This document shows positions 1 through 64,000 of a DNA stretch of 64,000 nt, in pieces. This stretch comes from Sphingobacterium sp. xlx-96 (GTDB lineage Bacteria > Bacteroidota > Bacteroidia > Sphingobacteriales > Sphingobacteriaceae): positions 248,001 to 312,000 of the forward strand of contig NZ_WFKM01000002.1 of assembly GCF_011007365.1 (NCBI RefSeq), written 5' to 3'. Position numbers and translations under genes: made by a program. Each line of letters opens with the position of its first letter. Position 1 is the stretch's first letter. The notes beneath the pieces were generated by a model. It was not told the origin of the DNA. It searched no databases and worked only from the letters and a program-made list of their open reading frames with translations.

Positions 1-333
1 CGCTACGAAAAAGGCAGAAGAAAAAAGATATTAAAAGATATTCTAAAAGAATATATTCCTGAAGAGGTATTTGATCAACCCAAAAGAGGATTTGCTGTAC
101 CATTAGCAGGATGGATAAGAAATGAACTGCGTAGTGAATTTGAAGAAAATCTAAATGACGATTTTTTACGTCAGATTCCTATTTTAAATGTATCTAGGTT
201 TAAAGATATTTTTAAAAAGCATTTAGAAGGAAAACATGACTATTCGTCGTTTATCTGGAGAGTATATATTTTATCTAAATGGTATCAGGAATTTGGATTC
301 TATAAAAAAATGGCTGTTGGTTATGAAAAATAA
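1..333 (+). CDS. asnB: Asparagine synthase (glutamine-hydrolysing), C-terminal fragment
   Basis: The reading frame is open from the first base and ends at TAA 331-333, so only the last 110 residues are present. The segment with FDQPKRGFAVPLAGWIRNELR is the conserved C-terminal part of the class B asparagine synthetase (ATP-pyrophosphatase) domain, and the short aromatic tail with RVYILSKWYQEF is typical of the family. AsnB-type proteins are common in Bacteroidota polysaccharide loci, where they may amidate sugar acids or simply make asparagine. The next gene starts inside its last codons (ATG at 323), indicating translational coupling. The N-terminal glutaminase domain lies outside the window and cannot be judged. 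Confidence 0.85.
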   Translation, partial: RYEKGRRKKILKDILKEYIPEEVFDQPKRGFAVPLAGWIRNELRSEFEENLNDDFLRQIPILNVSRFKDIFKKHLEGKHDYSSFIWRVYILSKWYQEFGFYKKMAVGYEK

Positions 334-1423
334 GTTGTTTTTTGTTATTAATAACCTTCATAGTGGAGGGGCAGAAAGGGTGTTATCCATACTAGCAAAT
401 GAATTTAGTAAACAAGGCCTGAGCGTTTTTATTATATGTCTTAATGAAGCCGAGCCTGGGTATCAAATCTCAGCTCATGTCAAGATGATTAATTTATTAG
501 AAAAGCGGGGCAAAGAAAATATTTTTAATCGTATTAAATATGCATTGCTAATTTTTATACGATTGTCCCGATTGCTGATTAAAGAAAAACCAACTTGTGT
601 TATTTCATTTATGACCACAGCAAACTTATGGACCGGTTTAGCTTGTTCTTTAATTAATATACCTTTTATAGTTTCAGAACGAACCACTCCTGATCATACG
701 ATTAATTCATTCAACTTCTTTTTAAAAAGAATTTCCTATATCATATATAAAAAGTCTAAGGCTGTTGTTATACCAGCCAAAGGAATAGAGGACTGCATTA
801 AAAACCATAAATCTTTTAAAAAATTAAATAATTTTAAAATTATCAGAAATCCGTTAAATGTTTTCAAATCGCCGTCCGTTAATCCTGTAAACACTAAGAA
901 ATTCATCTTAGGAGTTGGTCGGCTTTCCTTTATCAAGGGATTTGACCAACTAATTGAAGCGTATAGCAAAATTAAAACTGATGGTGTTGATTTACTAATT
1001 GTTGGTGGCGGAAGTGAATATGAAAATCTATCCAATCAAATTGAAAAATTGGGTATGCGTAACAGGGTAAAACTACTTGGACCAAAAGATAATCTACAAG
1101 ATTATTATAAGCAAGCTGAATTGTTTGTGCTACCATCCAGAAATGAAGGATATCCAAATGCATTAATAGAAGCGATGAGTTTTGGCTGTGCATGTATTGC
1201 AATGGATTGCGAATTTGGTCCATCAGAAATAATAGAAAATGAAGCAAATGGAATTTTAATTGAGGCAAATAATATAGGTAAACTTGCTTACGCAATGGAT
1301 AATTTATTAGCCGATGAACGCCTTAGAGTAAAAGTTGCCAGCAATGCGCAGTTAATAAATAAAATAAATTCTATAGAAAATATTCTCCCCCAATGGAAAG
1401 ATTTAATATTGCCTAATGCATAA
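323..1423 (+). CDS. GT4 family glycosyltransferase
   Basis: A 366-residue GT-B fold glycosyltransferase. The N-terminal half opens with a Rossmann strand and the acceptor loop NNLHSGGAERV; the C-terminal half has GVGRLSFIKGFDQLIEA and the nucleotide-sugar EX7E motif in NEGYPNALIEA, as in retaining GT4 enzymes (family knowledge). The frame is open from 236, but ATG 323 is preferred because it gives a normal GT4 N-terminus and overlaps the asparagine synthetase by 11 bases. It probably adds one sugar to the lipid-linked repeat unit on the cytoplasmic face of the inner membrane. Donor and acceptor cannot be predicted from sequence alone. Confidence 0.9.
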   Translation: MKNKLFFVINNLHSGGAERVLSILANEFSKQGLSVFIICLNEAEPGYQISAHVKMINLLEKRGKENIFNRIKYALLIFIRLSRLLIKEKPTCVISFMTTANLWTGLACSLINIPFIVSERTTPDHTINSFNFFLKRISYIIYKKSKAVVIPAKGIEDCIKNHKSFKKLNNFKIIRNPLNVFKSPSVNPVNTKKFILGVGRLSFIKGFDQLIEAYSKIKTDGVDLLIVGGGSEYENLSNQIEKLGMRNRVKLLGPKDNLQDYYKQAELFVLPSRNEGYPNALIEAMSFGCACIAMDCEFGPSEIIENEANGILIEANNIGKLAYAMDNLLADERLRVKVASNAQLINKINSIENILPQWKDLILPNA

Positions 1424-1454
1424 CTCTTATTAATACCCTTTCTTTTTATACGTC

Positions 1455-1472
1455 ATCCGCCAGCTGGCAGAT
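1455..1472. repeat. Short palindromic repeat, copy 1
   Basis: The sequence ATCCGCCAGCTGGCAGAT is a near-perfect palindrome in the 100-base gap between two capsule genes. A closely related copy, ATCCGCCAACTGGCGGAT, lies at 36510-36527 between thrA and thrB. Both are intergenic. No protein-binding role can be assigned. Confidence 0.5.
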
Positions 1473-1523
1473 CGGTTTGTCTTTTATTGAAACAGATATT
1501 CAACCACATTAAACTTCAGAACT

Positions 1524-2843
1524 ATGAATATTCCATTCTCACCTCCGTTTATTGATCAAACGGTTATTGATCAAGTAGTGCAATCACTTCAAGATAAGTG
1601 GATTACAACTGGCCCTAAAGTTAAATCTTTAGAGGAAGAAATCGTTAAGCTTACCGATTCTGATGCTGCAGTCTGTGTGAATTCCTGGACATCGGGAGCA
1701 ATACTCATGTTAAAATGGTTTGGGATTAAAGAGGGAGATGAAGTAATCATACCCGCTTATACGTATTGTGCAACTGCCCTAAGTGTTTTACATTGTGGAG
1801 CTATTCCTGTAATGGTGGATATCAGTGATGATTTTTGTATAGATCCTGAAAAGGTCAGAAACGCTATAACTTCGAAAACAAAAGTTATTATAGCTGTAGA
1901 TATTGCAGGATGGCCGTGTAATTACACTGAACTAAAAGCTATCATCCGGGATCCAGAGGTGAATAATATGTTTACTGCAGAATCCGAGAAGCAGGAGCTT
2001 TTAGGACGCATCTTATTGATCGCTGATGCAGCACATTCCATAGGTGCAACATATGACGGTCTGTCTTCGGCCAAAATGAGTGATATAACGATATTTTCAT
2101 TTCATGCGGTAAAAAATATCACTACGGCAGAAGGGGGATGTATCTGTTTAAATCTTCCTCCCACTTTTAATGCTACGGCAGAATATGAATATCTAAAGAT
2201 ATATACACTTAATGGACAAAACAAAGATGCTCTGGCCAAATCAAAGGGTGGTGGCTGGCGTTATGATATCTTATTTCAAGGGCTAAAAATTAATATGCCC
2301 GATATATGTGCAGCTATCGGTCTGGCACAAATAAAAAAATACAGTAATGAGTTGTTGCCCCTACGTAAAGAAATAGCTTCAAAATATTGTGAGGGTCTGG
2401 GACAAATGGAATGGTTTATAAAACCACCACTGCAGGATGACGAGAGAGAATCCTCCCACCATTTGTTTCCGCTAAGAGTTTTAGGTATTACCGAAACACA
2501 ACGGGATCAAATAATTGATGATCTAGCCCAGCTTGGGGTAGCTGCGAACGTGCATTTTATACCGATGCCAATGCTAACTTATTTTAAAAACCTTGGGTAT
2601 CGTATAGAAGATTATCCTGTTGCTTATAAGCAATATTCATGTGAAATTTCTTTACCGATTTATCCTCAACTTTCAGATTCTGAAATACAATTCATTATTG
2701 AATCTGTAATTGCCACCGTAGAAATCCAACTCAACAAACCGTCAGTGGAAGAGGTCGAATCTAAAAAAATTAAGAAAACAAGAAGAGTAAATATTCCAAC
2801 ACTAGTAGACGTTTCAACAAGAGTTTTTGGCTATGGACACTAA
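1524..2843 (+). CDS. DegT/DnrJ/EryC1/StrS-family sugar aminotransferase (PglE-like)
   Basis: A 439-residue PLP-dependent aminotransferase of fold type I. The PLP-anchoring lysine is K197 in FHAVKNITTAEGG, preceded by the acidic cofactor motif LLIADAAHSIGA. It should transfer an amino group from glutamate to the 4-keto (or 3-keto) position of an NDP-sugar. About 45 C-terminal residues, rich in Lys and Arg, extend beyond the usual end of the family. The stop overlaps the next gene, a PglC-like transferase, by 11 bases. Together with the FlaA1/CapD-type dehydratase at 16465 this suggests that a 4-amino-4,6-dideoxy sugar, such as a bacillosamine or amino-fucose type, starts the repeat unit (inference). 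Confidence 0.9.
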   Translation: MNIPFSPPFIDQTVIDQVVQSLQDKWITTGPKVKSLEEEIVKLTDSDAAVCVNSWTSGAILMLKWFGIKEGDEVIIPAYTYCATALSVLHCGAIPVMVDISDDFCIDPEKVRNAITSKTKVIIAVDIAGWPCNYTELKAIIRDPEVNNMFTAESEKQELLGRILLIADAAHSIGATYDGLSSAKMSDITIFSFHAVKNITTAEGGCICLNLPPTFNATAEYEYLKIYTLNGQNKDALAKSKGGGWRYDILFQGLKINMPDICAAIGLAQIKKYSNELLPLRKEIASKYCEGLGQMEWFIKPPLQDDERESSHHLFPLRVLGITETQRDQIIDDLAQLGVAANVHFIPMPMLTYFKNLGYRIEDYPVAYKQYSCEISLPIYPQLSDSEIQFIIESVIATVEIQLNKPSVEEVESKKIKKTRRVNIPTLVDVSTRVFGYGH

Positions 2844-3429
2844 ACGCATATTTGATATTATTTTAGCCTCATTTGGCTTGATTGTACTTAGTCCGGTTTT
2901 TATCGTAATTGCTATACTCATACTTTTAGATTCAGAAGGTGGGGTATTCTATCGTCAGATTAGGGTCGGAAAGAACGTAGAAGATTTTCCTTTACTGAAA
3001 TTCAGAACAATGTATACGCACCAAGAAGACCAGCAGCTGCTTACTATAGGTAATCACGATGCTCGTATTACAAAAATTGGACATTGGTTGAGAAAACATA
3101 AACTGGATGAATTGCCGCAGTTATTGAATATATTAAAAGGCCATATGAGTTTTGTTGGTCCGCGTCCTGAGGTTCGTAAATATGTAAATCTTTATAACGA
3201 TGAACAAATAATGGTGCTCTCTGTCAAACCAGGAATTACAGATTGGGCATCAATTGAATTCTCCGATGAATGTGAGCTTTTAGCCAAATCCAATGATCCA
3301 GAGAATTTTTATATAAAAGAAATAATCCCCTTAAAAATTACACAAAACCTGAAATACATCAATAATCATGATTTATGGGTTGATCTAAAAATCATATTTC
3401 TGACCTTAAGAAAAATTGCGATCGGATAA
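2833..3429 (+). CDS. PglC/WcaJ-type sugar phosphotransferase (monotopic phosphoglycosyltransferase)
   Basis: A 198-residue bacterial sugar transferase of the small PglC type. It has one N-terminal hydrophobic re-entrant helix (about residues 7-30), the VFYRQIRVGKN and LLKFRTM motifs, the catalytic Asp-Glu pair D92-E93 in LDELPQLLN, and SFVGPRPE. Family members move a sugar-1-phosphate from a UDP-sugar to undecaprenyl phosphate, the first membrane step of polysaccharide assembly. The ATG at 2833 is preferred to a TTG two codons earlier. It lies 11 bases inside the end of the aminotransferase gene, so the enzyme that makes the amino sugar and the one that loads it appear coupled. Confidence 0.93.
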   Translation: MDTKRIFDIILASFGLIVLSPVFIVIAILILLDSEGGVFYRQIRVGKNVEDFPLLKFRTMYTHQEDQQLLTIGNHDARITKIGHWLRKHKLDELPQLLNILKGHMSFVGPRPEVRKYVNLYNDEQIMVLSVKPGITDWASIEFSDECELLAKSNDPENFYIKEIIPLKITQNLKYINNHDLWVDLKIIFLTLRKIAIG

Positions 3430-3458
3430 AGTCGTCAATTAATACGATTCAAGAACTC

Positions 3459-4568
3459 ATGCACAAACTGAAAATAGTACACATTATAGGTTCACTCAGG
3501 AAAGGGGGCGCAGAACGCTTTGTAGTCGATCTATGTAATGAGTTGGCAAAAACCGATCAGTATCAAATATATTTAATTTCTCTTTGTGACAATGATGCTG
3601 ATACAACTTTTCTTAATGAAATCAGCGATAAGATAAGTTATTTATCCCTACGCAAAGGCAAAGGCTTAAACTTTCAGGTCCTGCTAAAATTGACGACCTG
3701 GCTGGTTCAGCAAAAAGCGAATATTGTTCACACACACTTAAACGCTTTTGAATATTTGATTTTGTATAGATTTATGAGCGGTAATTGCAAGTTTTTTCAT
3801 ACGATCCATTCAACAGCCCAAGCTGAATGTCCCAATTTTTTAATTAAGTCATTTCGTAAAACGCTGTACAAGAATAATAAAGTAATTCCTGTAGCAGTTT
3901 CAAACGATGGAAGCAACTCATTTAGAAAATATTATGGTTTGAATAATGTTATTGTAATTGAAAATGGTCGTCCATTTTTAACCTTGACGGATGAATACCC
4001 AGTACTTATTAAAAGATATAAAGAAAATAGAAACTCCTTCCTATTAATTCATGTAGGAAGAATTATGAAAGTGAAGAATCAGCAACTATTAATTGAAGCG
4101 GTACAAAAGTTTAATGCAAATGAAACGAAGAAATGTAAACTACTGATAATCGGCGATGTTCGCGATCAATCCTTATACAATCAACTTCACGCATTGATAA
4201 AAGAAGACCCTTACATCGAATTTCTTGGAGGGAAAAACAACATAGCTGATTTTTTAAGTATGGCAGACTTTTTCTGCTTATCAAGCCATTATGAAGGAAT
4301 GCCTATATCCTTAATTGAGGCATTATCAGTTGGATGTATTCCTATTTGCACCAAAGTGGGGGGTATTAAAGATATGATTAATAATGAAGATACAGGCTTT
4401 TTGAGTGATGATAACAGTGTGGATTCATATTATCAAACTATAAAGCGAGCTGTTTTCTATCCGGACCAACAGAAGATAAAAGAAAATAGCCTTAATTCAT
4501 TTAAGCAACACTATCACATAGGAGCTTCCTGTAAAAAACATGTAGAGGCATATTTCATGAAGCAATAG
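3459..4568 (+). CDS. GT4 family glycosyltransferase
   Basis: A 369-residue GT-B glycosyltransferase. The N-terminal acceptor loop reads GSLRKGGAERFVVDL, close to that of the neighbouring GT4 proteins. The C-terminal donor domain has HVGRIMKVKNQQLLIEA and the EX7E motif in HYEGMPISLIEALSVG. It lies 29 bases after the phosphoglycosyltransferase, so it may add the second sugar of the repeat unit (inference from order only). ATG 3459 is the first start in frame and matches the expected beginning of the Rossmann strand. Confidence 0.9.
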   Translation: MHKLKIVHIIGSLRKGGAERFVVDLCNELAKTDQYQIYLISLCDNDADTTFLNEISDKISYLSLRKGKGLNFQVLLKLTTWLVQQKANIVHTHLNAFEYLILYRFMSGNCKFFHTIHSTAQAECPNFLIKSFRKTLYKNNKVIPVAVSNDGSNSFRKYYGLNNVIVIENGRPFLTLTDEYPVLIKRYKENRNSFLLIHVGRIMKVKNQQLLIEAVQKFNANETKKCKLLIIGDVRDQSLYNQLHALIKEDPYIEFLGGKNNIADFLSMADFFCLSSHYEGMPISLIEALSVGCIPICTKVGGIKDMINNEDTGFLSDDNSVDSYYQTIKRAVFYPDQQKIKENSLNSFKQHYHIGASCKKHVEAYFMKQ

Positions 4569-4618
4569 ATACAGAATAAACAGAAACTTTTAAGAATTTG
4601 CATAACCAGATTTGGATA

Positions 4619-5533
4619 ATGAAATTCTTGTTATTTAATCTTGATGTAAAAATGAATAAAGTAATCGACAGGTATTTCGGTGCAGACAAATGGAATATAG
4701 GATTTGTAAAACAATCTGCTGAAGATTTAATTCGGAGAAAAAAATTTAATGGAAAAGTGTTATGGCTAGAGGAAGATAAGGCACATTACTCGGCTGATCC
4801 TTTTATTGTTAAAATAAACTCCAGTCTTTTCATCTACTATGAAGAGCTTAACTTTTGGAAAATTAAGGGTAAAATTTCTAGAATTAAAAATTTTAATTTT
4901 GGCACTAAACAAAGAATATCAGGTCTTACACCAAAAGGCATCCATTTTTCATACCCATACATTTTTGAGGAAAAATCAAACTTTTATTGCATTCCAGAAA
5001 CAGCAGATGCTGGTGAAGTAAGTCTCTATCAGCTGGATTATGAAAACTCCACAGAGTTAAAGAAAAAAAGGGTTTTGCTAGAGGGATCCCGCTATGTAGA
5101 TACCTCTATTATCCACTACAAGGAAAAATATTGGTTATTTACCAATATAGATGGTCTGTTAAATGATATATACATTTACTATTCAGATTCGTTAGAGGAA
5201 GATTTTAAACCACATGCATTAAACCCCATTCCGGTGAGTTCCAAAAATTGCAGGGGGGCAGGAAACTTATTTATAGTAAATGGACAACTTTATCGTCCAA
5301 CTCAGAACTTGGAAATCCGTTACGGCGGATCCATAATTATCAATAAGATTTCTGAACTTTCTGAACTTTCATTCAAATCAGAGCCTGATTTTGAATTGTT
5401 ACCAGAAGCCCCTTACCTGGAAGGCATGCATAACATCAGTTTCGGAAACGATTTGATTGTTGTAGATGGGAAGAGAAGGACTCATTCACCAATTACTCCT
5501 GTACATAGATTACTAAAAAAAGTTTTTTACTGA
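4619..5533 (+). CDS. GINT1-like (glucosamine inositolphosphorylceramide transferase N-domain) protein
   Basis: The protein has about 304 residues and no signal peptide. It shows the repeated beta-propeller-like blocks of a family whose plant members are annotated as glucosamine inositolphosphorylceramide transferases: WNIGFV near the start, then HYSADPFI, FIYYEELNFWKIKGKI, HFSYPYIFEE, YCIPETADAGEVSLYQ, YWLFTNIDG and RGAGNLFIVNGQLYRPTQ. Bacterial relatives sit in polysaccharide loci, alone or fused to formyltransferases, and their activity is not established. The start is uncertain: the frame is open from a TTG at 4598, with ATG at 4619 and another at 4652. A role in transferring or modifying a sugar is inferred from context. 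Confidence 0.7.
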   Translation: MKFLLFNLDVKMNKVIDRYFGADKWNIGFVKQSAEDLIRRKKFNGKVLWLEEDKAHYSADPFIVKINSSLFIYYEELNFWKIKGKISRIKNFNFGTKQRISGLTPKGIHFSYPYIFEEKSNFYCIPETADAGEVSLYQLDYENSTELKKKRVLLEGSRYVDTSIIHYKEKYWLFTNIDGLLNDIYIYYSDSLEEDFKPHALNPIPVSSKNCRGAGNLFIVNGQLYRPTQNLEIRYGGSIIINKISELSELSFKSEPDFELLPEAPYLEGMHNISFGNDLIVVDGKRRTHSPITPVHRLLKKVFY

Positions 5534-5589
5534 AATACTAGCTGTTATTGGGTGTAAAGTGAGTTGAAAAATACAACTATTTTCAAAAG

Positions 5590-6687
5590 ATGGAGACGAT
5601 TTCAAAAAGACTATTGTTTGTATCCATGTCTGATACTGCCGGAGGAGCGGAAAATATCTTACGTATGGTAGCAGGTGTAACAGACAGTCCTTTAATCTTT
5701 CTGAAACACCTATTTAATTCCCGTCTATTCATACCCAAAGAACAGAAGGTAAAGTATTTAACTCAAAGGTCTCTGTTGATAGGTTTTTTTAAGCTTGTTA
5801 AAGTGCTCTATCCTTACAGAAGAGAGTATACGATCATAAGTACACATCCTTATCTTAATGCCTATTTAGGCCTACTCAAACGTGTTGGATATATAAAGTC
5901 AAACCTGGTTGTCCGTGAATGCACATCGGTATTTACCCGTTACGCAGGTATCAAAAAATTAAGCTATCAGATAGCTTATAAATTAGGTTATCCGGCAGTT
6001 AATTTAATCGTATGTCAGACAGAAATTATGCGAAATCAGTTGTTAGCGCAAAATAAATTTATCCCAAACGATAAGGCTGTAATAATAGATAATCCGATTG
6101 ATCTAAATCATATATTAAAAAAAGCAAGGGAGTCTATAGATGAAGATCTGGCAGATTCAGATTTTATCTGCTCAGCTGGCAGGCTGATTCCAGAAAAGGG
6201 TTTTTCAGTATTAATTCATGCATTTGCAAATATTGCGCAACAGCAAAAGAACCTAAAGTTATTGATATTAGGAGAAGGTAGAGAAAGGAAAAACCTCAAT
6301 ACGCTTATAAAAAAAACCGGCCTGGAAGAAAGAGTAATCCTGATGGGACATATTGACAACCCTCTACCCTATTTTAAAAAAGCAAAACTATGTATCGTTT
6401 CATCTATTAAAGAAGGATTTCCAAATGTCTTACTTGAAATGATGGCCGTAAATGATTCCATTGTTTCAACACTTTGTGCGGGCGGAATTGAAAAAATATC
6501 CTCCATTCTAAAAGTTGAGCCCGATAATATAAGCACTTTAACATCAGCTATGGAGTTTGCTCTCGCTGATTATCCCATTCAGAAAAACGACAGAAGAGAA
6601 GATTACCTTAAAGATCGTAGTCCTGAGTTGTTTATTAGTTCCATTCTGGAGGAGGTTCAGCGAGTAAATAGCTTGTATAACTTTTAA
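5590..6687 (+). CDS. GT4 family glycosyltransferase
   Basis: A 365-residue GT-B glycosyltransferase. The N-terminal SMSDTAGGAENILRMV corresponds to the acceptor-side glycine loop of GT4 enzymes; the donor domain has SAGRLIPEKGFSVLIHA and the motif KEGFPNVLLEMMAVN, a variant EX7E. It follows the GINT1-like gene by 56 bases and precedes the UDP-glucuronate epimerase by 46. Because the following gene makes a uronic acid donor, a uronosyl transfer is possible but not shown. Confidence 0.88.
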   Translation: METISKRLLFVSMSDTAGGAENILRMVAGVTDSPLIFLKHLFNSRLFIPKEQKVKYLTQRSLLIGFFKLVKVLYPYRREYTIISTHPYLNAYLGLLKRVGYIKSNLVVRECTSVFTRYAGIKKLSYQIAYKLGYPAVNLIVCQTEIMRNQLLAQNKFIPNDKAVIIDNPIDLNHILKKARESIDEDLADSDFICSAGRLIPEKGFSVLIHAFANIAQQQKNLKLLILGEGRERKNLNTLIKKTGLEERVILMGHIDNPLPYFKKAKLCIVSSIKEGFPNVLLEMMAVNDSIVSTLCAGGIEKISSILKVEPDNISTLTSAMEFALADYPIQKNDRREDYLKDRSPELFISSILEEVQRVNSLYNF

Positions 6688-6733
6688 TAAGAATAATCAA
6701 ATAATCTATAATTCATCTATAAACTTAATTGTT

Positions 6734-7834
6734 ATGAAAGTATTGGTTACAGGTACAGCCGGCTTTATAGGATTTCATTTGGCCAAACGTTTGTTAGAAC
6801 GAGGAGATACAGTTGTGGGAATCGATAACATCAATGATTACTATGATGTCAATTTAAAGCACGACAGGCTTATAGAAACTGGAATAAACGTGACAGAACT
6901 TGAATATGGGAAAGCAGTAAAAAGCACTAAATATCCAAAATATACGTTCATGAAATTGGATATTTGTGATAGTGAAGAATTAACGACTTGCTTTAAATCT
7001 TTTCAGTTTGACGCTGTATGTAATCTAGCTGCACAGGCTGGTGTGAGGTATAGCATCACCAATCCTGAAGTTTATATAGACACCAATATCAAAGGATTTT
7101 TGAATGTTTTAGAGTGCTGTAGAAATTTTAAAATTAAGCACTTGCTTTATGCCAGTTCATCGAGTGTCTATGGATTAAATAAAAGAATGCCTTTTTCGAC
7201 ACATGAAAGTGTAAATCATCCCGTTTCTTTATATGCTGCTTCTAAAAAAAGTAACGAATTAATGGCTCACGCATATAGCTATTTGTTTAATTTGCCAACA
7301 ACGGGTTTAAGGTTTTTTACAGTGTACGGTCCTTGGGGTAGACCCGATATGGCTCTGTATATCTTTACTAAAGCAATAATAGAAGGTGAAAAAATAGAAG
7401 TTTTCAATAGCGGAGAAATGAGCAGAGATTTTACCTACATAGATGATATTATTGAAGGAATTGTTCGGGTAATTGATGCTCCTGCACAAGCAGATCCAAA
7501 TTGGAATGCAAAAGATCCTGATCCTGCCACCTCAAAAGTACCTTATGCAGTGTACAACATTGGAAGAGGAGAACCGGTAAGTTTGTTGAAATTTATTAAT
7601 GAAATTGAAAAACATACTGGTATTAAAGCAAATAAAGCCTTTTTGCCTATGCAGGCTGGAGATGTAGCCGAAACTTCTGCTGATATTAATGACTTGACGA
7701 ATAAGCTTCATTATCAACCAATAACAAGTGTGGGAACTGGAGTGAAAAATTTTGTAAACTGGTACAACAACTATTATACAGAACCTTATCAAAATCAGAC
7801 AAAAATTATACAAATTGCAAATGGTTTGTCATAA
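6734..7834 (+). CDS. UDP-glucuronate 4-epimerase-like NAD-dependent epimerase
   Basis: A 366-residue extended short-chain dehydrogenase. It has the nucleotide-binding TGTAGFIG at residues 6-13, the catalytic YxxxK pair Y167/K171 in SLYAASKKS, and the segment FFTVYGPWGRPDMALYIFTKAI. The long insertion around DNINDYYDVNLKHDRL is characteristic of UDP-glucuronate 4-epimerases (LspL/CapI group), which convert UDP-glucuronate to UDP-galacturonate. If this assignment holds, the locus makes a galacturonate-containing polysaccharide, which is notable because the next gene is a pectate lyase acting on galacturonan. It is the last gene of the first part of the capsule operon. Confidence 0.88.
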   Translation: MKVLVTGTAGFIGFHLAKRLLERGDTVVGIDNINDYYDVNLKHDRLIETGINVTELEYGKAVKSTKYPKYTFMKLDICDSEELTTCFKSFQFDAVCNLAAQAGVRYSITNPEVYIDTNIKGFLNVLECCRNFKIKHLLYASSSSVYGLNKRMPFSTHESVNHPVSLYAASKKSNELMAHAYSYLFNLPTTGLRFFTVYGPWGRPDMALYIFTKAIIEGEKIEVFNSGEMSRDFTYIDDIIEGIVRVIDAPAQADPNWNAKDPDPATSKVPYAVYNIGRGEPVSLLKFINEIEKHTGIKANKAFLPMQAGDVAETSADINDLTNKLHYQPITSVGTGVKNFVNWYNNYYTEPYQNQTKIIQIANGLS

Positions 7835-7971
7835 TATTGTAACATAAACTTTTTTAACAACTTCAATAATTTTACTTGAAAACAAAAATTTGAAAAATCA
7901 CAACTAACTGAATAACAAGGTTAAATAAAATGCAGTTTTCAGTTAAAAGATATAACTACCTCATTATCTGC

Positions 7972-8004
7972 ATTGTGTTTTAAATTACAAATCCTTTAGG
8001 TTTG
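7972..8004 (+). promoter_or_regulatory. Probable Bacteroidota-type promoter of the pectate lyase gene
   Basis: A -7 element TAGGTTTG at 7997-8004 fits the TAnnTTTG consensus. An ATTG at 7972-7975 lies 21 bases upstream, within the usual spacing for the -33 box. It sits in the 200-base gap before the pectate lyase, about 35 bases ahead of its ATG. Confidence 0.5.
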
Positions 8005-8037
8005 CGCCCAAGATGTAAATTTAAAACACAAAAATTC

Positions 8038-9417
8038 ATGCAGAAGAAAACAAAATTAATTACAAAAGTGCTAGTATTTAGCTCACTACTGCTTACTATT
8101 TTTACCTTTAGTCAATGCCAGAAAGAAGGGGTAGAAAATCTAACAATTGATGTTCCTAACGATGTGGATGCACAGAGTGCTGTTTCAACAACTTCAACTT
8201 CTATATTCACAGTAAATGTTTCAAAAGGTATTTCGGATGGCGGATTTGCCGTACGAATTCCGATGGACGCCAATTTAACAAGCGACACGAATGATAAGCC
8301 AAGTGCTTCAACCGTAAGAGTATTTGAAAATGGCGTTGAAATAGGCCCTGCACACTCTTCACATCAGGAAATCAGAGATCTAGGCAAAGGCCGTTTCAGT
8401 CATAAAACAGGTTTTTTGTTTCTTTCGGCTTCTGATAACTCAAATCCGAGAACCAATGGTAAGAAGTATACTTATACTGTAGGTGGTCAAAGCACAATAA
8501 GCCCTGTTGTTCCACCAACAGAAACCACTAATCCTCCTATATCAACCAGTGAACCTATAGGATATGCATCTGTAAATGGTAAAACAACAGGAGGTGCAGG
8601 TGGTCAGACGGTAACTGTATCAACTTTCTCAGCGCTTCAAAATGCGGTATCATCCTCAGCACCATTAATTATACAAGTCTCTGGAACGATTACTGGTTCT
8701 GGATTACTTAGGGTGCAATCTAATAAAACGATTCTGGGCCTTAACGGTTCTAAACTAATTGGAGCAAGTTTGTTTATCTACGGAAAGAGCAATATCATTA
8801 TCCGGAATATGACAATCAGTAAAGTTAAAACATACTCAAATATAATTATTAAAGGAGGTGCACACCACGTATGGGTGGATCATTGTGATCTTTCATCAGA
8901 ACGTGTAAGTGACTGGGATTACTATGATGGCTTATTAGACGTCGGAACTGGTGCCGATTATGTTACATTATCATGGAATAAATTGTACGATAACCATAAA
9001 GCTATGTTAATCGGTTTTAGCTACAACGAGCCTGAATCTGTTGGTAAACTTCGTGTTACTGTACATAATAACTATTTCTATAATGTTTCAGAACGCTGCC
9101 CGAACGTAAGATATGGAACTGTGCATACCTTCAATAACTATTATGACAACGCTGGTTTTATTAGCTCTCTTATGGGGGCAATTGTACGAGTGGAAAACAG
9201 TTATTTCAAAAACACGACACTTCCAATCAGAACAGAACTTAGTCCTGTAGCTGGTGTTATTAGTGGTGAAAGTACCAATATATTTGATAACAGTGGAAAA
9301 AACAAAATTACTACTGCACCATCAAGCTGGGTACCTACTTACGAATACAAATCAGTACTTAGTGCTGCAGCAAATGTTCCGTCTATTGTAATGAAAGGCG
9401 CAGGCGCAACTTTATAA
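8038..9417 (+). CDS. Pectate lyase family 1 lipoprotein
   Basis: About 459 residues from ATG 8038. The N-terminus has a hydrophobic signal ending in a lipobox-like TFSQCQKEG, so the protein is probably lipid-anchored. Residues about 50-160 form a Big-like region without a clear family. From about 180 on lies a right-handed beta-helix with the PL1 hallmarks GGAGGQTVTVSTFSALQNAV, VWVDHCDL (the vWiDH motif), LLDVGTGADYVTLSWN and RCPNVRYG carrying the RxPxxR catalytic arginine. PL1 enzymes cleave alpha-1,4-galacturonan by beta-elimination with calcium. It has its own promoter and terminator and interrupts the glycosyltransferase run. It could trim or release the polysaccharide made by this locus, or be a dietary enzyme that arrived by insertion. 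Confidence 0.9.
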   Translation: MQKKTKLITKVLVFSSLLLTIFTFSQCQKEGVENLTIDVPNDVDAQSAVSTTSTSIFTVNVSKGISDGGFAVRIPMDANLTSDTNDKPSASTVRVFENGVEIGPAHSSHQEIRDLGKGRFSHKTGFLFLSASDNSNPRTNGKKYTYTVGGQSTISPVVPPTETTNPPISTSEPIGYASVNGKTTGGAGGQTVTVSTFSALQNAVSSSAPLIIQVSGTITGSGLLRVQSNKTILGLNGSKLIGASLFIYGKSNIIIRNMTISKVKTYSNIIIKGGAHHVWVDHCDLSSERVSDWDYYDGLLDVGTGADYVTLSWNKLYDNHKAMLIGFSYNEPESVGKLRVTVHNNYFYNVSERCPNVRYGTVHTFNNYYDNAGFISSLMGAIVRVENSYFKNTTLPIRTELSPVAGVISGESTNIFDNSGKNKITTAPSSWVPTYEYKSVLSAAANVPSIVMKGAGATL

Positions 9418-9448
9418 TAAACAGAAATAGCTTAAAACATTCAAAAAC

Positions 9449-9478
9449 AAGGCCATCTGACTGTAAGTCAGGTGGCTT
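9449..9478 (+). terminator. Intrinsic terminator after the pectate lyase
   Basis: The stem formed by GGCCATCTGAC and GTCAGGTGGC with loop TGTAA (one wobble) is followed by a T-rich stretch. It ends the pectate lyase transcript 35 bases before the next glycosyltransferase gene. Confidence 0.7.
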
Positions 9479-9514
9479 CTTGGTTTATGTATCATTCTTT
9501 TTAATTCCTTTATT

Positions 9515-10663
9515 ATGGCAGAGATTAGAAAAAAAGTATTGATCGCCTGTGATTCTTCGCGTACATTACTTGATTTTAGAGGTAAACTCATTGAAGAACT
9601 TATCAAAAAGAATGAGGTATTTGTATATACCCCGAAAATCACACAACAGCATGTTCGGGAAAAACTAAAGCATCTTGGAGTAACTGTTTTTGAAAATCAT
9701 CTGAACGGGAGTAATGTATCGATCTTTTCCGACCTTACATACATTATTCAATTGTATAAGGTTATCAAGAGACTCAGACCAGATATTTTCTTTCCCTACA
9801 CATTTAAGCCTGTTATCTATGGAACAATTGTAGCAAAGCTTTGTCGAATAGATTGTATAACCCCAATGTTAACTGGTCTTGGTTATAATTTTGCCGATAA
9901 TGGATCTAAAAAAGTACTAATAAGTCTGATCACTAAAGCGCTATTGAAGTTCAGTCTAATGGAAAACCGAAGGGTCAGAATCATTTTCCAAAATAGGGAC
10001 GATTATAATAAATTAATAGAATCAGGTATAATCGGGATTAAACATCAGGCATTTGTAGTAAATGGTTCTGGTGTGGATTTAGGCCATTACGATTATTCTG
10101 AGCCTGAAACTGTCAATATCAGCTTTCTAATGATATCCCGTCTCATCAATGCGAAGGGGGTTAACGAGTTTTTTGAAGCAGCTAGAACGATCAGATCCAA
10201 ATATCCTGCTATAAAATTCAGGCTTATTGGTTCCTTTGATGATAATATTGATTCCATTAACAAAGAACTTTATTCCAAAATCCAATCTGGAGATACCGTA
10301 GAATATATTGGGCAAGTGGATGACGTAAGGCCGTATATCAAAAATTCATCTATCGTTGTACTACCGTCATATTATGGAGAAGGTGTTCCCCGTTGTATCC
10401 TAGAAGGAATGGCTATGGGGAGGGCCATCATTACTAGTGACTCTGTTGGATGTCGAGAAACAGTAAATGCTTCTCCTTCCTGTACCAATGGCTTTTTGGT
10501 TCCAGTAAAAAATATTCCAGCTCTTGCTTCTAAAATGGAGCACTATATAAATAATACCCGAGATATTATCTTGTATGGTATTAATGGTAGGAAATTCGCC
10601 TTAGAGAAATTTGATGTGAATCTTGTCAATGCAGAAATGCTTAAAATCATGAACGTTGGCTAG
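9515..10663 (+). CDS. GT4 family glycosyltransferase
   Basis: A 382-residue GT-B glycosyltransferase. The N-domain segment PYTFKPVIYGTIVAKL followed by MLTGLGYNF is typical of the capsular GT4 subgroup that acts on undecaprenyl-linked acceptors. The donor domain has SFLMISRLINAKGVNEFFEAA and the motif YGEGVPRCILEGMAMG with EX7E. It resumes the polysaccharide operon after the pectate lyase terminator, so transcription must restart or read through here. Confidence 0.9.
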   Translation: MAEIRKKVLIACDSSRTLLDFRGKLIEELIKKNEVFVYTPKITQQHVREKLKHLGVTVFENHLNGSNVSIFSDLTYIIQLYKVIKRLRPDIFFPYTFKPVIYGTIVAKLCRIDCITPMLTGLGYNFADNGSKKVLISLITKALLKFSLMENRRVRIIFQNRDDYNKLIESGIIGIKHQAFVVNGSGVDLGHYDYSEPETVNISFLMISRLINAKGVNEFFEAARTIRSKYPAIKFRLIGSFDDNIDSINKELYSKIQSGDTVEYIGQVDDVRPYIKNSSIVVLPSYYGEGVPRCILEGMAMGRAIITSDSVGCRETVNASPSCTNGFLVPVKNIPALASKMEHYINNTRDIILYGINGRKFALEKFDVNLVNAEMLKIMNVG

Positions 10664-10707
10664 CTTAAGCATCTAAAAAACTGTAGTTTTTTTTAATATT
10701 ATAAGTC

Positions 10708-11739
10708 ATGTCATATCGCTTGATCAATTTTCAACAATCGGAAGAATGGACAGCATATGTCCGTAACGCTGTAAATTATGATTTTTATCATACATGGCAC
10801 TATCATTCACTCGAGAAAAACGCGGAACCATTTCTTTTCGTTTATGAAGAATCGGATGTGTTCATTGCTCTGCCACTGCTAAAAAGAGAAATTGCAAATT
10901 CAGGTTTGTATGATCTGACGTCTGTGTATGGTTATTCTGGACCAATTTCCAACAAGAAGTTTGTAGACATAAGTGACCAGATACTTGAAAATTTCAAGTA
11001 CTTCTTCTTAAATTTCATTAACACAGGAAGATATATCTGTGTTTTCTCCAGACTTAATCCTTTCATTGACCAAAAAGTGTTAATTGAAAAAATAGGAGGT
11101 ATTTACAACAATGGCAAAACTGTGTATATCGATTTGTCCATTTCTATTGAAGAGCAAAGAGTGGGCTATGAAAAAAGGATGGGTAGGCAAATCAGACAGT
11201 TGAGAAGGATGCCTTATATTATCAAAGAAGCTAATACTAGAGACGAAATAGCGTCATTTTCCGAGATGTATAATGAAAATATGCTCCGGCTGAAAGCAGA
11301 AAAAAGCTATTTTTTTAACGAAGATTATTTTGCGGAAATCGTTAAAGAGGATAGTTGTAAGTTGATCCTGATGTATGATGGAATCAAGATGATTTGCGGA
11401 GCAATTATTATGTGTTGCGGAGGTATCATCCGAAACCACCTTTCGGCGACAGCTGCCGATTATATAAACCAATCTCCCAGCAAGTTACTCACAGACGAAA
11501 TAAGTATAATAGGTAGAAAACTGGGGATGAAATATTTTCACTTGGGTGGTGGTTTGGGCGGTCGGGAAGACTCTCTATTTAAATTTAAATCATCCTTTTC
11601 CAATTTGTTTCTAGAAGATTCTACCTGGAAATTTATATCTGATAGATTCGTATATAATGACCTTGTGAAAGAAATGAAGAACAATTTAGATATGAATTAT
11701 TTCCCCTTGTATCGCTGTCCTGAAATGGCTATTAAATAA
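10708..11739 (+). CDS. FemAB/BioF2-like acyl- or aminoacyltransferase, paralogue 1
   Basis: A 343-residue protein with the double GNAT-like fold seen in FemAB and Acetyltransf_6 (BioF2-like) families. Recognisable segments are DFYHTWHYHSLEK, ALPLLKREI, SVYGYSGPISNKKF, FSRLNPFID, a long central helix region with MYNENMLRLKAE, and the C-terminal HLGGGLGGREDSLFKFKSSFS. FemAB proteins use aminoacyl-tRNA to extend peptidoglycan bridges; relatives in polysaccharide loci may add an amino acid or acyl group to a sugar (inference). Two paralogues follow at 14319 and 15400. This copy is the more divergent, for example NPFID where the others have HPFF. Confidence 0.8.
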   Translation: MSYRLINFQQSEEWTAYVRNAVNYDFYHTWHYHSLEKNAEPFLFVYEESDVFIALPLLKREIANSGLYDLTSVYGYSGPISNKKFVDISDQILENFKYFFLNFINTGRYICVFSRLNPFIDQKVLIEKIGGIYNNGKTVYIDLSISIEEQRVGYEKRMGRQIRQLRRMPYIIKEANTRDEIASFSEMYNENMLRLKAEKSYFFNEDYFAEIVKEDSCKLILMYDGIKMICGAIIMCCGGIIRNHLSATAADYINQSPSKLLTDEISIIGRKLGMKYFHLGGGLGGREDSLFKFKSSFSNLFLEDSTWKFISDRFVYNDLVKEMKNNLDMNYFPLYRCPEMAIK

Positions 11740-11807
11740 AAACAATCCAATATTAAATTTTGGATTTTCTAAACTAATTAAATTTTCAACCATTAAATCT
11801 GTATACT

Positions 11808-12611
11808 TTGAAAAATATATTTAATTATTCCGAAGCTACTATTAGTGACTTTGAGAATGCATTTGATAAGTTCGGTTGGGTTATTTATGAAAATGCTCTT
11901 CATGAAGAGCTAATTGCTCAAATTATTAATGACTTGGAACCTGCTTACCTACAAAGAAGGAAAATTCAAACCCAAAACGGTATTGAAGCAAATATGGAGG
12001 GCACCCTCCATCACTTATTAGAATGTGATAATTTTAGCTTACATTTTTTAGAACAAATGTTTTGTGATAAGGAAATACGCTATTTTTTAGGCGGAAACTA
12101 TATCTTAAATGGGTTGAGCGGAGTTATCAATATGAAAAATGATAGGCCGTATGTTCAAAATATTCATCGGGATTTAAGAAGTTTTACTGGAAACAATAAA
12201 ATGATGATCCAAATGATTGTACTGCTTGATGATTTTACAGAGCAGAATGGTGCCACTTATTTACTGTCCGGTTCACACAAGGAAGATGTTAAACCAAATG
12301 AGGAATATTTTTACAAACATGCTGACCGGGCAATAACAAAAAAAGGTAGTATCATTTTATTTGATTCTAACTTGTGGCATGCTGCGGGTAAAAATTATAC
12401 AGAAAATGCGAGAAAAGCATTAACAATAAGTTTCACCAAACCATTCTTTAAACCGATGTTTGATTTTCCAAGATACTTAGGTTATGAGTTTGGAGAATCT
12501 TTAAGTGAAAATTTGAGGCAAGTTGTTGGTTATAATGCCAGAATTCCGGCGGATTTGTACGAGTTTTATCAACCCCCTCATAAAAGAATGTATTTATCAA
12601 ATCAGGGTTAA
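11808..12611 (+). CDS. Phytanoyl-CoA dioxygenase (PhyH) family protein
   Basis: A 267-residue Fe(II)/2-oxoglutarate dioxygenase of the PhyH family. The facial-triad HxD is HRD in NIHRDLRSF, the distal histidine is in LFDSNLWHAAG, and the 2-oxoglutarate-binding arginine is in ARKALTISF. The first plausible start is TTG 11808 since the next in-frame ATG falls after the N-terminal helices. Members hydroxylate small molecules or carrier-bound substrates. Within this block it may hydroxylate an acyl or amino acid group attached by the FemAB-like proteins, but no substrate can be named. Confidence 0.85.
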   Translation: MKNIFNYSEATISDFENAFDKFGWVIYENALHEELIAQIINDLEPAYLQRRKIQTQNGIEANMEGTLHHLLECDNFSLHFLEQMFCDKEIRYFLGGNYILNGLSGVINMKNDRPYVQNIHRDLRSFTGNNKMMIQMIVLLDDFTEQNGATYLLSGSHKEDVKPNEEYFYKHADRAITKKGSIILFDSNLWHAAGKNYTENARKALTISFTKPFFKPMFDFPRYLGYEFGESLSENLRQVVGYNARIPADLYEFYQPPHKRMYLSNQG

Positions 12612-12644
12612 TAGTTTTTTTGAGAAAATCTAACATTCAGTTTT

Positions 12645-13631
12645 ATGAAAGATCAAAAAGAACTTGAGAAAACCATTGGAGGTTTTTTTCAGTTGCAACT
12701 TTCAAATGGCGAAGAATACTATCCTTCACTCCTAAAATTAAATACAACGAGAAATGCTTTAGAATATATATTGAGAGTTAAAGATTATACTAAAATATAT
12801 ATCCCCTATTTTACGTGTGACACCATATTGGAGCCGATGCTAAAATTGGCCGTTCCATATGAGTTTTATACATTAGACAAACAGTTAGACCCTATAATTG
12901 ATTTCGAAATCGGATATGGAGAATGCTTTTTGTACACCAATTATTTTGGTCTAAAACAGAATACTGTAGAAAAACTAAGCAAAAACCTTGAAAATTTAAT
13001 TATTGATAATTCGCAAGCCTTCTTTTCAAAACCATTAGATAAGATAGATACCATATATTCATGCAGGAAATTTTTCGGAGTTTCCGATGGTGCTTATTTA
13101 CAGCTTAATAGTAGTCTCCGATTGAAACTAGAAACGGACATATCTGTTGATAGATTTCTACACCTTATAAAGAGTATTGAAGTCGGGAATGAAAATGCTT
13201 ACCAGAATTTTGTTGCAAACGAAAAAAGTCTTGAAAATAACGACATTAAAAATATGTCCGTTCTAACTCAGAAAATTCTTTCCGGAATTAATTACCAAAA
13301 TTGCAAAAAAATAAGAAAACAAAACTTTAATTATTTGCAGGAAAATTTGGCAGGAATAAATGAACTTGATCTTGAAATGTCTATAGATTCCGTCCCTATG
13401 ATATATCCTTTTCTTCTTTCAAATGATAAAGTTAAAACTAAACTAATAGAGAAAAAAATATTTGTGCCTACCTTTTGGCCCAATGTCTTGAAATGGACAA
13501 ACGAACGTATGTTTGAAAATCATCTGGCCAAACACCTAGTGCCTCTACCAATAGATCATCGATATACTATAGAAGACATGAAATTATTAGTTTGCGTGTT
13601 AAAAGATATAATACATAATCTGACTTTTTAA
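12645..13631 (+). CDS. Divergent DegT-like PLP-fold protein
   Basis: A 328-residue protein recognisable as a distant member of the aspartate aminotransferase fold. It keeps TTRNALEYIL near the start, IYIPYFTCDTILEPM, the acidic cofactor strand LIIDNSQAFFSKPL, and YSCRKFFGVSDGAYL, where the lysine occupies the Schiff-base position of DegT-type enzymes. The C-terminal LPIDHRYTIEDM also matches the family. It is shorter than the canonical enzyme at 1524. It lies 33 bases after the PhyH gene, so the two are probably co-translated. The reaction is unknown; amino transfer to a sugar or acyl precursor is the simplest guess. Confidence 0.65.
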   Translation: MKDQKELEKTIGGFFQLQLSNGEEYYPSLLKLNTTRNALEYILRVKDYTKIYIPYFTCDTILEPMLKLAVPYEFYTLDKQLDPIIDFEIGYGECFLYTNYFGLKQNTVEKLSKNLENLIIDNSQAFFSKPLDKIDTIYSCRKFFGVSDGAYLQLNSSLRLKLETDISVDRFLHLIKSIEVGNENAYQNFVANEKSLENNDIKNMSVLTQKILSGINYQNCKKIRKQNFNYLQENLAGINELDLEMSIDSVPMIYPFLLSNDKVKTKLIEKKIFVPTFWPNVLKWTNERMFENHLAKHLVPLPIDHRYTIEDMKLLVCVLKDIIHNLTF

Positions 13632-13804
13632 TGCTCTGTATAAAACTCCTTTTATTTTTTTTCTATGTATGAATTCGGAAGCTCGCTCTGCCTTTTAACG
13701 GCCAGTTAACAGTTGGCGAACCCCAAGAATTTTCATTCGACTTATACAGCCGTTGCCAAATGGATATTTCATATCGTGAATTTGTTTTTAACTAAAAAAT
13801 TAGG

Positions 13805-14299
13805 ATGGATAATTCTGTTTATATAAGACCATTGGTTTTAAGCGATGCGAATATCTCTTACCGATGGAGAAATGATTCTAATATCTGGAAGTTTACGGAG
13901 TTTAAACCTGATAGTTATATTTCCTTAGAAGCTGAGCAAGAATGGTTAAAAAGCAAATTAGAGAAAAAAAATGAACGACGTTTTGCCATTTGCCTTAAAG
14001 AGAACAATCAATATATAGGAAATATCCAGCTATTAAATATAAATAACGGACTAGCTTCCTTTCATATATTTATTGGAGAAAAAACCTTATGGGGAAAAGG
14101 AATAGGCCAGCAAGCTACAAAACTAATATTAAAATATGCTTTTTCTCAGCTAGGATTAGAAAGTGTTTTATTAGAAGTAAATAAACTAAATATTTCTGCT
14201 TGTAAAACTTACGAAAGAATAGGTTTTGTTTCTACTGGTACCAATAAAAATAATGGATTTATTAAAATGAAACTAAACAAAACAGAATTTTCTCTTTAA
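13805..14299 (+). CDS. GNAT family N-acetyltransferase (RimJ/RimL-like)
   Basis: A 164-residue GNAT domain of the Acetyltransf_3 type. It starts with IRPLVLSDANISYRWRND, has the acetyl-CoA loop GEKTLWGKGIGQQATKLIL, and ends with LEVNKLNISACKTYERIGF. The family includes PseH and similar enzymes that N-acetylate 4-amino sugar nucleotides. No hexapeptide-repeat PglD homologue is in the window, so this protein is a candidate for acetylating the 4-amino sugar made by the locus (inference). A 173-base gap precedes it and paralogue 2 of the FemAB-like proteins follows 19 bases later. Confidence 0.85.
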   Translation: MDNSVYIRPLVLSDANISYRWRNDSNIWKFTEFKPDSYISLEAEQEWLKSKLEKKNERRFAICLKENNQYIGNIQLLNINNGLASFHIFIGEKTLWGKGIGQQATKLILKYAFSQLGLESVLLEVNKLNISACKTYERIGFVSTGTNKNNGFIKMKLNKTEFSL

Positions 14300-14318
14300 C
14301 ATATGTTTACTTACTGCC

Positions 14319-15389
14319 ATGAGAAAATTAATCACTCTTTTTCAAAAAACGCAATGGATAAAATATGTAAAACGCTCAGTAGAGTATGATTTTTATCATA
14401 CCTGGCATTATCATACTTTAGATCAAAGCGGGGATCCTTTCCTTTTCGTGTATGAAGAAGGGGATAATTATATTGCTTTACCCTTGCTTAAAAGAAAAAT
14501 ATCAGATTCTCCATTTTCAGATCTGGCTTCTGTATATGGTTATACCGGACCTATCTCTAACCGAAAGTTTGAAGACCTCGAAGAAAGTCTGATGGATAAT
14601 TTTAAAAGCTCTTTCCTAGATTTTCTAGATGAAGAACAAAATATTTCTGTATTTTCCAGGCTACATCCTTTCTTTAACCAATATCTATTAATTGAAAAAT
14701 TCGGAGGGGTTTACAAAAATGGCAAAACTGTCGCCATTGATTTGACCATTTCAATTGATCAGCAGCGTAAAAAATACAGGAAATCAACTTATCAATATAT
14801 AAAAAAAGCGTGGAGCAATGGATATTCAGTAAAAGAAACAAAAGATCTTGAAGATATCAATGTGTTTTTTAACATCTACACAGAAAATATGACACGGATT
14901 AAAGCAGAAGATTACTATTTTTTTAATCAACAATATTTTATAGACCTCATTAATACAGATGAATTTGATTGTCGTCTTGTATTGGTTTATGCTGGAGATA
15001 AGATAATTTGTGGAAGCGTAATCACCTGTACATGCGGTATCATTGAAGCCCATTTGGTAGCTACCTTAACTAAATATCTCTATAAATCACCAGCCAAATT
15101 CTTAACAGATGAAATTAGCATCCTCGGACGTAAACTAGGCATGAAATATTATCATTTGGGTGGTGGATTAGGTTTTAAAGAAGACTCCTTATTTAACTGG
15201 AAAGCTGGTTTTTCAGATCTGTTTTTAGAATATAAAAGTTGGCGCTATGTTGCCAATGAAGGAATATATAATTCCTTGGTTAATCGTATAGGAATCAATC
15301 CTAATAATAATATTGATTATTTCCCTCTATACAGATTCGGCGTTGTGCCGGTAAATAGTGATAAATATCCAAATCTTGTACCTATCTAA
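14319..15389 (+). CDS. FemAB/BioF2-like acyl- or aminoacyltransferase, paralogue 2
   Basis: A 356-residue protein with the same domain plan as the genes at 10708 and 15400: DFYHTWHYHTLDQ, ALPLLKRKI, VYGYTGPISNRKF, VFSRLHPFFNQ, IYTENMTRIKAED and HLGGGLGFKEDSLFNWKAGFS. It is clearly closest to the next gene, with which it shares long stretches such as FNQQYFIDLI and EFDCRLVLVY. The pair probably arose by local duplication and then diverged. The stop lies 10 bases before the next ATG. Confidence 0.8.
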   Translation: MRKLITLFQKTQWIKYVKRSVEYDFYHTWHYHTLDQSGDPFLFVYEEGDNYIALPLLKRKISDSPFSDLASVYGYTGPISNRKFEDLEESLMDNFKSSFLDFLDEEQNISVFSRLHPFFNQYLLIEKFGGVYKNGKTVAIDLTISIDQQRKKYRKSTYQYIKKAWSNGYSVKETKDLEDINVFFNIYTENMTRIKAEDYYFFNQQYFIDLINTDEFDCRLVLVYAGDKIICGSVITCTCGIIEAHLVATLTKYLYKSPAKFLTDEISILGRKLGMKYYHLGGGLGFKEDSLFNWKAGFSDLFLEYKSWRYVANEGIYNSLVNRIGINPNNNIDYFPLYRFGVVPVNSDKYPNLVPI

Positions 15390-15399
15390 AATTCCAATT

Positions 15400-16455
15400 A
15401 TGATTAAATTAATTACCCTTAACGAGAGAAAGGAATGGAATTCTTACGTTAAACGCTCTTTTATACACGATTTTTATCATACCTGGCATTATCATGCTTT
15501 AGACAAAAGTGGTAATCCTATACTCTTGATTTATGAGGAAGGGGAAGATTTTGTAGCCTTTCCATTCCTTAAAAGAAATATTCCTGATTCTTCATTTTTT
15601 GACTTAAGTTCTGTTTATGGGTATCCTGGACCAATTGCAAGTAAAAAATTCGAACACCTGGATGAAAGACTAATCGATAATTTTAAAAAGTCATTTTTAA
15701 AATTTCTAAAAAACGAACAGATAGTCTCGGTATTTTCCAGGTTGCATCCTTTTTTTGATCAACATATTTTGATGAAAGAATTCGAAGGAATTCATGAAAA
15801 TGGACTTACTGTTGCGCTTGATCTGAATTTGCCTTTAGATGTGCAGCGAAAAAAGTACGATCGCTCGACCTCTAGATCAATCAAAAGGTCTCGTGATAAA
15901 GGATACTATGTTAAGGAATCAAAACGACAAGAAGATATCGATACATTTGTTGAGATCTATACGGAAAACATGCGTAGAATCGGCTCCACCGACTTCTACC
16001 TGTTTAATAAACAATATTTTATCGACTTGATTCATTCAGATGAGTTTGACTGCAGGTTATTATTGGTTTATTTAGGTGAAGAAATAACATGTGCAACGAT
16101 CATCTCATTCTCCCATGGAATTATTCAAGCACATCTGGTTGCTACTAAAGCAGCATATCTAAATGAATCTCCTGCAAAATTTTTGGTTGATGAAATTACT
16201 ATCATTGGCCGGGAAAGAGGAATGAAGTTTTTTCATTTAGGTGGAGGGCTTTGCTTTAAACAAGATTCCTTGTTTCGATGGAAATCGGCTTTTTCAGATC
16301 TGTTCCTCAACTATAAAAGTTTCCGATTCATTGCAAATCACAAAGCTTACAACTCTTTGCTTGATAAGCAAGGTGTTGACAGGAAAACAGAGACCGATTA
16401 TTTTCCTTTATACAGGGCTTTTATTACCTTATTTTCTTCGCTGTCATTTATCTAA
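15400..16455 (+). CDS. FemAB/BioF2-like acyl- or aminoacyltransferase, paralogue 3
   Basis: About 351 residues from ATG 15400. An upstream in-frame ATG at 15358 lies inside paralogue 2 and would add 14 residues with no counterpart in the other two copies, so it is not preferred. Conserved segments are DFYHTWHYHALDK, VYGYPGPIASKKF, VFSRLHPFFDQ, RSTSRSIKRSRDKGY and HLGGGLCFKQDSLFRWKSAFS. The central region is more basic than in copies 1 and 2. The dehydratase gene follows 9 bases after its stop. Confidence 0.8.
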   Translation: MIKLITLNERKEWNSYVKRSFIHDFYHTWHYHALDKSGNPILLIYEEGEDFVAFPFLKRNIPDSSFFDLSSVYGYPGPIASKKFEHLDERLIDNFKKSFLKFLKNEQIVSVFSRLHPFFDQHILMKEFEGIHENGLTVALDLNLPLDVQRKKYDRSTSRSIKRSRDKGYYVKESKRQEDIDTFVEIYTENMRRIGSTDFYLFNKQYFIDLIHSDEFDCRLLLVYLGEEITCATIISFSHGIIQAHLVATKAAYLNESPAKFLVDEITIIGRERGMKFFHLGGGLCFKQDSLFRWKSAFSDLFLNYKSFRFIANHKAYNSLLDKQGVDRKTETDYFPLYRAFITLFSSLSFI

Positions 16456-16464
16456 AATACTCCT

Positions 16465-18378
16465 ATGAAAAATTTACTATTTAGTGATAAGATACATTCA
16501 AGATGGCTAATATTATTGATTGATCAATTAATCGTAATCTGGACCCTCTTTATATCCTTATTGCTGACCAAAAAAATTGAATACGCTGAATTGTTTTACG
16601 CCAGTGATATCCTTTACATAGGTTTGTACAGTGTGGTGTCTATTTTCGTATTTATTACGATGAAAATTCATACAGGAATCATAAGATACTCTAATACAGA
16701 AGATATCTTTCGCGTATTCATGGCAGTACTAATAACCAGTATTGGCTTTATGCTTATTAGCAACTTGCTAGTTGCGCCACATTTTAAGTTTCCATGGAAA
16801 TGGTTTGACAAAGTACTGTTATTGAACTTTTTTATTTCTTCATCCTTGCTAATTATTTTGAGAATAGCCGTTAAACACATTTTTGGATATTTAAAAGATT
16901 TACAGTCCAAAAATGTAGCGGATAATGTTTTAATTTATGGAACTGACAGTACTTCAATTCTCGTAAAAAAAGCACTGGACACCTGTCATGAAGTACCTAT
17001 AAATGTGCTTGGTTTCATTGATGATGGTCTGGATAGAATAAATAAACATATAGAACAAAAAAAAGTATATCCGCTATTTTTTATAGAAACACTTAAGAAA
17101 AAATACGCCATCAATAAGGTTTTAGTAGCTGGAAACGATTTGAATGTTAGTGGAAAAAAGAAAGTAATTGAAAAATGTATAGAACTGGGTATTAAAGTAG
17201 TAACGGTACCTTCTTCTGATAAATGGCTTTACGGAAAACTCGATAGTGACCAGCTTAAAGATTTAAATATCGCTGACCTTTTAGGGAGAGAACCTATAAA
17301 ACTTGACAAAAAAAATATCCTTAACGAGATTAAGGGGAAGCGAATTTTAATAACGGGAGCTGCGGGATCGATCGGGTCTGAAATCGTAAGGCAAGCGCTT
17401 GATTATTATCCCAAAATGGTAATACTTTGCGATCAGGCAGAAACTCCTTTACACGATTTGAAACTAGAATTGGAAGATAATTTGCAATCTGATAGAATTA
17501 AAATTTTCATAGCAAATATTCAGAATTCAGACCGTATCAGAACACTATTTGAATTGTACCGACCAGAGATAGTTTTTCACGCCGCAGCTTATAAACATGT
17601 ACCAATGATGGAAGATAATCCATCTGAAGCAATATTAACCAATGTTTTAGGTACTAAAAATTTAGCCGATATCTGTCTAGAATTTTCGGTAGAAAAATTT
17701 GTGATGATTTCTACCGACAAGGCAGTGAAGCCTACGAACGTAATGGGCGCTTCTAAACGGTTGGCAGAGATTTATATTCAATCGCTAAATGGAACAGATA
17801 ATTATACAACTAATACAACCCGCTTTGTAACGACAAGATTTGGCAATGTTCTAGGGTCAAGCGGGTCCGTAATACCAAGGTTTAAAAGCCAAATCGATCG
17901 AAGAGTTCCGATTACGGTTACACATCCTGATATCACAAGATATTTCATGACAATCCCTGAAGCTGTAGAGTTGGTGCTAGAAGCTGCTGCAATGGGAAAA
18001 GGAGGAGAGATCTTTTTATTCGACATGGGTAAACCTATTAAAATTATAGATTTAGCCTTAAATATGATTAAACTTGCTGGATTAAAGCCTTATATAGATA
18101 TTGATATTATTTTCACAGGTCTTCGCCCAGGTGAAAAAATTTATGAAGAGTTATTGCTTGTGGAAGAAAAAATTATCTTAACTCATCACCCTAAAATCAA
18201 AATTTCTCAAAATATAGCCTATGATTACTTTCATATTAATGAAGCTATAGAAGATTTACTTGCATTAAATAAAATAGGAAATGATTATCATGTTGTTAAA
18301 AAGATGAAAGAAATTATACCAGATTTCATCAGCAACAATTCCAAATATGAAGAGTTAGACTTATTTGAGGCTAATTAG
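16465..18378 (+). CDS. FlaA1/CapD-type nucleoside-diphosphate-sugar 4,6-dehydratase
   Basis: A 637-residue membrane protein of the WbpM/PglF group. The N-terminal 140 residues contain four hydrophobic segments, then a first nucleotide-binding-like domain (about 150-270) and a catalytic extended SDR domain with ILITGAAGSIGSEIVRQAL, HAAAYKHVPMMEDNP, STDKAVKPTNVMGASKRLAE and GLRPGEKIYEELL. As in the family, methionine replaces the tyrosine of YxxxK (NVMGASKR). These enzymes make UDP-4-keto-6-deoxy-GlcNAc, the substrate for a DegT-type aminotransferase such as the one at 1524. This places the enzymes for a bacillosamine-type precursor at opposite ends of the locus. Confidence 0.92.
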   Translation: MKNLLFSDKIHSRWLILLIDQLIVIWTLFISLLLTKKIEYAELFYASDILYIGLYSVVSIFVFITMKIHTGIIRYSNTEDIFRVFMAVLITSIGFMLISNLLVAPHFKFPWKWFDKVLLLNFFISSSLLIILRIAVKHIFGYLKDLQSKNVADNVLIYGTDSTSILVKKALDTCHEVPINVLGFIDDGLDRINKHIEQKKVYPLFFIETLKKKYAINKVLVAGNDLNVSGKKKVIEKCIELGIKVVTVPSSDKWLYGKLDSDQLKDLNIADLLGREPIKLDKKNILNEIKGKRILITGAAGSIGSEIVRQALDYYPKMVILCDQAETPLHDLKLELEDNLQSDRIKIFIANIQNSDRIRTLFELYRPEIVFHAAAYKHVPMMEDNPSEAILTNVLGTKNLADICLEFSVEKFVMISTDKAVKPTNVMGASKRLAEIYIQSLNGTDNYTTNTTRFVTTRFGNVLGSSGSVIPRFKSQIDRRVPITVTHPDITRYFMTIPEAVELVLEAAAMGKGGEIFLFDMGKPIKIIDLALNMIKLAGLKPYIDIDIIFTGLRPGEKIYEELLLVEEKIILTHHPKIKISQNIAYDYFHINEAIEDLLALNKIGNDYHVVKKMKEIIPDFISNNSKYEELDLFEAN

Positions 18379-18404
18379 ATCAACTTTTACAATATATTTT
18401 TATT

Positions 18405-18800
18405 ATGGGCATACATGTAGGAAATGTTCTGGAACAGGTTCTTCGGATGGAACGTATTGGGATTAGCGAATTATCCCGAAAGCTCAAAGTAAGCAGAAGA
18501 ACAATATACAATTGGTTTAAACAAGAGAATTTGAATCTCCAAATTCTCTTAGAAGTTGGTAATATAATCGGACACGATTTTACGGCCGAATTGCCTGAAA
18601 CATTAATAAAAAACCATCCTCACTTGCTTAACGCAGAGGATTCATCTTCTATAACCAATGCAGATATTGATAATAGTTCTGTTTATTTTTGGATGAATAA
18701 ATATATTAGTTTGTTAGAAAAATATAGCGATCTCTTAAATCTCATTTCTGAGAACTCCGCTTCAAATAAGAAAATGACAGGAAAAAACGACTATTTCTAA
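18405..18800 (+). CDS. Small helix-turn-helix protein at the end of the capsule locus
   Basis: A 131-residue protein with an N-terminal HTH (about residues 8-50: VLEQVLRMERIGISELSRKLKVSR then RTIYNWF), similar in plan to XRE/Cro-type domains. The remaining 80 residues are polar, with a possible helix near the end (FWMNKYISLLEKYSDLLNLI), and match no family I know. It follows the dehydratase by 26 bases and is the last gene of the run. It could autoregulate the polysaccharide operon. It is not a NusG/UpxY-type antiterminator. Confidence 0.7.
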   Translation: MGIHVGNVLEQVLRMERIGISELSRKLKVSRRTIYNWFKQENLNLQILLEVGNIIGHDFTAELPETLIKNHPHLLNAEDSSSITNADIDNSSVYFWMNKYISLLEKYSDLLNLISENSASNKKMTGKNDYF

Positions 18801-18979
18801 CTTAAAAATGAGAACCACAAAGCATAGCTCCTATCACCACCTTTACTTCTTAATTACTGGTTATAATCCTCTAACGTCAGCTCAACGTATTCCATGACCT
18901 TTAGTATGGCACTTCACTTTTGCCATTCCACTACCAGGAACACTTTCCATTGAAATAGCAGCAAACATTGCTCACCCCT

Positions 18980-19023
18980 ATTACAAAAAAAGCTTCAAGT
19001 ATCCTTGAGGCTTTTTTTGTAAT
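18980..19023. terminator. Bidirectional intrinsic terminator
   Basis: TTACAAAAAAAGC TTCAAG pairs with CTTGAGGCTTTTTTTGTAA (one bulge), giving a long stem with T-tracts on both strands. On the + strand it would end the capsule operon 180 bases after its last gene. On the minus strand it would have ended the decayed tRNA copy that adjoins it. Confidence 0.75.
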
Positions 19024-19061
19024 AGAGAACAGGATTGAACTGTGCTATCAGCAGTTGACGG
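19021..19061 (-). pseudogene. Decayed tRNA remnant (T-arm and acceptor 3' side)
   Basis: The sequence at 19019-19042 matches the 3' end of the tRNA-Met at 19118-19141 in 18 of 24 positions. Read on the minus strand it keeps an ACAG/CTGT stem around the canonical loop TTCAATC. No pairing 5' acceptor strand exists, since the second tRNA terminator occupies that place. It also carries its own terminator at 18980-19023. It looks like a tandem tRNA copy that lost its 5' half, or a scar of an integration event. Confidence 0.5.
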
Positions 19062-19080
19062 CATGTAATCCAATTAAGAT

Positions 19081-19112
19081 CAAAAAAAGCCTCACCTTTC
19101 AGTGAAGCTTTA
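19081..19112 (-). terminator. Intrinsic terminator of tRNA-Met
   Basis: On the minus strand the stem AAGCTTCAC / GTGAGGCTT with a six-base loop is followed by seven T. It lies six bases after the tRNA 3' end. Confidence 0.7.
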
Positions 19113-19117
19113 TCTAG

Positions 19118-19191
19118 TAGCGGGGAGCAGGATCGAACTGCCGACCTCAGGGTTATGAATCCTGCGCTCTAACCATCTGAGCTACCCCGCC
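19118..19191 (-). tRNA. tRNA-Met (anticodon CAU)
   Basis: On the minus strand the 74-base sequence folds as a cloverleaf. The acceptor pair is GGCGGGG / CCCCGCT, the D-arm contains AGCTCAGATGGTTAGAGC, the anticodon loop is TTCATAA with anticodon CAU, and the T-arm is GGCAG TTCGATC CTGCT. CCA is not encoded. The last pair of the anticodon stem is A.C, a mismatch. CAU could also belong to the lysidine-modified Ile tRNA, but the sequence resembles elongator tRNA-Met of Bacteroidota. Confidence 0.9.
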
Positions 19192-19431
19192 GTTTCGGTG
19201 ATGCAAATATAGTAATAAGGAATTATTTTCAAAGGAATTATTTAGAGATTTTAATAAATTATTAATCCCTTAAAAGGACCTTCAATGCAATTATCTATAA
19301 ATGAAAGACGTAAGATGTTGACAACTTTTTCAATGTGAACATTTTTTATCTGACTTGCTACTCTTTTAAAATAAAAATATGTATCATTACAGAAATCAAT
19401 ACGAGAATGTAAACTAAAAAGTGACCTGTCT

Positions 19432-19809
19432 ATGTCGGAAAAAACTAAAATACAACTTGAATATATAATTAACTCTTCTCCCCGTATTCTATACCCTTAT
19501 CTGGTTGAACCAAATGACTTATCGCAATGGTTTGCCGATGACGTGATCTACCATGACGGAATTTACGAATTTATCTGGGATGGAGAACACCACAGAGCCA
19601 AGCTTGCCGCATATAAAGAAAACAAATACGCCAAATTCAAATGGATAGACGATGACCCTCATTTTTTCGAATTAGAGATCATGCAGGACGAATTGACAAA
19701 CGATGTTGCTCTAGCAATAACAGATTATGCAAAAGACGAAAATGTAGATGATAGAAAAAAAATCTGGGACAACTCGATAAGCTATCTACAGAGTGTAATT
19801 GGTGCTTAA
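19432..19809 (+). CDS. START-like domain protein
   Basis: A 125-residue SRPBCC/START-like protein. It starts with IQLEYIINSSPRILYPYLVEPNDLSQWFADDV, the usual pattern of AHSA1-like folds, followed by beta strands with DGEHHRAKL and KFKWIDDD, and a C-terminal helix WDNSISYLQSVIGA. It lacks a signal peptide. It lies 67 bases before the LptF/G permease. The role is unknown; a hydrophobic ligand is inferred from the fold. Confidence 0.8.
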   Translation: MSEKTKIQLEYIINSSPRILYPYLVEPNDLSQWFADDVIYHDGIYEFIWDGEHHRAKLAAYKENKYAKFKWIDDDPHFFELEIMQDELTNDVALAITDYAKDENVDDRKKIWDNSISYLQSVIGA

Positions 19810-19876
19810 AATTCTGTATCTTTGTTTGTCGCTCGTAGCCTAACACAAAGTTAGGAAAGGCTATGCGTAAAGATGC

Positions 19877-21334
19877 ATGAAAAAAGTACACGTATTAATA
19901 CTACAAGCATTCATTAAGCCCTTTATAGTCACATTTTGTATTGTGATGTTTGTGCTTTTGATGCTTTTTTTATTTAAATATATTGACGACCTTATCGGAA
20001 AGGGATTTGAGTGGTATGTTATAATGGAACTGATTGGCTATCAGTGCGCCGTACAGTTAGCAATGGCACTTCCGCTATCTATGCTCTTATCCTCGATTAT
20101 GACATTTGGTAATCTTGGAGAAAGCTATGAATTAGTTGCGATTAAAGCTGCTGGTGTATCACTTCGTAAGGCCATGAGCCCGCTTTTTGTTCTAGTCGCA
20201 CTATTTGCGTCAGGATCCTTTCTATTTTCAGATTATATACTTCCTGTCGTAAACCTAAAGATGGGATCCCTCCTTTGGGATGTGCGCAATAAAAAGGCCG
20301 ACTTTCTAATTAAACCTGGAATTTTTAACAGTACTATACCAGGGTATTCGATTCGAGCAAAAAGCAAAAGTAAAGATGGGACAGTATTATACGATCTGAC
20401 TATTTATGACAAATCGAAAGGTACAGCTGGCAGTGACGTACTGGTCGCTAAAGAAGGATATATGTACAACTCGCGGGATCAAAACTTCATGATTCTGAAG
20501 CTTATTGATGGTGTACGTTATGAAGACTCCCGTGCGAGCAATGCCAAAACCTATGACCCGCGTCAGCAGTTTACCCGTTTCTATTTTAAGGAGACAGAGA
20601 CAAAGTTTAATATGGATGCTTTTGAAATGAAGCGGACAGATGAAAACCTTTTTAAACAACATCACCAGATGTTAAATCTTCGTCAGCTTAAGCTCAAGTC
20701 TGACACCAACAGAATGGAGTTGGATAGTGTATCAAGAATCAGTGCACAGGAACTGAAACACAACATCCTCTTTACTTCGCGGTATTACAACGAAGGCATT
20801 CATCAAAAGTCTAAATTAAAAATTGAAGGGAGTCTATTAGACAACGTTCCAGCATCTGCAAAAAGAAATATTGTAAGTAGTGCCTTGGGACAGATCCAAC
20901 AATTTAAGGATGGAACATTCAATAGATCTGCAGAATACCAAGCATTGGTAGACAAAGATCTTCGTTACGATATTGAGTATCACCGTAAATTTACGCTTGC
21001 AGTTTCTTGTCTACTCCTATTTGCTATAGGAGCACCGCTAGGAGCTATCATTAGAAAAGGGGGATTGGGAGCGCCGGTAGTGATATCCATCATATTCTTC
21101 TTGATATATCATATTATCTCTACCGTAGCGGAGAAATCAGCTAAGGATGGCGCTATCAGCCCATTTTGGGGGATGTGGATGGCAATCATTGTTTTAACCC
21201 CATTAGCAGCATTCCTTACTTATAAATCGACCACAGACTCGGCCTTATTTGATATAGACCAGTATAAAATCAAGGCTCAGTATGCTTTGTCATGGATTAA
21301 AGAAAAATTAAATATCAAAAAACAAAAGGTCTAA
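19877..21334 (+). CDS. LptF/LptG family lipopolysaccharide export permease
   Basis: A 485-residue YjgP/YjgQ family protein. Three transmembrane helices precede and three follow a large periplasmic region (about residues 110-360). The pattern ALPLSMLLSSIMTFGNLGESYELVAIKAAGVSLRKAM is the coupling-helix region of LptF/G and SCLLLFAIGAPLGAIIRKGGLGAPVVIS is the fourth to fifth helix. It should form the inner-membrane part of the LptB2FG transporter that extracts LPS. The periplasmic domain is longer than in E. coli (about 360 residues in total there), as is common in Bacteroidota. Confidence 0.92.
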   Translation: MKKVHVLILQAFIKPFIVTFCIVMFVLLMLFLFKYIDDLIGKGFEWYVIMELIGYQCAVQLAMALPLSMLLSSIMTFGNLGESYELVAIKAAGVSLRKAMSPLFVLVALFASGSFLFSDYILPVVNLKMGSLLWDVRNKKADFLIKPGIFNSTIPGYSIRAKSKSKDGTVLYDLTIYDKSKGTAGSDVLVAKEGYMYNSRDQNFMILKLIDGVRYEDSRASNAKTYDPRQQFTRFYFKETETKFNMDAFEMKRTDENLFKQHHQMLNLRQLKLKSDTNRMELDSVSRISAQELKHNILFTSRYYNEGIHQKSKLKIEGSLLDNVPASAKRNIVSSALGQIQQFKDGTFNRSAEYQALVDKDLRYDIEYHRKFTLAVSCLLLFAIGAPLGAIIRKGGLGAPVVISIIFFLIYHIISTVAEKSAKDGAISPFWGMWMAIIVLTPLAAFLTYKSTTDSALFDIDQYKIKAQYALSWIKEKLNIKKQKV

Positions 21335-21379
21335 TCGCAATTTTGACTTCTTTATTATTAAAAGAAAATAAATCAGACA

Positions 21380-21387
21380 TACCTTTG
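21380..21387 (+). promoter_or_regulatory. -7 promoter element of ribBA
   Basis: TACCTTTG fits the Bacteroidota TAnnTTTG element and lies 22 bases before the ribBA ATG. The -33 position is AT-rich without a clear TTTG. No FMN riboswitch-like conserved sequence fits in the 75-base gap. Confidence 0.4.
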
Positions 21388-21409
21388 TAATTCGAAAACT
21401 CATATATCA

Positions 21410-22624
21410 ATGGATATAAAATTAAACACGATCGAAGAAGCTATTGAAGACATCAAAGCAGGGAAAGTAATCATCGTTGTAGACGATGAAGACAGGGAGA
21501 ACGAAGGAGACTTTGTAACCGCAGCGAGAAATGCTACACCTGAGATTATAAACTTTATGGCGACTCATGGACGGGGATTAGTTTGTGCCCCGTTGACCGA
21601 GCAACGCTGTAAAGAATTAGATTTACACCCGATGGTAGGTCAAAATACAGCTATATATGAAACTAACTTTACGGTATCAGTAGATTTGCAAGGCTACGGC
21701 TGTACCACAGGGATATCGGCCTCAGATCGCTCAAAAACAATTAAAGCGTTAATAGATCCTAATATAAAGCCTGAGGAGTTGGGGCGCCCAGGGCATATCT
21801 TTCCATTGATCGCTATTGACGGAGGCGTATTACGTCGTACGGGGCACACCGAAGCCACTGTTGATATAGCAAGACTAGCTGGTTTTGAACCAGCTGGTGT
21901 GCTCGTAGAAATATTAAAAGATGATGGCGAAATGGCAAGGCTTCCAGATTTGATGGAAGTAGCAAAACGATTTGAACTGAAAATAATAAGCATTGAAGAT
22001 TTAATCGAATATCGTCTGAAACATGACACACTTATCAAAGAAGAGGTATCTGTAAAGATGCCAACCGTCTACGGGGATTTTCAAATGAAAGCTTTCACTC
22101 AAAAAAACACTGGACAACAACACCTTGCTATCTACAAAGGAGAGTGGAAAGAAGACGAACCAGTGCTAGTTCGTGTACACAGTTCCTGTATGACGGGAGA
22201 TATTTTTGGCTCATGTCGTTGCGATTGCGGTCCTCAACTCCACAAAGCAATGGAAATGATCGAGAAAGAAGGGAAAGGAATTATCGTATATATGAATCAA
22301 GAAGGTCGTGGTATAGGACTGATCAACAAACTCCATGCTTACAAACTTCAAGAAGAAGGAGTAGACACAGTAGATGCGAATACACAATTAGGGTTTAAAG
22401 CAGATTTAAGAGATTACGGCGTTGGTGCGCAGATAATCCGCCATATGGGAGTTACAAAAATGCGGCTGATGTCAAACAACCCAACTAAAAGAGCTGGTCT
22501 AATAGGTTACGGAATAGAGGTTGTCGAGAACGTACCCATTGAAATCGAACCGAACGTATACAACGAGGATTACTTGAAAACCAAGCGAGATCGAATGGGA
22601 CATACGATCCTTAAGAATTTATAA
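21410..22624 (+). CDS. ribBA: Bifunctional 3,4-dihydroxy-2-butanone 4-phosphate synthase / GTP cyclohydrolase II
   Basis: A 404-residue fusion. The N-terminal RibB domain (1-200) has [28 protein letters not shown] and [11 protein letters not shown] with the acidic and glycine-rich substrate residues. The C-terminal RibA domain (205-404) has the zinc cysteines in [17 protein letters not shown] and the GTP-binding [16 protein letters not shown] and NNPTKRAGL. Both enzymes feed riboflavin synthesis from ribulose 5-phosphate and GTP. Key residues of both halves are present, so the fusion looks active in both. Confidence 0.97.
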
Positions 22625-22627
22625 AAT

Positions 22628-22657
22628 AAAAAAAGAGGACGAGTTCCTCTTTTTTTA
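22628..22657 (+). terminator. Intrinsic terminator after ribBA
   Basis: AAAAAAAGAGGA pairs with TCCTCTTTTTTT around CGAGT. It starts four bases after the ribBA stop. Confidence 0.85.
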
Positions 22658-22705
22658 TAGATAGCAAACTACATCAACAATTGTTACCTACATAAAAGAG
22701 AAATC

Positions 22706-24136
22706 ATGACAAACGCACTTTTTGTACAACAAGCTTATATCAACGGAGACTTTATTGATTCAGAGCACACTTTTGAAGTCATAAACCCATCTACAAATAA
22801 AACAATTGGCACCGTACCGAATCTTCATATTGATCATTGTAAAAGTGCGATTAAGGCTGCCGAATCAGCACTCTCCCTATGGCGGCAAACCCCTGTTGGC
22901 ATACGTTGTCAAGCTGTTTATAAAATATACGAACTCATCCTCAGCCACAAAGACGAGCTTGCAGAGATCATGACGTTAGAATGTGGAAAAACACTAACCG
23001 AATCGCTGGGAGAGATTGACTATGCAGCTTCATTTGTTGAATGGTTTGCCGAAGAAGGTAAGCGTACGTATGGAGAGACGATCCCTTCACTCAAAGGTAA
23101 CAATCGTTTGATGACCATCAAACAACCTGTAGGAGTAGTAGCTGCTATCACACCGTGGAACTTCCCTCTAGCAATGATTACGAGAAAACTAGCCCCTGCC
23201 TTAGTAGCAGGATGCCCTGTTGTCCTAAAACCAGCTTCGCAAACCCCATTTACAGCAATAGCCCTTGCTAAGCTGACCCAAATGGCCGGAATACCAAAGG
23301 GCGTCTTTTCTGTAATTACTTCCAAAGACAGTAAAGGATTTGGAGAGGAACTGGCTACAAATCCCATCGTGCAAAAGATCACATTTACAGGCTCCACAGC
23401 TGTTGGAAAGACACTCATGCAACAGGCGGCCAGCACCCTTAAGAGAATCTCTTTCGAACTAGGTGGAAATGCTCCTTTCCTTGTATTTGACGATGCAGAT
23501 GTTGACAAAGCTGTTTTGGGAGCTATTGCGGGAAAATTTAGAAACTCTGGACAGACCTGTGTCTCAATAAATAGATTTTACATTCAGGAGGCTGTTTACG
23601 ACGAATTTGCAAAAAGGCTTAGTACGGCTGTTAAAGTACTAAAAGTTGGCGATGGATTTACACAAGGTACTCAGGTAGGCCCTCTAATCAATCAAGCTGG
23701 TTTAGAAAAGGTAAAAAAACACGTGGAAGATGCAGTAGGCCGGGGAGCCAAAATTTTAACAGGAGGAAAACCACTTCATGGAAATTTCTTCGAACCTACG
23801 GTACTCACGGATCTCGCTCCCGATAGTATAATAAGCAAAGAGGAAACCTTCGGTCCTATATGTGCCCTATTTAAATTCAGCAATGAAGAAGAGGCTATTC
23901 AATTAGCAAACAATACGCCTTTTGGCCTAGCTGCTTATTTCTACAGCGAGAACATCCATCGTTGCCATCGGGTGGGCGAAGCTTTAGAAGCGGGAATGGT
24001 CGGTATCAACACAGGCCTAATCTCCAATGCATCCGCTCCTTTTGGGGGTATAAAACAATCCGGAATAGGTAGAGAAGGTGCTAGATACGGAATAGACGAA
24101 TATCTCGAAATTAAGTATTTATGTTATGGAGCATAG
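22706..24136 (+). CDS. gabD: NAD(P)-dependent succinate-semialdehyde dehydrogenase
   Basis: A 476-residue aldehyde dehydrogenase. It has ITPWNFPLAMITRKLAPALVAG, the cofactor segment ITFTGSTAVGKTLMQQA, the general-base glutamate in SFELGGNAPFLV, the catalytic cysteine in NSGQTCVSINRFYIQ and the C-terminal PFGGIKQSGIGREG. The combination GQTCVSINR with KQSGIGREGARYGIDEYLEIKY is typical of succinate-semialdehyde dehydrogenases, which convert succinate semialdehyde to succinate. No GABA transaminase gene is adjacent, so the exact aldehyde is less certain than the family. Confidence 0.88.
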   Translation: MTNALFVQQAYINGDFIDSEHTFEVINPSTNKTIGTVPNLHIDHCKSAIKAAESALSLWRQTPVGIRCQAVYKIYELILSHKDELAEIMTLECGKTLTESLGEIDYAASFVEWFAEEGKRTYGETIPSLKGNNRLMTIKQPVGVVAAITPWNFPLAMITRKLAPALVAGCPVVLKPASQTPFTAIALAKLTQMAGIPKGVFSVITSKDSKGFGEELATNPIVQKITFTGSTAVGKTLMQQAASTLKRISFELGGNAPFLVFDDADVDKAVLGAIAGKFRNSGQTCVSINRFYIQEAVYDEFAKRLSTAVKVLKVGDGFTQGTQVGPLINQAGLEKVKKHVEDAVGRGAKILTGGKPLHGNFFEPTVLTDLAPDSIISKEETFGPICALFKFSNEEEAIQLANNTPFGLAAYFYSENIHRCHRVGEALEAGMVGINTGLISNASAPFGGIKQSGIGREGARYGIDEYLEIKYLCYGA

Positions 24137-24151
24137 TCGCTCCGCAACATA

Positions 24152-24652
24152 TTACCACAAATGATACCGTACACCGAGTGTTAAATAATTAGGCAGAAAC
24201 GTTTCATCTTCGACAAGATACTTCACCTTGTACCCTGTATAAACAGATAATTGTACAGGCTTAAAGTAATAGCTCAATCCGAGCTGTCCGTTGAGAACGA
24301 ACCTTTCATCCTTTACAAATACATACTCCTTGACGTCGACCTCTTGGTAACTAATAAAATCTTCGGCTGCTCCCGCTCCGAGAAAAACGTTAAAATTACT
24401 TTTTCGCTTGTCTAAAAATGAAAAAAGATAGTCTGCACCAACAGAAACAAAATTACTTCTTCCGTGGACCTGAGCTTGTACTGAACTACGGTTATCCAGG
24501 TCATACTTCCCTTGCACGCCAAAACTACTTTCTTTTGCTGATTTTACATTCATATCGCCATAAAAACCAAACGCCCAATTGTGTTCCTGTGCAAACGAAT
24601 GTGCCGATAACACCGTCATAAGTATGACTGTCAAAAAAACTCTTTTCATCAT
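24152..24652 (-). CDS. Small outer-membrane beta-barrel-like protein
   Basis: A 166-residue protein with a cleavable signal peptide ending in AHSFAQEHN. The mature part alternates polar and hydrophobic residues with Gly and aromatic residues (FGFYGDMNV, FNVFLGAGAA, LNGQLGLSYYFKPVQLSVYTGYKVKYL, YLTLGVRYHLW), the pattern of an eight-strand outer-membrane barrel, and ends in an aromatic-rich strand. No specific family is recognised. It lies convergent with gabD, 15 bases away, and four bases after hemJ, which shares its strand. Confidence 0.65.
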   Translation of the reverse strand: MMKRVFLTVILMTVLSAHSFAQEHNWAFGFYGDMNVKSAKESSFGVQGKYDLDNRSSVQAQVHGRSNFVSVGADYLFSFLDKRKSNFNVFLGAGAAEDFISYQEVDVKEYVFVKDERFVLNGQLGLSYYFKPVQLSVYTGYKVKYLVEDETFLPNYLTLGVRYHLW

Positions 24653-24655
24653 AAA

Positions 24656-25207
24656 TTAGTCTACCTTCTCTCCTTTTGATTTTCGATATTTCTTATAAAG
24701 TTTAACTAGTATCATCAGTAAAATTGCTAATATCAATAATCCTAACACACCATAAATCCAACTTAGCGCTGATTTCAAAATAACGACAAATACTATAGCA
24801 AACAACAGCACTGTAGATACTTCATTCCAAAGCCGTAATTGATGTGAAGTCCATGTAGAAGCTTCATCCCTCAACCTAAACATTATCCGTTGGGTTCTAA
24901 AATGATAAAAAACCATTCCTCCGACAAACAACAACTTGACGTGCATCCAACCTAAAGAGAGTAGCCCAGGGTTTAGATACAACATTAATAAAGCAGAAGC
25001 AATCGTAATGTACATGGCAGGAGTTGTGATCACCCACCAAAGACGGTTTTCCATAATTGTAAACTGTCGGTGCAACACATTATATTCCACCTTTTCCTTT
25101 CCTTTGGCTTCTGTATGATAAATGAAAAGACGGGGCGTATAAAAAAGTCCCGCCATCCAACATATCACAAAAATGATATGTACTGCCTTAGCATATAGAT
25201 ATATCAT
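24656..25207 (-). CDS. hemJ: Protoporphyrinogen IX oxidase, HemJ type
   Basis: A 183-residue membrane protein of the UPF0093/HemJ family. It has IYLYAKAVHIIFVICWMAGLFYTPRLF with the conserved histidine, the segment ENRLWWVITTPAM, WMHVKLLFVGGMVFYH and LRLWNEVSTVLL, with about four to five membrane helices. HemJ catalyses the six-electron oxidation of protoporphyrinogen IX. The nearby hemE on the same strand supports the heme role. A hairpin at 25221-25248 separates them. The last 25 residues are basic and less conserved. Confidence 0.85.
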   Translation of the reverse strand: MIYLYAKAVHIIFVICWMAGLFYTPRLFIYHTEAKGKEKVEYNVLHRQFTIMENRLWWVITTPAMYITIASALLMLYLNPGLLSLGWMHVKLLFVGGMVFYHFRTQRIMFRLRDEASTWTSHQLRLWNEVSTVLLFAIVFVVILKSALSWIYGVLGLLILAILLMILVKLYKKYRKSKGEKVD

Positions 25208-25220
25208 AATACAAAAGTAA

Positions 25221-25248
25221 GAAGGAAAAATTAAATAATTTTTCCTTC
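25221..25248 (-). terminator. Probable terminator between hemE and hemJ
   Basis: GAAGGAAAAATTA and TAATTTTTCCTTC form a 13-base inverted repeat with almost no loop, ten bases after the hemE stop. The T-tract on the minus strand is interrupted, so termination may be partial. Confidence 0.45.
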
Positions 25249-25257
25249 TTGATTTTA

Positions 25258-26292
25258 TTAGTACCTAAACTCTTTAATTACTTCGACAGCGTATTTGACG
25301 TGGTCAAAAGGCATATCCGGCATGATACCATGTCCCAGATTACATATAAAACCATTCTCTCCTCGCATACGTTCAAAAAGTTCGTGTATCTTAGCTTTGA
25401 TAACAGGCTTGTTAGCATACATGATGAATGGATCCAAATTTCCTTGTACAGCCATACCAGCAGGTAGACTCTTTTTAATATTTAACAGATCCGCATTCCA
25501 ATCGACCGAAATGACATCGGGTTTAGTCTCTGCCATAACCGGTGCAAATACGGAAGCTCCTTTTGCGAAAGAAATAACCGGGACCGTGCGTTTCAAATTG
25601 TCGATAATATACTTATTGTATTTGTGAGAGAATGTGTGATAATCATTCCAAGACAAAGCCGAGGCCCAACTATCGAACAACTGTACTGCGTTTACCCCCG
25701 CATCGATCTGCATATTCAGATAGGCTATTGTCAAGTCAGCAATCTTCTGTAAAATAAGATGAGCAAGTTCTGGCTCATTATTAAGCATAAGTTTTGTTAG
25801 CTTAAAATCTTTTGAAGAAGCCCCTTCTACCAAATAGCTTAATATGGTAAATGGCGCACCGGCAAAACCAATAAGTGGGATACGTCCATTTAGGCGTTCT
25901 TGAATCACTTTAATCGCATCGGCTACGTATTGAAGCTTGTCTAAGCAATCTACAGATAGCTTTTCAGCATCAGCAAATGATCGAACCGGATTTGAAAAAC
26001 GAGGCCCTACCCCTTGTTCAAAGGACAAGTCCCCTCCCATAGCTTCGGCAGTAACAAGAATATCTGAGAAAAGAATAGCAGCATCGATCCCCAGAAGGTC
26101 CACAGGCAACATGGTGACATCTGCGGCAATTTCCGGTGTCTTACACATCTCCAAAAAGCTATACTTATTCTTGATTTCCCAATATTCAGGCATAAAACGC
26201 CCTGCTTGACGCATCATCCACACCGGAGGTCTTTCTGTTTGCTGCGAAAGCGCAGCTTTGATAAACAAATCGTTCTGTAAAATTGTACTCAC
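25258..26292 (-). CDS. hemE: Uroporphyrinogen decarboxylase
   Basis: A 344-residue HemE. The N-terminal substrate loop RPPVWMMRQAGRFMPEYWEIK is diagnostic, with the catalytic Asp-bearing ILFSDILVTAEAMG and the C-terminal NLGHGIMPDMPFDHVKYAV. It removes four acetate carboxyl groups from uroporphyrinogen III to give coproporphyrinogen III. It lies six bases after the TPR gene and is probably co-transcribed with it. Confidence 0.97.
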   Translation of the reverse strand: MSTILQNDLFIKAALSQQTERPPVWMMRQAGRFMPEYWEIKNKYSFLEMCKTPEIAADVTMLPVDLLGIDAAILFSDILVTAEAMGGDLSFEQGVGPRFSNPVRSFADAEKLSVDCLDKLQYVADAIKVIQERLNGRIPLIGFAGAPFTILSYLVEGASSKDFKLTKLMLNNEPELAHLILQKIADLTIAYLNMQIDAGVNAVQLFDSWASALSWNDYHTFSHKYNKYIIDNLKRTVPVISFAKGASVFAPVMAETKPDVISVDWNADLLNIKKSLPAGMAVQGNLDPFIMYANKPVIKAKIHELFERMRGENGFICNLGHGIMPDMPFDHVKYAVEVIKEFRY

Positions 26293-26298
26293 TATTTC

Positions 26299-26814
26299 TT
26301 AATTATATTTTTTTACGTCTTCTCTAATTTTCCTAACTATATCACTTTGCCGCTGCGTCAGCGCTAACTTATCAGCCAGATCTAAATATGTCAAAACACG
26401 CTCATACTCTTTTTTCCGCAGGTTGATATTTGCTAGGTTTATCAACACCATACCCTTTTCGTTATCTCGGCGCCAAGGCAATCTGGAAGCCAGCTGGAAA
26501 TGATATTCTGCCTCATCGACCCGATTCTCTTTCAAAGCTATATTACCCAGCATAAATTCATAAAAGTTACGTCGTCCTTTCCTTAGATGGTCTGGATTTT
26601 TGATCTCTGCAAGTAATCTCTTTGTTTTCTCGTAATCTTGTTTGTGAAATGCCTGGGTGGCGAGAAAAACTGTTCCTTCCCGATATTGACTCCATATGAA
26701 ATATCCAATAATCCCCAAGAGATAAACACAAACATTGTAGTGTCTGAAAACAACGGAATAGGCTAAGCCTACGACCGCTATTGACACTACTATCATCCGA
26801 AACCGTGTATTCAT
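26299..26814 (-). CDS. Membrane-anchored TPR protein
   Basis: A 171-residue protein with two N-terminal hydrophobic segments (about residues 6-44), then helical repeats of TPR type: FHKQDYEKTKRLLAEIKN, MLGNIALKENRVDEAEYHFQLASRL, INLANINLRKKEYERVLTYLDLADKL. It probably sits in the inner membrane with its repeat domain in the cytoplasm. It starts five bases after the response regulator stop and ends six bases before hemE. A link between the two-component system and heme synthesis is suggested only by this order. Confidence 0.75.
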   Translation of the reverse strand: MNTRFRMIVVSIAVVGLAYSVVFRHYNVCVYLLGIIGYFIWSQYREGTVFLATQAFHKQDYEKTKRLLAEIKNPDHLRKGRRNFYEFMLGNIALKENRVDEAEYHFQLASRLPWRRDNEKGMVLINLANINLRKKEYERVLTYLDLADKLALTQRQSDIVRKIREDVKKYN

Positions 26815-26819
26815 AAAAG

Positions 26820-27548
26820 TTATTCGCCTTGGCCTTCGGGAGTATCTGTAAACTTATACCCTACCCCTCGTATCGAGTGAAAATAGATCGGGTGCTTTTG
26901 GTCCGGTTCAAAATACTTTCTGAATGTCAGGATAAAATTATCAATGGTTCTTGTAGAAGGGTATACATCATAATTCCAAACAGTTTCCAGAATCTGCTCT
27001 CTTGAAACAGCTTCATTACGTCGCTCAATAAGAAGCTTCAATAACATCGTCTCTTTTTTAGTAAGAGAGGTCACTGTACCATCTGGCAAGTGTAATTCGT
27101 AAGAGTTAAAATAAATGGTTTTATCACCAATCGTATACGAATTCAGTTCTTTCAATTCATCCCCTTTCATACCGCGACGGATTAGATTCCCAACCCGCAA
27201 AATCAGCTCTTCAAGATTGAAAGGCTTCACCAAATAATCATCAGCACCTTTTTTAAGTCCGGTAATACGGTCTTCGCTGCTATTTTTGGCAGTCAAAAAC
27301 ATAATAGGCACCTCCGTGTTCTGGAGACGAATAGTCTCCGCTACCTGAAAACCGTCTATTTCCGGAATCATAACATCCAAAATAATTAGGTTAAAGCGCT
27401 CTTCTTTAAAAATTTTTAACGCTTTCTTTCCATCGGTTGCCGTAGTAACACGGTAACCTTCAAGTTCTAAATTCAATTTGATTGCCTCCAACAAGTGTTC
27501 CTCGTCTTCGACCAAGAGTATCCTTTGCTTAGCTTGCATAATTTTCAA
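26820..27548 (-). CDS. OmpR-family response regulator (RprY-like)
   Basis: A 242-residue response regulator. The receiver domain (1-125) has ILLVEDEEHLLEAI, the phospho-acceptor D58 in LIILDVMIPEIDG and KGADDYLVKPF. The winged helix (140-235) has LTKKETMLLKLLIERRNEAVSREQILETVW and SIRGVGYKF. The start may be three codons later at 27539. It overlaps the kinase gene by 20 bases (11 with the later start), the usual arrangement of a cognate pair. Confidence 0.93.
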   Translation of the reverse strand: MKIMQAKQRILLVEDEEHLLEAIKLNLELEGYRVTTATDGKKALKIFKEERFNLIILDVMIPEIDGFQVAETIRLQNTEVPIMFLTAKNSSEDRITGLKKGADDYLVKPFNLEELILRVGNLIRRGMKGDELKELNSYTIGDKTIYFNSYELHLPDGTVTSLTKKETMLLKLLIERRNEAVSREQILETVWNYDVYPSTRTIDNFILTFRKYFEPDQKHPIYFHSIRGVGYKFTDTPEGQGE

Positions 27549-28404
27549 ATGTTACTTCAAAGATGCTTCCGGAAGGCTTATTATCCATAACCCTAATCGT
27601 GGCATCGTGTTTTTGCAATACAGATTTCACTATATATAACCCCAAACCAGTTCCCTTGGTTTTGCGGGTAGACTCATTTCCTACACGATAGAATTTATTA
27701 AAAATAAGTCGCTTTTCTTCATCTTGTATACCAGCACCATGATCCGACACCGAAAATACAAGATCCTTATCCTTTATTTTAAGATTCACCTCTACATTAG
27801 CACAGGGAGGAGAATATTTTATCGCATTCTCCACAAGATTGGTCACCACATTCGTGATTGCAAATTTATCAGCGTGTAATATCACTCCAGGTTCAATATA
27901 CGGTTTAATAATCTCTGATTTACAAGCATTCTTCTGTAGTCTATCTAAAATCTCTTCTATCAGTAAAGAAAAATCAAAATCTTCCTTAGGTAAGATGAAT
28001 GTTCTATTCTCTAACTTTGTGGCCAACAGCACATTTTCAACCAGATAATCCAAACGTTCAATATCTTTTAAAGAATTGGACAAAAAAGTCTTTTGTTGTT
28101 CTCTATCTAGGTCTCGTTTTAGTATGGTCTGCAAATAAAGCTTGACAGACGCTAGTGGAGATTTTAATTCGTGAGTTACAGAAAGAAGAAAATTCTGTTG
28201 TTGTTGTTGATAATAACGTTCACGCTCTAGATGCTTCTTCAACTTAATCACCGCCAACACAAAAATGGCAATAAATATCAATCCCTCACCTATAATCATT
28301 CCTTTTCGATCAGGTACATGTTTGATAAACATATATCCCCAACCTATCAGTTGACAAAGCGCATATAGTGCCAGTAAATAAAACCAAAAGAGAGCTCTTC
28401 TCAT
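27529..28404 (-). CDS. Sensor histidine kinase
   Basis: A 291-residue kinase from ATG 28404, preferred to an upstream in-frame start at 28443 because it begins directly with the basic-hydrophobic membrane anchor. Two transmembrane helices flank a very short external loop of about ten residues, so there is no sizeable extracytoplasmic sensor domain. H78 in SVTHELKSPL is the phospho-acceptor; the ATPase domain has NLVENAIKYSP, SDHGAGI, FNKFYRV and GTGLGLYIVK. A -7 element TATATTTG lies at 28429-28436. Signals are probably sensed in or near the membrane. Confidence 0.9.
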   Translation of the reverse strand: MRRALFWFYLLALYALCQLIGWGYMFIKHVPDRKGMIIGEGLIFIAIFVLAVIKLKKHLERERYYQQQQQNFLLSVTHELKSPLASVKLYLQTILKRDLDREQQKTFLSNSLKDIERLDYLVENVLLATKLENRTFILPKEDFDFSLLIEEILDRLQKNACKSEIIKPYIEPGVILHADKFAITNVVTNLVENAIKYSPPCANVEVNLKIKDKDLVFSVSDHGAGIQDEEKRLIFNKFYRVGNESTRKTKGTGLGLYIVKSVLQKHDATIRVMDNKPSGSIFEVTFENYAS

Positions 28405-28428
28405 AAATGCTATTTCAACAAAAATAGG

Positions 28429-28436
28429 CAAATATA
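28429..28436 (-). promoter_or_regulatory. -7 promoter element of the kinase-regulator operon
   Basis: On the minus strand TATATTTG fits TAnnTTTG and lies 25 bases upstream of the kinase ATG. The -33 position shows no TTTG. Confidence 0.35.
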
Positions 28437-28500
28437 GGTGCATAATAAAATAGCCCGTGTTTTATGACACTAATAAGAAAAAGAGGGGGTATCTTTGCAT

Positions 28501-29202
28501 ATGTTTACACAAAAAAAAGATATCTTTTTCGACTTGGACCATACCATCTGGGATTTTGATAAAAATGCAGAAGAAACATTACAAGAACTCTATCACCGTT
28601 TTCAATTTGACCGTCTTTTTGGTAAAAGTAATTCAGATTTATTTATAGAAACATATACAATCAATAATCATCGTGTTTGGGATCTGTATCATCACGGGAA
28701 GATAGACAAGTCCACTCTTAGAAAACTACGTTTTGCAGACACCTTCACCCAACTCGGTGTAGACCCAGTCTTATTCCCAACGGCATTTGAAGAAGAATAC
28801 TTACAGATATGCCCTACTAAAACGAACCTATTTCCTCACGCACACGAGACACTCCGATATCTTCAAGGTCGATACAACCTGCATCTGATATCTAATGGCT
28901 TTAAAGAAGCCTGTGAACTGAAATTAAAACATAGTGCCCTCAAAGATTATTTTAAGACTATTGTGATCTCCGAAGTATTTGGAGTGAACAAGCCTGACCC
29001 ACGCATATTTGACTATGCAGTCAACAATGGTGAAGCCGAGAAAAGCTCTTCGATTATGATTGGCGACAATCTGGATGCCGATGTGAGGGGTGCTCAAAAT
29101 GCGGGTTTAGAAGCTATCTTCTTCAACAGTACCGGAACAGAGAAACCAGTAGATATCAATCACATGATTATAGACCTAAAAGAGCTTCAATATATTTTTT
29201 AA
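28501..29202 (+). CDS. YjjG-family noncanonical pyrimidine nucleotidase (HAD)
   Basis: A 233-residue HAD phosphatase. Motif I is FFDLDHTIWDF, motif II HLISNGF, motif III the lysine of GVNKPDPRIFDY and motif IV SIMIGDNLDADVRGAQNAG. The helical cap between motif I and II (about 20-95) is of the C1 type. YjjG proteins dephosphorylate nucleoside monophosphates and damaged pyrimidine nucleotides. ATG 28501 is chosen over a TTG two codons earlier. Confidence 0.9.
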   Translation: MFTQKKDIFFDLDHTIWDFDKNAEETLQELYHRFQFDRLFGKSNSDLFIETYTINNHRVWDLYHHGKIDKSTLRKLRFADTFTQLGVDPVLFPTAFEEEYLQICPTKTNLFPHAHETLRYLQGRYNLHLISNGFKEACELKLKHSALKDYFKTIVISEVFGVNKPDPRIFDYAVNNGEAEKSSSIMIGDNLDADVRGAQNAGLEAIFFNSTGTEKPVDINHMIIDLKELQYIF

Positions 29203-29261
29203 ATAACATGGGGCACCCAAAAGGATACCCCGCCTATCATTTCATCGATTAAAGCCTTTTG

Positions 29262-30071
29262 TTACTTCAAGATTTTTACTGTTATATTGCGATACCATAC
29301 ATCGTCGCCATGGTCCTGAAACCCGACTACACCCGGATCTGCTCCGACTTTAGACAACAACTCAAAAGCCAATGGCCACTTATTCTGACTAAACTTGCTC
29401 GACTGAAGTAATGTTCTCCATTCCGGTGTCCGGATTGTATATTCAACGACTTTTTTACCATTTTGATAATGCTCGACCTTCTCTCCTTTCACGACAATTT
29501 TTGACTTATTCCATTCTCCCACAGCTTTTGCATTCTGCGGCTTTGCTGGAATCATATCGTACAACGAAGCTGATTTACGATTACCGTCAACACCTTTTGA
29601 AGCATCGGGATGCTTTTCGTTATCCAGTATCTGATATTCTGGACTAGATATATATATCGGCTGTCCCTTTATCTCTTTTGCTAAGAAAAAAACACCAGAG
29701 TTACCTGCTTCCGAAATTTTCCATTCAAACTCCAGTTCAAAGTTTTTGAAATCATGGGCAAAAATAATATCACCACCTTCAGGTTTATCGACGTTAGGTT
29801 GTCTTGAAAATTTAAGAGCCCCAGCCTCTATACTCCATTTATTCGGCACATAAGTCTTGTTATAGCCACGCCAGCCCTCTAAAGAACTACCGTCAAAAAT
29901 CACATATGCACCGCTTTTATTTTTTTTAAATTTAGTAAGATCTATCTTGGGTAGATTGAGTAATTCATAAGTCGGCGTGACAGTCTCAAAGTTTTTCTTT
30001 CCTTGTGCGTATAAAGCTGTTAATGACAAAAAACCAGCCATTAAACAGGTTACAATAAGTTTCTTATTCAT
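29262..30071 (-). CDS. DUF1080 (3-keto-disaccharide hydrolase-like) secreted protein
   Basis: A 269-residue protein with a signal peptide ending in LYAQGKKNF. The beta-jelly-roll DUF1080 domain includes FDGSSLEGWRGY, DIIFAHDFKNFELEFEWKISEAGNSGVFFLAKE, EYQILDNEKHPDA and QDHGDDVWYRNITVKIL. Family members hydrolyse 3-keto-glycosides or bind glycans, and many are found with oxidoreductases of that pathway; none is adjacent here. Location is periplasmic or extracellular. Confidence 0.9.
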   Translation of the reverse strand: MNKKLIVTCLMAGFLSLTALYAQGKKNFETVTPTYELLNLPKIDLTKFKKNKSGAYVIFDGSSLEGWRGYNKTYVPNKWSIEAGALKFSRQPNVDKPEGGDIIFAHDFKNFELEFEWKISEAGNSGVFFLAKEIKGQPIYISSPEYQILDNEKHPDASKGVDGNRKSASLYDMIPAKPQNAKAVGEWNKSKIVVKGEKVEHYQNGKKVVEYTIRTPEWRTLLQSSKFSQNKWPLAFELLSKVGADPGVVGFQDHGDDVWYRNITVKILK

Positions 30072-30179
30072 TCGGTTATAGTGTATTAATGGATTTTCAT
30101 ACGATCTTCAGTTTACTCAACAAACTCAAGACCACAGTTATAATTATAAATATACAATTACTTAATGTAATTCCTACAC

Positions 30180-31005
30180 TTAGAAACTATTTAAATTATA
30201 CGAATACACGCATTGACCTTCGCTAGACGACATCTCTTCATTTCCTGTTTTAATTTTACTCAGATCCTGAATACCGGATCTATACGAGAAGCCGAGATTA
30301 AACGTCTGCTTTGATCATCGGAAATAACGATCTGGGTATTGTGAAGTTAGATAACTATTAGCACCAAAAAGTCGATAACTAAACAGATCACGCACATTGA
30401 ATGTGATCGTCGATGTTCCTTTGAAAACATCCTATTTGACAGCCACATATACCCCATGCATAGCTTTCATTTTTCCTTGAAGGCTATGCATGGCCACACG
30501 ATCCCCCGCACCTACACAGAAGTTGCTTTTACTTGATTTACGTTGGTCGTCAGATTTCCATTTCGCAAAGCCCCTCTGTACTTTTAACCTCAAGTACGGC
30601 ATTGAAATTCACCTTAAAATATAATAAGTTGATATCACCTGCCAAATCCCACAACGGAAAAACATTAACCTTAGACACGAGCTCAAATCCAGCGTTATTT
30701 CTAGAACCGACATTTTCCCAAGCTTCACCGTACCGATATCCCTAGTTTTATTGGCGGCAATCACCACAGTTTTTTTTCATAATCCAACACACCGACAAAA
30801 TTGACCCTAACGATATAATTACCTGGATTAACCGCCTCGACAATAGAAATCTCATCGGTATAAGTCTGCCTCCCTTTAACTTGTATTTTAGACTACGGAT
30901 CCAACAAAGAGACACTAACGCCCAACATCGTTTGGCGCGTTGCTTATTCGACAACCAGTACCTTAAATTGGCCTATTGCGCATAAATAAATAATGGAAAT
31001 TAAGT
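30180..31005 (-). pseudogene. Relic of a TonB-dependent receptor (outer-membrane beta-barrel family)
   Basis: Read on the minus strand from about 31005, pieces of a CarboxypepD_reg-like domain appear: GQFKVLVVE, a stop, ATRQTMLGVSVSLLDP, a stop, then DEISIVEAVNPGNYIVRVNFVG. One base is missing in an A-run near 30770 (DYEKK then TVVIAANKTRDIG in another frame). The sequence then jumps to the C-terminal barrel: RYGEAWENVGSRNNAGFEL, VSKVNVFPLWDLAGDINLLY, GKMKAMHGVYVAV, FKGTSTITFNVRDLF, QTFNLGFSYRSGIQDLSKI, ending at TAA 30180. Several frameshifts separate these pieces. The plug and most of the barrel (normally about 700 residues in total) are deleted. The sequence explains the otherwise gene-free kilobase here. 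Confidence 0.75.
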
Positions 31006-31096
31006 CGCAAATGTTAGCTTACTGTCGTAAGCTACAAAAATGTATAATTAAAAAAGAAAAGAGGATAATCGTAACTGTATTATTACCGCTCAAAAA

Positions 31097-31378
31097 CTAT
31101 TCGACAGAAACAGTCAACCCTTCAGACTTAAGTATCTTGCGATAGACTTCAACCTCAACATAAGATCCTTCCAAAACCGCACATTTTCCTTCATTATGCA
31201 CCTTCCACGCTATACGTTCAGCTTGGGACTCCGTGTACTGCAAATGGTGCATCAGACAATAAATAACATGATCGAATGTATTGATATCATCATTCCAAAG
31301 AATCAGTTTATGACTCTCCTTAACTGACGCTAATATTTCTTCCAGCGTAAAGGTCTCTTGTGCGGTTTCTACCCCCAT
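31097..31378 (-). CDS. clpS: ATP-dependent Clp protease adaptor ClpS
   Basis: A 93-residue ClpS from ATG 31378; upstream in-frame starts would add a tail without family match. It has the N-degron pocket region LILWNDDINTFDHVIYCLMHHL and the ClpA/ClpC-contact region AWKVHNEGKCAVLEGSYVEVE. ClpS delivers proteins with destabilising N-terminal residues to Clp. The window also contains aat at 51004, which creates such N-termini, so the bacterial N-degron pathway is represented at both steps. Confidence 0.93.
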   Translation of the reverse strand: MGVETAQETFTLEEILASVKESHKLILWNDDINTFDHVIYCLMHHLQYTESQAERIAWKVHNEGKCAVLEGSYVEVEVYRKILKSEGLTVSVE

Positions 31379-31529
31379 AGCGCAAAAGTAGTGTATTTTT
31401 GAAAAAATGCGTAATTTTACAGCAATTTCCTTTTGTTTTATAAAATGTGATGTCACCATGTATACCGATATTGCAAAAAAACAAGGACAATGATAATAGA
31501 ATTGACCATTTACAAAATAACAACAGAAA

Positions 31530-32576
31530 ATGTTTCAGTCCAAAATTGCCGGCTTAGGTCACTACGTACCAAAAAACATATACACTAATAATGACCTGAA
31601 GCGCTTTATGGATACCAGTGATGAATGGATCCAAGAACGAACAGGGATTAAAGAAAGAAGATACGCCGATCGTCTCGAGGAAACCACAACATCCATGGGC
31701 GTGGAAGCTGCTAAAATCGCCATCGAAAGAGCTGGTATCACAAAAGATGAGGTAGACTTTATAATTTTCGCGACCCTGTCTCCGGATTACTATTTCCCAG
31801 GGTGTGGCGTACTTTTGCAAAGAGAAATGGAAATGAAAGAGATCGGAGCATTGGACATCCGGAATCAATGTTCGGGATTCATATATGCCTTATCCGTCGC
31901 CGATCAATTTATCAAAACAGGAATGTACAAAAACATTCTTGTTGTCGGATCTGAAAAACACTCTTATGCCCTGGATTTTTCTACTCGAGGTAGAGCTGTT
32001 TCCGTTATCTTCGGTGATGGAGCCGGCGCAGCAGTACTTCAACCGACTATAGAAGAAGGAAAAGGTATCTTGAGCACACACTTACATTCGGATGGTGCTG
32101 AAGCAGAGAAACTCGCGATGTATTATCCAGGAGCTTCAGGCGGAAAAGGATTAGAAAACAGACCAAAGTGGCCCGACCAGGAATTGGGAGGTATGTTGAT
32201 GACCGTGGAGATGCTAAAAGATGGCTCTGCTTTCCCATATATGGACGGACAAGCGGTCTTTAAAAAAGCTGTAGTCAAATTTCCCGAAGTAATTGGAGAG
32301 GCTTTAGCAAAAAATAACTTAAAAAGCATAGATATAGATCTACTAGTACCACACCAAGCAAATCTACGTATATCTCAATTCGTACAGAAAACCTTAGGTC
32401 TACGAGACGATCAAGTATTTAACAATATTCAAAAATACGGGAATACAACTGCTGCTTCGGTGCCTATCGCACTTTCTGAAGCGTGGGAAACAGGAAAAGT
32501 AAAAGAAGGGGATTTGGTCTGTCTTGCAGCCTTTGGTGCCGGTTTTACCTGGGGGGCTGCCTTAATTCGCTGGTAA
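31530..32576 (+). CDS. 3-oxoacyl-ACP synthase III family protein (FabH-like)
   Basis: A 348-residue thiolase-fold enzyme with the KAS III triad: cysteine C114 in DIRNQCSGFIYAL, the histidine in VPHQANLRISQF and the asparagine in KYGNTTAASVPIAL. An insertion of about 25 residues near 200-225 (YPGASGGKGLENRPKWPDQ) separates it from the compact E. coli FabH. Such long forms occur in Bacteroidota beside or instead of standard FabH and may prefer other primers or make beta-ketoacyl products outside fatty acid synthesis. No fab or plsX gene is adjacent. Confidence 0.85.
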   Translation: MFQSKIAGLGHYVPKNIYTNNDLKRFMDTSDEWIQERTGIKERRYADRLEETTTSMGVEAAKIAIERAGITKDEVDFIIFATLSPDYYFPGCGVLLQREMEMKEIGALDIRNQCSGFIYALSVADQFIKTGMYKNILVVGSEKHSYALDFSTRGRAVSVIFGDGAGAAVLQPTIEEGKGILSTHLHSDGAEAEKLAMYYPGASGGKGLENRPKWPDQELGGMLMTVEMLKDGSAFPYMDGQAVFKKAVVKFPEVIGEALAKNNLKSIDIDLLVPHQANLRISQFVQKTLGLRDDQVFNNIQKYGNTTAASVPIALSEAWETGKVKEGDLVCLAAFGAGFTWGAALIRW

Positions 32577-32771
32577 TCTAATTTTTCTAAAAGTCTCTGT
32601 ATTATTGATTCGTTTTAACTCTGTATGACATCTATGAGCTTACTCATTGCGGTTCAATGCAATTCAAGAACTTTTTTTCATGATGTTTTCTTTTGCATTG
32701 GCGTTCAAGAGCTCTCCCGATAACATAGGAATCAGTTCACATCTGCTGCCGATCCCAAAAGGATCATTAAA

Positions 32772-32816
32772 GTTTTTTTCCTTAGTAACCAAAATTAAGG
32801 TCACTAAGGAAAAAAT
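32772..32816. terminator. Bidirectional terminator between convergent genes
   Basis: TTTTTCCTTAGTAACC pairs with GGTCACTAAGGAAAAA (one mismatch) around AAAATTAA. T-runs lie on both strands. It separates the FabH-like gene from the minus-strand methyltransferase. Confidence 0.7.
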
Positions 32817-32823
32817 TAGCTTT

Positions 32824-34014
32824 CTATATTACACGGACTAACAAACCTTTTAGATACTCCCCTTCTGGGAAAGAAGCCCTTACGGGATGATCTTCTGGCT
32901 GAGAAAATTGCCGTATAAATTGAATCTCTTTGCCAGCATCCAACGCTGCCCAGGCCAAAACCTGCTTAAACGTATCAATATCCATAGCCCCTGAACAAGA
33001 GAAAGTAGCCAATAGCCCCCCACTTTTCAACAACATCAATCCCCGTCTATTCAGATCTTTGTATGCCCGGGAAGCCTTTTCCAATGTGGAGCGTGAGGGT
33101 GCATATTTGGGCGGATCCAAGACAATCAAATCAAATTTTTCACCTTGCTCCCCCAAATATCGCAAATATTTGTTAACATCAGACTGTATCGCTTTATGCA
33201 GAGAAGCATCAAATTTATTATAGACGATATTATCTTTCAATGTTTCGACAGCTAAAGCAGAGCTGTCTACAGAAACCACTTCGATCGCACCATTACGAAG
33301 TGCATTCAACGTAAAGCCACCGGAATAACAAAAACAGTCCAAAACACGTTTCCCTTTCACATATTGTGCAGTCAACAATCTATTTTCGCGTTGATCACAA
33401 TAAAATCCAGATTTTTGACCGTCAATGATATTCACGCGATAGTGAATCCCATTTTCAACAATATCTACAAATTCGGGCGGTATTTCCCCCCATAACAAAC
33501 CATTTTGATCCTTAAGCCCTTCATACTCCCGAGATTTAAGATCACTTCGTTCATAAATACCTTTTGGAGACAAAATATTCACCAATTCATCGACAATAAC
33601 TGCTTTTACATTTTCTACACCAACCGCATGAACCTGTATCGAAATAAAATCAGCATACTTATCCACAATCAAACCCGGCAAAAAATCTGCTTCAGCAAAA
33701 ATCAAACGTACACTATCATTGTCAATGCTCAATAGGTGTTCTCTATTTTGAACAGCCTTTTTAACACGCTTCCGCCACCATTGCTCATCAATCTCATTGG
33801 TGGGATTCCATTCAAGTAACCGGACAGCAACGCGAGACGTATTATTATATACGCCATATGCAATAAACTCATCGTCTATATTATATACCGAAACAACCTC
33901 TCCCGGTTGAATATGACCAACTACTTTACTTATAGCCCCTGAAAACACCCAAGGATGCAATTGCCAAGCGGCTTTATCTTTTCCTTTATGAAGGATTATC
34001 TTATTCATTGGCAC
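32824..34014 (-). CDS. RlmI-like class I SAM-dependent rRNA cytosine methyltransferase
   Basis: A 396-residue protein with an N-terminal PUA-like RNA-binding domain (HPWVFSGAISKV, VSVYNIDDEFIAYGVYN), a linker and a Rossmann methyltransferase domain with VLDCFCYSGGFTLNALRNGA, the acidic strand VVSVDSSALAVE and the catalytic LDPPKYAPSR. This is the RlmI/YccW (23S rRNA m5C1962) architecture at the usual length. ATG at 34008 (MNKII) is an alternative start two codons later. Confidence 0.9.
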   Translation of the reverse strand: MPMNKIILHKGKDKAAWQLHPWVFSGAISKVVGHIQPGEVVSVYNIDDEFIAYGVYNNTSRVAVRLLEWNPTNEIDEQWWRKRVKKAVQNREHLLSIDNDSVRLIFAEADFLPGLIVDKYADFISIQVHAVGVENVKAVIVDELVNILSPKGIYERSDLKSREYEGLKDQNGLLWGEIPPEFVDIVENGIHYRVNIIDGQKSGFYCDQRENRLLTAQYVKGKRVLDCFCYSGGFTLNALRNGAIEVVSVDSSALAVETLKDNIVYNKFDASLHKAIQSDVNKYLRYLGEQGEKFDLIVLDPPKYAPSRSTLEKASRAYKDLNRRGLMLLKSGGLLATFSCSGAMDIDTFKQVLAWAALDAGKEIQFIRQFSQPEDHPVRASFPEGEYLKGLLVRVI

Positions 34015-34153
34015 AAAAATAAAACTGAAAAAACAAATAATATTATTTTTTGATTATTTTTTCAAAATTTTATTTCAAAACTATACTTTTTGCCAATTTA
34101 AAGTTCATTTAGACAGGACCTCTGTAAAAACAACTCCCCTATTGAATCTTTGA

Positions 34154-35461
34154 TTATTTCCTGTTCAATAGATAGTCTTTAAATTTCTCAAAATCTATAG
34201 AAGCGGCGGTAGCTACCTTAGGCTTATTAGACAGATCAGAAGCTCCTTGTGGTAGCTTTACCTTTGCAAATATCGCTGTATCGATTGCTTCCGGAAATTT
34301 ACAGGGATGTGCCGTGGACAAAAACACAGAACCATACTCCCCAGGACAATCTTTACGATAGGCTTGAGCGGCTAAGTAACCTATTGCAGTGTGCGGACAT
34401 GCCACATAGCTATATTTCTCAAAAAGCTCATTCATAGCCACTTTTATTTCCTCATCTGTATATGCATACGAAGAGATAACATTGCGCAAACCCTCCAAAT
34501 CTCCATGAAATAAATCTTTAATACGAACCCAATTACTTGGATCCCCTACATCCATCGCATTAGCCAATGTTTGAATAGACGGTTTAGGTTCGTAAGATCC
34601 TGACTTTAGAAAACGTGGCACTGTATCATTCACATTTGTACCGGCCACGAAATGTTTCACTGGTAGTCCCATTTTATAAGCCAATAGACCAGCTCCAATA
34701 TTGCCAAAGTTACCACTAGGAATAGTAAACACCACTTCATGAACCCCCTGTACCTTCAATTGTGCATAAGCCCAAAAGTAATAAAAGGTCTGTGGAATTA
34801 GACGGGCAATATTGATAGAATTTGCGGAAGTGAGACGCAGTGCTGTGTTAAGCTCAGGATCACTAAAAGCTCGCTTTACCAAAGCCTGACAATCGTCGAA
34901 CGTACCATCCACCTCTACTGCCCGGATATTTTGCCCATTCGTTGTCAATTGCTCTTCCTGTACTTTAGAAACTTTTCCTTTAGGGTATAGAATGGTAACT
35001 CGCGTTCCTTCGACGCCAAGAAATCCCAACGCAACAGCGCCGCCAGTATCTCCCGATGTTGCAACAAGCACATCTAATAATCGATCTCCATTTTTAGAGA
35101 AATACCCCATCACCCGACTCATAAAACGCGCCCCAAAATCTTTAAACGCATATGAGGGACCATGAAAAAGTTCAAAAACAGCAGTTTGGGCATCCAAAAA
35201 TTTAACAGGTGCATCAAAATTAATTGCATCTGCTATTATGGCTTTTAAATCTTCTTTCGGAATGTCATTTCCAATTATTGCATTTGCTACAGTAAAAGCG
35301 ATCTCCTGCAGAGAATACTGCTGGAGATTCCGGATAAACAAAGCATCCAATTGAGGTATAACCTCAGGCATATACAAGCCTCTATCCTGTGGCAAAGAGT
35401 TGAATACGGCTTCTTGGAAAGAAACACGCAGATTCTTATTATTCGTACTATAAAATTTCAT
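34154..35461 (-). CDS. thrC: Threonine synthase
   Basis: A 435-residue PLP enzyme. The N-terminal MKFYSTNNKNLRVSFQEAVFNSLPQ is typical of the shorter bacterial class, the PLP lysine is in HGPSYAFKDFGARF, and the phosphate loop is in SGNFGNIGAGLLAYKMG. It converts O-phosphohomoserine to threonine, the last step of the operon's pathway. It follows thrB by 44 bases. Confidence 0.96.
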   Translation of the reverse strand: MKFYSTNNKNLRVSFQEAVFNSLPQDRGLYMPEVIPQLDALFIRNLQQYSLQEIAFTVANAIIGNDIPKEDLKAIIADAINFDAPVKFLDAQTAVFELFHGPSYAFKDFGARFMSRVMGYFSKNGDRLLDVLVATSGDTGGAVALGFLGVEGTRVTILYPKGKVSKVQEEQLTTNGQNIRAVEVDGTFDDCQALVKRAFSDPELNTALRLTSANSINIARLIPQTFYYFWAYAQLKVQGVHEVVFTIPSGNFGNIGAGLLAYKMGLPVKHFVAGTNVNDTVPRFLKSGSYEPKPSIQTLANAMDVGDPSNWVRIKDLFHGDLEGLRNVISSYAYTDEEIKVAMNELFEKYSYVACPHTAIGYLAAQAYRKDCPGEYGSVFLSTAHPCKFPEAIDTAIFAKVKLPQGASDLSNKPKVATAASIDFEKFKDYLLNRK

Positions 35462-35505
35462 TTTTTTAGATTTAAGATATTAGATTTAAAATTTCAGCAC
35501 TAGGC

Positions 35506-36489
35506 TTAAAACTCCAGCACCCTAGGGCCTACTACATTAATAGCAGATACATATTGATAACTATCGATTTCTCTAGTGGACAAATGGCTTTTAATTTTAT
35601 CGACAATAAGCTGAGCCATAGCTTCTCCTCGAGACACGGCGACAACAGAAGGACCTGAACCCGATATCCCGAAACTTAATGCACCATTTTCTAAGGCTAT
35701 TCGCTTCATTTCATAGAATTCAGGAATTAAAATAGCACGAGTTGGCTCGATCAACACGTCTTGCATACTTCTTCCTATCAGACTATAGTCATTCTGAAAA
35801 AGTCCGGCCACCAATCCTGCAATATTCCCCCATTGCACCACCGCATCCTTTAAAAGCACCTTATCCTTGATCAGCTTTCTAGCATCACGGGTCGGAACAT
35901 CAACCTGTGGAAACACAATGCCGACAAACAATTCTTCCGGAACTGGAAGTTTAATAACATCCAGCTCGACTTGACCTCGAATTAACGTCACACCTCCCAT
36001 AAGAGCTGGTGCGACATTATCAGCATGACCATATCCACATGCCAAGCGCTCCCCTTCCACACAATAGGGCATAAGCTCTGTTTTAGAAAGTGGGCTTCCC
36101 AATAAGACATTTATCGCAAAAAGCCCCGCTACCGTACTGGCAGAACTTGATCCCAATCCTGAACCAATCGGCATATGTTTATTCAATTCAATCTCTACTC
36201 CGATATCATTTAAGAGCCCCAAATCAGACAATAACATCTTGACACAGGCGCTTACTGTATTTCTATCAGGATCCAGAGGTAGTCGACCATCATCTCCTGT
36301 TATAGAGCGAATTCGTACACCGGGTTCTGCCACTCGATACATCTTGACTTCATCACCAGGCTTATCTACCGCAAATCCCAAAATATCAAATCCGCAAATC
36401 ATATTTGCCACAGTAGCAGGAGCAAAAACGCGCACTTTATCCAAGATCTTATCGAAACTTATCTTCTTATCTAACTTATTCTGATTCAT
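35506..36489 (-). CDS. thrB: Homoserine kinase
   Basis: A 327-residue GHMP kinase. The ATP-binding loop is PIGSGLGSSSASTVAG, preceded by VFAPATVANMICGFDILGFAV and followed by the C-terminal GISGSGPSVVAVS. It phosphorylates homoserine with ATP. It lies between thrA and thrC. The 123-base gap to thrA contains a short palindromic repeat but no terminator. Confidence 0.96.
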   Translation of the reverse strand: MNQNKLDKKISFDKILDKVRVFAPATVANMICGFDILGFAVDKPGDEVKMYRVAEPGVRIRSITGDDGRLPLDPDRNTVSACVKMLLSDLGLLNDIGVEIELNKHMPIGSGLGSSSASTVAGLFAINVLLGSPLSKTELMPYCVEGERLACGYGHADNVAPALMGGVTLIRGQVELDVIKLPVPEELFVGIVFPQVDVPTRDARKLIKDKVLLKDAVVQWGNIAGLVAGLFQNDYSLIGRSMQDVLIEPTRAILIPEFYEMKRIALENGALSFGISGSGPSVVAVSRGEAMAQLIVDKIKSHLSTREIDSYQYVSAINVVGPRVLEF

Positions 36490-36509
36490 ATGTAAATAAT
36501 TTGTTTTTT

Positions 36510-36527
36510 ATCCGCCAACTGGCGGAT
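36510..36527. repeat. Short palindromic repeat, copy 2
   Basis: ATCCGCCAACTGGCGGAT is a near-perfect palindrome in the thrA-thrB gap, differing by few bases from the copy at 1455-1472. As RNA it would fold into a small hairpin between the two genes without a U-tract. Confidence 0.5.
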
Positions 36528-36612
36528 CTAGATTACTATCGTGTTAGTGTAATGCTGCTAAATGGGGATATTTCATTTTTTTATTGCAAGGGGTAATCTA
36601 ATCTATGAAATG

Positions 36613-39060
36613 TTATGCTCCGACATTTACCAAGTCTGCAAAAACTCCTCCTGCAGTTACTTCAGCACCCGCACCAGGTCCCTTAACCACAAGAGGTCTT
36701 TCTTTATACCGCTCGGTAGTAAAAGATATGATATTATCACTTCCCGAAAGTGCATAAAATGGATGCGTACTGTCCACCATTTGTAAAGAAATACAAACTT
36801 TTCCCTCTTCCAATTTGCCAATATATCGGATTACTTGACCGGCTGCAGCGGCTTGATCCTTTAACAAATTAAAATATTGTTCAGCCTTCAACAATTCTGC
36901 ATAAAACTCATCTACAGATGATGCTGCCAAACAAGCCTCTGGAAGTATCGCTCCTAAATCTACGTCTGAAGATTCAATCGGATATCCAGCATCACGAGCC
37001 AAAATCAGCATTTTTCGCATAAAATCAACGCCTCCTAAATCATCTCGGGGATCCGGTTCTGTATACCCCAACTCTTGTGCCTTCTTCACGACCTCATAAA
37101 ATGAAGCATCTCCCACAAAATTATTAAAGATGTAAGATATCGTTCCGGATAAAATTGCTTCTATTTTTAAAATACGATCGCCACTCATCATTAGGTCCTT
37201 TAACACGCGGACAATAGGCAACCCTGCACCAACATTAGTCTCATAAAAAAAGTCTACACCATGTTTGCGTGCCGCTTCATGCAGCGATTGATATTGTGCA
37301 TAATCTCCCGAATTCGCTATTTTATTACAAGTCACAATAGAGATATTGGATCTAAAAATATCCTCATAATATATTGCGGGCAACTTGCTAGCTGTGTTAT
37401 CAATAAACACACAATTGGGTAGATTGAGTGCTTTCATCTGTTCTATAAAGCTAGTCAAGTCTGCAATATCCCCCTTAGCTCCCAACGCTTCTTCCCATGC
37501 ACCCAAATCAATTCCGGATACATCAAATAACATTTTTCTTGAATTAGAGATGCCCACAACCTTAATTTCGATATCATTGCTTTCTAATAAGAAATCATGC
37601 TGCATAAATAGCTGTTTAAACAGTGTTGCACCTATATTACCAGTACCAAGGTTAAACACATGTAGTGTCTTCTTTAGTTCTGCAAAAAAGGCATCATGTA
37701 CCGCATTCAACGCTTTTGCAAGATCCTCTTTGGAAATAATAACGGAAATATTAAACTCAGAAGACCCTTGAGCGATGGCACGAACATTTATACCATTCCT
37801 TCCTAACGCATGGAACAATTTTCCCGACATACCTGGTGTTCGCTTCATATTTTCACCAACAATGGCCAATACAGAGAGGTTTTCTTCCACCTCTGGCATC
37901 ACCAGCTTACTTGCAGCCAACTCCAGCTCAAACTCTGAAGCGATCAAAACCAACGCCTTAGTCGCATCAGATGGATTGACCGCAAACGTTATACTGTGCT
38001 CCGAAGAAGATTGTGTGATTAACACAACATTAATCTGTTCGCGAGCCAATAAAGTAAACAAACGTCCTGAAAACCCAGATTTACCAATCATTCCGCTTCC
38101 CGTAAGATTGATGATCGATATATCTGAAATAGATGAAATACCTTTAATAGGATATTTCGACTTATCCGATTCGAACTGGATACGGGTTCCAGACAAATGA
38201 GGTTCGAAGGTATTTCTAATCGCAATCGGAATTTTTTTCATAAATGCAGGAATCATAGTTGGTGGATAAATGACTTTAGCACCGAAATAAGACAATTCCA
38301 TTGCCTCTGTATACGATAAGATAGGGAGCGAAAAAGCCTTTTTTACGATTCTAGGATCCGCAGTCAGCATACCATTCACGTCTGTCCAGATCTCAATAAC
38401 GGAAGCTCCTAATACAGCACCGAATATCGCTGCAGTATAGTCTGAACCGCCACGTCCTAATGTTGTAACCCTTCCTTTATCATTAGATCCGATAAATCCA
38501 GTAACAAATAATAACTTATTTGTGTGAGTGTACGATAGCGCCTGAATCAATTGAGTAGTCAAATCTTCATTTATATGTGCATTTCCAAAATTAGAGTCAG
38601 TTTTGATATAATGGGCCGCATTAATGTACTCCGAATCAGAAACATACTGTTCCATGATTTTGGAAACCATGTAATTGGAAAAGCGTTCTCCGAAAGACAG
38701 TACCAAATCTCTACTTTGATCACTCAACTCTCTCAAGGCAGTTATACCTTGCAATATATCATCGAGATCATTGACCATTAGTTTTAGTTTTGTAAATACC
38801 GGATTTTGAAATTTGACGGCTATCAGTTTTCGGACAACATCAAAATGTTTCTCTTCGATTACCTCCAGATTTGCACTAAACCCCTTCCCCTCAGCGGCAT
38901 CCTCAGCCATCTGTGTCAATAAATTGGTTACTCCAGACATCGCTGACAACACCACAAGCGGCTTTTCATTTTTCTCAAAAGAGTCCCTAACAATTGACAG
39001 TACCTTTTCTATACTCGACGCGGTACCTACGGATGTACCTCCAAATTTTAATACCTTCAT
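36613..39060 (-). CDS. thrA: Bifunctional aspartate kinase / homoserine dehydrogenase I
   Basis: An 815-residue fusion. The kinase domain (1-290) starts with MKVLKFGGTSVG and has TTLGRGGSDYTAAIFGA. Two ACT domains (about 310-455) include INVVLITQSSSEHSITFAV and INVRAIAQGSSEFNISVII, the sites for threonine feedback in this family. The dehydrogenase domain (465-815) has FNLGTGNIGATLFKQL, TCNKIANSGDYAQY, TNVGAGLPIVRVL and LGYTEPDPRDDLGGVDFMRKMLIL. It opens the threonine operon and is preceded by a leader peptide and terminator at 39094-39227, so transcription is probably attenuated by Thr/Ile supply. Confidence 0.96.
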   Translation of the reverse strand: MKVLKFGGTSVGTASSIEKVLSIVRDSFEKNEKPLVVLSAMSGVTNLLTQMAEDAAEGKGFSANLEVIEEKHFDVVRKLIAVKFQNPVFTKLKLMVNDLDDILQGITALRELSDQSRDLVLSFGERFSNYMVSKIMEQYVSDSEYINAAHYIKTDSNFGNAHINEDLTTQLIQALSYTHTNKLLFVTGFIGSNDKGRVTTLGRGGSDYTAAIFGAVLGASVIEIWTDVNGMLTADPRIVKKAFSLPILSYTEAMELSYFGAKVIYPPTMIPAFMKKIPIAIRNTFEPHLSGTRIQFESDKSKYPIKGISSISDISIINLTGSGMIGKSGFSGRLFTLLAREQINVVLITQSSSEHSITFAVNPSDATKALVLIASEFELELAASKLVMPEVEENLSVLAIVGENMKRTPGMSGKLFHALGRNGINVRAIAQGSSEFNISVIISKEDLAKALNAVHDAFFAELKKTLHVFNLGTGNIGATLFKQLFMQHDFLLESNDIEIKVVGISNSRKMLFDVSGIDLGAWEEALGAKGDIADLTSFIEQMKALNLPNCVFIDNTASKLPAIYYEDIFRSNISIVTCNKIANSGDYAQYQSLHEAARKHGVDFFYETNVGAGLPIVRVLKDLMMSGDRILKIEAILSGTISYIFNNFVGDASFYEVVKKAQELGYTEPDPRDDLGGVDFMRKMLILARDAGYPIESSDVDLGAILPEACLAASSVDEFYAELLKAEQYFNLLKDQAAAAGQVIRYIGKLEEGKVCISLQMVDSTHPFYALSGSDNIISFTTERYKERPLVVKGPGAGAEVTAGGVFADLVNVGA

Positions 39061-39093
39061 TGATTCTATATTAGTTTGTTTGTTTTAAAATAG

Positions 39094-39129
39094 CACAAAA
39101 AAAGCCTTCCTCATTTCGAGGAAGGCTTT
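39094..39129 (-). terminator. Attenuator terminator upstream of thrA
   Basis: On the minus strand AAAGCCTTCCTC pairs perfectly with GAGGAAGGCTTT (12 base pairs, loop GAAAT), followed by seven T with the last stem pairs. It lies 34 bases before the thrA ATG and 24 bases after the leader peptide stop, so it would block thrA unless prevented from forming. The 5' arm piece CCTTCCTC can instead pair with GAGGGAGG at 39167-39174 in the leader (one G.U), a ready antiterminator. Confidence 0.85.
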
Positions 39130-39152
39130 CTATATTTATGACACGTATTATT

Positions 39153-39227
39153 TCAACATAGAACTACCTCCCTCTGAGTTATCCCAGTGGTAATAATAGT
39201 TGTTGAAATAATAACGCTTAAAATCAT
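39153..39227 (-). CDS. thrL: Threonine operon leader peptide
   Basis: A 24-codon reading frame, too short for routine gene calling. Residues 6-17 read IISTTIITTGIT; in all, five threonine and six isoleucine codons make up 11 of 24. This resembles the logic of the enteric thr leader. It ends with TGA 24 bases before a perfect intrinsic terminator. Codons 18-21 contain the antiterminator strand GAGGGAGG. When Thr or Ile is scarce, a ribosome stalled at codons 9-17 would leave this strand free to pair with the terminator arm; a ribosome reaching the stop would cover it. A TAAATTTG promoter element lies at 39277-39284, about 50 bases upstream. Confidence 0.8.
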   Translation of the reverse strand: MILSVIISTTIITTGITQREVVLC

Positions 39228-39276
39228 GTCTTTTCGCAAATTTTAGATAAAGATAATACAATATTTTTATTAAATG

Positions 39277-39284
39277 CAAATTTA
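39277..39284 (-). promoter_or_regulatory. -7 promoter element of the thr operon
   Basis: On the minus strand TAAATTTG fits TAnnTTTG. It would start transcription about 43 bases before the leader peptide ATG. No TTTG is seen at the -33 position, which is AT-rich. Confidence 0.4.
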
Positions 39285-39584
39285 ACTTAATAAAATAGAA
39301 ATAGAATAAAAATAATGAGTCATATGGTGAACCGTTTGTAAACGTTTTGTACACCATATTAACAATACAATCTCCGTTTACAATCATTACCCCACCAAAA
39401 AAAAGCAACACACTCAAAAAGAACACTTTAAGAAACATCAAAAGTTAAAGTTTTGTTAAAAAAAAGTAAAATTGCTTGGATTAGATGGCTTTAAGTCTTA
39501 TCTTCGTTGACATAAGTTATACAATTGTATACTTAATTGTGTACTTACAGGAAGAAAAGTTGTAATTAAACATAAAGCGATTTA

Positions 39585-40160
39585 ATGAAAACAAAAAAAC
39601 TAATAGCAGGTTTGCTATTGACAGGCTTTTGTCTAGTGTCGCACGCACAAACAACAAACAAAAGTAAAACTGGAGATCAGGATAATCTTGCAAAAGAGTA
39701 CTTTTCTCAAATCATGGGTGTAGCCGTTAATGCTACAACAAGCACTAAACTTTATCAGTTCGTTTATGATTGGTTAGGAACACCTTATCGTTTAGGTGGA
39801 GATTCTAAAAAAGGAATCGATTGTTCCAAATTTTCATTAGCAGTATATGAAAATGTCTTCAACACCACAATTGGATATAACAGCAGAAATCAATATGATA
39901 ATGTCACCCCGATAGGAAAAGGTGAGCTTCAAGCAGGAGATTTGGTCTTTTTTAAAATCCGCAGTAAGAGCATTACACATGTGGGGGTTTATTTAGGAGA
40001 TGACAAATTTGCTCATGCTTCATCTAGCAAAGGAGTAATGGTTAGCAGCCTTAATGAAGCGTATTGGAAACGTTATTATTATAATGGAGGAAGACCTAAA
40101 AAAGATGAAGACAGAATCATGACTGCAGACGCAACGAACTACAAAGAAGACGGTAAATAA
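39585..40160 (+). CDS. Secreted NlpC/P60 family peptidoglycan hydrolase
   Basis: A 191-residue protein with a signal peptide ending in VSHAQTT. The C40 peptidase domain has YDWLGTPYRLGGDSKKGIDCSKF with nucleophile C80, H132 in ITHVGVYLGDD and H144 in KFAHASSSKGV. Such enzymes cut D-Glu-diaminopimelate bonds of peptidoglycan stem peptides in the periplasm. It is a single gene closed by a strong terminator. The about 40 residues before the domain are polar and unassigned. Confidence 0.93.
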   Translation: MKTKKLIAGLLLTGFCLVSHAQTTNKSKTGDQDNLAKEYFSQIMGVAVNATTSTKLYQFVYDWLGTPYRLGGDSKKGIDCSKFSLAVYENVFNTTIGYNSRNQYDNVTPIGKGELQAGDLVFFKIRSKSITHVGVYLGDDKFAHASSSKGVMVSSLNEAYWKRYYYNGGRPKKDEDRIMTADATNYKEDGK

Positions 40161-40184
40161 GAGTCTTTGTCGAAAGAAATTTCC

Positions 40185-40219
40185 AAAGTCCGAATGAGTG
40201 TATCATTCGGACTTTTTTT
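40185..40219 (+). terminator. Intrinsic terminator after the NlpC/P60 gene
   Basis: AAAGTCCGAATGA pairs perfectly with TCATTCGGACTTT around GTGTA, followed by a T-run. Confidence 0.9.
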
Positions 40220-40286
40220 ATACTATTCAATATTATACTGAAACTTATATAGAGTTTTCTTAAATTAGCATGGTCAAATAATCGTT

Positions 40287-40802
40287 ATGCCAACAAAACA
40301 AACTTTAATACTAAATAAAGAACAGATACAGCAAAAGTCAAAACGAATTGCTTATCAGATTCTAGAAGATAACTTTGAAGAGAAGGCCGTTGTATTAGTA
40401 GGAATTGCTGAGCGCGGCTATATTTTTGCTAAACGTCTACAGGTAATACTAAAAGAAATAGCTCCGGAAAAAGAGATAGAGCTCATTAAAGTTAGTATTG
40501 AAAAAAATAAAAGAACACTTGAAGCTACAACAGACCAACCTGTAGAAATGGCAAAAAATAAAGCTGTTATAATTGTTGATGATGTTTTGAATAGTGGAAG
40601 AACTTTAGCATACGCGCTAGCAGCTTTTATAAATGTTCCTTTAAAAAAGATGCGCACAGCTGTTCTTATAGACAGGAGTCACCATCAATTCCCAATATTT
40701 AGTGACTTTTACGGAACCAAACTCTCGACGATTTTGAAAGAACATGTTGAAGTTCGATTAGAGGAAATTGATAATGAAGAAGATGCAGCTTGGCTTTACT
40801 AA
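40287..40802 (+). CDS. Phosphoribosyltransferase family protein (PyrR-like)
   Basis: A 171-residue type I phosphoribosyltransferase. The PRPP-binding signature is AVIIVDDVLNSGRTLAYAL, with VLVGIAERGYIFAKRL at the pyrophosphate loop and the hood region near IDRSHHQFPIFSDFYG. The closest bacterial pattern is PyrR, which binds uracil and, in some bacteria, pyr mRNA. No pyrimidine gene is adjacent, so a regulatory role is not supported by context. It is convergent with the transglycosylase gene. Confidence 0.82.
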   Translation: MPTKQTLILNKEQIQQKSKRIAYQILEDNFEEKAVVLVGIAERGYIFAKRLQVILKEIAPEKEIELIKVSIEKNKRTLEATTDQPVEMAKNKAVIIVDDVLNSGRTLAYALAAFINVPLKKMRTAVLIDRSHHQFPIFSDFYGTKLSTILKEHVEVRLEEIDNEEDAAWLY

Positions 40803-40831
40803 GCTGCATCTTCGATAAACAGTCCGCCACT

Positions 40832-42271
40832 CTATCCTTTATTAACTTTGAGTTTCATCCCAGGCTTAATCATACTGCTTTTCAAACCATTATCAGCTTT
40901 CAATTTCGAGACCGTACTTCCATTAAATTTATTTGCTATACGGTCCAAGGAGTCCCCTTTTTTAACAGTATAAACTATTACATTGGATTTTGCGGAGACA
41001 GATGCTGTTTTTATATTTTTGGCAAGCCGGTTATCAACAGGCTTTTCTACAATTAATGAGCGTCCGATTATTCTACTTTTGGAGGACAACTCATTCCATG
41101 CCCTTAAATTCTGAACTGAAATACCAAACTTACGAGACACAGATGTTAACGTTTCCCCCGCTTTGACTTTATATTTTTTTTGTTTTTGTTCCTCATCGGC
41201 CAACATAAGTTCGTTACTGTTTCGGGTCGACTCTTGGACAGGTTCAATTTCGCGCAATGCAACATACAGAAGACTGTCGTTTGTCTGTTCAGTCACCGGC
41301 AACAGTAAACGCTTCGGCTTTTCAATAGAGCCTATTATGATACGCTGCTTAAAAGCAGGGTTATAATATTTCAACTGCTGCATCGATACACCTAAAGCTT
41401 TCGCCACATTGTCTAAATCAATTTTTCGATCTACCATAACCAGGTTACTTGACGATCCAAGTTCGGTGGACGCCGCTTCAATGCCATAATAATCTGCATT
41501 CGATAAAACATAGGTCATGGCAATATACTTTGGTATGTAATTCCGGGTTTCTTTCGGAAGAAAGGCTGATAATTCCCAGTAAGTAGGATTATGTAAACCG
41601 GAACGCTCTATAGCTCGCTTTACACAACCTCTTCCACAGTTATAAGATGCCAATGCTAAAAGCCAATCATCAAATTGATCATAAGCTTCTTTTATATACT
41701 GTCCCACCGCATAACTGGATGCGTACGCATCTTTACGCTCATCTATATTGCTATTCATTTCCAAGTTATAAAACTTAGCTGTAGCAAACATAAATTGCCA
41801 AGGGCCTACCGCACCCGACGTCGACACTAGATGTGGATTTAGTGAGGACTCAACCAAAGAGAGGTATTTAATTTCTTCAGGAAGGCCCATCTCCTTAAAT
41901 ACCTTTTCATAAATTCCAAAATAATGCTGGCTTAACCCGAGGAGTCGGTTCATATAAGGTCTGTAATTCTGTGAAATATATTTGTCAATATATCCCTTTA
42001 CATGCGAATTAAACTCTAAGGGGACCTCTTTCGAAACGGATTTAAGACGTCTTAAAATACCGATATCTTCTGGAGTAATTTCCAAATTGGGATCGAAATT
42101 CTCTTTTATAGAATCCAAATGAGAAGCGAGCTGCTTTTGCTGAAGTTCTATAAAAGTAACCATCGAACTATTCAGTTCTTCCTTTTGACTATCAATTGTT
42201 ATTTCTTGTGCACTAGTTTTAGTAGACAGTACAAATACAGTAACTATTAATAAAATAATAGAAAATTTCAT
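40832..42271 (-). CDS. Lytic transglycosylase with LysM domains (MltD-like)
   Basis: A 479-residue exported protein with an N-terminal hydrophobic signal (FSIILLIVTVFVLSTKTSAQE). The SLT domain (about 120-250) has the catalytic glutamate E141 in SLVESSLNPHLVSTSGAVGPWQFM and the ALASYNCGRGCVKRAI segment. Two clear LysM domains follow: YKVKAGETLTSVSRKFGIS and YTVKKGDSLDRIANKF, with a weaker one near KALGVSMQQLKYYNPAF. It cleaves glycan strands to 1,6-anhydro products while bound to peptidoglycan. Confidence 0.93.
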   Translation of the reverse strand: MKFSIILLIVTVFVLSTKTSAQEITIDSQKEELNSSMVTFIELQQKQLASHLDSIKENFDPNLEITPEDIGILRRLKSVSKEVPLEFNSHVKGYIDKYISQNYRPYMNRLLGLSQHYFGIYEKVFKEMGLPEEIKYLSLVESSLNPHLVSTSGAVGPWQFMFATAKFYNLEMNSNIDERKDAYASSYAVGQYIKEAYDQFDDWLLALASYNCGRGCVKRAIERSGLHNPTYWELSAFLPKETRNYIPKYIAMTYVLSNADYYGIEAASTELGSSSNLVMVDRKIDLDNVAKALGVSMQQLKYYNPAFKQRIIIGSIEKPKRLLLPVTEQTNDSLLYVALREIEPVQESTRNSNELMLADEEQKQKKYKVKAGETLTSVSRKFGISVQNLRAWNELSSKSRIIGRSLIVEKPVDNRLAKNIKTASVSAKSNVIVYTVKKGDSLDRIANKFNGSTVSKLKADNGLKSSMIKPGMKLKVNKG

Positions 42272-42310
42272 GATATCTAGTTTTTAAGCCGACTAGTGGG
42301 CGAGATTTAT

Positions 42311-42357
42311 AATAAAAAAGAAGGATTTGATCAAGCAGATAGCAAGATCAAATCCTT
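42311..42357 (-). terminator. Intrinsic terminator after tatA
   Basis: On the minus strand AAGGATTTGATC pairs with GATCAAATCCTT around a 13-base loop and is followed by CTTTTTTATT. It lies 23 bases after the tatA stop. Confidence 0.85.
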
Positions 42358-42379
42358 CCTTTCCTTTGTAATACAATCA

Positions 42380-42580
42380 TTAAGGATTGCTTGTATTATC
42401 AGATGTATTGTTTTTTTGTTCAGATGGCTCTTCTTTTTGTCCATCTTTAAATTCTTTCACACCACGTCCCAAACCACGCATTAACTCAGGAATTTTCTTT
42501 CCTCCAAACAACAACAGAACCAACACCACGATAATGATAATCTCTTGGGTTCCTATAAATAATAAATTTGATGTATACAT
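42380..42580 (-). CDS. tatA: Twin-arginine translocase subunit TatA/E
   Basis: A 66-residue protein with one transmembrane helix (EIIIIVVLVLLLFGGKKIPELMRGLGRGVKEFKDG), the FG hinge and the amphipathic helix typical of TatA, then a short polar tail. TatA forms the pore-like assembly for folded Tat substrates. No tatC is adjacent. Confidence 0.92.
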   Translation of the reverse strand: MYTSNLLFIGTQEIIIIVVLVLLLFGGKKIPELMRGLGRGVKEFKDGQKEEPSEQKNNTSDNTSNP

Positions 42581-42664
42581 TTTATTCTTTTATGCGTATA
42601 AAAACTCTTACAATAATTACTCCGTCAACACAAATATAGTTATTAATAAATTAATATCCCGTAA

Positions 42665-43930
42665 CTATCTTGCTATCCAAGAAGATGGATCAAATTCCTT
42701 AGTTCCCTGAGATAGCCCAAAATTGACAACAGGGAATCCTAAATCTGGATCATCGTCCGACGTACCGATTTGCTGCCCTCTACTTACTTTCTGTCCCCTA
42801 CGTACGCTTACAGAGGCTAAGTTAGAATAGAAACTAAAGTACTCACCATGTCGGATTACGATAACCCCTGATACCGCTTGTACAACTTCACCATCAAAAA
42901 CCGCTCTCACAGCAGCACCTGATGCCGTACGAATAGCGATATCCGGTTCAAAAGTAGAAATACCTTCAATCATCCGCATTCCAAATCCACGCACTATATT
43001 ACCCTGAGCCACAGGCCAAGGTAATCGACCCCTATTAGATTTAAAATCTGCGGATAATCTTTCAGCTTCTGGTGTCGAACGCAACACTTCGCTATCTGTC
43101 TTCTTAGGCGTTTTCTTTTCGACTTCTTCCACAGTTTTACCTGTCCGTTTAGCCTCAATCTCTGCTAAGCGTTTTCGTTCAGCCTCTGCTTTACGTCTTT
43201 CCTCTGCTATCTCGCGTTGTACCGCAGCCCGGATCAACGCCTCCATTTTCTTCTTCTCTTGCTGTTTAGCACTCAGTTTTCCTTTGAAGGATTTTTCTTC
43301 TTTCGCCAATTGACTTAACTCTACCTGATGGGCGGAGCGATCTTTAGCGATAATATTCTTCTCATTCTGCTGCTCAGCCAAAAGCTCTCTTTGTGCTTTC
43401 CTGTCTGCTTCTAATCGGGCAATTTTTAGTTCGATTTCTTTCTTTACGCCCTCTATTTCCGCAGCCTTGATCTTCCGTGCATCATTAAACTGCTGAAGAT
43501 ACTTGACACGTTTAAAGGCTTGATTAAAATCTTTTGAAGCGAAAATAAACATCATCTTGTTATAGCCATTTTTGTTACGAAATGCAAACATGATCATCTT
43601 CTCATAATCCTTTCTGATGCGCTCCAATTCGGCCTTCAATCCAGTTACCGATTTCGTATTTTCATTAATTTGATAGGAAAGGTTACCAAGTTCCTTATTA
43701 ATGATAGTAATTTTATCCTCTCTTAGATTAAGCTGTCGACTAAGGGCATTCACCTCCTTTTGTGAAAGAAGCTTCTCCTTTGTTTTTGCACTCAATTCTT
43801 TATTTAGGGCAGAAATATCGGCATTTATCTTTTCCAGCTGCTTTTTCAACTCAGCACTACTCTGACCGTAGGAAAAATGCACACATGCGCCAATTATAAA
43901 TATAATGAATAGTATTTTCTTCAAAATCAT
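42665..43930 (-). CDS. EnvC-like murein hydrolase activator with degenerate LytM domain
   Basis: A 421-residue protein with a signal peptide ending near HFSYGQSS, two long coiled-coil regions (about 25-110 and 140-270) and a C-terminal M23/LytM-like domain (about 310-421). The zinc ligands of active M23 peptidases are missing: the HxxxD site reads STFEPDIAIRT, and HxH-type positions are FYSNL and VNFGLS. This is the pattern of EnvC-type proteins, which activate amidases at the division site rather than cut peptidoglycan. The DUF4292 and TPR genes precede it on the same strand. Confidence 0.88.
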   Translation of the reverse strand: MILKKILFIIFIIGACVHFSYGQSSAELKKQLEKINADISALNKELSAKTKEKLLSQKEVNALSRQLNLREDKITIINKELGNLSYQINENTKSVTGLKAELERIRKDYEKMIMFAFRNKNGYNKMMFIFASKDFNQAFKRVKYLQQFNDARKIKAAEIEGVKKEIELKIARLEADRKAQRELLAEQQNEKNIIAKDRSAHQVELSQLAKEEKSFKGKLSAKQQEKKKMEALIRAAVQREIAEERRKAEAERKRLAEIEAKRTGKTVEEVEKKTPKKTDSEVLRSTPEAERLSADFKSNRGRLPWPVAQGNIVRGFGMRMIEGISTFEPDIAIRTASGAAVRAVFDGEVVQAVSGVIVIRHGEYFSFYSNLASVSVRRGQKVSRGQQIGTSDDDPDLGFPVVNFGLSQGTKEFDPSSWIAR

Positions 43931-44028
43931 GAACTGCTACTTCTTAATTTAGCCCTTTATAAAGCTTCCAAAAATAAACATATATCGTCTACTTGCCTAA
44001 TAAAAATCGTATTTTAACACCTACAATC

Positions 44029-44799
44029 TTACGGTATCATCTTATATTTTGAAGGAACGAGAAAAGGCATTTCTACATTTTGGTTAAATTCTGCTTTATT
44101 ATAATTCAAAACTGCACTTACATTCATTCCTGCTGCGTTCAACTTGATATGTTGATTCTGCGGAAAGTTATAACCATCAGAAATCACAAAACTACTGTAA
44201 TACGACTCTAGATTATCACTGGCACCTACCGCATTCAATCGAAATACCTTCGGCCTATTTTTTTCATTCAGACTATACTGAAAGGAAAGATCTCCTTTGA
44301 CGCCTACAATCTGTACCTCATCCGATGCACTAGCTACAGTGATCTGATCTGTCCTCAATAAAGACTGCGATACATTCGCCATCAAAAGGTCCTGCAAAGC
44401 AGAAAATGAAATCCGCGCACCCGTATACCGATGTACATACTCGAAAGGTTTCGAAATATAAGTACTTTGCATTTTATTCAATATTTGAATACTGTCCGGC
44501 GTAATTTTGACACGGGCAGCCTCATAATTAAACATAGTAGCAGTTACAGAAATCCAAATAGCTTGATCGCGTTGCATTCTAATATGCAATGTTACATCTT
44601 GTTTTTCATTATCAAACTCAACCTTTGCTTTTGCCCTTCCGTTAAAAGTTCGAAAATCTAGATTATTAATCAAATACCCTTCTGCCGTAGTTCTATTTTC
44701 CGTACTGGTTTCCGGATGCGTACCTATCAACTTCTTCTTACTTCCACACCCCACAATAATTAATAATGAAAGTAAAAAAAACAAATACCTAGTCCACAT
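44029..44799 (-). CDS. DUF4292 family lipoprotein
   Basis: A 256-residue protein with lipoprotein signal ending in LLIIVGCGSKKK. The domain resembles the LolA/LppX-like beta-sheet fold: FRTFNGRAKAKVEFDNEKQDVTLHIRMQRDQAIWISVT, then LLMANVSQSLL and long beta strands. DUF4292 proteins are conserved in Bacteroidota between TPR and EnvC-type genes, as here. A role in lipoprotein or lipid handling in the periplasm is inferred from the fold. It overlaps the TPR gene by 11 bases. Confidence 0.85.
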   Translation of the reverse strand: MWTRYLFFLLSLLIIVGCGSKKKLIGTHPETSTENRTTAEGYLINNLDFRTFNGRAKAKVEFDNEKQDVTLHIRMQRDQAIWISVTATMFNYEAARVKITPDSIQILNKMQSTYISKPFEYVHRYTGARISFSALQDLLMANVSQSLLRTDQITVASASDEVQIVGVKGDLSFQYSLNEKNRPKVFRLNAVGASDNLESYYSSFVISDGYNFPQNQHIKLNAAGMNVSAVLNYNKAEFNQNVEMPFLVPSKYKMIP

Positions 44800-46513
44800 A
44801 TCGTTTCTCCTTTATTTTTAATTTTATTTTTTCGATATCGACCTGATTATCTTTTGTCAATGACAATGCCTTTTCCCATCGTTTAATAGCTTCCTTTTCC
44901 CGTCCCAGCTTTATCAAGATATCCCCATAATGTTCAAACAACAGTGCTGATGGCGAGGAGGAAGATTTTATAGCCTTTTCCATCCAGACAGCAGCTTCAC
45001 GATAATTTCCTTGCTGAAATAAAACCCATGCATAAGTATCCTGAAAAGTAGACGAGTTCGCATCCAACACATTTGCCCGTCGAGCAAACTCGGCCGCTTT
45101 ATCCAGATCTTGCTTACGGATAGACAAATAATACGCAAGATTATTCATCGCTGTACTATTCGTACTGTCCAGCTGAATAGCTTCTTCGTAAGCCACGTCT
45201 GATGCAGCATCCATCTTCAATTGATGATAAAGATCTCCCAATCCACTGTAGATAATCGACCTCAAATAGGTGTTTTCTTCTTCACTATGATCCAAAGCCA
45301 TCTCCAACATAGACCTGGTCTTTTCGTAATCCTCCTTTACCATAAAGGACAATCCGGAGAAATACATGAGCATAGCGTTCCCAGGGTTCGCTAGCATCGC
45401 CTCATCAGCGTGCTGTATCGCTTCATTTACCTGATTAAGTCCCAGATCTGTATTGATCAACATACGCCAAGCATCCACATGCCTCGGATTGAGCCCTACA
45501 GCGGTAAGAAATAAAGAACGTGCTTCTGCGGCATTCCCTCCTCGCCACAACACCTCGCCCTTAACAACATGGCTTTCTGCAATCCTTGGGTGTACCACCA
45601 CTAAGCTATTTGCCAATTCCTGAATTTGACCGATTGAGAAATCCTTAAACCCAGGATGCATCAAGCTTTGCATAACACGATGTTTATCGACAAAATCCAC
45701 TCTATTTGATTCAAAAGCCAGCTTCAACGTTTCGAAGACTTGTTTATTCCTATTCTCCGCTTTATAAGCGTCAGCAAGATCAAGATACAAAACCGGATCT
45801 TTACTAATTCTAACACCTCGTTCCAACACTCCAACGGCCTCCTTCGGTTTCTCCTCTTCTAAATTGATATATCCCAATGTTCCATAAACGTGCCTCAAAC
45901 TAGATTTTCCATCCCAGGGTTCCAACACTTCTCTCGCCTCCTTATGTTTACCGTTCATGACATACACATCCGCTAAAACGACATCTAATGTATCTGAACC
46001 AAGCCCCTTTACCACTTCCTCCTTATACACCGACACGGCCTCATCCAACTTCTTATCGTTAGATAGAATCATCATCAAATCTCTTCCTACCGAAGACAAA
46101 CCAGGATATTTGACACGAAGATCCTTCAGTATTGGCACTGCTTCCGCCCAATTCTGTTTACTTTTATAAAGCTCGACAACAAAATTAGCGTGCATAATAT
46201 TAGGATCATACGCGTAAGCTGTTTTTGCATTTTCTAACGCTTCATCATAATTACCTGTCTGTCCAAATAATAACCCTTTGGCGTAATATACCTCGGCAGC
46301 TTTCGGATATTGGTTCGTGATACGATCCATCTCACTCATAGCCTCTCTAAAATCTCCTACCTTTAGCCGTTCTTCAACCTTGGCCAATTGCATCTTATAC
46401 GGTGGTTCAACAGTCTGAGCCGTAGCAAGGCCACAAGTCAGCAATAAACCAAAAAACACCATTTTCTTAATGTGAGACGCCATCTTTTTATTTAAAATCA
46501 TCTTCGAATCCAT
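44789..46513 (-). CDS. Large periplasmic TPR-repeat protein
   Basis: Up to 574 residues. A signal peptide ending in GLATAQTVEPP is visible; the true start is probably the third in-frame ATG (46483, MASHIKK), since the upstream ten residues add nothing to the signal. The mature protein is a run of TPR units (AAEVYYAKGLLFGQTGNYDEALENA, AWRMLINTDLGLNQVNEAIQHADEA, AMNNLAYYLSIRKQDLDKAAEFA, ALLFEHYGDILIKLGREKEAIKRWEKAL). It overlaps the DUF4292 lipoprotein gene, so the two are coupled. Function unknown beyond protein-protein contact. Confidence 0.88.
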   Translation of the reverse strand: MDSKMILNKKMASHIKKMVFFGLLLTCGLATAQTVEPPYKMQLAKVEERLKVGDFREAMSEMDRITNQYPKAAEVYYAKGLLFGQTGNYDEALENAKTAYAYDPNIMHANFVVELYKSKQNWAEAVPILKDLRVKYPGLSSVGRDLMMILSNDKKLDEAVSVYKEEVVKGLGSDTLDVVLADVYVMNGKHKEAREVLEPWDGKSSLRHVYGTLGYINLEEEKPKEAVGVLERGVRISKDPVLYLDLADAYKAENRNKQVFETLKLAFESNRVDFVDKHRVMQSLMHPGFKDFSIGQIQELANSLVVVHPRIAESHVVKGEVLWRGGNAAEARSLFLTAVGLNPRHVDAWRMLINTDLGLNQVNEAIQHADEAMLANPGNAMLMYFSGLSFMVKEDYEKTRSMLEMALDHSEEENTYLRSIIYSGLGDLYHQLKMDAASDVAYEEAIQLDSTNSTAMNNLAYYLSIRKQDLDKAAEFARRANVLDANSSTFQDTYAWVLFQQGNYREAAVWMEKAIKSSSSPSALLFEHYGDILIKLGREKEAIKRWEKALSLTKDNQVDIEKIKLKIKEKRYVD

Positions 46514-46677
46514 TATAACACCTTACTAAGGTAGCATATTGCCATAGAAAAAGAGTACAATAGTATCAAAAAGTTTAATACATATTATATTAATAAATGT
46601 TAAACAACGGACCCACCTAAAAATACAAGGACAAAACTTGCAATACACCACAGCCTAAAAAAATAACAGAACTATCC

Positions 46678-46710
46678 TTTGCAAAATAAGAAATAAATAA
46701 TGTACCTTTG
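46678..46710 (+). promoter_or_regulatory. Promoter of the rplM-rpsI-rpsB operon
   Basis: TTTG at 46678-46681 and TACCTTTG at 46703-46710 are separated by 21 bases, a close match to the Bacteroidota -33/-7 consensus. Transcription would start about 55 bases before the GTG of rplM. Confidence 0.75.
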
Positions 46711-46736
46711 CAATCCGATTGTAGTGATTACGATTG
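46711..46736 (+). promoter_or_regulatory. Possible ribosomal-protein leader hairpin before rplM
   Basis: CAATC and GATTG close a small hairpin at the very start of the rplM transcript, followed by an unpaired AT-rich stretch up to the GTG. L13 autoregulatory leaders are known from Bacteroidia. Whether this one fits that model cannot be decided here. Confidence 0.35.
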
Positions 46737-46772
46737 AGAAGATAACAAAATTAATTAATTAAATAAAAGCAA

Positions 46773-47216
46773 GTGAATACGTTAAGTTACAAAACTGTCT
46801 CTGCCAACAAGAACACCGTTAACAAAGAGTGGATCGTTGTTGACGCTGAGGGCGAGATCTTGGGGCGCTTGGCCAGTGAAATTGCGAAAGTAATTCGTGG
46901 AAAACACAAGCCTACATTTACCCCACACGTAGACTGCGGTGATAACGTTATTGTTATCAATGCGGACAAAATTAAGTTGACAGGAAACAAATTAGGCGAC
47001 AAAACTTATGTTCGCTACACAGGCTACCCAGGTGGTCAGCGTTTTGTTTCTCCTAAAGAATTAATGGCGAAGCATCCTGAGCGCATCATCGAAAAAGCGG
47101 TTCGTGGTATGTTACCTAAAAACCGTCTTGGCCGTCAGTTATTCAAAAATTTATTTGTTTACGCTGGTGGTGAGCACAAACATGAGGCACAAAATCCAAA
47201 ACCAGTTAAATTCTAA
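46773..47216 (+). CDS. rplM: 50S ribosomal protein L13
   Basis: A 147-residue uL13 with a GTG start. Diagnostic segments are [54 protein letters not shown] and [14 protein letters not shown]. It is the first gene of the operon, under a consensus promoter. Confidence 0.98.
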
Positions 47217-47227
47217 GGAGCACTATT

Positions 47228-47614
47228 ATGTCAACAACTAACACTTCAGGAAGAAGAAAAACTGCTGTTGCTCGTATTTACTTAGGAGCAGGAAGTGGTA
47301 ACATTATCATTAATGGTAAAGATTACAAAGAGTATTTCCCAACATTACCTTTGCAATACATCGCTACTCAATCTTTATTAGTAGCCGAGTCATTAGCAAA
47401 CTTTGATGTCAAAGTTAACGTTCATGGTGGTGGAGTAAAAGGTCAAGCAGAAGCTGTACGTTTAGCAATCGCTAAAGCACTAGTTGAGCTAGATCCAGAA
47501 GTAAAACCAGCTTTACGCGCGAAAGGTTTAGTAACACGTGATGACCGTATGGTTGAGCGTAAAAAACCAGGACGCAAGAAAGCTCGTAGAAGATTCCAAT
47601 TCAGTAAACGTTAA
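47228..47614 (+). CDS. rpsI: 30S ribosomal protein S9
   Basis: A 128-residue uS9 with GRRKTAVARIYL near the start, GGGVKGQAEAVRLAIAKALVE and the basic tail KKPGRKKARRRFQFSKR that reaches the P site. An AAGGAG seven bases before the ATG is a proper Shine-Dalgarno sequence, unusual in this phylum. Confidence 0.98.
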   Translation: MSTTNTSGRRKTAVARIYLGAGSGNIIINGKDYKEYFPTLPLQYIATQSLLVAESLANFDVKVNVHGGGVKGQAEAVRLAIAKALVELDPEVKPALRAKGLVTRDDRMVERKKPGRKKARRRFQFSKR

Positions 47615-47617
47615 TCA

Positions 47618-47625
47618 AAGGAGGA
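47618..47625 (+). promoter_or_regulatory. Strong Shine-Dalgarno sequence of rpsB
   Basis: AAAGGAGGA ends seven bases before the rpsB ATG. Neighbouring non-ribosomal genes in this window lack such a sequence. In Bacteroidota the 16S anti-Shine-Dalgarno is occluded on most ribosomes, so strong sites are rare. Confidence 0.6.
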
Positions 47626-47632
47626 TCAAAAA

Positions 47633-48439
47633 ATGGCAAGAACTACTTATCAAGATTTATTGGATGCAGGTGTTCACTTTGGTCACCTTACACGTAAATG
47701 GGACCCGAAAATGGCTAAGTACATTTTCATGGAGCGCAACGGTATCCACATTATCGATTTAAACAAGACCCTTACGAAATTAGAAGAAGCTGCTTCAGCT
47801 ATCAAACAAATCGTAAAATCAGGTCGTAAAGTTTTATTCGTAGCAACGAAAAAACAAGCAAAAGAAATCATCGCACAACAAGCAAAGGATGTAAACATGC
47901 CTTATGTTACTGAGCGTTGGTTAGGTGGTATGCTTACAAACTTCGCAACAGTGCGTAAGTCTATCAAAAAGATGTCTAACATCGACAAAATGCAAAAAGA
48001 TGGTACATTCGATGTATTATCTAAAAAGGAAAAATTAATGATTCAGCGTGAGCGTATCAAATTAGAAAACCTTTTAGGAGGTATCGCTGATTTGAACCGT
48101 CTACCAGCAGCTTTATTCATCATCGATGTTAAAAAAGAGCACATTGCTGTAGCTGAGGCTATCAAATTAAACATTCCTACTTTTGCGATGGTAGATACAA
48201 ACTCTGATCCTACTAACATTGATTTCCCAATCCCTGCAAACGATGACGCTACTAAATCAATTAGCTTAATCGCAGGAATTATCGGACAAGCAATCGTTGA
48301 AGGTTTGGAAGAGCGCAAACGCGACAAAGAAGAAGATGCGGAAAAAGAAGCTGTTGCAGCTAAGGCGGCAGTAGACAATGGTGAAGCAGCAGATGCTACT
48401 CCAGGAAAACGCACTCGTAAAGCAAAAGACGTAGAATAA
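47633..48439 (+). CDS. rpsB: 30S ribosomal protein S2
   Basis: A 268-residue uS2 with DLLDAGVHFGHLTRKWDPKMAKYIF, ERWLGGMLTNFATVRKSI and IDVKKEHIAVAEAIKLNIPTFAMVDTNSDP. The last about 40 residues form an acidic then Ala-rich and basic extension, common in the phylum. A structured terminator-like hairpin follows before tsf. Confidence 0.98.
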   Translation: MARTTYQDLLDAGVHFGHLTRKWDPKMAKYIFMERNGIHIIDLNKTLTKLEEAASAIKQIVKSGRKVLFVATKKQAKEIIAQQAKDVNMPYVTERWLGGMLTNFATVRKSIKKMSNIDKMQKDGTFDVLSKKEKLMIQRERIKLENLLGGIADLNRLPAALFIIDVKKEHIAVAEAIKLNIPTFAMVDTNSDPTNIDFPIPANDDATKSISLIAGIIGQAIVEGLEERKRDKEEDAEKEAVAAKAAVDNGEAADATPGKRTRKAKDVE

Positions 48440-48454
48440 TTATTCTATATAGGG

Positions 48455-48526
48455 CCGGATGGACAAGTGTTGGTTTCTGGAAGAAAAGCTTCCTAAACCT
48501 TGCATGTCTATCCGGTTTCTTTTTTC
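48455..48526 (+). terminator. Nested stem-loop with T-tract between rpsB and tsf
   Basis: CCGGAT..GACA pairs with TGTC..ATCCGG; inside it GGTTT..GGAAG pairs with CTTCC..AAACC. The structure is followed by TTTCTTTTTT. It should end or attenuate the rpsB transcript, leaving tsf to read-through or its own promoter. Confidence 0.65.
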
Positions 48527-48605
48527 AATGTTAACAATAGCTTTACCTATCGGACAAGCATTTGTTAACCCCACAATTGTAATTTTATAAAAAAAAGAAA
48601 ATATC

Positions 48606-49442
48606 ATGTCAGTACAAATTTCTGCATCAGATGTAAACAAATTGCGTCAACAAACAGGCGCAGGTATGATGGATTGTAAAAAAGCTTTAGTAGAAGCAAA
48701 CGGTGACTTTGAAGCCGCTGTTGACTACTTACGCAAAAAAGGAGCTAAAGTAGCTGCTAGCCGTCAAGACCGTGACTCTAACGAAGGTGTTATCATTGCT
48801 AAATCTTCGGCTGACGGTAAAACAGGTATAGTAGTAGAAGTTAACTGTGAAACTGATTTCGTTGCTAAAAACTCTGATTTCGTTGCTTTCGCAGAAAAAA
48901 TCGCTGACGTAGCTTTGGCTAACACGCCTGCTTCTTTGGAAGATTTGAAAGCTTTAACTGTTGATGGAAAAGTTATTTCAGAATCTTTAATTGAGCAAAC
49001 AGGTGTAATCGGTGAGAAAATTGACGTTTCTAAATACGAAATCGTAACAGGTGAAAAAGTTGTAGCTTACATCCATGGCAACTACCGTTTAGGCGTATTG
49101 GTTGGTCTTTCTGCTGACGTAGCAGGTGCTGATGATGCTGGTAAAGATGTAGCTATGCAAATTGCTGCTATGAACCCAGTTGCTATCGACAAAGACGGTG
49201 TAGATCAAAACACAATTGATCGTGAGATAGCTATTGCTAAAGATCAAATCATCGCTGAAGGTAAACCAGCTGAAATGGCAGAGAAAATTGCTCAAGGTAA
49301 ATTAAACAAATTCTTTAAAGATACGACTTTATTAAACCAAGAATTTGTCAAAGACTCCTCTAAAAATATCGCTCAATTCTTAGACTCAGTCTCTAAAGGA
49401 TTAACTGTTACTGCATTCAAACGCGTGCAGTTAGGTGCATAA
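48606..49442 (+). CDS. tsf: Elongation factor Ts
   Basis: A 278-residue EF-Ts. The N-terminal UBA-like domain has VNKLRQQTGAGMMDCKKALVEANGDFEAAVDYLRKKG, followed by the core signature CETDFVAKNSDFVAFA. It recycles EF-Tu from GDP to GTP form. The start has no Shine-Dalgarno, unlike rpsB and rpsI upstream. Confidence 0.98.
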   Translation: MSVQISASDVNKLRQQTGAGMMDCKKALVEANGDFEAAVDYLRKKGAKVAASRQDRDSNEGVIIAKSSADGKTGIVVEVNCETDFVAKNSDFVAFAEKIADVALANTPASLEDLKALTVDGKVISESLIEQTGVIGEKIDVSKYEIVTGEKVVAYIHGNYRLGVLVGLSADVAGADDAGKDVAMQIAAMNPVAIDKDGVDQNTIDREIAIAKDQIIAEGKPAEMAEKIAQGKLNKFFKDTTLLNQEFVKDSSKNIAQFLDSVSKGLTVTAFKRVQLGA

Positions 49443-49467
49443 TTAAGTGCTTTACAGCACTTACGAT

Positions 49468-49502
49468 AAAGCCCCTACTTATTTTTAAGCAGGGGCTTTT
49501 CT
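49468..49502. terminator. Terminator between tsf and dodecin
   Basis: AAAGCCCCTACTT pairs with AAGCAGGGGCTTT (one mismatch) around ATTTTT, with a T-run on the + strand. The genes converge here. Confidence 0.85.
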
Positions 49503-49503
49503 T

Positions 49504-49707
49504 CTATTTTTCTACACGAAAAGATAGCTTACAGTTCACACCATAGGTTGATACCCGACCGTCTTTAACGTGACATTTCATATCTTGAACCCATACCGAA
49601 TCAATATTTTTAACGGTCTTTGAAGCTTCGTTTACTGCTTGCTGGATCGCGTCTTCAAAACTCTTTTCCGATGACGCTATAAGCTCGATTACTTTTACAA
49701 TTGCCAT
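49504..49707 (-). CDS. Dodecin family flavin-binding protein
   Basis: A 67-residue protein with the dodecin pattern: KVIELIASSEKSFEDAIQQAV, the flavin-stacking tryptophan in NIDSVWVQDMKCHV and the C-terminal strand YGVNCKLSFRVEK. Dodecins form hollow dodecamers that store riboflavin or FMN. The length is normal. Confidence 0.93.
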   Translation of the reverse strand: MAIVKVIELIASSEKSFEDAIQQAVNEASKTVKNIDSVWVQDMKCHVKDGRVSTYGVNCKLSFRVEK

Positions 49708-49763
49708 ATCATTTATTTATTTAGTGTAATAGATAAACAAGATTTAGGCAATTATGTTTTCAG

Positions 49764-50411
49764 TTACCTCCCCTTTGGTCTGTGGGATATGAAATGAGAC
49801 TTTAACTTATCTAAACCAATATCCTCTTCCTTTTTATCCAATTCATACAACCAGACTTTATCATTCAGCATCTCTACGCGCTCTTTAGAATTTATTAATT
49901 CTAAAGGTTTCACACGAAACTCTTTACTAAGCGGCTGCCTTTGCACATGAGCTATTTTACTATGCGTGATAATCTGTATATTAAATGTTGGCCACTTGCC
50001 GACAGCTGAAAAGTTTGCTATATAAAATTGCGCATAGTCCTGCTTCGGAATTAAATTACCAAATACACCTGTAACTTTTGTACCCGATAACTCGGAAATA
50101 CTAACCAACAGCTCGAATGAGGTTTCATTAATAATGTAAAACTTAGCCAATCCCAACTTTTGCTCCCCTGCTATCCCTACAAAAATCCCCTTGTCAACAA
50201 AAGGTAGATTTATGCTAGCTTCCCCATCTTCAATATCATCCTCTGGCATTCGCATATTTCCATGCACTAATGTTACTTTGGATTTCAAAACCGGTATCTC
50301 AAAACCCGTAGTATCCGTCACTCCTATGATATCATTTGCTTGAATAGAAGTAATATGCCCTTCAATGGGCTCCTCTACAAATCGGACCAAATCCCCTATC
50401 TTAAAATTCAT
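49764..50411 (-). CDS. DUF2027 protein lacking the Smr domain
   Basis: A 215-residue protein whose N-terminus (FKIGDLVRFVEEPIEGHITSIQ, IIGVTDTTGFEIPVLKSKVTLVHG) and middle match DUF2027 proteins of Bacteroidota. Those are normally about 340 residues or more and end in a C-terminal Smr nuclease-like domain. Here the frame stops after SHFISHRPKGR, and neither the 56 bases to dodecin nor other frames show Smr motifs. The ATG overlaps the TGA of the aminotransferase relic. Either a truncation or a genuine short paralogue. Confidence 0.75.
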   Translation of the reverse strand: MNFKIGDLVRFVEEPIEGHITSIQANDIIGVTDTTGFEIPVLKSKVTLVHGNMRMPEDDIEDGEASINLPFVDKGIFVGIAGEQKLGLAKFYIINETSFELLVSISELSGTKVTGVFGNLIPKQDYAQFYIANFSAVGKWPTFNIQIITHSKIAHVQRQPLSKEFRVKPLELINSKERVEMLNDKVWLYELDKKEEDIGLDKLKSHFISHRPKGR

Positions 50412-51035
50412 CTTGCTATATTCTTATCTAAAAGTTTAACTAAACATTCTACATCTTCCTTACAATTGTATAAACGGATACCGATTCGAATTACAGTACC
50501 TCTAGGAAAACACTTTATCACCTCCGCCCCCACAAAATACGATAACATTCCTGTGGTACCTTCAAATTGATCAATAATGATCAACAGGTCCTTTCTGCAA
50601 CAACTGCTAATATCAAGTCTCTTGCCAAAAACTTTTCATAAACAAATATGCCTCTTCCAGATTCCCCTCTACTGTTTTCAAAACCTCAAAGGAGAACCCA
50701 AGACTTATAATGGTATAGTTTAATGAAGCATTGTCCTCCTCCAACATAGCGAACCTCGTATCAGAAGGAAGCCCATCGAGTAAAGCATTGTAACCACATG
50801 AGAAATTAGGGACACAGTAAATGTTCGCTTCAGGACAATCGAACATCGTTGCTACTCCCTCCTTTATCTCTTATAAAAATATGACCTGTCTATCCCTAAG
50901 ATCACTAGATAGGGCAAAAAAAGCATTCTTCCTTTGTCTACGCCATTGATGATGTATCTTGGGCACCTCCCCGTTTCCAGGGGTATTAAAATAAGTTAAC
51001 CCATTAGGCATATCGAAATAGCTTTTGTAATCCAT
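50408..51035 (-). pseudogene. Class V aminotransferase relic with internal deletion
   Basis: On the minus strand an ATG at 51035 begins DYKSYFDMPNGLTYFNTPGNGEV, then HHQWRRQRKNAFFALSSDLRD, a TAA, then ANIYCVPNFSCGYNALLDGLP and FAMLEEDNASLNYTIISLGF. This is the start of class V PLP aminotransferases (NifS/isopenicillin N epimerase-like). The core, with the PLP lysine, is missing. In another frame near 50610 the C-terminal end appears: TVIRIGIRLYNCKEDVECLV, ending at TGA 50408. About 210 residues remain of a normal 360 or so. Both ends still overlap their neighbours (aat and DUF2027). Confidence 0.75.
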
Positions 51036-51681
51036 TACATTCTATAACTTGTACTTCCAATATATCGTAAAAAAAAGAAGCATCTATAGTCGTTGCTCCC
51101 ATCGAGGCCAAATGGGAAGAATAAATCTGGCAGTCTATCAATTCCAAATCAAAATTTTGACATAAATAAATTAATGCAGCTTTGGAAGAATCAGCCACTT
51201 TAGAGAACATGCTCTCTCCACAAAAAACCTTACCAACCAGTACCCCGTACAAGCCCCCTACCAAATTCCCCGATTGCCACACCTCTATACTATGTGCGTA
51301 ACCTTCTTCATGCAGTCGCTTATAGGCAGAAAGCATATCATCAACGATCCATGTACCATCCTGGTCCCGCCTAGAAACTGTCGAACAATACTGCATCACA
51401 TGCCCAAAATCTTTATTGAATGAAATATCGAATGTATTTCTAGCCAACAATTTAGCCATAGACTTACTCACTTTTATTTGTGATGGATAAAGAACGAAAC
51501 GCTCATGGGGAGCATACCATAATATAGGTGTATCCTCACTATACCAAGGAAATATACCGCGTTTATAAGCTTGCAATAACCGCCCAGTACTTAAATCGCC
51601 TCCTATGGCCAAAAGCCCATCTTCCTCAGCCATTGCCACTTCTGGAAATCGGTGACTATCATTATCCAATTGAAATATCAT
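51004..51681 (-). CDS. aat: Leucyl/phenylalanyl-tRNA--protein transferase
   Basis: A 225-residue Aat. It has FPEVAMAEEDGLLAIGGDLSTGRLLQAYKRGIFPWYSEDTPILWYAPHERF as a continuous N-terminal signature (given here by its parts GLLAIGGDLS, YKRGIFPWY and WYAPHERF), then GTWIVDDMLSAY, GYAHSIEVW, GGLYGVLVGKVFCGESMFS. It appends Leu or Phe to proteins with N-terminal Lys or Arg, marking them for ClpS-Clp. clpS is in the window at 31097. Confidence 0.95.
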   Translation of the reverse strand: MIFQLDNDSHRFPEVAMAEEDGLLAIGGDLSTGRLLQAYKRGIFPWYSEDTPILWYAPHERFVLYPSQIKVSKSMAKLLARNTFDISFNKDFGHVMQYCSTVSRRDQDGTWIVDDMLSAYKRLHEEGYAHSIEVWQSGNLVGGLYGVLVGKVFCGESMFSKVADSSKAALIYLCQNFDLELIDCQIYSSHLASMGATTIDASFFYDILEVQVIECNGLQKLFRYA

Positions 51682-51700
51682 TACAACTAAACGATGGGGA

Positions 51701-52072
51701 CTAATCGGGTTGTCTAGTCTCCTTGCTGATCTCGTCGAAAAGACGATCCATATGATCTACATATTCATTGGTATCGTCAAGAAAAAATTCCAAATCCGGG
51801 ACAATTCTAGCCTGATTCTTAATCCGGGCACCAAGCTTATAACGTATTTCACTCGTTTTAGCCTTGATACTAGCAATATCAGCCTTTGCCGTATTAACAT
51901 TCAAAAAGCTTAGGTACACCCGAGCTATCGCGAGATCAGGAGTAACACGGACCTTCGTCACCGTTATAAAAGCGTCTGGAGCCCAATTTTTTCCGTCTCG
52001 TAAAAATAGTTCGGCAAGATCCTGTTGAATTACCCCCGCAAATCTCTGTTGTCGCTTACTTTCCGTTCCCAT
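51701..52072 (-). CDS. rbfA: Ribosome-binding factor A
   Basis: A 123-residue RbfA from ATG 52072; an upstream in-frame start at 52108 adds 12 residues with no family match. The KH-like domain has KRQQRFAGVIQQDLAELFLRD, ITVTKVRVTPDLAIARVYLSFL and SEIRYKLGARIKNQARIVPDLEFFLDD. It assists 16S rRNA 5' processing and cold adaptation of 30S subunits. A TAAGTTTG element at 52139-52146 is a candidate promoter. aat follows 19 bases downstream. Confidence 0.93.
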   Translation of the reverse strand: MGTESKRQQRFAGVIQQDLAELFLRDGKNWAPDAFITVTKVRVTPDLAIARVYLSFLNVNTAKADIASIKAKTSEIRYKLGARIKNQARIVPDLEFFLDDTNEYVDHMDRLFDEISKETRQPD

Positions 52073-52138
52073 GCTGTATCGATTATGTAATAATATATAA
52101 AAATTCATAGATACACATTATAGCACATCTATCTACTA

Positions 52139-52146
52139 CAAACTTA
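52139..52146 (-). promoter_or_regulatory. -7 promoter element of rbfA-aat
   Basis: TAAGTTTG on the minus strand, 67 bases before the rbfA ATG. A TTGG lies 20 bases further upstream at a suitable -33 distance. Confidence 0.4.
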
Positions 52147-52180
52147 GATAAAATGCTTTGTATTCGCCAATACATGTCAT

Positions 52181-52216
52181 AAAAAAAGACTTGTCGCGGG
52201 CAATTGGACAAGTCTT
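52181..52216 (-). terminator. Intrinsic terminator, end of candidate small RNA
   Basis: On the minus strand AAGACTTGTC pairs perfectly with GACAAGTCTT around an 11-base loop and is followed by a run of T. Confidence 0.8.
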
Positions 52217-52355
52217 CATCAAAATTAGTTTATAATTGGGTAGAAAAATTTCTTGCAAGTTTTAAGACTTTGAGGTCTATCAATATTTAGTTGTTTACTC
52301 CTTTGGTTACCATTGTGAGTATATACTCACAATATATTTCTTTTCATCTCCCTTT
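52181..52355 (-). ncRNA. Candidate small RNA between the AI-2E permease and rbfA
   Basis: A consensus promoter at 52362-52392 and an intrinsic terminator at 52181-52216 delimit a transcript of about 175 bases on the minus strand. No coding frame longer than about ten codons is present. Near its 5' end lies a 22-base perfect palindrome (52312-52333, half-site ATTGTGAGTAT) that would fold into a hairpin. No known RNA family is recognised. The alternative is a micropeptide transcript: an ATG-led 6-codon and an 8-codon frame begin near the 5' end. Confidence 0.5.
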
Positions 52356-52361
52356 GTGTTA

Positions 52362-52392
52362 CAAACATAAGTAGATATTTACGATAACCAAA
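52362..52392 (-). promoter_or_regulatory. Consensus promoter of the candidate small RNA
   Basis: On the minus strand TTTG, then 19 bases, then TATGTTTG: an exact match to the Bacteroidota TTTG-N19-TAnnTTTG pattern. It lies 40 bases after the AI-2E permease stop, in a place where no gene follows for 290 bases. Confidence 0.65.
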
Positions 52393-52431
52393 AATATATT
52401 TTAAAAAAAAGTAAGTGGTCACTTTTAATGG

Positions 52432-53499
52432 TCATTTATCGTTCAACTGTGAATCTTCTTCCATCAATATCAAATGGCTTCCCTTTCCATACTCATTACT
52501 ATACACTCTGATCAACAGACCGACAGAAGACAAGATCAACGGTCCAAAAATCAAACCAAGCATACCAAACATATTTAAGCCCAGTAATACGCCAAAAACG
52601 GTTATCATAGGCGGTACATTTCCTAAAGTCTTCAAAATGGTGAAACGCAATATATTGTCTATTCCTCCTACTAAAAGAAAACAATACACAGCAAGACCAA
52701 TACCGTTGGCAGTTTCTCCCGAAGCCAGCACCATAACACTAACTGGAACATAAATAGTCATTGTTCCTAAAACAGGGACTATCGACGCAACACCAGTCAG
52801 AACCCCTAAAAGAACAAAATTCTCTACCCCAAACACCCAATAACCCAGCATCGCAACCAAGCCCTGACATATACCTAAAATAGGTATCCCCAACGCATTC
52901 GACCGAACCATAAGATTCACTTCGTTCCATATCTCATTCTTACTCCGGATCGAGAAGGGAATCGCTCTGTAGATAGAAGCTTCCATACGCTTGCCATGCA
53001 CCAGCATAAAATAAAGAACAAATAAAGCAACTACAATGTTGATCCCCACCTCTACCACCGAATTCACTACGTTAGGGATATACCGAGTCAAGTTCTGCAA
53101 AAAAGTCAAAAGAGCTTCGTCAGACATATCGATATCTTTCAATAATGCTTTACTGTTCATATACTCTTTAAGTAAATTGAATTGGTGGACGATATGATCT
53201 GTATTCATCAGAAAGGTCGATAGCTGCGGAGTCAAATAATCAACAATCGCCCATATAGGAAGAACGATAAATACAACTGAAATACAGACATACATCACAC
53301 TGGTAAGTGGCTTATTCCACTTACGACCCTCCGTAAGCGAAATATAGGAATTACGAAACAAAATATACAAAGTCACCGCACCTAAGAATCCCGGTAAGTA
53401 ATATAATAGATTTTTAAACACCAAAATACAAATCAGCAGAATAACCAGAATGAGCATAATCTGATTAATCGGTGTATTGTTTATCTGTTTACTTCTCAT
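52432..53499 (-). CDS. AI-2E family transporter
   Basis: A 355-residue integral membrane protein of the PerM/AI-2E transporter family, with about seven to eight helices. It opens with paired hydrophobic segments (IMLILVILLICILVFKNLLYYLPGFLGAVTLYILF), has a central soluble region near 95-150 and the conserved VPVLGTMTIYVPVSVMVLASGE and MFGMLGLIFGPLILSSVGLL. The family includes exporters of diverse substrates; the AI-2 role is proven for only some. It follows the four-helix protein gene by 16 bases. Confidence 0.88.
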   Translation of the reverse strand: MRSKQINNTPINQIMLILVILLICILVFKNLLYYLPGFLGAVTLYILFRNSYISLTEGRKWNKPLTSVMYVCISVVFIVLPIWAIVDYLTPQLSTFLMNTDHIVHQFNLLKEYMNSKALLKDIDMSDEALLTFLQNLTRYIPNVVNSVVEVGINIVVALFVLYFMLVHGKRMEASIYRAIPFSIRSKNEIWNEVNLMVRSNALGIPILGICQGLVAMLGYWVFGVENFVLLGVLTGVASIVPVLGTMTIYVPVSVMVLASGETANGIGLAVYCFLLVGGIDNILRFTILKTLGNVPPMITVFGVLLGLNMFGMLGLIFGPLILSSVGLLIRVYSNEYGKGSHLILMEEDSQLNDK

Positions 53500-53515
53500 A
53501 TCTCCTTGTATAACT

Positions 53516-53914
53516 TTACTTAATTTCTTTGACCCTCTTCACGCTCAATAAAATAACAACTGCGCCTATAAACAAGAAAGACCATCCCCATTTTAAATGA
53601 AGCGTTTTGGCCAACATACCGTCAACAAATTTCATCCCGAAATAATTATTGATCTTAAAATAAACACCCAAAAAACCAACCATACACCAAATAAGAAATA
53701 TATAAGTTCCAAAACGAAAAAGACTTAACTTTCTTAAAAAAAGAAACAAAACGAGAAGTGACAATAATCCGATCGTTAGACCAAATAGCACAACATCCGT
53801 CTGATACAAATTCCAGTTACCTGCCAAAGGTACTTTAAGAAATGGACAAAATATAGTCGAAAGCGCTACAATAGCTATCCCTAATATAGCGTAAATTTTG
53901 TTGAGTATATACAT
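53516..53914 (-). CDS. Four-helix membrane protein of unknown function
   Basis: A 132-residue protein with four predicted transmembrane helices (about 5-25, 42-62, 68-88 and 108-126), ending in a basic tail KRVKEIK. It resembles small DUF4293-type proteins in layout, but I cannot confirm the family. It is probably co-transcribed with the AI-2E transporter downstream and diverges from hemA. Confidence 0.6.
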   Translation of the reverse strand: MYILNKIYAILGIAIVALSTIFCPFLKVPLAGNWNLYQTDVVLFGLTIGLLSLLVLFLFLRKLSLFRFGTYIFLIWCMVGFLGVYFKINNYFGMKFVDGMLAKTLHLKWGWSFLFIGAVVILLSVKRVKEIK

Positions 53915-54264
53915 GACGTAAAGGTAAATCTCAAATGTTGAATGTCAAAAAAAATAAACGTAAATAACAAGAGTCGATCACTAAATCCTCTAATGTGCTT
54001 TAGCCATCCTTAAAGAATTTAAAAATCAACTGTCGCATTATTTATTTCTGCTTCTAGATTGATCAAATTGCTTCAAAAACTATACTTAGACGACTAATCT
54101 AAGCCAGAAAACAAATCTACAAAAGCAACAAAACCGAGTTTTAACATAAAATTAACACTATTTATAACCCTTCTAAATTACCTCCTTTGACAGATTTTTG
54201 ACATAACAACGGAGGTTTTAATCTACATTTGCATCAATATAATTGAGGCTAGATTACCAAGGCG
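53915..54264. other. Divergent intergenic region before hemA
   Basis: A 350-base AT-rich stretch without a credible gene. It holds TACATTTG at 54224-54231, a -7 type element 34 bases before the hemA TTG start, and an inverted repeat ACCTCC / GGAGGT with arms at 54180-54185 and 54211-54216 that spans the presumed -33 region. Nothing else stands out. Confidence 0.45.
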
Positions 54265-55506
54265 TTGAAGAATTTAAAAGTTATAGCATTTACTCACAAA
54301 CATGTTGACCTAAAAGATCTGGGCAATCTGGTGATTTGTAATGAAGAGTTAGATTCCAGATTGATTAATCTTAAAAACAATTTAGACATACCTGAGATAT
54401 TCTATATTGCTACATGTAACCGTGTGGAATTTGTTTTCTATGGAGCTCATGAATTGACAGACGATTTTATTGCTGTTTTCATGGACAAAATGAACTTTTG
54501 TGTTCCCTCCGAGCGACTTCAATGCTACTTAGGTCAGGTAACTCGTTATGAAGGACTTGAAGCCCTCAATCACCTTTTCCGAATGTCCTGTTCCCTTGAA
54601 AGTTTAGTAGTTGGCGAAAAGGAAATATTGGCACAGGTGCGTCGAGCTTACGAGAAATGTAGAGGAGCAGGATTTACGGGAGACTTTTTACGTCTTATGA
54701 TGGATCGTCTCGTTAAAACAGCGAAAGAAGTATATACCCATACAAACATTTCTCGCAATCCTATATCTGTCGTTTCATTAGCCTATCGTAAGCTAAAAGA
54801 AATAAAACTTCTTGAAAACCCCAGAATACTTGTTATTGGGTCTGGTGAAACCAATCAAAACTTAGCCAAATATCTAAAAAAACATAAGCTATCAAATTTC
54901 GTTATATTTAACAGAACTCTTGAGAATGCAAAATCACTCGCAAAGGAACTGAACTGCGAAGCCTATCCACTAAGTGAACTTTCGAAATATAAAGGTGGAT
55001 TTGACGTTATGATTACCTGTACTGGAGCCTCTGAATCTATTATAGGAACCGACCTTTACGAGACTTTACTCCAAGAGGAAACAGACAAAAAGATCATTGT
55101 TGATTTAGCTATACCAAATGACATCTGTGCAGATGTCGTGACAAACAACCCAATACATTACATTGAAGTCAGCGGATTACAGGCTATAGCTGAAAAGAAT
55201 CTACAAGAACGCTATGGCGAACTAGACCATGCAAAAAAAATAATCGAGGATAACATCAAGGAGTTTTTGCCTCTTATTAAACAACGTCGTGTAGAGGTTG
55301 CTATGCGTCAAGTACCGAACAAGATAAAAGAAATTCGGGAGATAGCGCTCAATGAGATATTTGCGCAAGACGTAAATAAACTTGATCCTCAGGCACGTGA
55401 AGTTTTGGAAAAAGTCATTAACTATATGGAAAAAAAATACATCAAAGTTCCAATGGTTATGGCTAAAGAAATCTTGATAAAGAATACCGAATTCGAAAAC
55501 AACTAA
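54265..55506 (+). CDS. hemA: Glutamyl-tRNA reductase
   Basis: A 413-residue HemA starting at TTG 54265; no ATG occurs until well inside the catalytic domain. The catalytic cysteine is C51 in YIATCNRVEF. Then come SLVVGEKEILAQVRRAYEKC, the NADPH-binding ILVIGSGETNQNLAKYLKKH and the C-terminal dimerisation helices. It reduces Glu-tRNA to glutamate-1-semialdehyde, the committed heme step. The other enzymes hemCD, hemB and hemL follow on the same strand. Confidence 0.96.
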   Translation: MKNLKVIAFTHKHVDLKDLGNLVICNEELDSRLINLKNNLDIPEIFYIATCNRVEFVFYGAHELTDDFIAVFMDKMNFCVPSERLQCYLGQVTRYEGLEALNHLFRMSCSLESLVVGEKEILAQVRRAYEKCRGAGFTGDFLRLMMDRLVKTAKEVYTHTNISRNPISVVSLAYRKLKEIKLLENPRILVIGSGETNQNLAKYLKKHKLSNFVIFNRTLENAKSLAKELNCEAYPLSELSKYKGGFDVMITCTGASESIIGTDLYETLLQEETDKKIIVDLAIPNDICADVVTNNPIHYIEVSGLQAIAEKNLQERYGELDHAKKIIEDNIKEFLPLIKQRRVEVAMRQVPNKIKEIREIALNEIFAQDVNKLDPQAREVLEKVINYMEKKYIKVPMVMAKEILIKNTEFENN

Positions 55507-55612
55507 TTTACAAAAATCTTCCTTAAAAGATACTTTATTCTGACATAACATGATCAGATTATTAGGGTATTTGGCTAAATTTGCATTGGCATTTTTGTAA
55601 CATAAATAATCC

Positions 55613-57202
55613 ATGTTGAATAGAAAACTAATTATTGGAACACGAGGCAGTGAGCTTGCACTGTGGCAGGCTAACTTTGTAAAAGACAGATTAGCGGAAA
55701 TTGGCATAGATGCCGAATTAAAGATCATCAAGACACAAGGAGATATTATCCAACACCTTAGACTTGATAAACTGGAAGGTAAGGGATTCTTCACCAAAGA
55801 GCTCGAAGAAGAATTGTTATCTGCCCAGATAGATCTAGCAGTACATTCGCATAAAGACCTGCCTACAGTAAACCCTCCAGGCTTGATTATTGCGGCTGTT
55901 TCTGAAAGGGAGAATCCATCAGAGATAATAATAATACATAAAGACTGTGTTGATATCAAAAAAAGGCTATCAATAAAACACGCGGCTACCGTAGGGACTT
56001 CATCCAACAGAAGAAAAGCACAACTTCTATCGGTACGCCCAGATTTAGAATTCGAAGATCTCCGAGGCAACTTACAAACCCGTATCCAGAAATTACGCGA
56101 TGAAAAGTATGATGCCATCGTACTTGCCAAAGCTGGTGTAAGCCGTATTAACATGGACCTTTCAGACTTCCATATCGAAGAAATATCTCCTGTAGAAATA
56201 ATTCCAGCCCCTGCTCAAGGCGTATTAGCCATTCAGATTAGAGAATCCGATGATGAACTATTTGAGATATTACAAAAGATAAACAACACGGAAGTAGCAA
56301 AAACAATTGGTGTAGAACGAAGAGTATTAAATATGTTCGATGCCGGTTGTCATGCTCCATTGGGTTGCTATTGCCGAAAACGCGATGATAAGTACGAAGT
56401 ATGGACATCGATTGCAGAAGATAACGAAGATTTTCCAGACCGTCTCTACTTACAGTCCAATAGCATCGAAGGTCTAGCAGAATCAATATTTGCTAAATAC
56501 GACAAGTCACGCAAACTACCTTCTTCCGTATTTATAACCCGTGACCTAGATGAAAACTCTTACCTAGCAAGGTATTTGGGCAAACACAATATACAGATTG
56601 AAGCACGCTCCTTAATAAAAATATACCCAACAATTAATGTATTGGACTCCTTCATTCTAAAGAGAGCAGACTGGATATTCTTTAACAGTAAGAATGCAAT
56701 CGAACACTTTTTCAATCTTGATCCACTCATCTTAAAGAAAACAAAAATAGCGGTATTAGGTCGGGGTTCTGAGTCCACCCTGCGTAAATTTGGAAGAGTA
56801 GCCGACTTCTCTGGCGATGATCTTGGTATTAGAACAGAAGATATTGCAAAGGCCTTTGCGCAGCTAGTTGACGGTCAAACGGTCCTCATCCCAAGAGCCA
56901 AGGACTCCTTACAAAGCATACAGAAAGCATTAACACCTAATACAAAAATTATAGATATGCCTATCTATGAAACGGTTTTGGAAGAAGATGTTGATAAATC
57001 AAATTCAGACGTATTGGTCTTCACTAGTCCAAGTAATGTACAGGCTTATTTCAAAGAAAACCTTGCGGACCCAGGACAAAAAATTATCTGTATAGGTTAC
57101 TCTACCGCACAGGCAATCGAAGAAATGGGGCTAAAATACAGCCTACCTTTCTCTCCCGATGAGATGGGGTTGGCCGAAGCAATATTTGGAATTAATTATT
57201 AA
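55613..57202 (+). CDS. hemC: HemC-HemD fusion: hydroxymethylbilane synthase and uroporphyrinogen-III synthase
   Basis: A 529-residue protein. Residues 1-300 are HemC: IIGTRGSELALWQANFV, HSHKDLPTVNPPG, GTSSNRRKAQLL, DLRGNLQTRIQKL and the dipyrromethane-cofactor cysteine in MFDAGCHAPLGCYC. Residues about 305-529 form a two-lobe HemD domain: VFITRDLDENSYLARYL, DWIFFNSKNAIEHFF, VLIPRAKDSLQSIQKAL and LVFTSPSNVQAYF. The fusion links production of the unstable linear tetrapyrrole to its cyclisation. Both halves look complete. Confidence 0.92.
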   Translation: MLNRKLIIGTRGSELALWQANFVKDRLAEIGIDAELKIIKTQGDIIQHLRLDKLEGKGFFTKELEEELLSAQIDLAVHSHKDLPTVNPPGLIIAAVSERENPSEIIIIHKDCVDIKKRLSIKHAATVGTSSNRRKAQLLSVRPDLEFEDLRGNLQTRIQKLRDEKYDAIVLAKAGVSRINMDLSDFHIEEISPVEIIPAPAQGVLAIQIRESDDELFEILQKINNTEVAKTIGVERRVLNMFDAGCHAPLGCYCRKRDDKYEVWTSIAEDNEDFPDRLYLQSNSIEGLAESIFAKYDKSRKLPSSVFITRDLDENSYLARYLGKHNIQIEARSLIKIYPTINVLDSFILKRADWIFFNSKNAIEHFFNLDPLILKKTKIAVLGRGSESTLRKFGRVADFSGDDLGIRTEDIAKAFAQLVDGQTVLIPRAKDSLQSIQKALTPNTKIIDMPIYETVLEEDVDKSNSDVLVFTSPSNVQAYFKENLADPGQKIICIGYSTAQAIEEMGLKYSLPFSPDEMGLAEAIFGINY

Positions 57203-57268
57203 TGATTAATTGTGCGTTGAGTTCAGGTTTTATCAAAACTCAATACGCAATACACAATACACCATAAA

Positions 57269-58240
57269 ATGTTACAACGTCCTAGAAGAAATAGAAAATC
57301 AGCCGTCATTCGTGACATGATTCAGGAAACACATTTATCGCCCTCCAATCTAATCTTTCCATTATTTATCGTAGATGGCGAAAATCAAAAGATAGAAGTA
57401 AAATCTATGCCTGGCATTTATCGATATTCTATCGACAATCTATTAAGAGAAGTAGAAAGCTGCCTTAAGTTAGATTTAAAAGCATTTGATTTATTCCCTG
57501 CAGTTGAAGAAGTATTGAAAGACAAATATGCTACGGAAAGTTACCGTGAAGGCACGCTTTATCTACGTGCAATTGAAGCGGTAAAAAAGAATTTTCCAGA
57601 AGCATGCGTAGTTACAGATGTAGCGATGGATCCTTATAGCTCAGATGGACATGATGGTATTGTTCAGAACGGAGAAATCCTCAATGACGAAACCCTAGAG
57701 GTGCTCGGTAAAATGGCTTTAGCTCATGCACACGCCGGGGCAGATATCATTGCTCCTTCTGACATGATGGATGGACGTATCGGATACATACGTGGTATCT
57801 TGGACAACAACGGATTTACCAATGTATCATTGATGTCATATACCGCTAAATACGCATCTGCATATTATGGACCATTTCGTGACGCATTGGGTTCAGCACC
57901 AAAAAATGGAGACAAAAAATCTTATCAGATGAATCCTGCGAACAGCAGAGAAGCCTTGATCGAGGCACAGCTGGATGCCGAAGAAGGAGCTGACTTCCTT
58001 ATGGTTAAACCAGGTCTCCCCTACTTAGATATTATCAAATTATTACACGACAATTTCGATCTACCAATAGCTGCATATAACGTATCTGGAGAGTATGCAA
58101 TGCTTAAAGCAGCAATTGCAAACGGTTGGTTATCCGAAGCAGTGATCATGGAGACCCTAATGAGTTTCCGTCGCGCGGGAGCTACTTCTATTCTAACTTA
58201 TCATGCAAAAGAAGTACTAGAAAAAGGCTGGTTAAAGTAG
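57269..58240 (+). CDS. hemB: Porphobilinogen synthase
   Basis: A 323-residue ALA dehydratase. Schiff-base lysines are in SYTAKYASAYYGPFRDA and FLMVKPGLPYLDI. The metal-binding segment reads VTDVAMDPYSSDGHDG, without the cysteines of zinc enzymes, so it belongs to the magnesium-type group. It condenses two 5-aminolevulinate to porphobilinogen. It sits 66 bases after hemCD. Confidence 0.96.
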   Translation: MLQRPRRNRKSAVIRDMIQETHLSPSNLIFPLFIVDGENQKIEVKSMPGIYRYSIDNLLREVESCLKLDLKAFDLFPAVEEVLKDKYATESYREGTLYLRAIEAVKKNFPEACVVTDVAMDPYSSDGHDGIVQNGEILNDETLEVLGKMALAHAHAGADIIAPSDMMDGRIGYIRGILDNNGFTNVSLMSYTAKYASAYYGPFRDALGSAPKNGDKKSYQMNPANSREALIEAQLDAEEGADFLMVKPGLPYLDIIKLLHDNFDLPIAAYNVSGEYAMLKAAIANGWLSEAVIMETLMSFRRAGATSILTYHAKEVLEKGWLK

Positions 58241-58266
58241 ATCTATAAAAAAATCTTAAAAACGAT

Positions 58267-59577
58267 ATGGCAATACAAGATATATCAAGAGAAAAATCGA
58301 CACAGCTTTTTGAAAAAGCAAAAAACTATTTCCCTGGAGGCGTAAATTCTCCGGTGCGTGCATTCAAATCGGTGTATGGTAGCCCTCTTTTTATTGAGCG
58401 CGGTGACGGTTCTCATCTCTGGGATGCCGATGGCAATGAATTTATAGACTTTTGCTGCTCTTGGGGTCCATTAATTCTCGGACACAACAATCCAGAAGTG
58501 CGCGAAGCAGTACAGGAGCAACTGAGCAAAGGTTTGAGTTTTGGAGCACCTACCCGTTTAGAAAACGAATTGGCGGAGCTCATTTTAACGAACAATAAAT
58601 ACATCGAGAAAATACGTTTCGTAAGCTCTGGAACGGAAGCCGTAATGTCTGCCATAAGATTAGCCCGCGGATATACCAAAAGAGACAAGATCGTCAAGTT
58701 TGAAGGCTGTTATCACGGCCACTCTGATTCTCTTTTAGTAAAAGCAGGATCCGGATTAGTCACTTTCGGAGAGACCTCTTCTGCTGGCGTACCAAAATCG
58801 TTTGCCGACGAAACTATCGTAATTGCCTTGAATGACACTGCAGCTTTAGAACAGGTATTTGTAGATTTCAAAGACCAAATTGCTGCTGTCATTATCGAAG
58901 GTATTCCTGCAAATAACGGCCTTCTTATTCAGGACAAAGAATACATCCAATTTTTGCGGGATATCACAAAGGAAAATGGAGCACTTTTAATTTTTGATGA
59001 AGTTATCACTGGCTTCCGTCTAGGATTTGAGGGGGCCGCCAAACATTATGATATACAGCCCGATATCCTTACCTACGGTAAGATTATAGGTGGCGGCATG
59101 CCTGTGGGGGCTTACGGTGCTTCTGCAGAGATCATGTCCAATATATCTCCAGATGGAAATGTTTACCAAGCGGGTACCCTTTCTGGAAATCCTGTTGCTA
59201 TGGCGGCAGGAATTGCAGCCTTACAGATTTTAGCGCAACCTGGGTTTTATGAGGGTCTGGAGCAAACGACACAATCATTTGTAAATGAAATACAGACATT
59301 CATTGCCGAGCACAAATTGAACGTACAGATTTCAACAGTAGGTTCTATATTTTGGTTTGCATTCGAAGCCAAAGAAAAAATTCAACGTGCAGATCAGATA
59401 GACCCGAACTCTATGCTTTACTACAAAAAGATGCACAGAGAACTACTTAACCGGGGCATCTATTTCGGCCCTTCCGGTTATGAGGTAGGCTTTATTTCTG
59501 CAGCACATAGCGCCGAAGATTTAGCCATGGCTATCTCCGCTATCAAAGAATCGCTATTGATTGCTTTTGAAGCATAG
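58267..59577 (+). CDS. hemL: Glutamate-1-semialdehyde 2,1-aminomutase
   Basis: A 436-residue PLP enzyme. It has PGGVNSPVRAFKSV near the start, FVSSGTEAVMSAIRLARGYT, the PLP lysine in DILTYGKIIGGGMPVGAYG and YQAGTLSGNPVAMAAG. It makes 5-aminolevulinate from the HemA product. Terminator follows, closing the heme operon. Confidence 0.97.
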   Translation: MAIQDISREKSTQLFEKAKNYFPGGVNSPVRAFKSVYGSPLFIERGDGSHLWDADGNEFIDFCCSWGPLILGHNNPEVREAVQEQLSKGLSFGAPTRLENELAELILTNNKYIEKIRFVSSGTEAVMSAIRLARGYTKRDKIVKFEGCYHGHSDSLLVKAGSGLVTFGETSSAGVPKSFADETIVIALNDTAALEQVFVDFKDQIAAVIIEGIPANNGLLIQDKEYIQFLRDITKENGALLIFDEVITGFRLGFEGAAKHYDIQPDILTYGKIIGGGMPVGAYGASAEIMSNISPDGNVYQAGTLSGNPVAMAAGIAALQILAQPGFYEGLEQTTQSFVNEIQTFIAEHKLNVQISTVGSIFWFAFEAKEKIQRADQIDPNSMLYYKKMHRELLNRGIYFGPSGYEVGFISAAHSAEDLAMAISAIKESLLIAFEA

Positions 59578-59603
59578 TTCCAGCCCAAAACATACAAAAA
59601 CTG

Positions 59604-59639
59604 AATAGGCTTCCTTTAATTGGTAAGCCTATTTTTTTT
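59604..59639 (+). terminator. Terminator of the heme operon
   Basis: AATAGGCTT pairs with AAGCCTATT around a 12-base loop, followed by eight T. Confidence 0.85.
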
Positions 59640-59711
59640 ACTTTCCAAAACAAATAGCACGATCGGCTTGTTGTATACGTTATATTTAATAATCACATAA
59701 ACACAAATAGT

Positions 59712-60524
59712 ATGAAATATCAGATACTTGGCTTAGCAGCCTTAACAGTTCTCTCACTATTTAGCGCTTGTAACAATCCTACAAAAAATACTTCTGGTGA
59801 AGTGAAAGACAGTACTGCCCTAAAGGACTCCGTGGGAGCCATTGCTGTAAACCCTATTGCTCATGCAAAAGATTTTCCCGAAGCTACTTTAAGTGTCTCC
59901 AGTATCAAGGCTGAAAAAATCGGCACCGACTCCGCCAAACTTACCGTAAAATACAACGTGCATAATTTCAACCTTACCGAACAGACTGAACATACGCATC
60001 ATATGGCCAACTCCCATGAGGGACAGCATATCCATTTTATATTAGATAATACGCCATATGCTGCATTATACAAACCCGAACATACAGCAACTGTACCACT
60101 CAATTCTGAACATTATTTAATGTCCTTTCTCTCCAGATCCTTTCATGAGTCGATAAAAACAGTTGATGCTTCAAGACTTTTAAAATTTAAAGTTACCGCC
60201 GATGCAAAGATCGAAGAATTGCCAAAGGTCACCGAACCTTCCCTATTCTACAGTCGGCCTAAAGGAGAATACAAAGGTGCGGACACAAAGACTGTATTAT
60301 TGGACTTTTTTATAGAAAACACAACACTAGCAGCAGACGGAAATAAGGTCAAGGCCAACATTAATGGACAAGAATTTCTTTTAGATCAATGGGCCCCTTA
60401 TGAAATTCTTAATCTCCCTATGGGCGAAAATATAATCAAATTAACATTGATCGATAAAGATGGTAATGCCCTAACCGGGGATAACGTTTCCGTAGAACGG
60501 AAAATAACACTCGTTGCCGAATAA
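59712..60524 (+). CDS. Lipoprotein of unknown function with His-rich segment
   Basis: A 270-residue lipoprotein (lipobox LFSACNNPT). It has a histidine-rich stretch TEHTHHMANSHEGQHIHFILDN, then NTPYAALYKPEHTATVPL and LMSFLSRSFHESIK. Related Bacteroidota proteins are often labelled phosphopeptide-binding, without evidence for that function that I can see here. The His cluster could bind metal. It stands alone between two terminators. Confidence 0.75.
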   Translation: MKYQILGLAALTVLSLFSACNNPTKNTSGEVKDSTALKDSVGAIAVNPIAHAKDFPEATLSVSSIKAEKIGTDSAKLTVKYNVHNFNLTEQTEHTHHMANSHEGQHIHFILDNTPYAALYKPEHTATVPLNSEHYLMSFLSRSFHESIKTVDASRLLKFKVTADAKIEELPKVTEPSLFYSRPKGEYKGADTKTVLLDFFIENTTLAADGNKVKANINGQEFLLDQWAPYEILNLPMGENIIKLTLIDKDGNALTGDNVSVERKITLVAE

Positions 60525-60543
60525 GTTAGTATAATACAATTGC

Positions 60544-60580
60544 GAGGCCTAAATCCATGAACAGTGATTTAGGCCTTTTG
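60544..60580 (+). terminator. Intrinsic terminator
   Basis: AGGCCTAAATC pairs perfectly with GATTTAGGCCT around CATGAACAGT, followed by a T-rich run. Confidence 0.85.
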
Positions 60581-60684
60581 TTTTTTATGGCAGTATTTTT
60601 GTTGAGGTTAAACTATTATTGACTTTGATTGTCTTATGTAAAAAACAGAACAATTAAATCATTTTTGAAACTTATCTTGAAAAT

Positions 60685-61104
60685 ATGAAACGAATATTAC
60701 TCGCACTCGCTATAGCAGGCGCATCCTTAGCCACCTTAAGCTCCTGTACAAAGGAGTATATTACAAATAATTCACTCCCTGGAGTTAGTTATGTATATCC
60801 TGTAAAGTCTAACCAATGGACTAGGATAAGCGGAACAAATACGTTTGAATTCAGACAAAATATTGGAGATTTAGATGACCGTTATTTTCAAGATGGAAAT
60901 GTAAGCGTAGCAATCTCTTACGACAACAATAAAACAACTTACGAAATAATACCTGCAACAATTGAAGATTTTGACTACAGTGCGAATTATTCTATTGGGG
61001 TAGTTAGGATATTCGCTGAAGATATTGGTAGCGGAAGTACAGTTTCGCCTCCAGGAGATATGTATATTAAGGTAGTTCTTACTGACAATGAGATTGGAAA
61101 TTAA
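60685..61104 (+). CDS. Small lipoprotein of unknown function
   Basis: A 139-residue protein with lipoprotein signal ending in ATLSSCTKEY. The mature part is mostly beta-rich: GVSYVYPVKSNQWTRI, GNVSVAISYDNNKTTYEIIPA and MYIKVVLTDNEIGN. No family is recognised. The stop codon is part of a perfect terminator hairpin. Confidence 0.8.
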   Translation: MKRILLALAIAGASLATLSSCTKEYITNNSLPGVSYVYPVKSNQWTRISGTNTFEFRQNIGDLDDRYFQDGNVSVAISYDNNKTTYEIIPATIEDFDYSANYSIGVVRIFAEDIGSGSTVSPPGDMYIKVVLTDNEIGN

Positions 61105-61130
61105 AAAAGGAGGCTTAAGCCTCCTTTTTT
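61103..61130 (+). terminator. Perfect palindromic terminator
   Basis: AAAAAAGGAGGCTT and AAGCCTCCTTTTTT are exact reverse complements. The stem starts in the stop codon of the preceding lipoprotein gene and may act on both strands. Confidence 0.85.
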
Positions 61131-61156
61131 AATTTGATGGGATGATGCAAAAGAAT

Positions 61157-62494
61157 TTACACGCCATTAAAAGCATCCAAATACTCCACACGATAAAGCA
61201 TCCCATTGACTTTCTTTTTCCAAAGCAGTTTACCCGTCAAGTCCAGCTTCATAAAGGTACCTGTCGTAGAACTTGTTACTAATAAACTGTTGTCCTTCAT
61301 CAAAATAACACTTCCCATTATGGGCGAGTAATAAGTAGATGGAACATTTACAACTAATTTCGTTTTGGCAACTTTTAATCTCTCATCTATCTCAAAAGCT
61401 AATATACGCGAGTAAGGTCTTTTTACATGACCATTATCAAATAGCATAATATCACCTTTATGATTTCGATGTGCGTAATGTTGAAGTACAAATTCAGATG
61501 AGCGATCCATTACTAAATCTCCATTTTCTCCCAATCGCCAAATCACCTCTCCATTTTTGGAGTGAACTTTCCATACTTGATGGAGAGCACGAATCGATAT
61601 TAAGTAATTATCGTCCCGATCTATAAATACCGAATTAATCCAAGGTTGCTCTTCAAAAGAAGATGGAAAATAGGTCTTGAATTCGCTCGTGTTCCATTCC
61701 CAAATTTTGCTTCCTGAACTACTCCATTGTACTAAACCATCCCAAATCCTCCCATCCTTAAAAGTATTTGTAATTAACACATAATTACCCGCATTACTTT
61801 GTTTTAAATCATGATGAACCATTTGATCGAACCCCTTATTGCCTACCTTTCCATAAAACAAGGTATCTCCTGCTAAGCTACATTTGATAACAATATTACC
61901 ATCTGCATAATTTGTCTTGTTCTCATCTTCGATCATTAGTACAGCATGATCATCAGTCATATGAACCGATTTTACAACATTTGGGCCTATGCGATACCAA
62001 ACTAATTGGCCACGATGATCCAATACATAGGTGCAGCTAGGACTTGTCATATTCGAAAACAAAAAATAACCTTCCGATTGATTGACTATTCCTTCATCAT
62101 TGGAATTGTAAAAGTCTTTTACCCATTGCGGAATTTTAGCCGTGGTAAAGCTTCTTAAACCAGAAACACTTTTTCCATTTATCAAAACATCAAATTCATA
62201 AACGGTATTTTCCAGTAAATGCAACAAAGGAATTCGATGTTTTAAAAGAGACTTCTCAGCGCTCACACTATTCCAATTCTCCCCACTTCCCTTTATTCGA
62301 TATCGCAAAGAAACAACATCAGCTCCTGTTAACTCAATAATTATTCGTGCCGAGAGCGCAGAATTCTCATCGTTTAAGACCTTGACTTGCGCAATCAAAG
62401 TATCGTCCTGTTGGGTGCCCTTTGTGCAACTCGAAGATACGAGCGCACAAAGGGAAAACAACAGTATATATAAGTAATAATAAGATGTCTTCAT
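61157..62494 (-). CDS. Arylsulfotransferase-family lipoprotein
   Basis: About 445 residues from ATG 62494, which starts a lipoprotein signal ending in CALVSSSCTKGT. The longer reading frame from 62554 would overlap the SusD gene. A fibronectin-like N-terminal region (TVYEFDVLINGKSVSG) precedes an ASST-type beta-propeller: MVHHDLKQSNAGNYVLITN, GSKIWEWNTSEF, INSVFIDRDDNYLISIRALHQVWKV, GEVIWRLGENGDL, HYAHRNHKGDIMLFDNG. ASST enzymes transfer sulfate between phenols; some relatives are only structural. It lies just after the SusD gene on the same strand. Confidence 0.8.
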   Translation of the reverse strand: MKTSYYYLYILLFSLCALVSSSCTKGTQQDDTLIAQVKVLNDENSALSARIIIELTGADVVSLRYRIKGSGENWNSVSAEKSLLKHRIPLLHLLENTVYEFDVLINGKSVSGLRSFTTAKIPQWVKDFYNSNDEGIVNQSEGYFLFSNMTSPSCTYVLDHRGQLVWYRIGPNVVKSVHMTDDHAVLMIEDENKTNYADGNIVIKCSLAGDTLFYGKVGNKGFDQMVHHDLKQSNAGNYVLITNTFKDGRIWDGLVQWSSSGSKIWEWNTSEFKTYFPSSFEEQPWINSVFIDRDDNYLISIRALHQVWKVHSKNGEVIWRLGENGDLVMDRSSEFVLQHYAHRNHKGDIMLFDNGHVKRPYSRILAFEIDERLKVAKTKLVVNVPSTYYSPIMGSVILMKDNSLLVTSSTTGTFMKLDLTGKLLWKKKVNGMLYRVEYLDAFNGV

Positions 62495-62498
62495 TTGC

Positions 62499-64000
62499 CT
62501 ATTTATCCCACCAAACTGGTGATAACCAATCATCTTTACCCCCCATGCGATCAAGTGCTATTTGCAACTGCTCCTTATTTTGCAATACCTGATTCATTGG
62601 ATAGATAAATCTTTTTGGAATAACACCATCAGTTGAAGTAGTATAATTTGCTGGTGGCTTTGAAGGTACTACCACCGATGGATATCCTGTTCGTCTATAA
62701 TTCGAATAAGCCTCAGGACCATTCAAAAAGAAGTTTACCCACATCTGTCCGTGAATAGCGTCCATCGCTCCTTCAAAACTAGTGGGGAATGGCTTATAAG
62801 CATTTTTCAATTCTTCCACATTCACAGTAGCAATGCTTGGTGCATTGGGATAAAGAGACATCATGGCACAACTCGCTTCTATTCCTCTATCAAAGAAATC
62901 AACTGGATTAGCTAATCCCCCCCAACCTCTTAGGGCAGCCTCCGCCTTTAGAAACTCAACTTCAGCATAAGTCAAGTGAAACGAAGGTGCATTCAGTGCC
63001 GAAACATAAACACTGGGTTGAACGTAAGCATGGGCGTTTGTAACGGGATATCTCACCCCATTAGCATCGGGATCTGTTGTACCTGTATTCGAATAAGACC
63101 AACTCATCGCACCTGGTCGAACACCGATAGGACGGAATATCTTGGAGATGTCAATGACTGAACTTGAAACACCGATCACCCCGTCATTTAAATAAGTACC
63201 TCCATAAATGGTCAATCGTGGATCCTTGCTATTTTTCATATAATCTACCAAGGTAGTTACTAATTTGAATCCAATAGAGTTATCCCCGCTTTTAAAAACT
63301 TGCGAAACTCCATTACCTCGCAATTCTCCATCTGCGTAATTTATGGCCATATGCTTAGTCATAGCGATATCAGCATTACTCGTCATCACGCCTGCCTTCA
63401 ATGCGGCTTCAACTTGCTTTTTCGATTCAGCTGGATTTACATTGCTCACCCGCATACCTAACCGTAATCGAAGTGAATTGGTAAATCGCTTCCATTTCGC
63501 AACATCCCCATCATAGAAAATATCTCCTTTTACCTTCGCTTTTGACAAATCAAATAATGCATTGGCTTCATCTAATTCTTTGAAAAAATCCATGTAAATA
63601 TCTTCCTGTTTATCGTACTTTGCCATCAATTTCCCTTCAGTATACCCTTTGATTGCTTCTGAATAAGGGATGTCTCCATACAAATCGGTCATCTTAGCAT
63701 AGATAAAGACACGCATGGCTTTAGCCGCGGCGTGCATGTTAACTTGCTCCGGGTCTGATTTAGTCTTGTCGACTACATCTTGTATATTTTTTAAGTCACG
63801 GGGATAAACGGTATTCCATAAGGTCTCCCAATAGATCCTTTCAAAAATATTATATTGCCCCCCCGCTTGAATCCCCCAAGCTCCTCCTAAATGTTGAATC
63901 ATAGGCGAGGTAAGCAATAAATTGGTACGCCAAGCCTCATCCCGATCTCCTGCTAATCCAGCTTGAACTTTGGTAAATTGGTATCCAGGTTCTAACGTAC
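62499..64000 (-). CDS. SusD/RagB-type nutrient-binding lipoprotein, 5' end outside window
   Basis: The frame is open at the window edge (begins with TLEPGYQFTKVQAG) and ends at 62499, giving 500 residues without the signal peptide. Segments such as AWRTNLLLTSPMIQHLGGAWG, HAAAKAMRVFIYAKMTDLYGDIPYSEA, KWKRFTNSLRLRLGMRVS and SFHLTYAEVEFLKAEAALRGW with PANYTTSTDG fit the SusD-like_2 group. It would sit on the outer membrane and work with a SusC-type TonB receptor, probably encoded just beyond the window. Substrate unknown. Confidence 0.88.
   Translation of the reverse strand, partial: TLEPGYQFTKVQAGLAGDRDEAWRTNLLLTSPMIQHLGGAWGIQAGGQYNIFERIYWETLWNTVYPRDLKNIQDVVDKTKSDPEQVNMHAAAKAMRVFIYAKMTDLYGDIPYSEAIKGYTEGKLMAKYDKQEDIYMDFFKELDEANALFDLSKAKVKGDIFYDGDVAKWKRFTNSLRLRLGMRVSNVNPAESKKQVEAALKAGVMTSNADIAMTKHMAINYADGELRGNGVSQVFKSGDNSIGFKLVTTLVDYMKNSKDPRLTIYGGTYLNDGVIGVSSSVIDISKIFRPIGVRPGAMSWSYSNTGTTDPDANGVRYPVTNAHAYVQPSVYVSALNAPSFHLTYAEVEFLKAEAALRGWGGLANPVDFFDRGIEASCAMMSLYPNAPSIATVNVEELKNAYKPFPTSFEGAMDAIHGQMWVNFFLNGPEAYSNYRRTGYPSVVVPSKPPANYTTSTDGVIPKRFIYPMNQVLQNKEQLQIALDRMGGKDDWLSPVWWDK

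Follow-up and report, generated by a model that had tools for sequence, protein, structure and literature searches.

The threonine operon of enteric bacteria is controlled by ribosome-mediated attenuation. In Escherichia coli, thrL encodes a Thr/Ile-rich leader peptide of 21 codons (ending TTGNGAG*) ahead of thrABC and is followed by a terminator with a U-tract, and the antiterminator strand (GGTGCGGGCT, overlapping the stop codon) lies in the last leader codons. A survey from 2013 suggested that amino-acid attenuator motifs arose in the gamma-proteobacteria (PMC3766115). Among the Bacteroidota, a distant phylum for which such switches have seldom been described, the transcriptome of B. thetaiotaomicron holds short ORFs reminiscent of attenuation leader peptides, with no threonine case in the main text (PMC7366714), and the Rfam family RF01692 (Bacteroid-trp) is a candidate cis-regulatory RNA that, by its name, belongs to the trp operon (PMC2864571). 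In the part of the open literature covered here, we found no description of a thr attenuator in Bacteroidota. Vitreschak et al. are said to have mentioned, in an abstract of 2004, a few predicted attenuators in Bacteroidetes/Chlorobi, and we therefore claim no priority. The mechanism is classical, and the new part is the host group.

Here we analyze the region upstream of thrA in a 64,000-nt stretch of DNA from Sphingobacterium sp. xlx-96 (the window). It shares with thrL the Thr/Ile-rich leader, the thrABC target, the U-tract terminator and the placement of the antiterminator in the last leader codons, and differs in leader sequence, in its AT-rich Ile/Thr codons, in an additional stem (P1) and in the bacterial group that carries it. 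As judged from comparative sequence analysis and folding, the region is very probably a ribosome-mediated transcription attenuator of thrABC, predicted to sense charged tRNA-Thr and tRNA-Ile.

Architecture of the thr leader region

The region is encoded on the minus strand and is flanked by thrA on one side and, on the other, by a divergent NlpC/P60-type gene that starts at 39585 on the plus strand. The target operon has the gene order thrA, thrB, thrC, each with a profile match above cut-off. The parts are as follows.

36613..39060, minus: thrA, bifunctional aspartate kinase/homoserine dehydrogenase I (NF006959, 1008 bits, cut-off 726)
35506..36489, minus: thrB, homoserine kinase (NF002288, 361 bits, cut-off 194)
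34154..35461, minus: thrC, threonine synthase (TIGR00260, 271 bits, cut-off 167)
39153..39227, minus: thr leader peptide CDS (thrL-like), MILSVIISTTIITTGITQREVVLC*, frame kept in 80/80 evaluable loci
39166..39174, minus: antiterminator strand GAGGGAGGT, within the final codons of the leader, forming 9 bp with the terminator 5' arm
39118..39129, minus: terminator 5' arm AAAGCCTTCCTC, able to pair with either the antiterminator or the 3' arm
39101..39112, minus: terminator 3' arm GAGGAAGGCTTT
39097..39103, minus: U-tract of the intrinsic terminator, 7 T, of which the first three belong to the stem
39201..39213, minus: P1 protector stem, 5' strand TATTATTTCAACA, in the leader, ahead of the Thr/Ile run and reaching into it
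39146..39158, minus: P1 protector stem, 3' strand TGTTGAAATAATA, overlapping the leader stop codon
39277..39280, minus: possible -33 element TTTG of a Bacteroidota-type promoter (sequence reading)
39248..39255, minus: possible -7 element TATCTTTA, with a 21-nt spacer to the -33 element (sequence reading)

The leader has 24 codons, from an ATG at 39227 to a TGA ending at 39153, of which 11 specify Thr (5) or Ile (6). Its stop codon is followed after 23 nt by a hairpin of 12 perfect pairs with a 5-nt loop (39101-39129) and then the U-tract, and GAGGGAGGT forms 9 bp, counting G-U pairs, with GCCTTCCTC in the 5' arm of the terminator. The leader, the perfect 12-bp terminator and the pairing between them had been proposed in a first-pass annotation of this DNA, and all three stand; it gave no strand, and every part of the attenuator is on the minus strand. 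The leader ends 92 nt before thrA, which starts at 39060, and the hairpin lies 40 nt from it. Since the hairpin sits inside the thrA 5' region, between divergently oriented genes, it is not the terminator of another gene. When the intergenic stretch was shuffled with dinucleotide composition preserved (n=3000), an ATG frame of 18-30 codons with at least 11 Thr/Ile codons arose in 2 shuffles, a 12-bp perfect hairpin in 1 and both together in none; the combination of leader and hairpin is not a chance event.

The Bacteroidota promoter consensus is TTTG / TANNTTTG. Statistical support for the possible -33 element across relatives was weak. An automatic promoter scan returned TATCTTTA as the best match in one relative (L006), 19 nt from the start codon, and ranked another site first in the window itself. 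A second strong terminator-like hairpin of the window (40185-40215, plus strand; 13 bp and a U-tract) follows directly after the NlpC/P60-type gene (39585-40160).

Conservation of the leader among Sphingobacteriaceae

Species genomes were scanned and yielded 80 thrA loci; those that are named belong to Sphingobacterium, Parapedobacter, Pedobacter, Mucilaginibacter and Albibacterium. One locus (L056), whose upstream region is ended by a contig edge, was left out, and the other 79 together with the window made 80 evaluable regions. Conservation in relatives had been named in the first-pass annotation as a check, and it was found throughout: a Thr/Ile leader with a terminator is present in 80/80 regions (typical leaders being MNTNTIITTIIITTGIKLRRK, MTINNTIITTIITTGIKLGGR and MNFNTSIITTIIITTGINQRG), and the terminator with its 12-bp stem and U-tract is retained in nearly all relatives. 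The stop codon lies 0-2 nt past the antiterminator in most species, and 10-16 nt past it in the clade of the window and a few others.

In 58 non-redundant sequences, the nine codons ahead of the Gly/Asp codon specify Thr or Ile in 95% of cases, and the two residues swap for one another. Position 1 of these codons is A in 95% and position 2 is C or T in 99.6%, with position 3 free. This pattern is what selection on Thr/Ile codons, rather than on the RNA sequence, would leave.

The pairing of the antiterminator with the terminator 5' arm was scored in the same family set. The family mean was 20.1. Shuffled strands gave 11.7 +/- 0.3 and synonymous recodings that keep the amino acids 12.1 +/- 0.44; taken individually, 22 of the 58 species do not pass the recoding test. 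The helix is short (4-6 bp) in L057 and a few others. It is CGGGGC/GTCCCG in Pedobacter, TCGGGAAGGT/GCCTTCCCGA in S. hungaricum and GGAGGAAG/CTTCCTCC in most other species; Pedobacter strands pair worse with the partners of the others, and the reverse holds as well. The helix has been rebuilt with new sequence on both strands in Pedobacter and S. hungaricum, which is the covariation that the earlier annotation had proposed looking for. A MAFFT alignment, in which antiterminator and P1 change register between clades, was excluded from pair counting.

Predicted switch point

The transcript was folded up to the terminator loop with the ribosome-covered stretch hidden, the footprint being assumed to reach 12 nt past the first base of the A-site codon. 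With the A site on the core Thr/Ile codons, the predicted antiterminator probability is 0.92-0.95; it is 0.89 on the Gly codon, 0.49 one codon further on, 0.08 after two codons and 0 at the stop. By this folding prediction, the position of the stalled ribosome decides which of the alternative structures forms. As the probability drops there, the switch border is placed at the end of the Thr/Ile run, at the last Thr codon. The profile of E. coli thrL is closely similar (1.0, then 0.7, 0.3 and 0 at the last Thr, Gly and Asn codons), with the switch likewise predicted at the last Thr codons, and in every respect examined the model has the window attenuator working like the enteric one. The two leaders also share a TTG followed by Gly/Arg codons. 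Convergence may account for this, since a G-rich antiterminator lying a few codons past the last Thr must encode such residues. The first-pass annotation had described a two-state form, with the antiterminator strand inside the leader; such a form is not unusual, E. coli thrL having the same placement.

A proposed protector stem of variable occurrence

A perfect 13-bp inverted repeat (39201-39213 / 39146-39158; P about 3e-4), absent from the earlier annotation, encloses the antiterminator strand. The minimum-energy fold of the leader (-51.5 kcal/mol, z = -7.5) contains both P1 and the terminator. In the window transcript ending before the terminator 3' arm and free of ribosomes, P1 is predicted to prevent the antiterminator from forming (probability 0.00). 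Tested as clade sets of our own grouping, P1 pairs better than dinucleotide shuffles in the window clade, Parapedobacter, Pedobacter, a S. siyangense-like clade, a S. composti-like clade and Mucilaginibacter, with a different sequence in each of the six; the S. wenxiniae-like clade and the set of other species showed no such excess. Across species, the mean antiterminator probability without a ribosome is 0.64. Because P1 is lineage-variable, being absent or no better than chance in some clades, the predicted default of an untranslated leader differs between species. The description of the switch as two-state, with no separate segment, therefore holds for the core found throughout the family and not for the window genome, where the 13-bp P1 adds a protector state.

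Relation to known RNA families

At gathering level, Rfam models matched nothing at the thr leader, the only hit in the whole window being a tRNA elsewhere. At a relaxed level, the best family was RF00506 (Thr_leader), with 37.9 bits against a gathering cut-off of 55, which is no significant match; unrelated terminators of the same genome score 35-37 and up to 37.4 bits. The score is not specific, the assignment was rejected, and the comparison with the enteric leader is one of architecture alone. Many matches of 30-55 bits to RF00506 across Bacteroidota genomes resemble ordinary strong terminators. The only match over the cut-off in the phylum sample (L148) was set aside as an ordinary long terminator, not thr-leader-like. 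The RF01692 covariance model had no match anywhere in the genome of the window; Bacteroid-trp, also of the Bacteroidota, concerns a different operon from the thr leader.

Other amino-acid leaders in the family and phylum

A wider survey of the phylum and the family took in 60 more regions upstream of thrA. Other Sphingobacteriaceae genera (L134-L142, L146) carry the same type of thr leader as the window. A different type occurs in several other Bacteroidia families and in one Sphingobacteriaceae genus (L133). In this second type, the Thr/Ile codons run directly into a hairpin that straddles the stop codon (ACAACCCCTTAGGGG), and neither a U-tract nor an intrinsic terminator was found. Leaders at L092, L096, L097, L099-L102, L105, L113, L116 and L133 end in TTP* or similar and have a conserved CATATC/CATATAATCC stretch. 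In three loci of family f8 (L103, L106 and L090), the stop-straddling hairpin becomes ACGGGGTGACCCGT after the Thr codons, the pairing being kept with a different sequence. A pattern search for the second type gave at most one copy per genome, and 4 of the 9 matches were at thrA.

The genome of the window has further leaders. Upstream of hisG (L163; C1, minus strand) lies a His-rich leader, MITSLSHHIHMHHRQFGDM, and such leaders precede hisG in 24/24 Sphingobacteriaceae genomes examined (L163, L166-L188). A hairpin covers their last codons (CATCGCC..GGCGATATGTAAT), a conserved element, TATGTTTCTACGTGAA, follows downstream, and a U-tract terminator is mostly lacking; the three hisG loci that were scanned against Rfam matched no family. 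The U-tract-less thr and his leaders resemble the thr leader of the window in being short, rich in codons for the pathway product and placed upstream of thrA or hisG, but their hairpin straddles or adjoins the leader stop, unlike the separate terminator of the window. Upstream of trpE (L164; C15, minus strand), a Trp leader (MMTQSTYQFWWWPGANSVGRHLYWFSE, with WWW) contains the antiterminator CGTCGGG and is followed by a terminator (GCCCGACG/CGTCGGGC) and a U-tract, an architecture as in the thr leader. Inspection of the ilvE-ilvD operon of the same genome revealed no obvious leader.

Discussion

The locus combines the elements that define attenuators of this class: a leader ORF of end-product codons, an intrinsic terminator, and a covarying antiterminator that excludes it. 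From these elements, their conservation, the thrABC targets and the predicted switch point, we infer that the leader is translated, that ribosomes stall on it in coupling with RNA polymerase, and that termination follows or fails accordingly in the cell. In the proposed model, a ribosome would trail the polymerase as the leader is transcribed. If Thr or Ile were short, it would stall in the STTIITTG run, leaving the downstream GAGGGAGGT free to capture the terminator 5' arm while the 3' arm is still untranscribed, and the polymerase would continue into thrA. With both Thr and Ile plentiful, the ribosome would pass the run and cover GAGGGAGGT, and the terminator would form. Were the leader of the window genome left untranslated, P1 would hold the antiterminator in its loop, making termination the default.

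That the parts are an ordinary terminator or spacer stem next to a Thr/Ile frame arisen as a low-complexity accident of AT-rich DNA is hardly credible. It is true that the intergenic region is AT-rich and that these genomes have many strong U-tract hairpins, but the frame, its Thr/Ile identity and the placement of its stop codon are kept at all 80 loci, none of the 3000 shuffles held both elements, and, the flanking genes being divergent, no gene lies upstream on the minus strand for the hairpin to terminate. The same cis elements could instead serve translational or Rho-based control, or act mainly on RNA stability, with the hairpin an inefficient terminator. Speaking for such control, the thr leaders seen elsewhere in the Bacteroidota, like the his leader of the window genome, lack a U-tract and must act otherwise; against it, 12 perfect pairs with a U-tract are retained in nearly all relatives, and the antiterminator has its partner in the terminator arm, not in the thrA start region, so that we regard it as very unlikely.

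Two further questions concern how the transcription attenuator of thrABC would be set. A leader answering mainly to Thr alone, rather than to Thr and Ile, seems improbable: at the switch border, the final two codons of the core are Thr in 57/58 and 58/58 sequences, and some Mucilaginibacter leaders are nearly all Thr (MITIITSTTTTTTG), but 235 of the 522 core codons are Ile, which in most species is the prevailing residue at positions -3 to -5 and -8 to -9. P1 might also be a chance repeat without a role, leaving a pure two-state switch that reads through by default when the leader is untranslated. Its failure to exceed chance in several clades and the antiterminator predicted for the untranslated leader of most species give this reading some weight; we nevertheless consider it doubtful, in view of the 13 perfect pairs of the window stem, which abolish the predicted antiterminator when no ribosome is present, and of the six clade sets that exceed shuffles, each with a stem of its own sequence.

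With leader peptides for thr, trp and his in one genome, we tentatively suggest, as one possibility, that the Bacteroidota possess a broad set of leader-peptide attenuators, either evolved independently or shared since ancient times, that would require close ribosome-polymerase coupling; within this set, the thr switch of the Sphingobacteriaceae may add a lineage-variable protector stem and stand beside a second, terminator-less type. The family-wide conservation of the thr attenuator and the trp and his leaders beside it argue that current RNA-family models miss part of the range of leader-peptide control, and the thr attenuator would offer a simple test of the coupling between ribosome and RNA polymerase in Bacteroidota.
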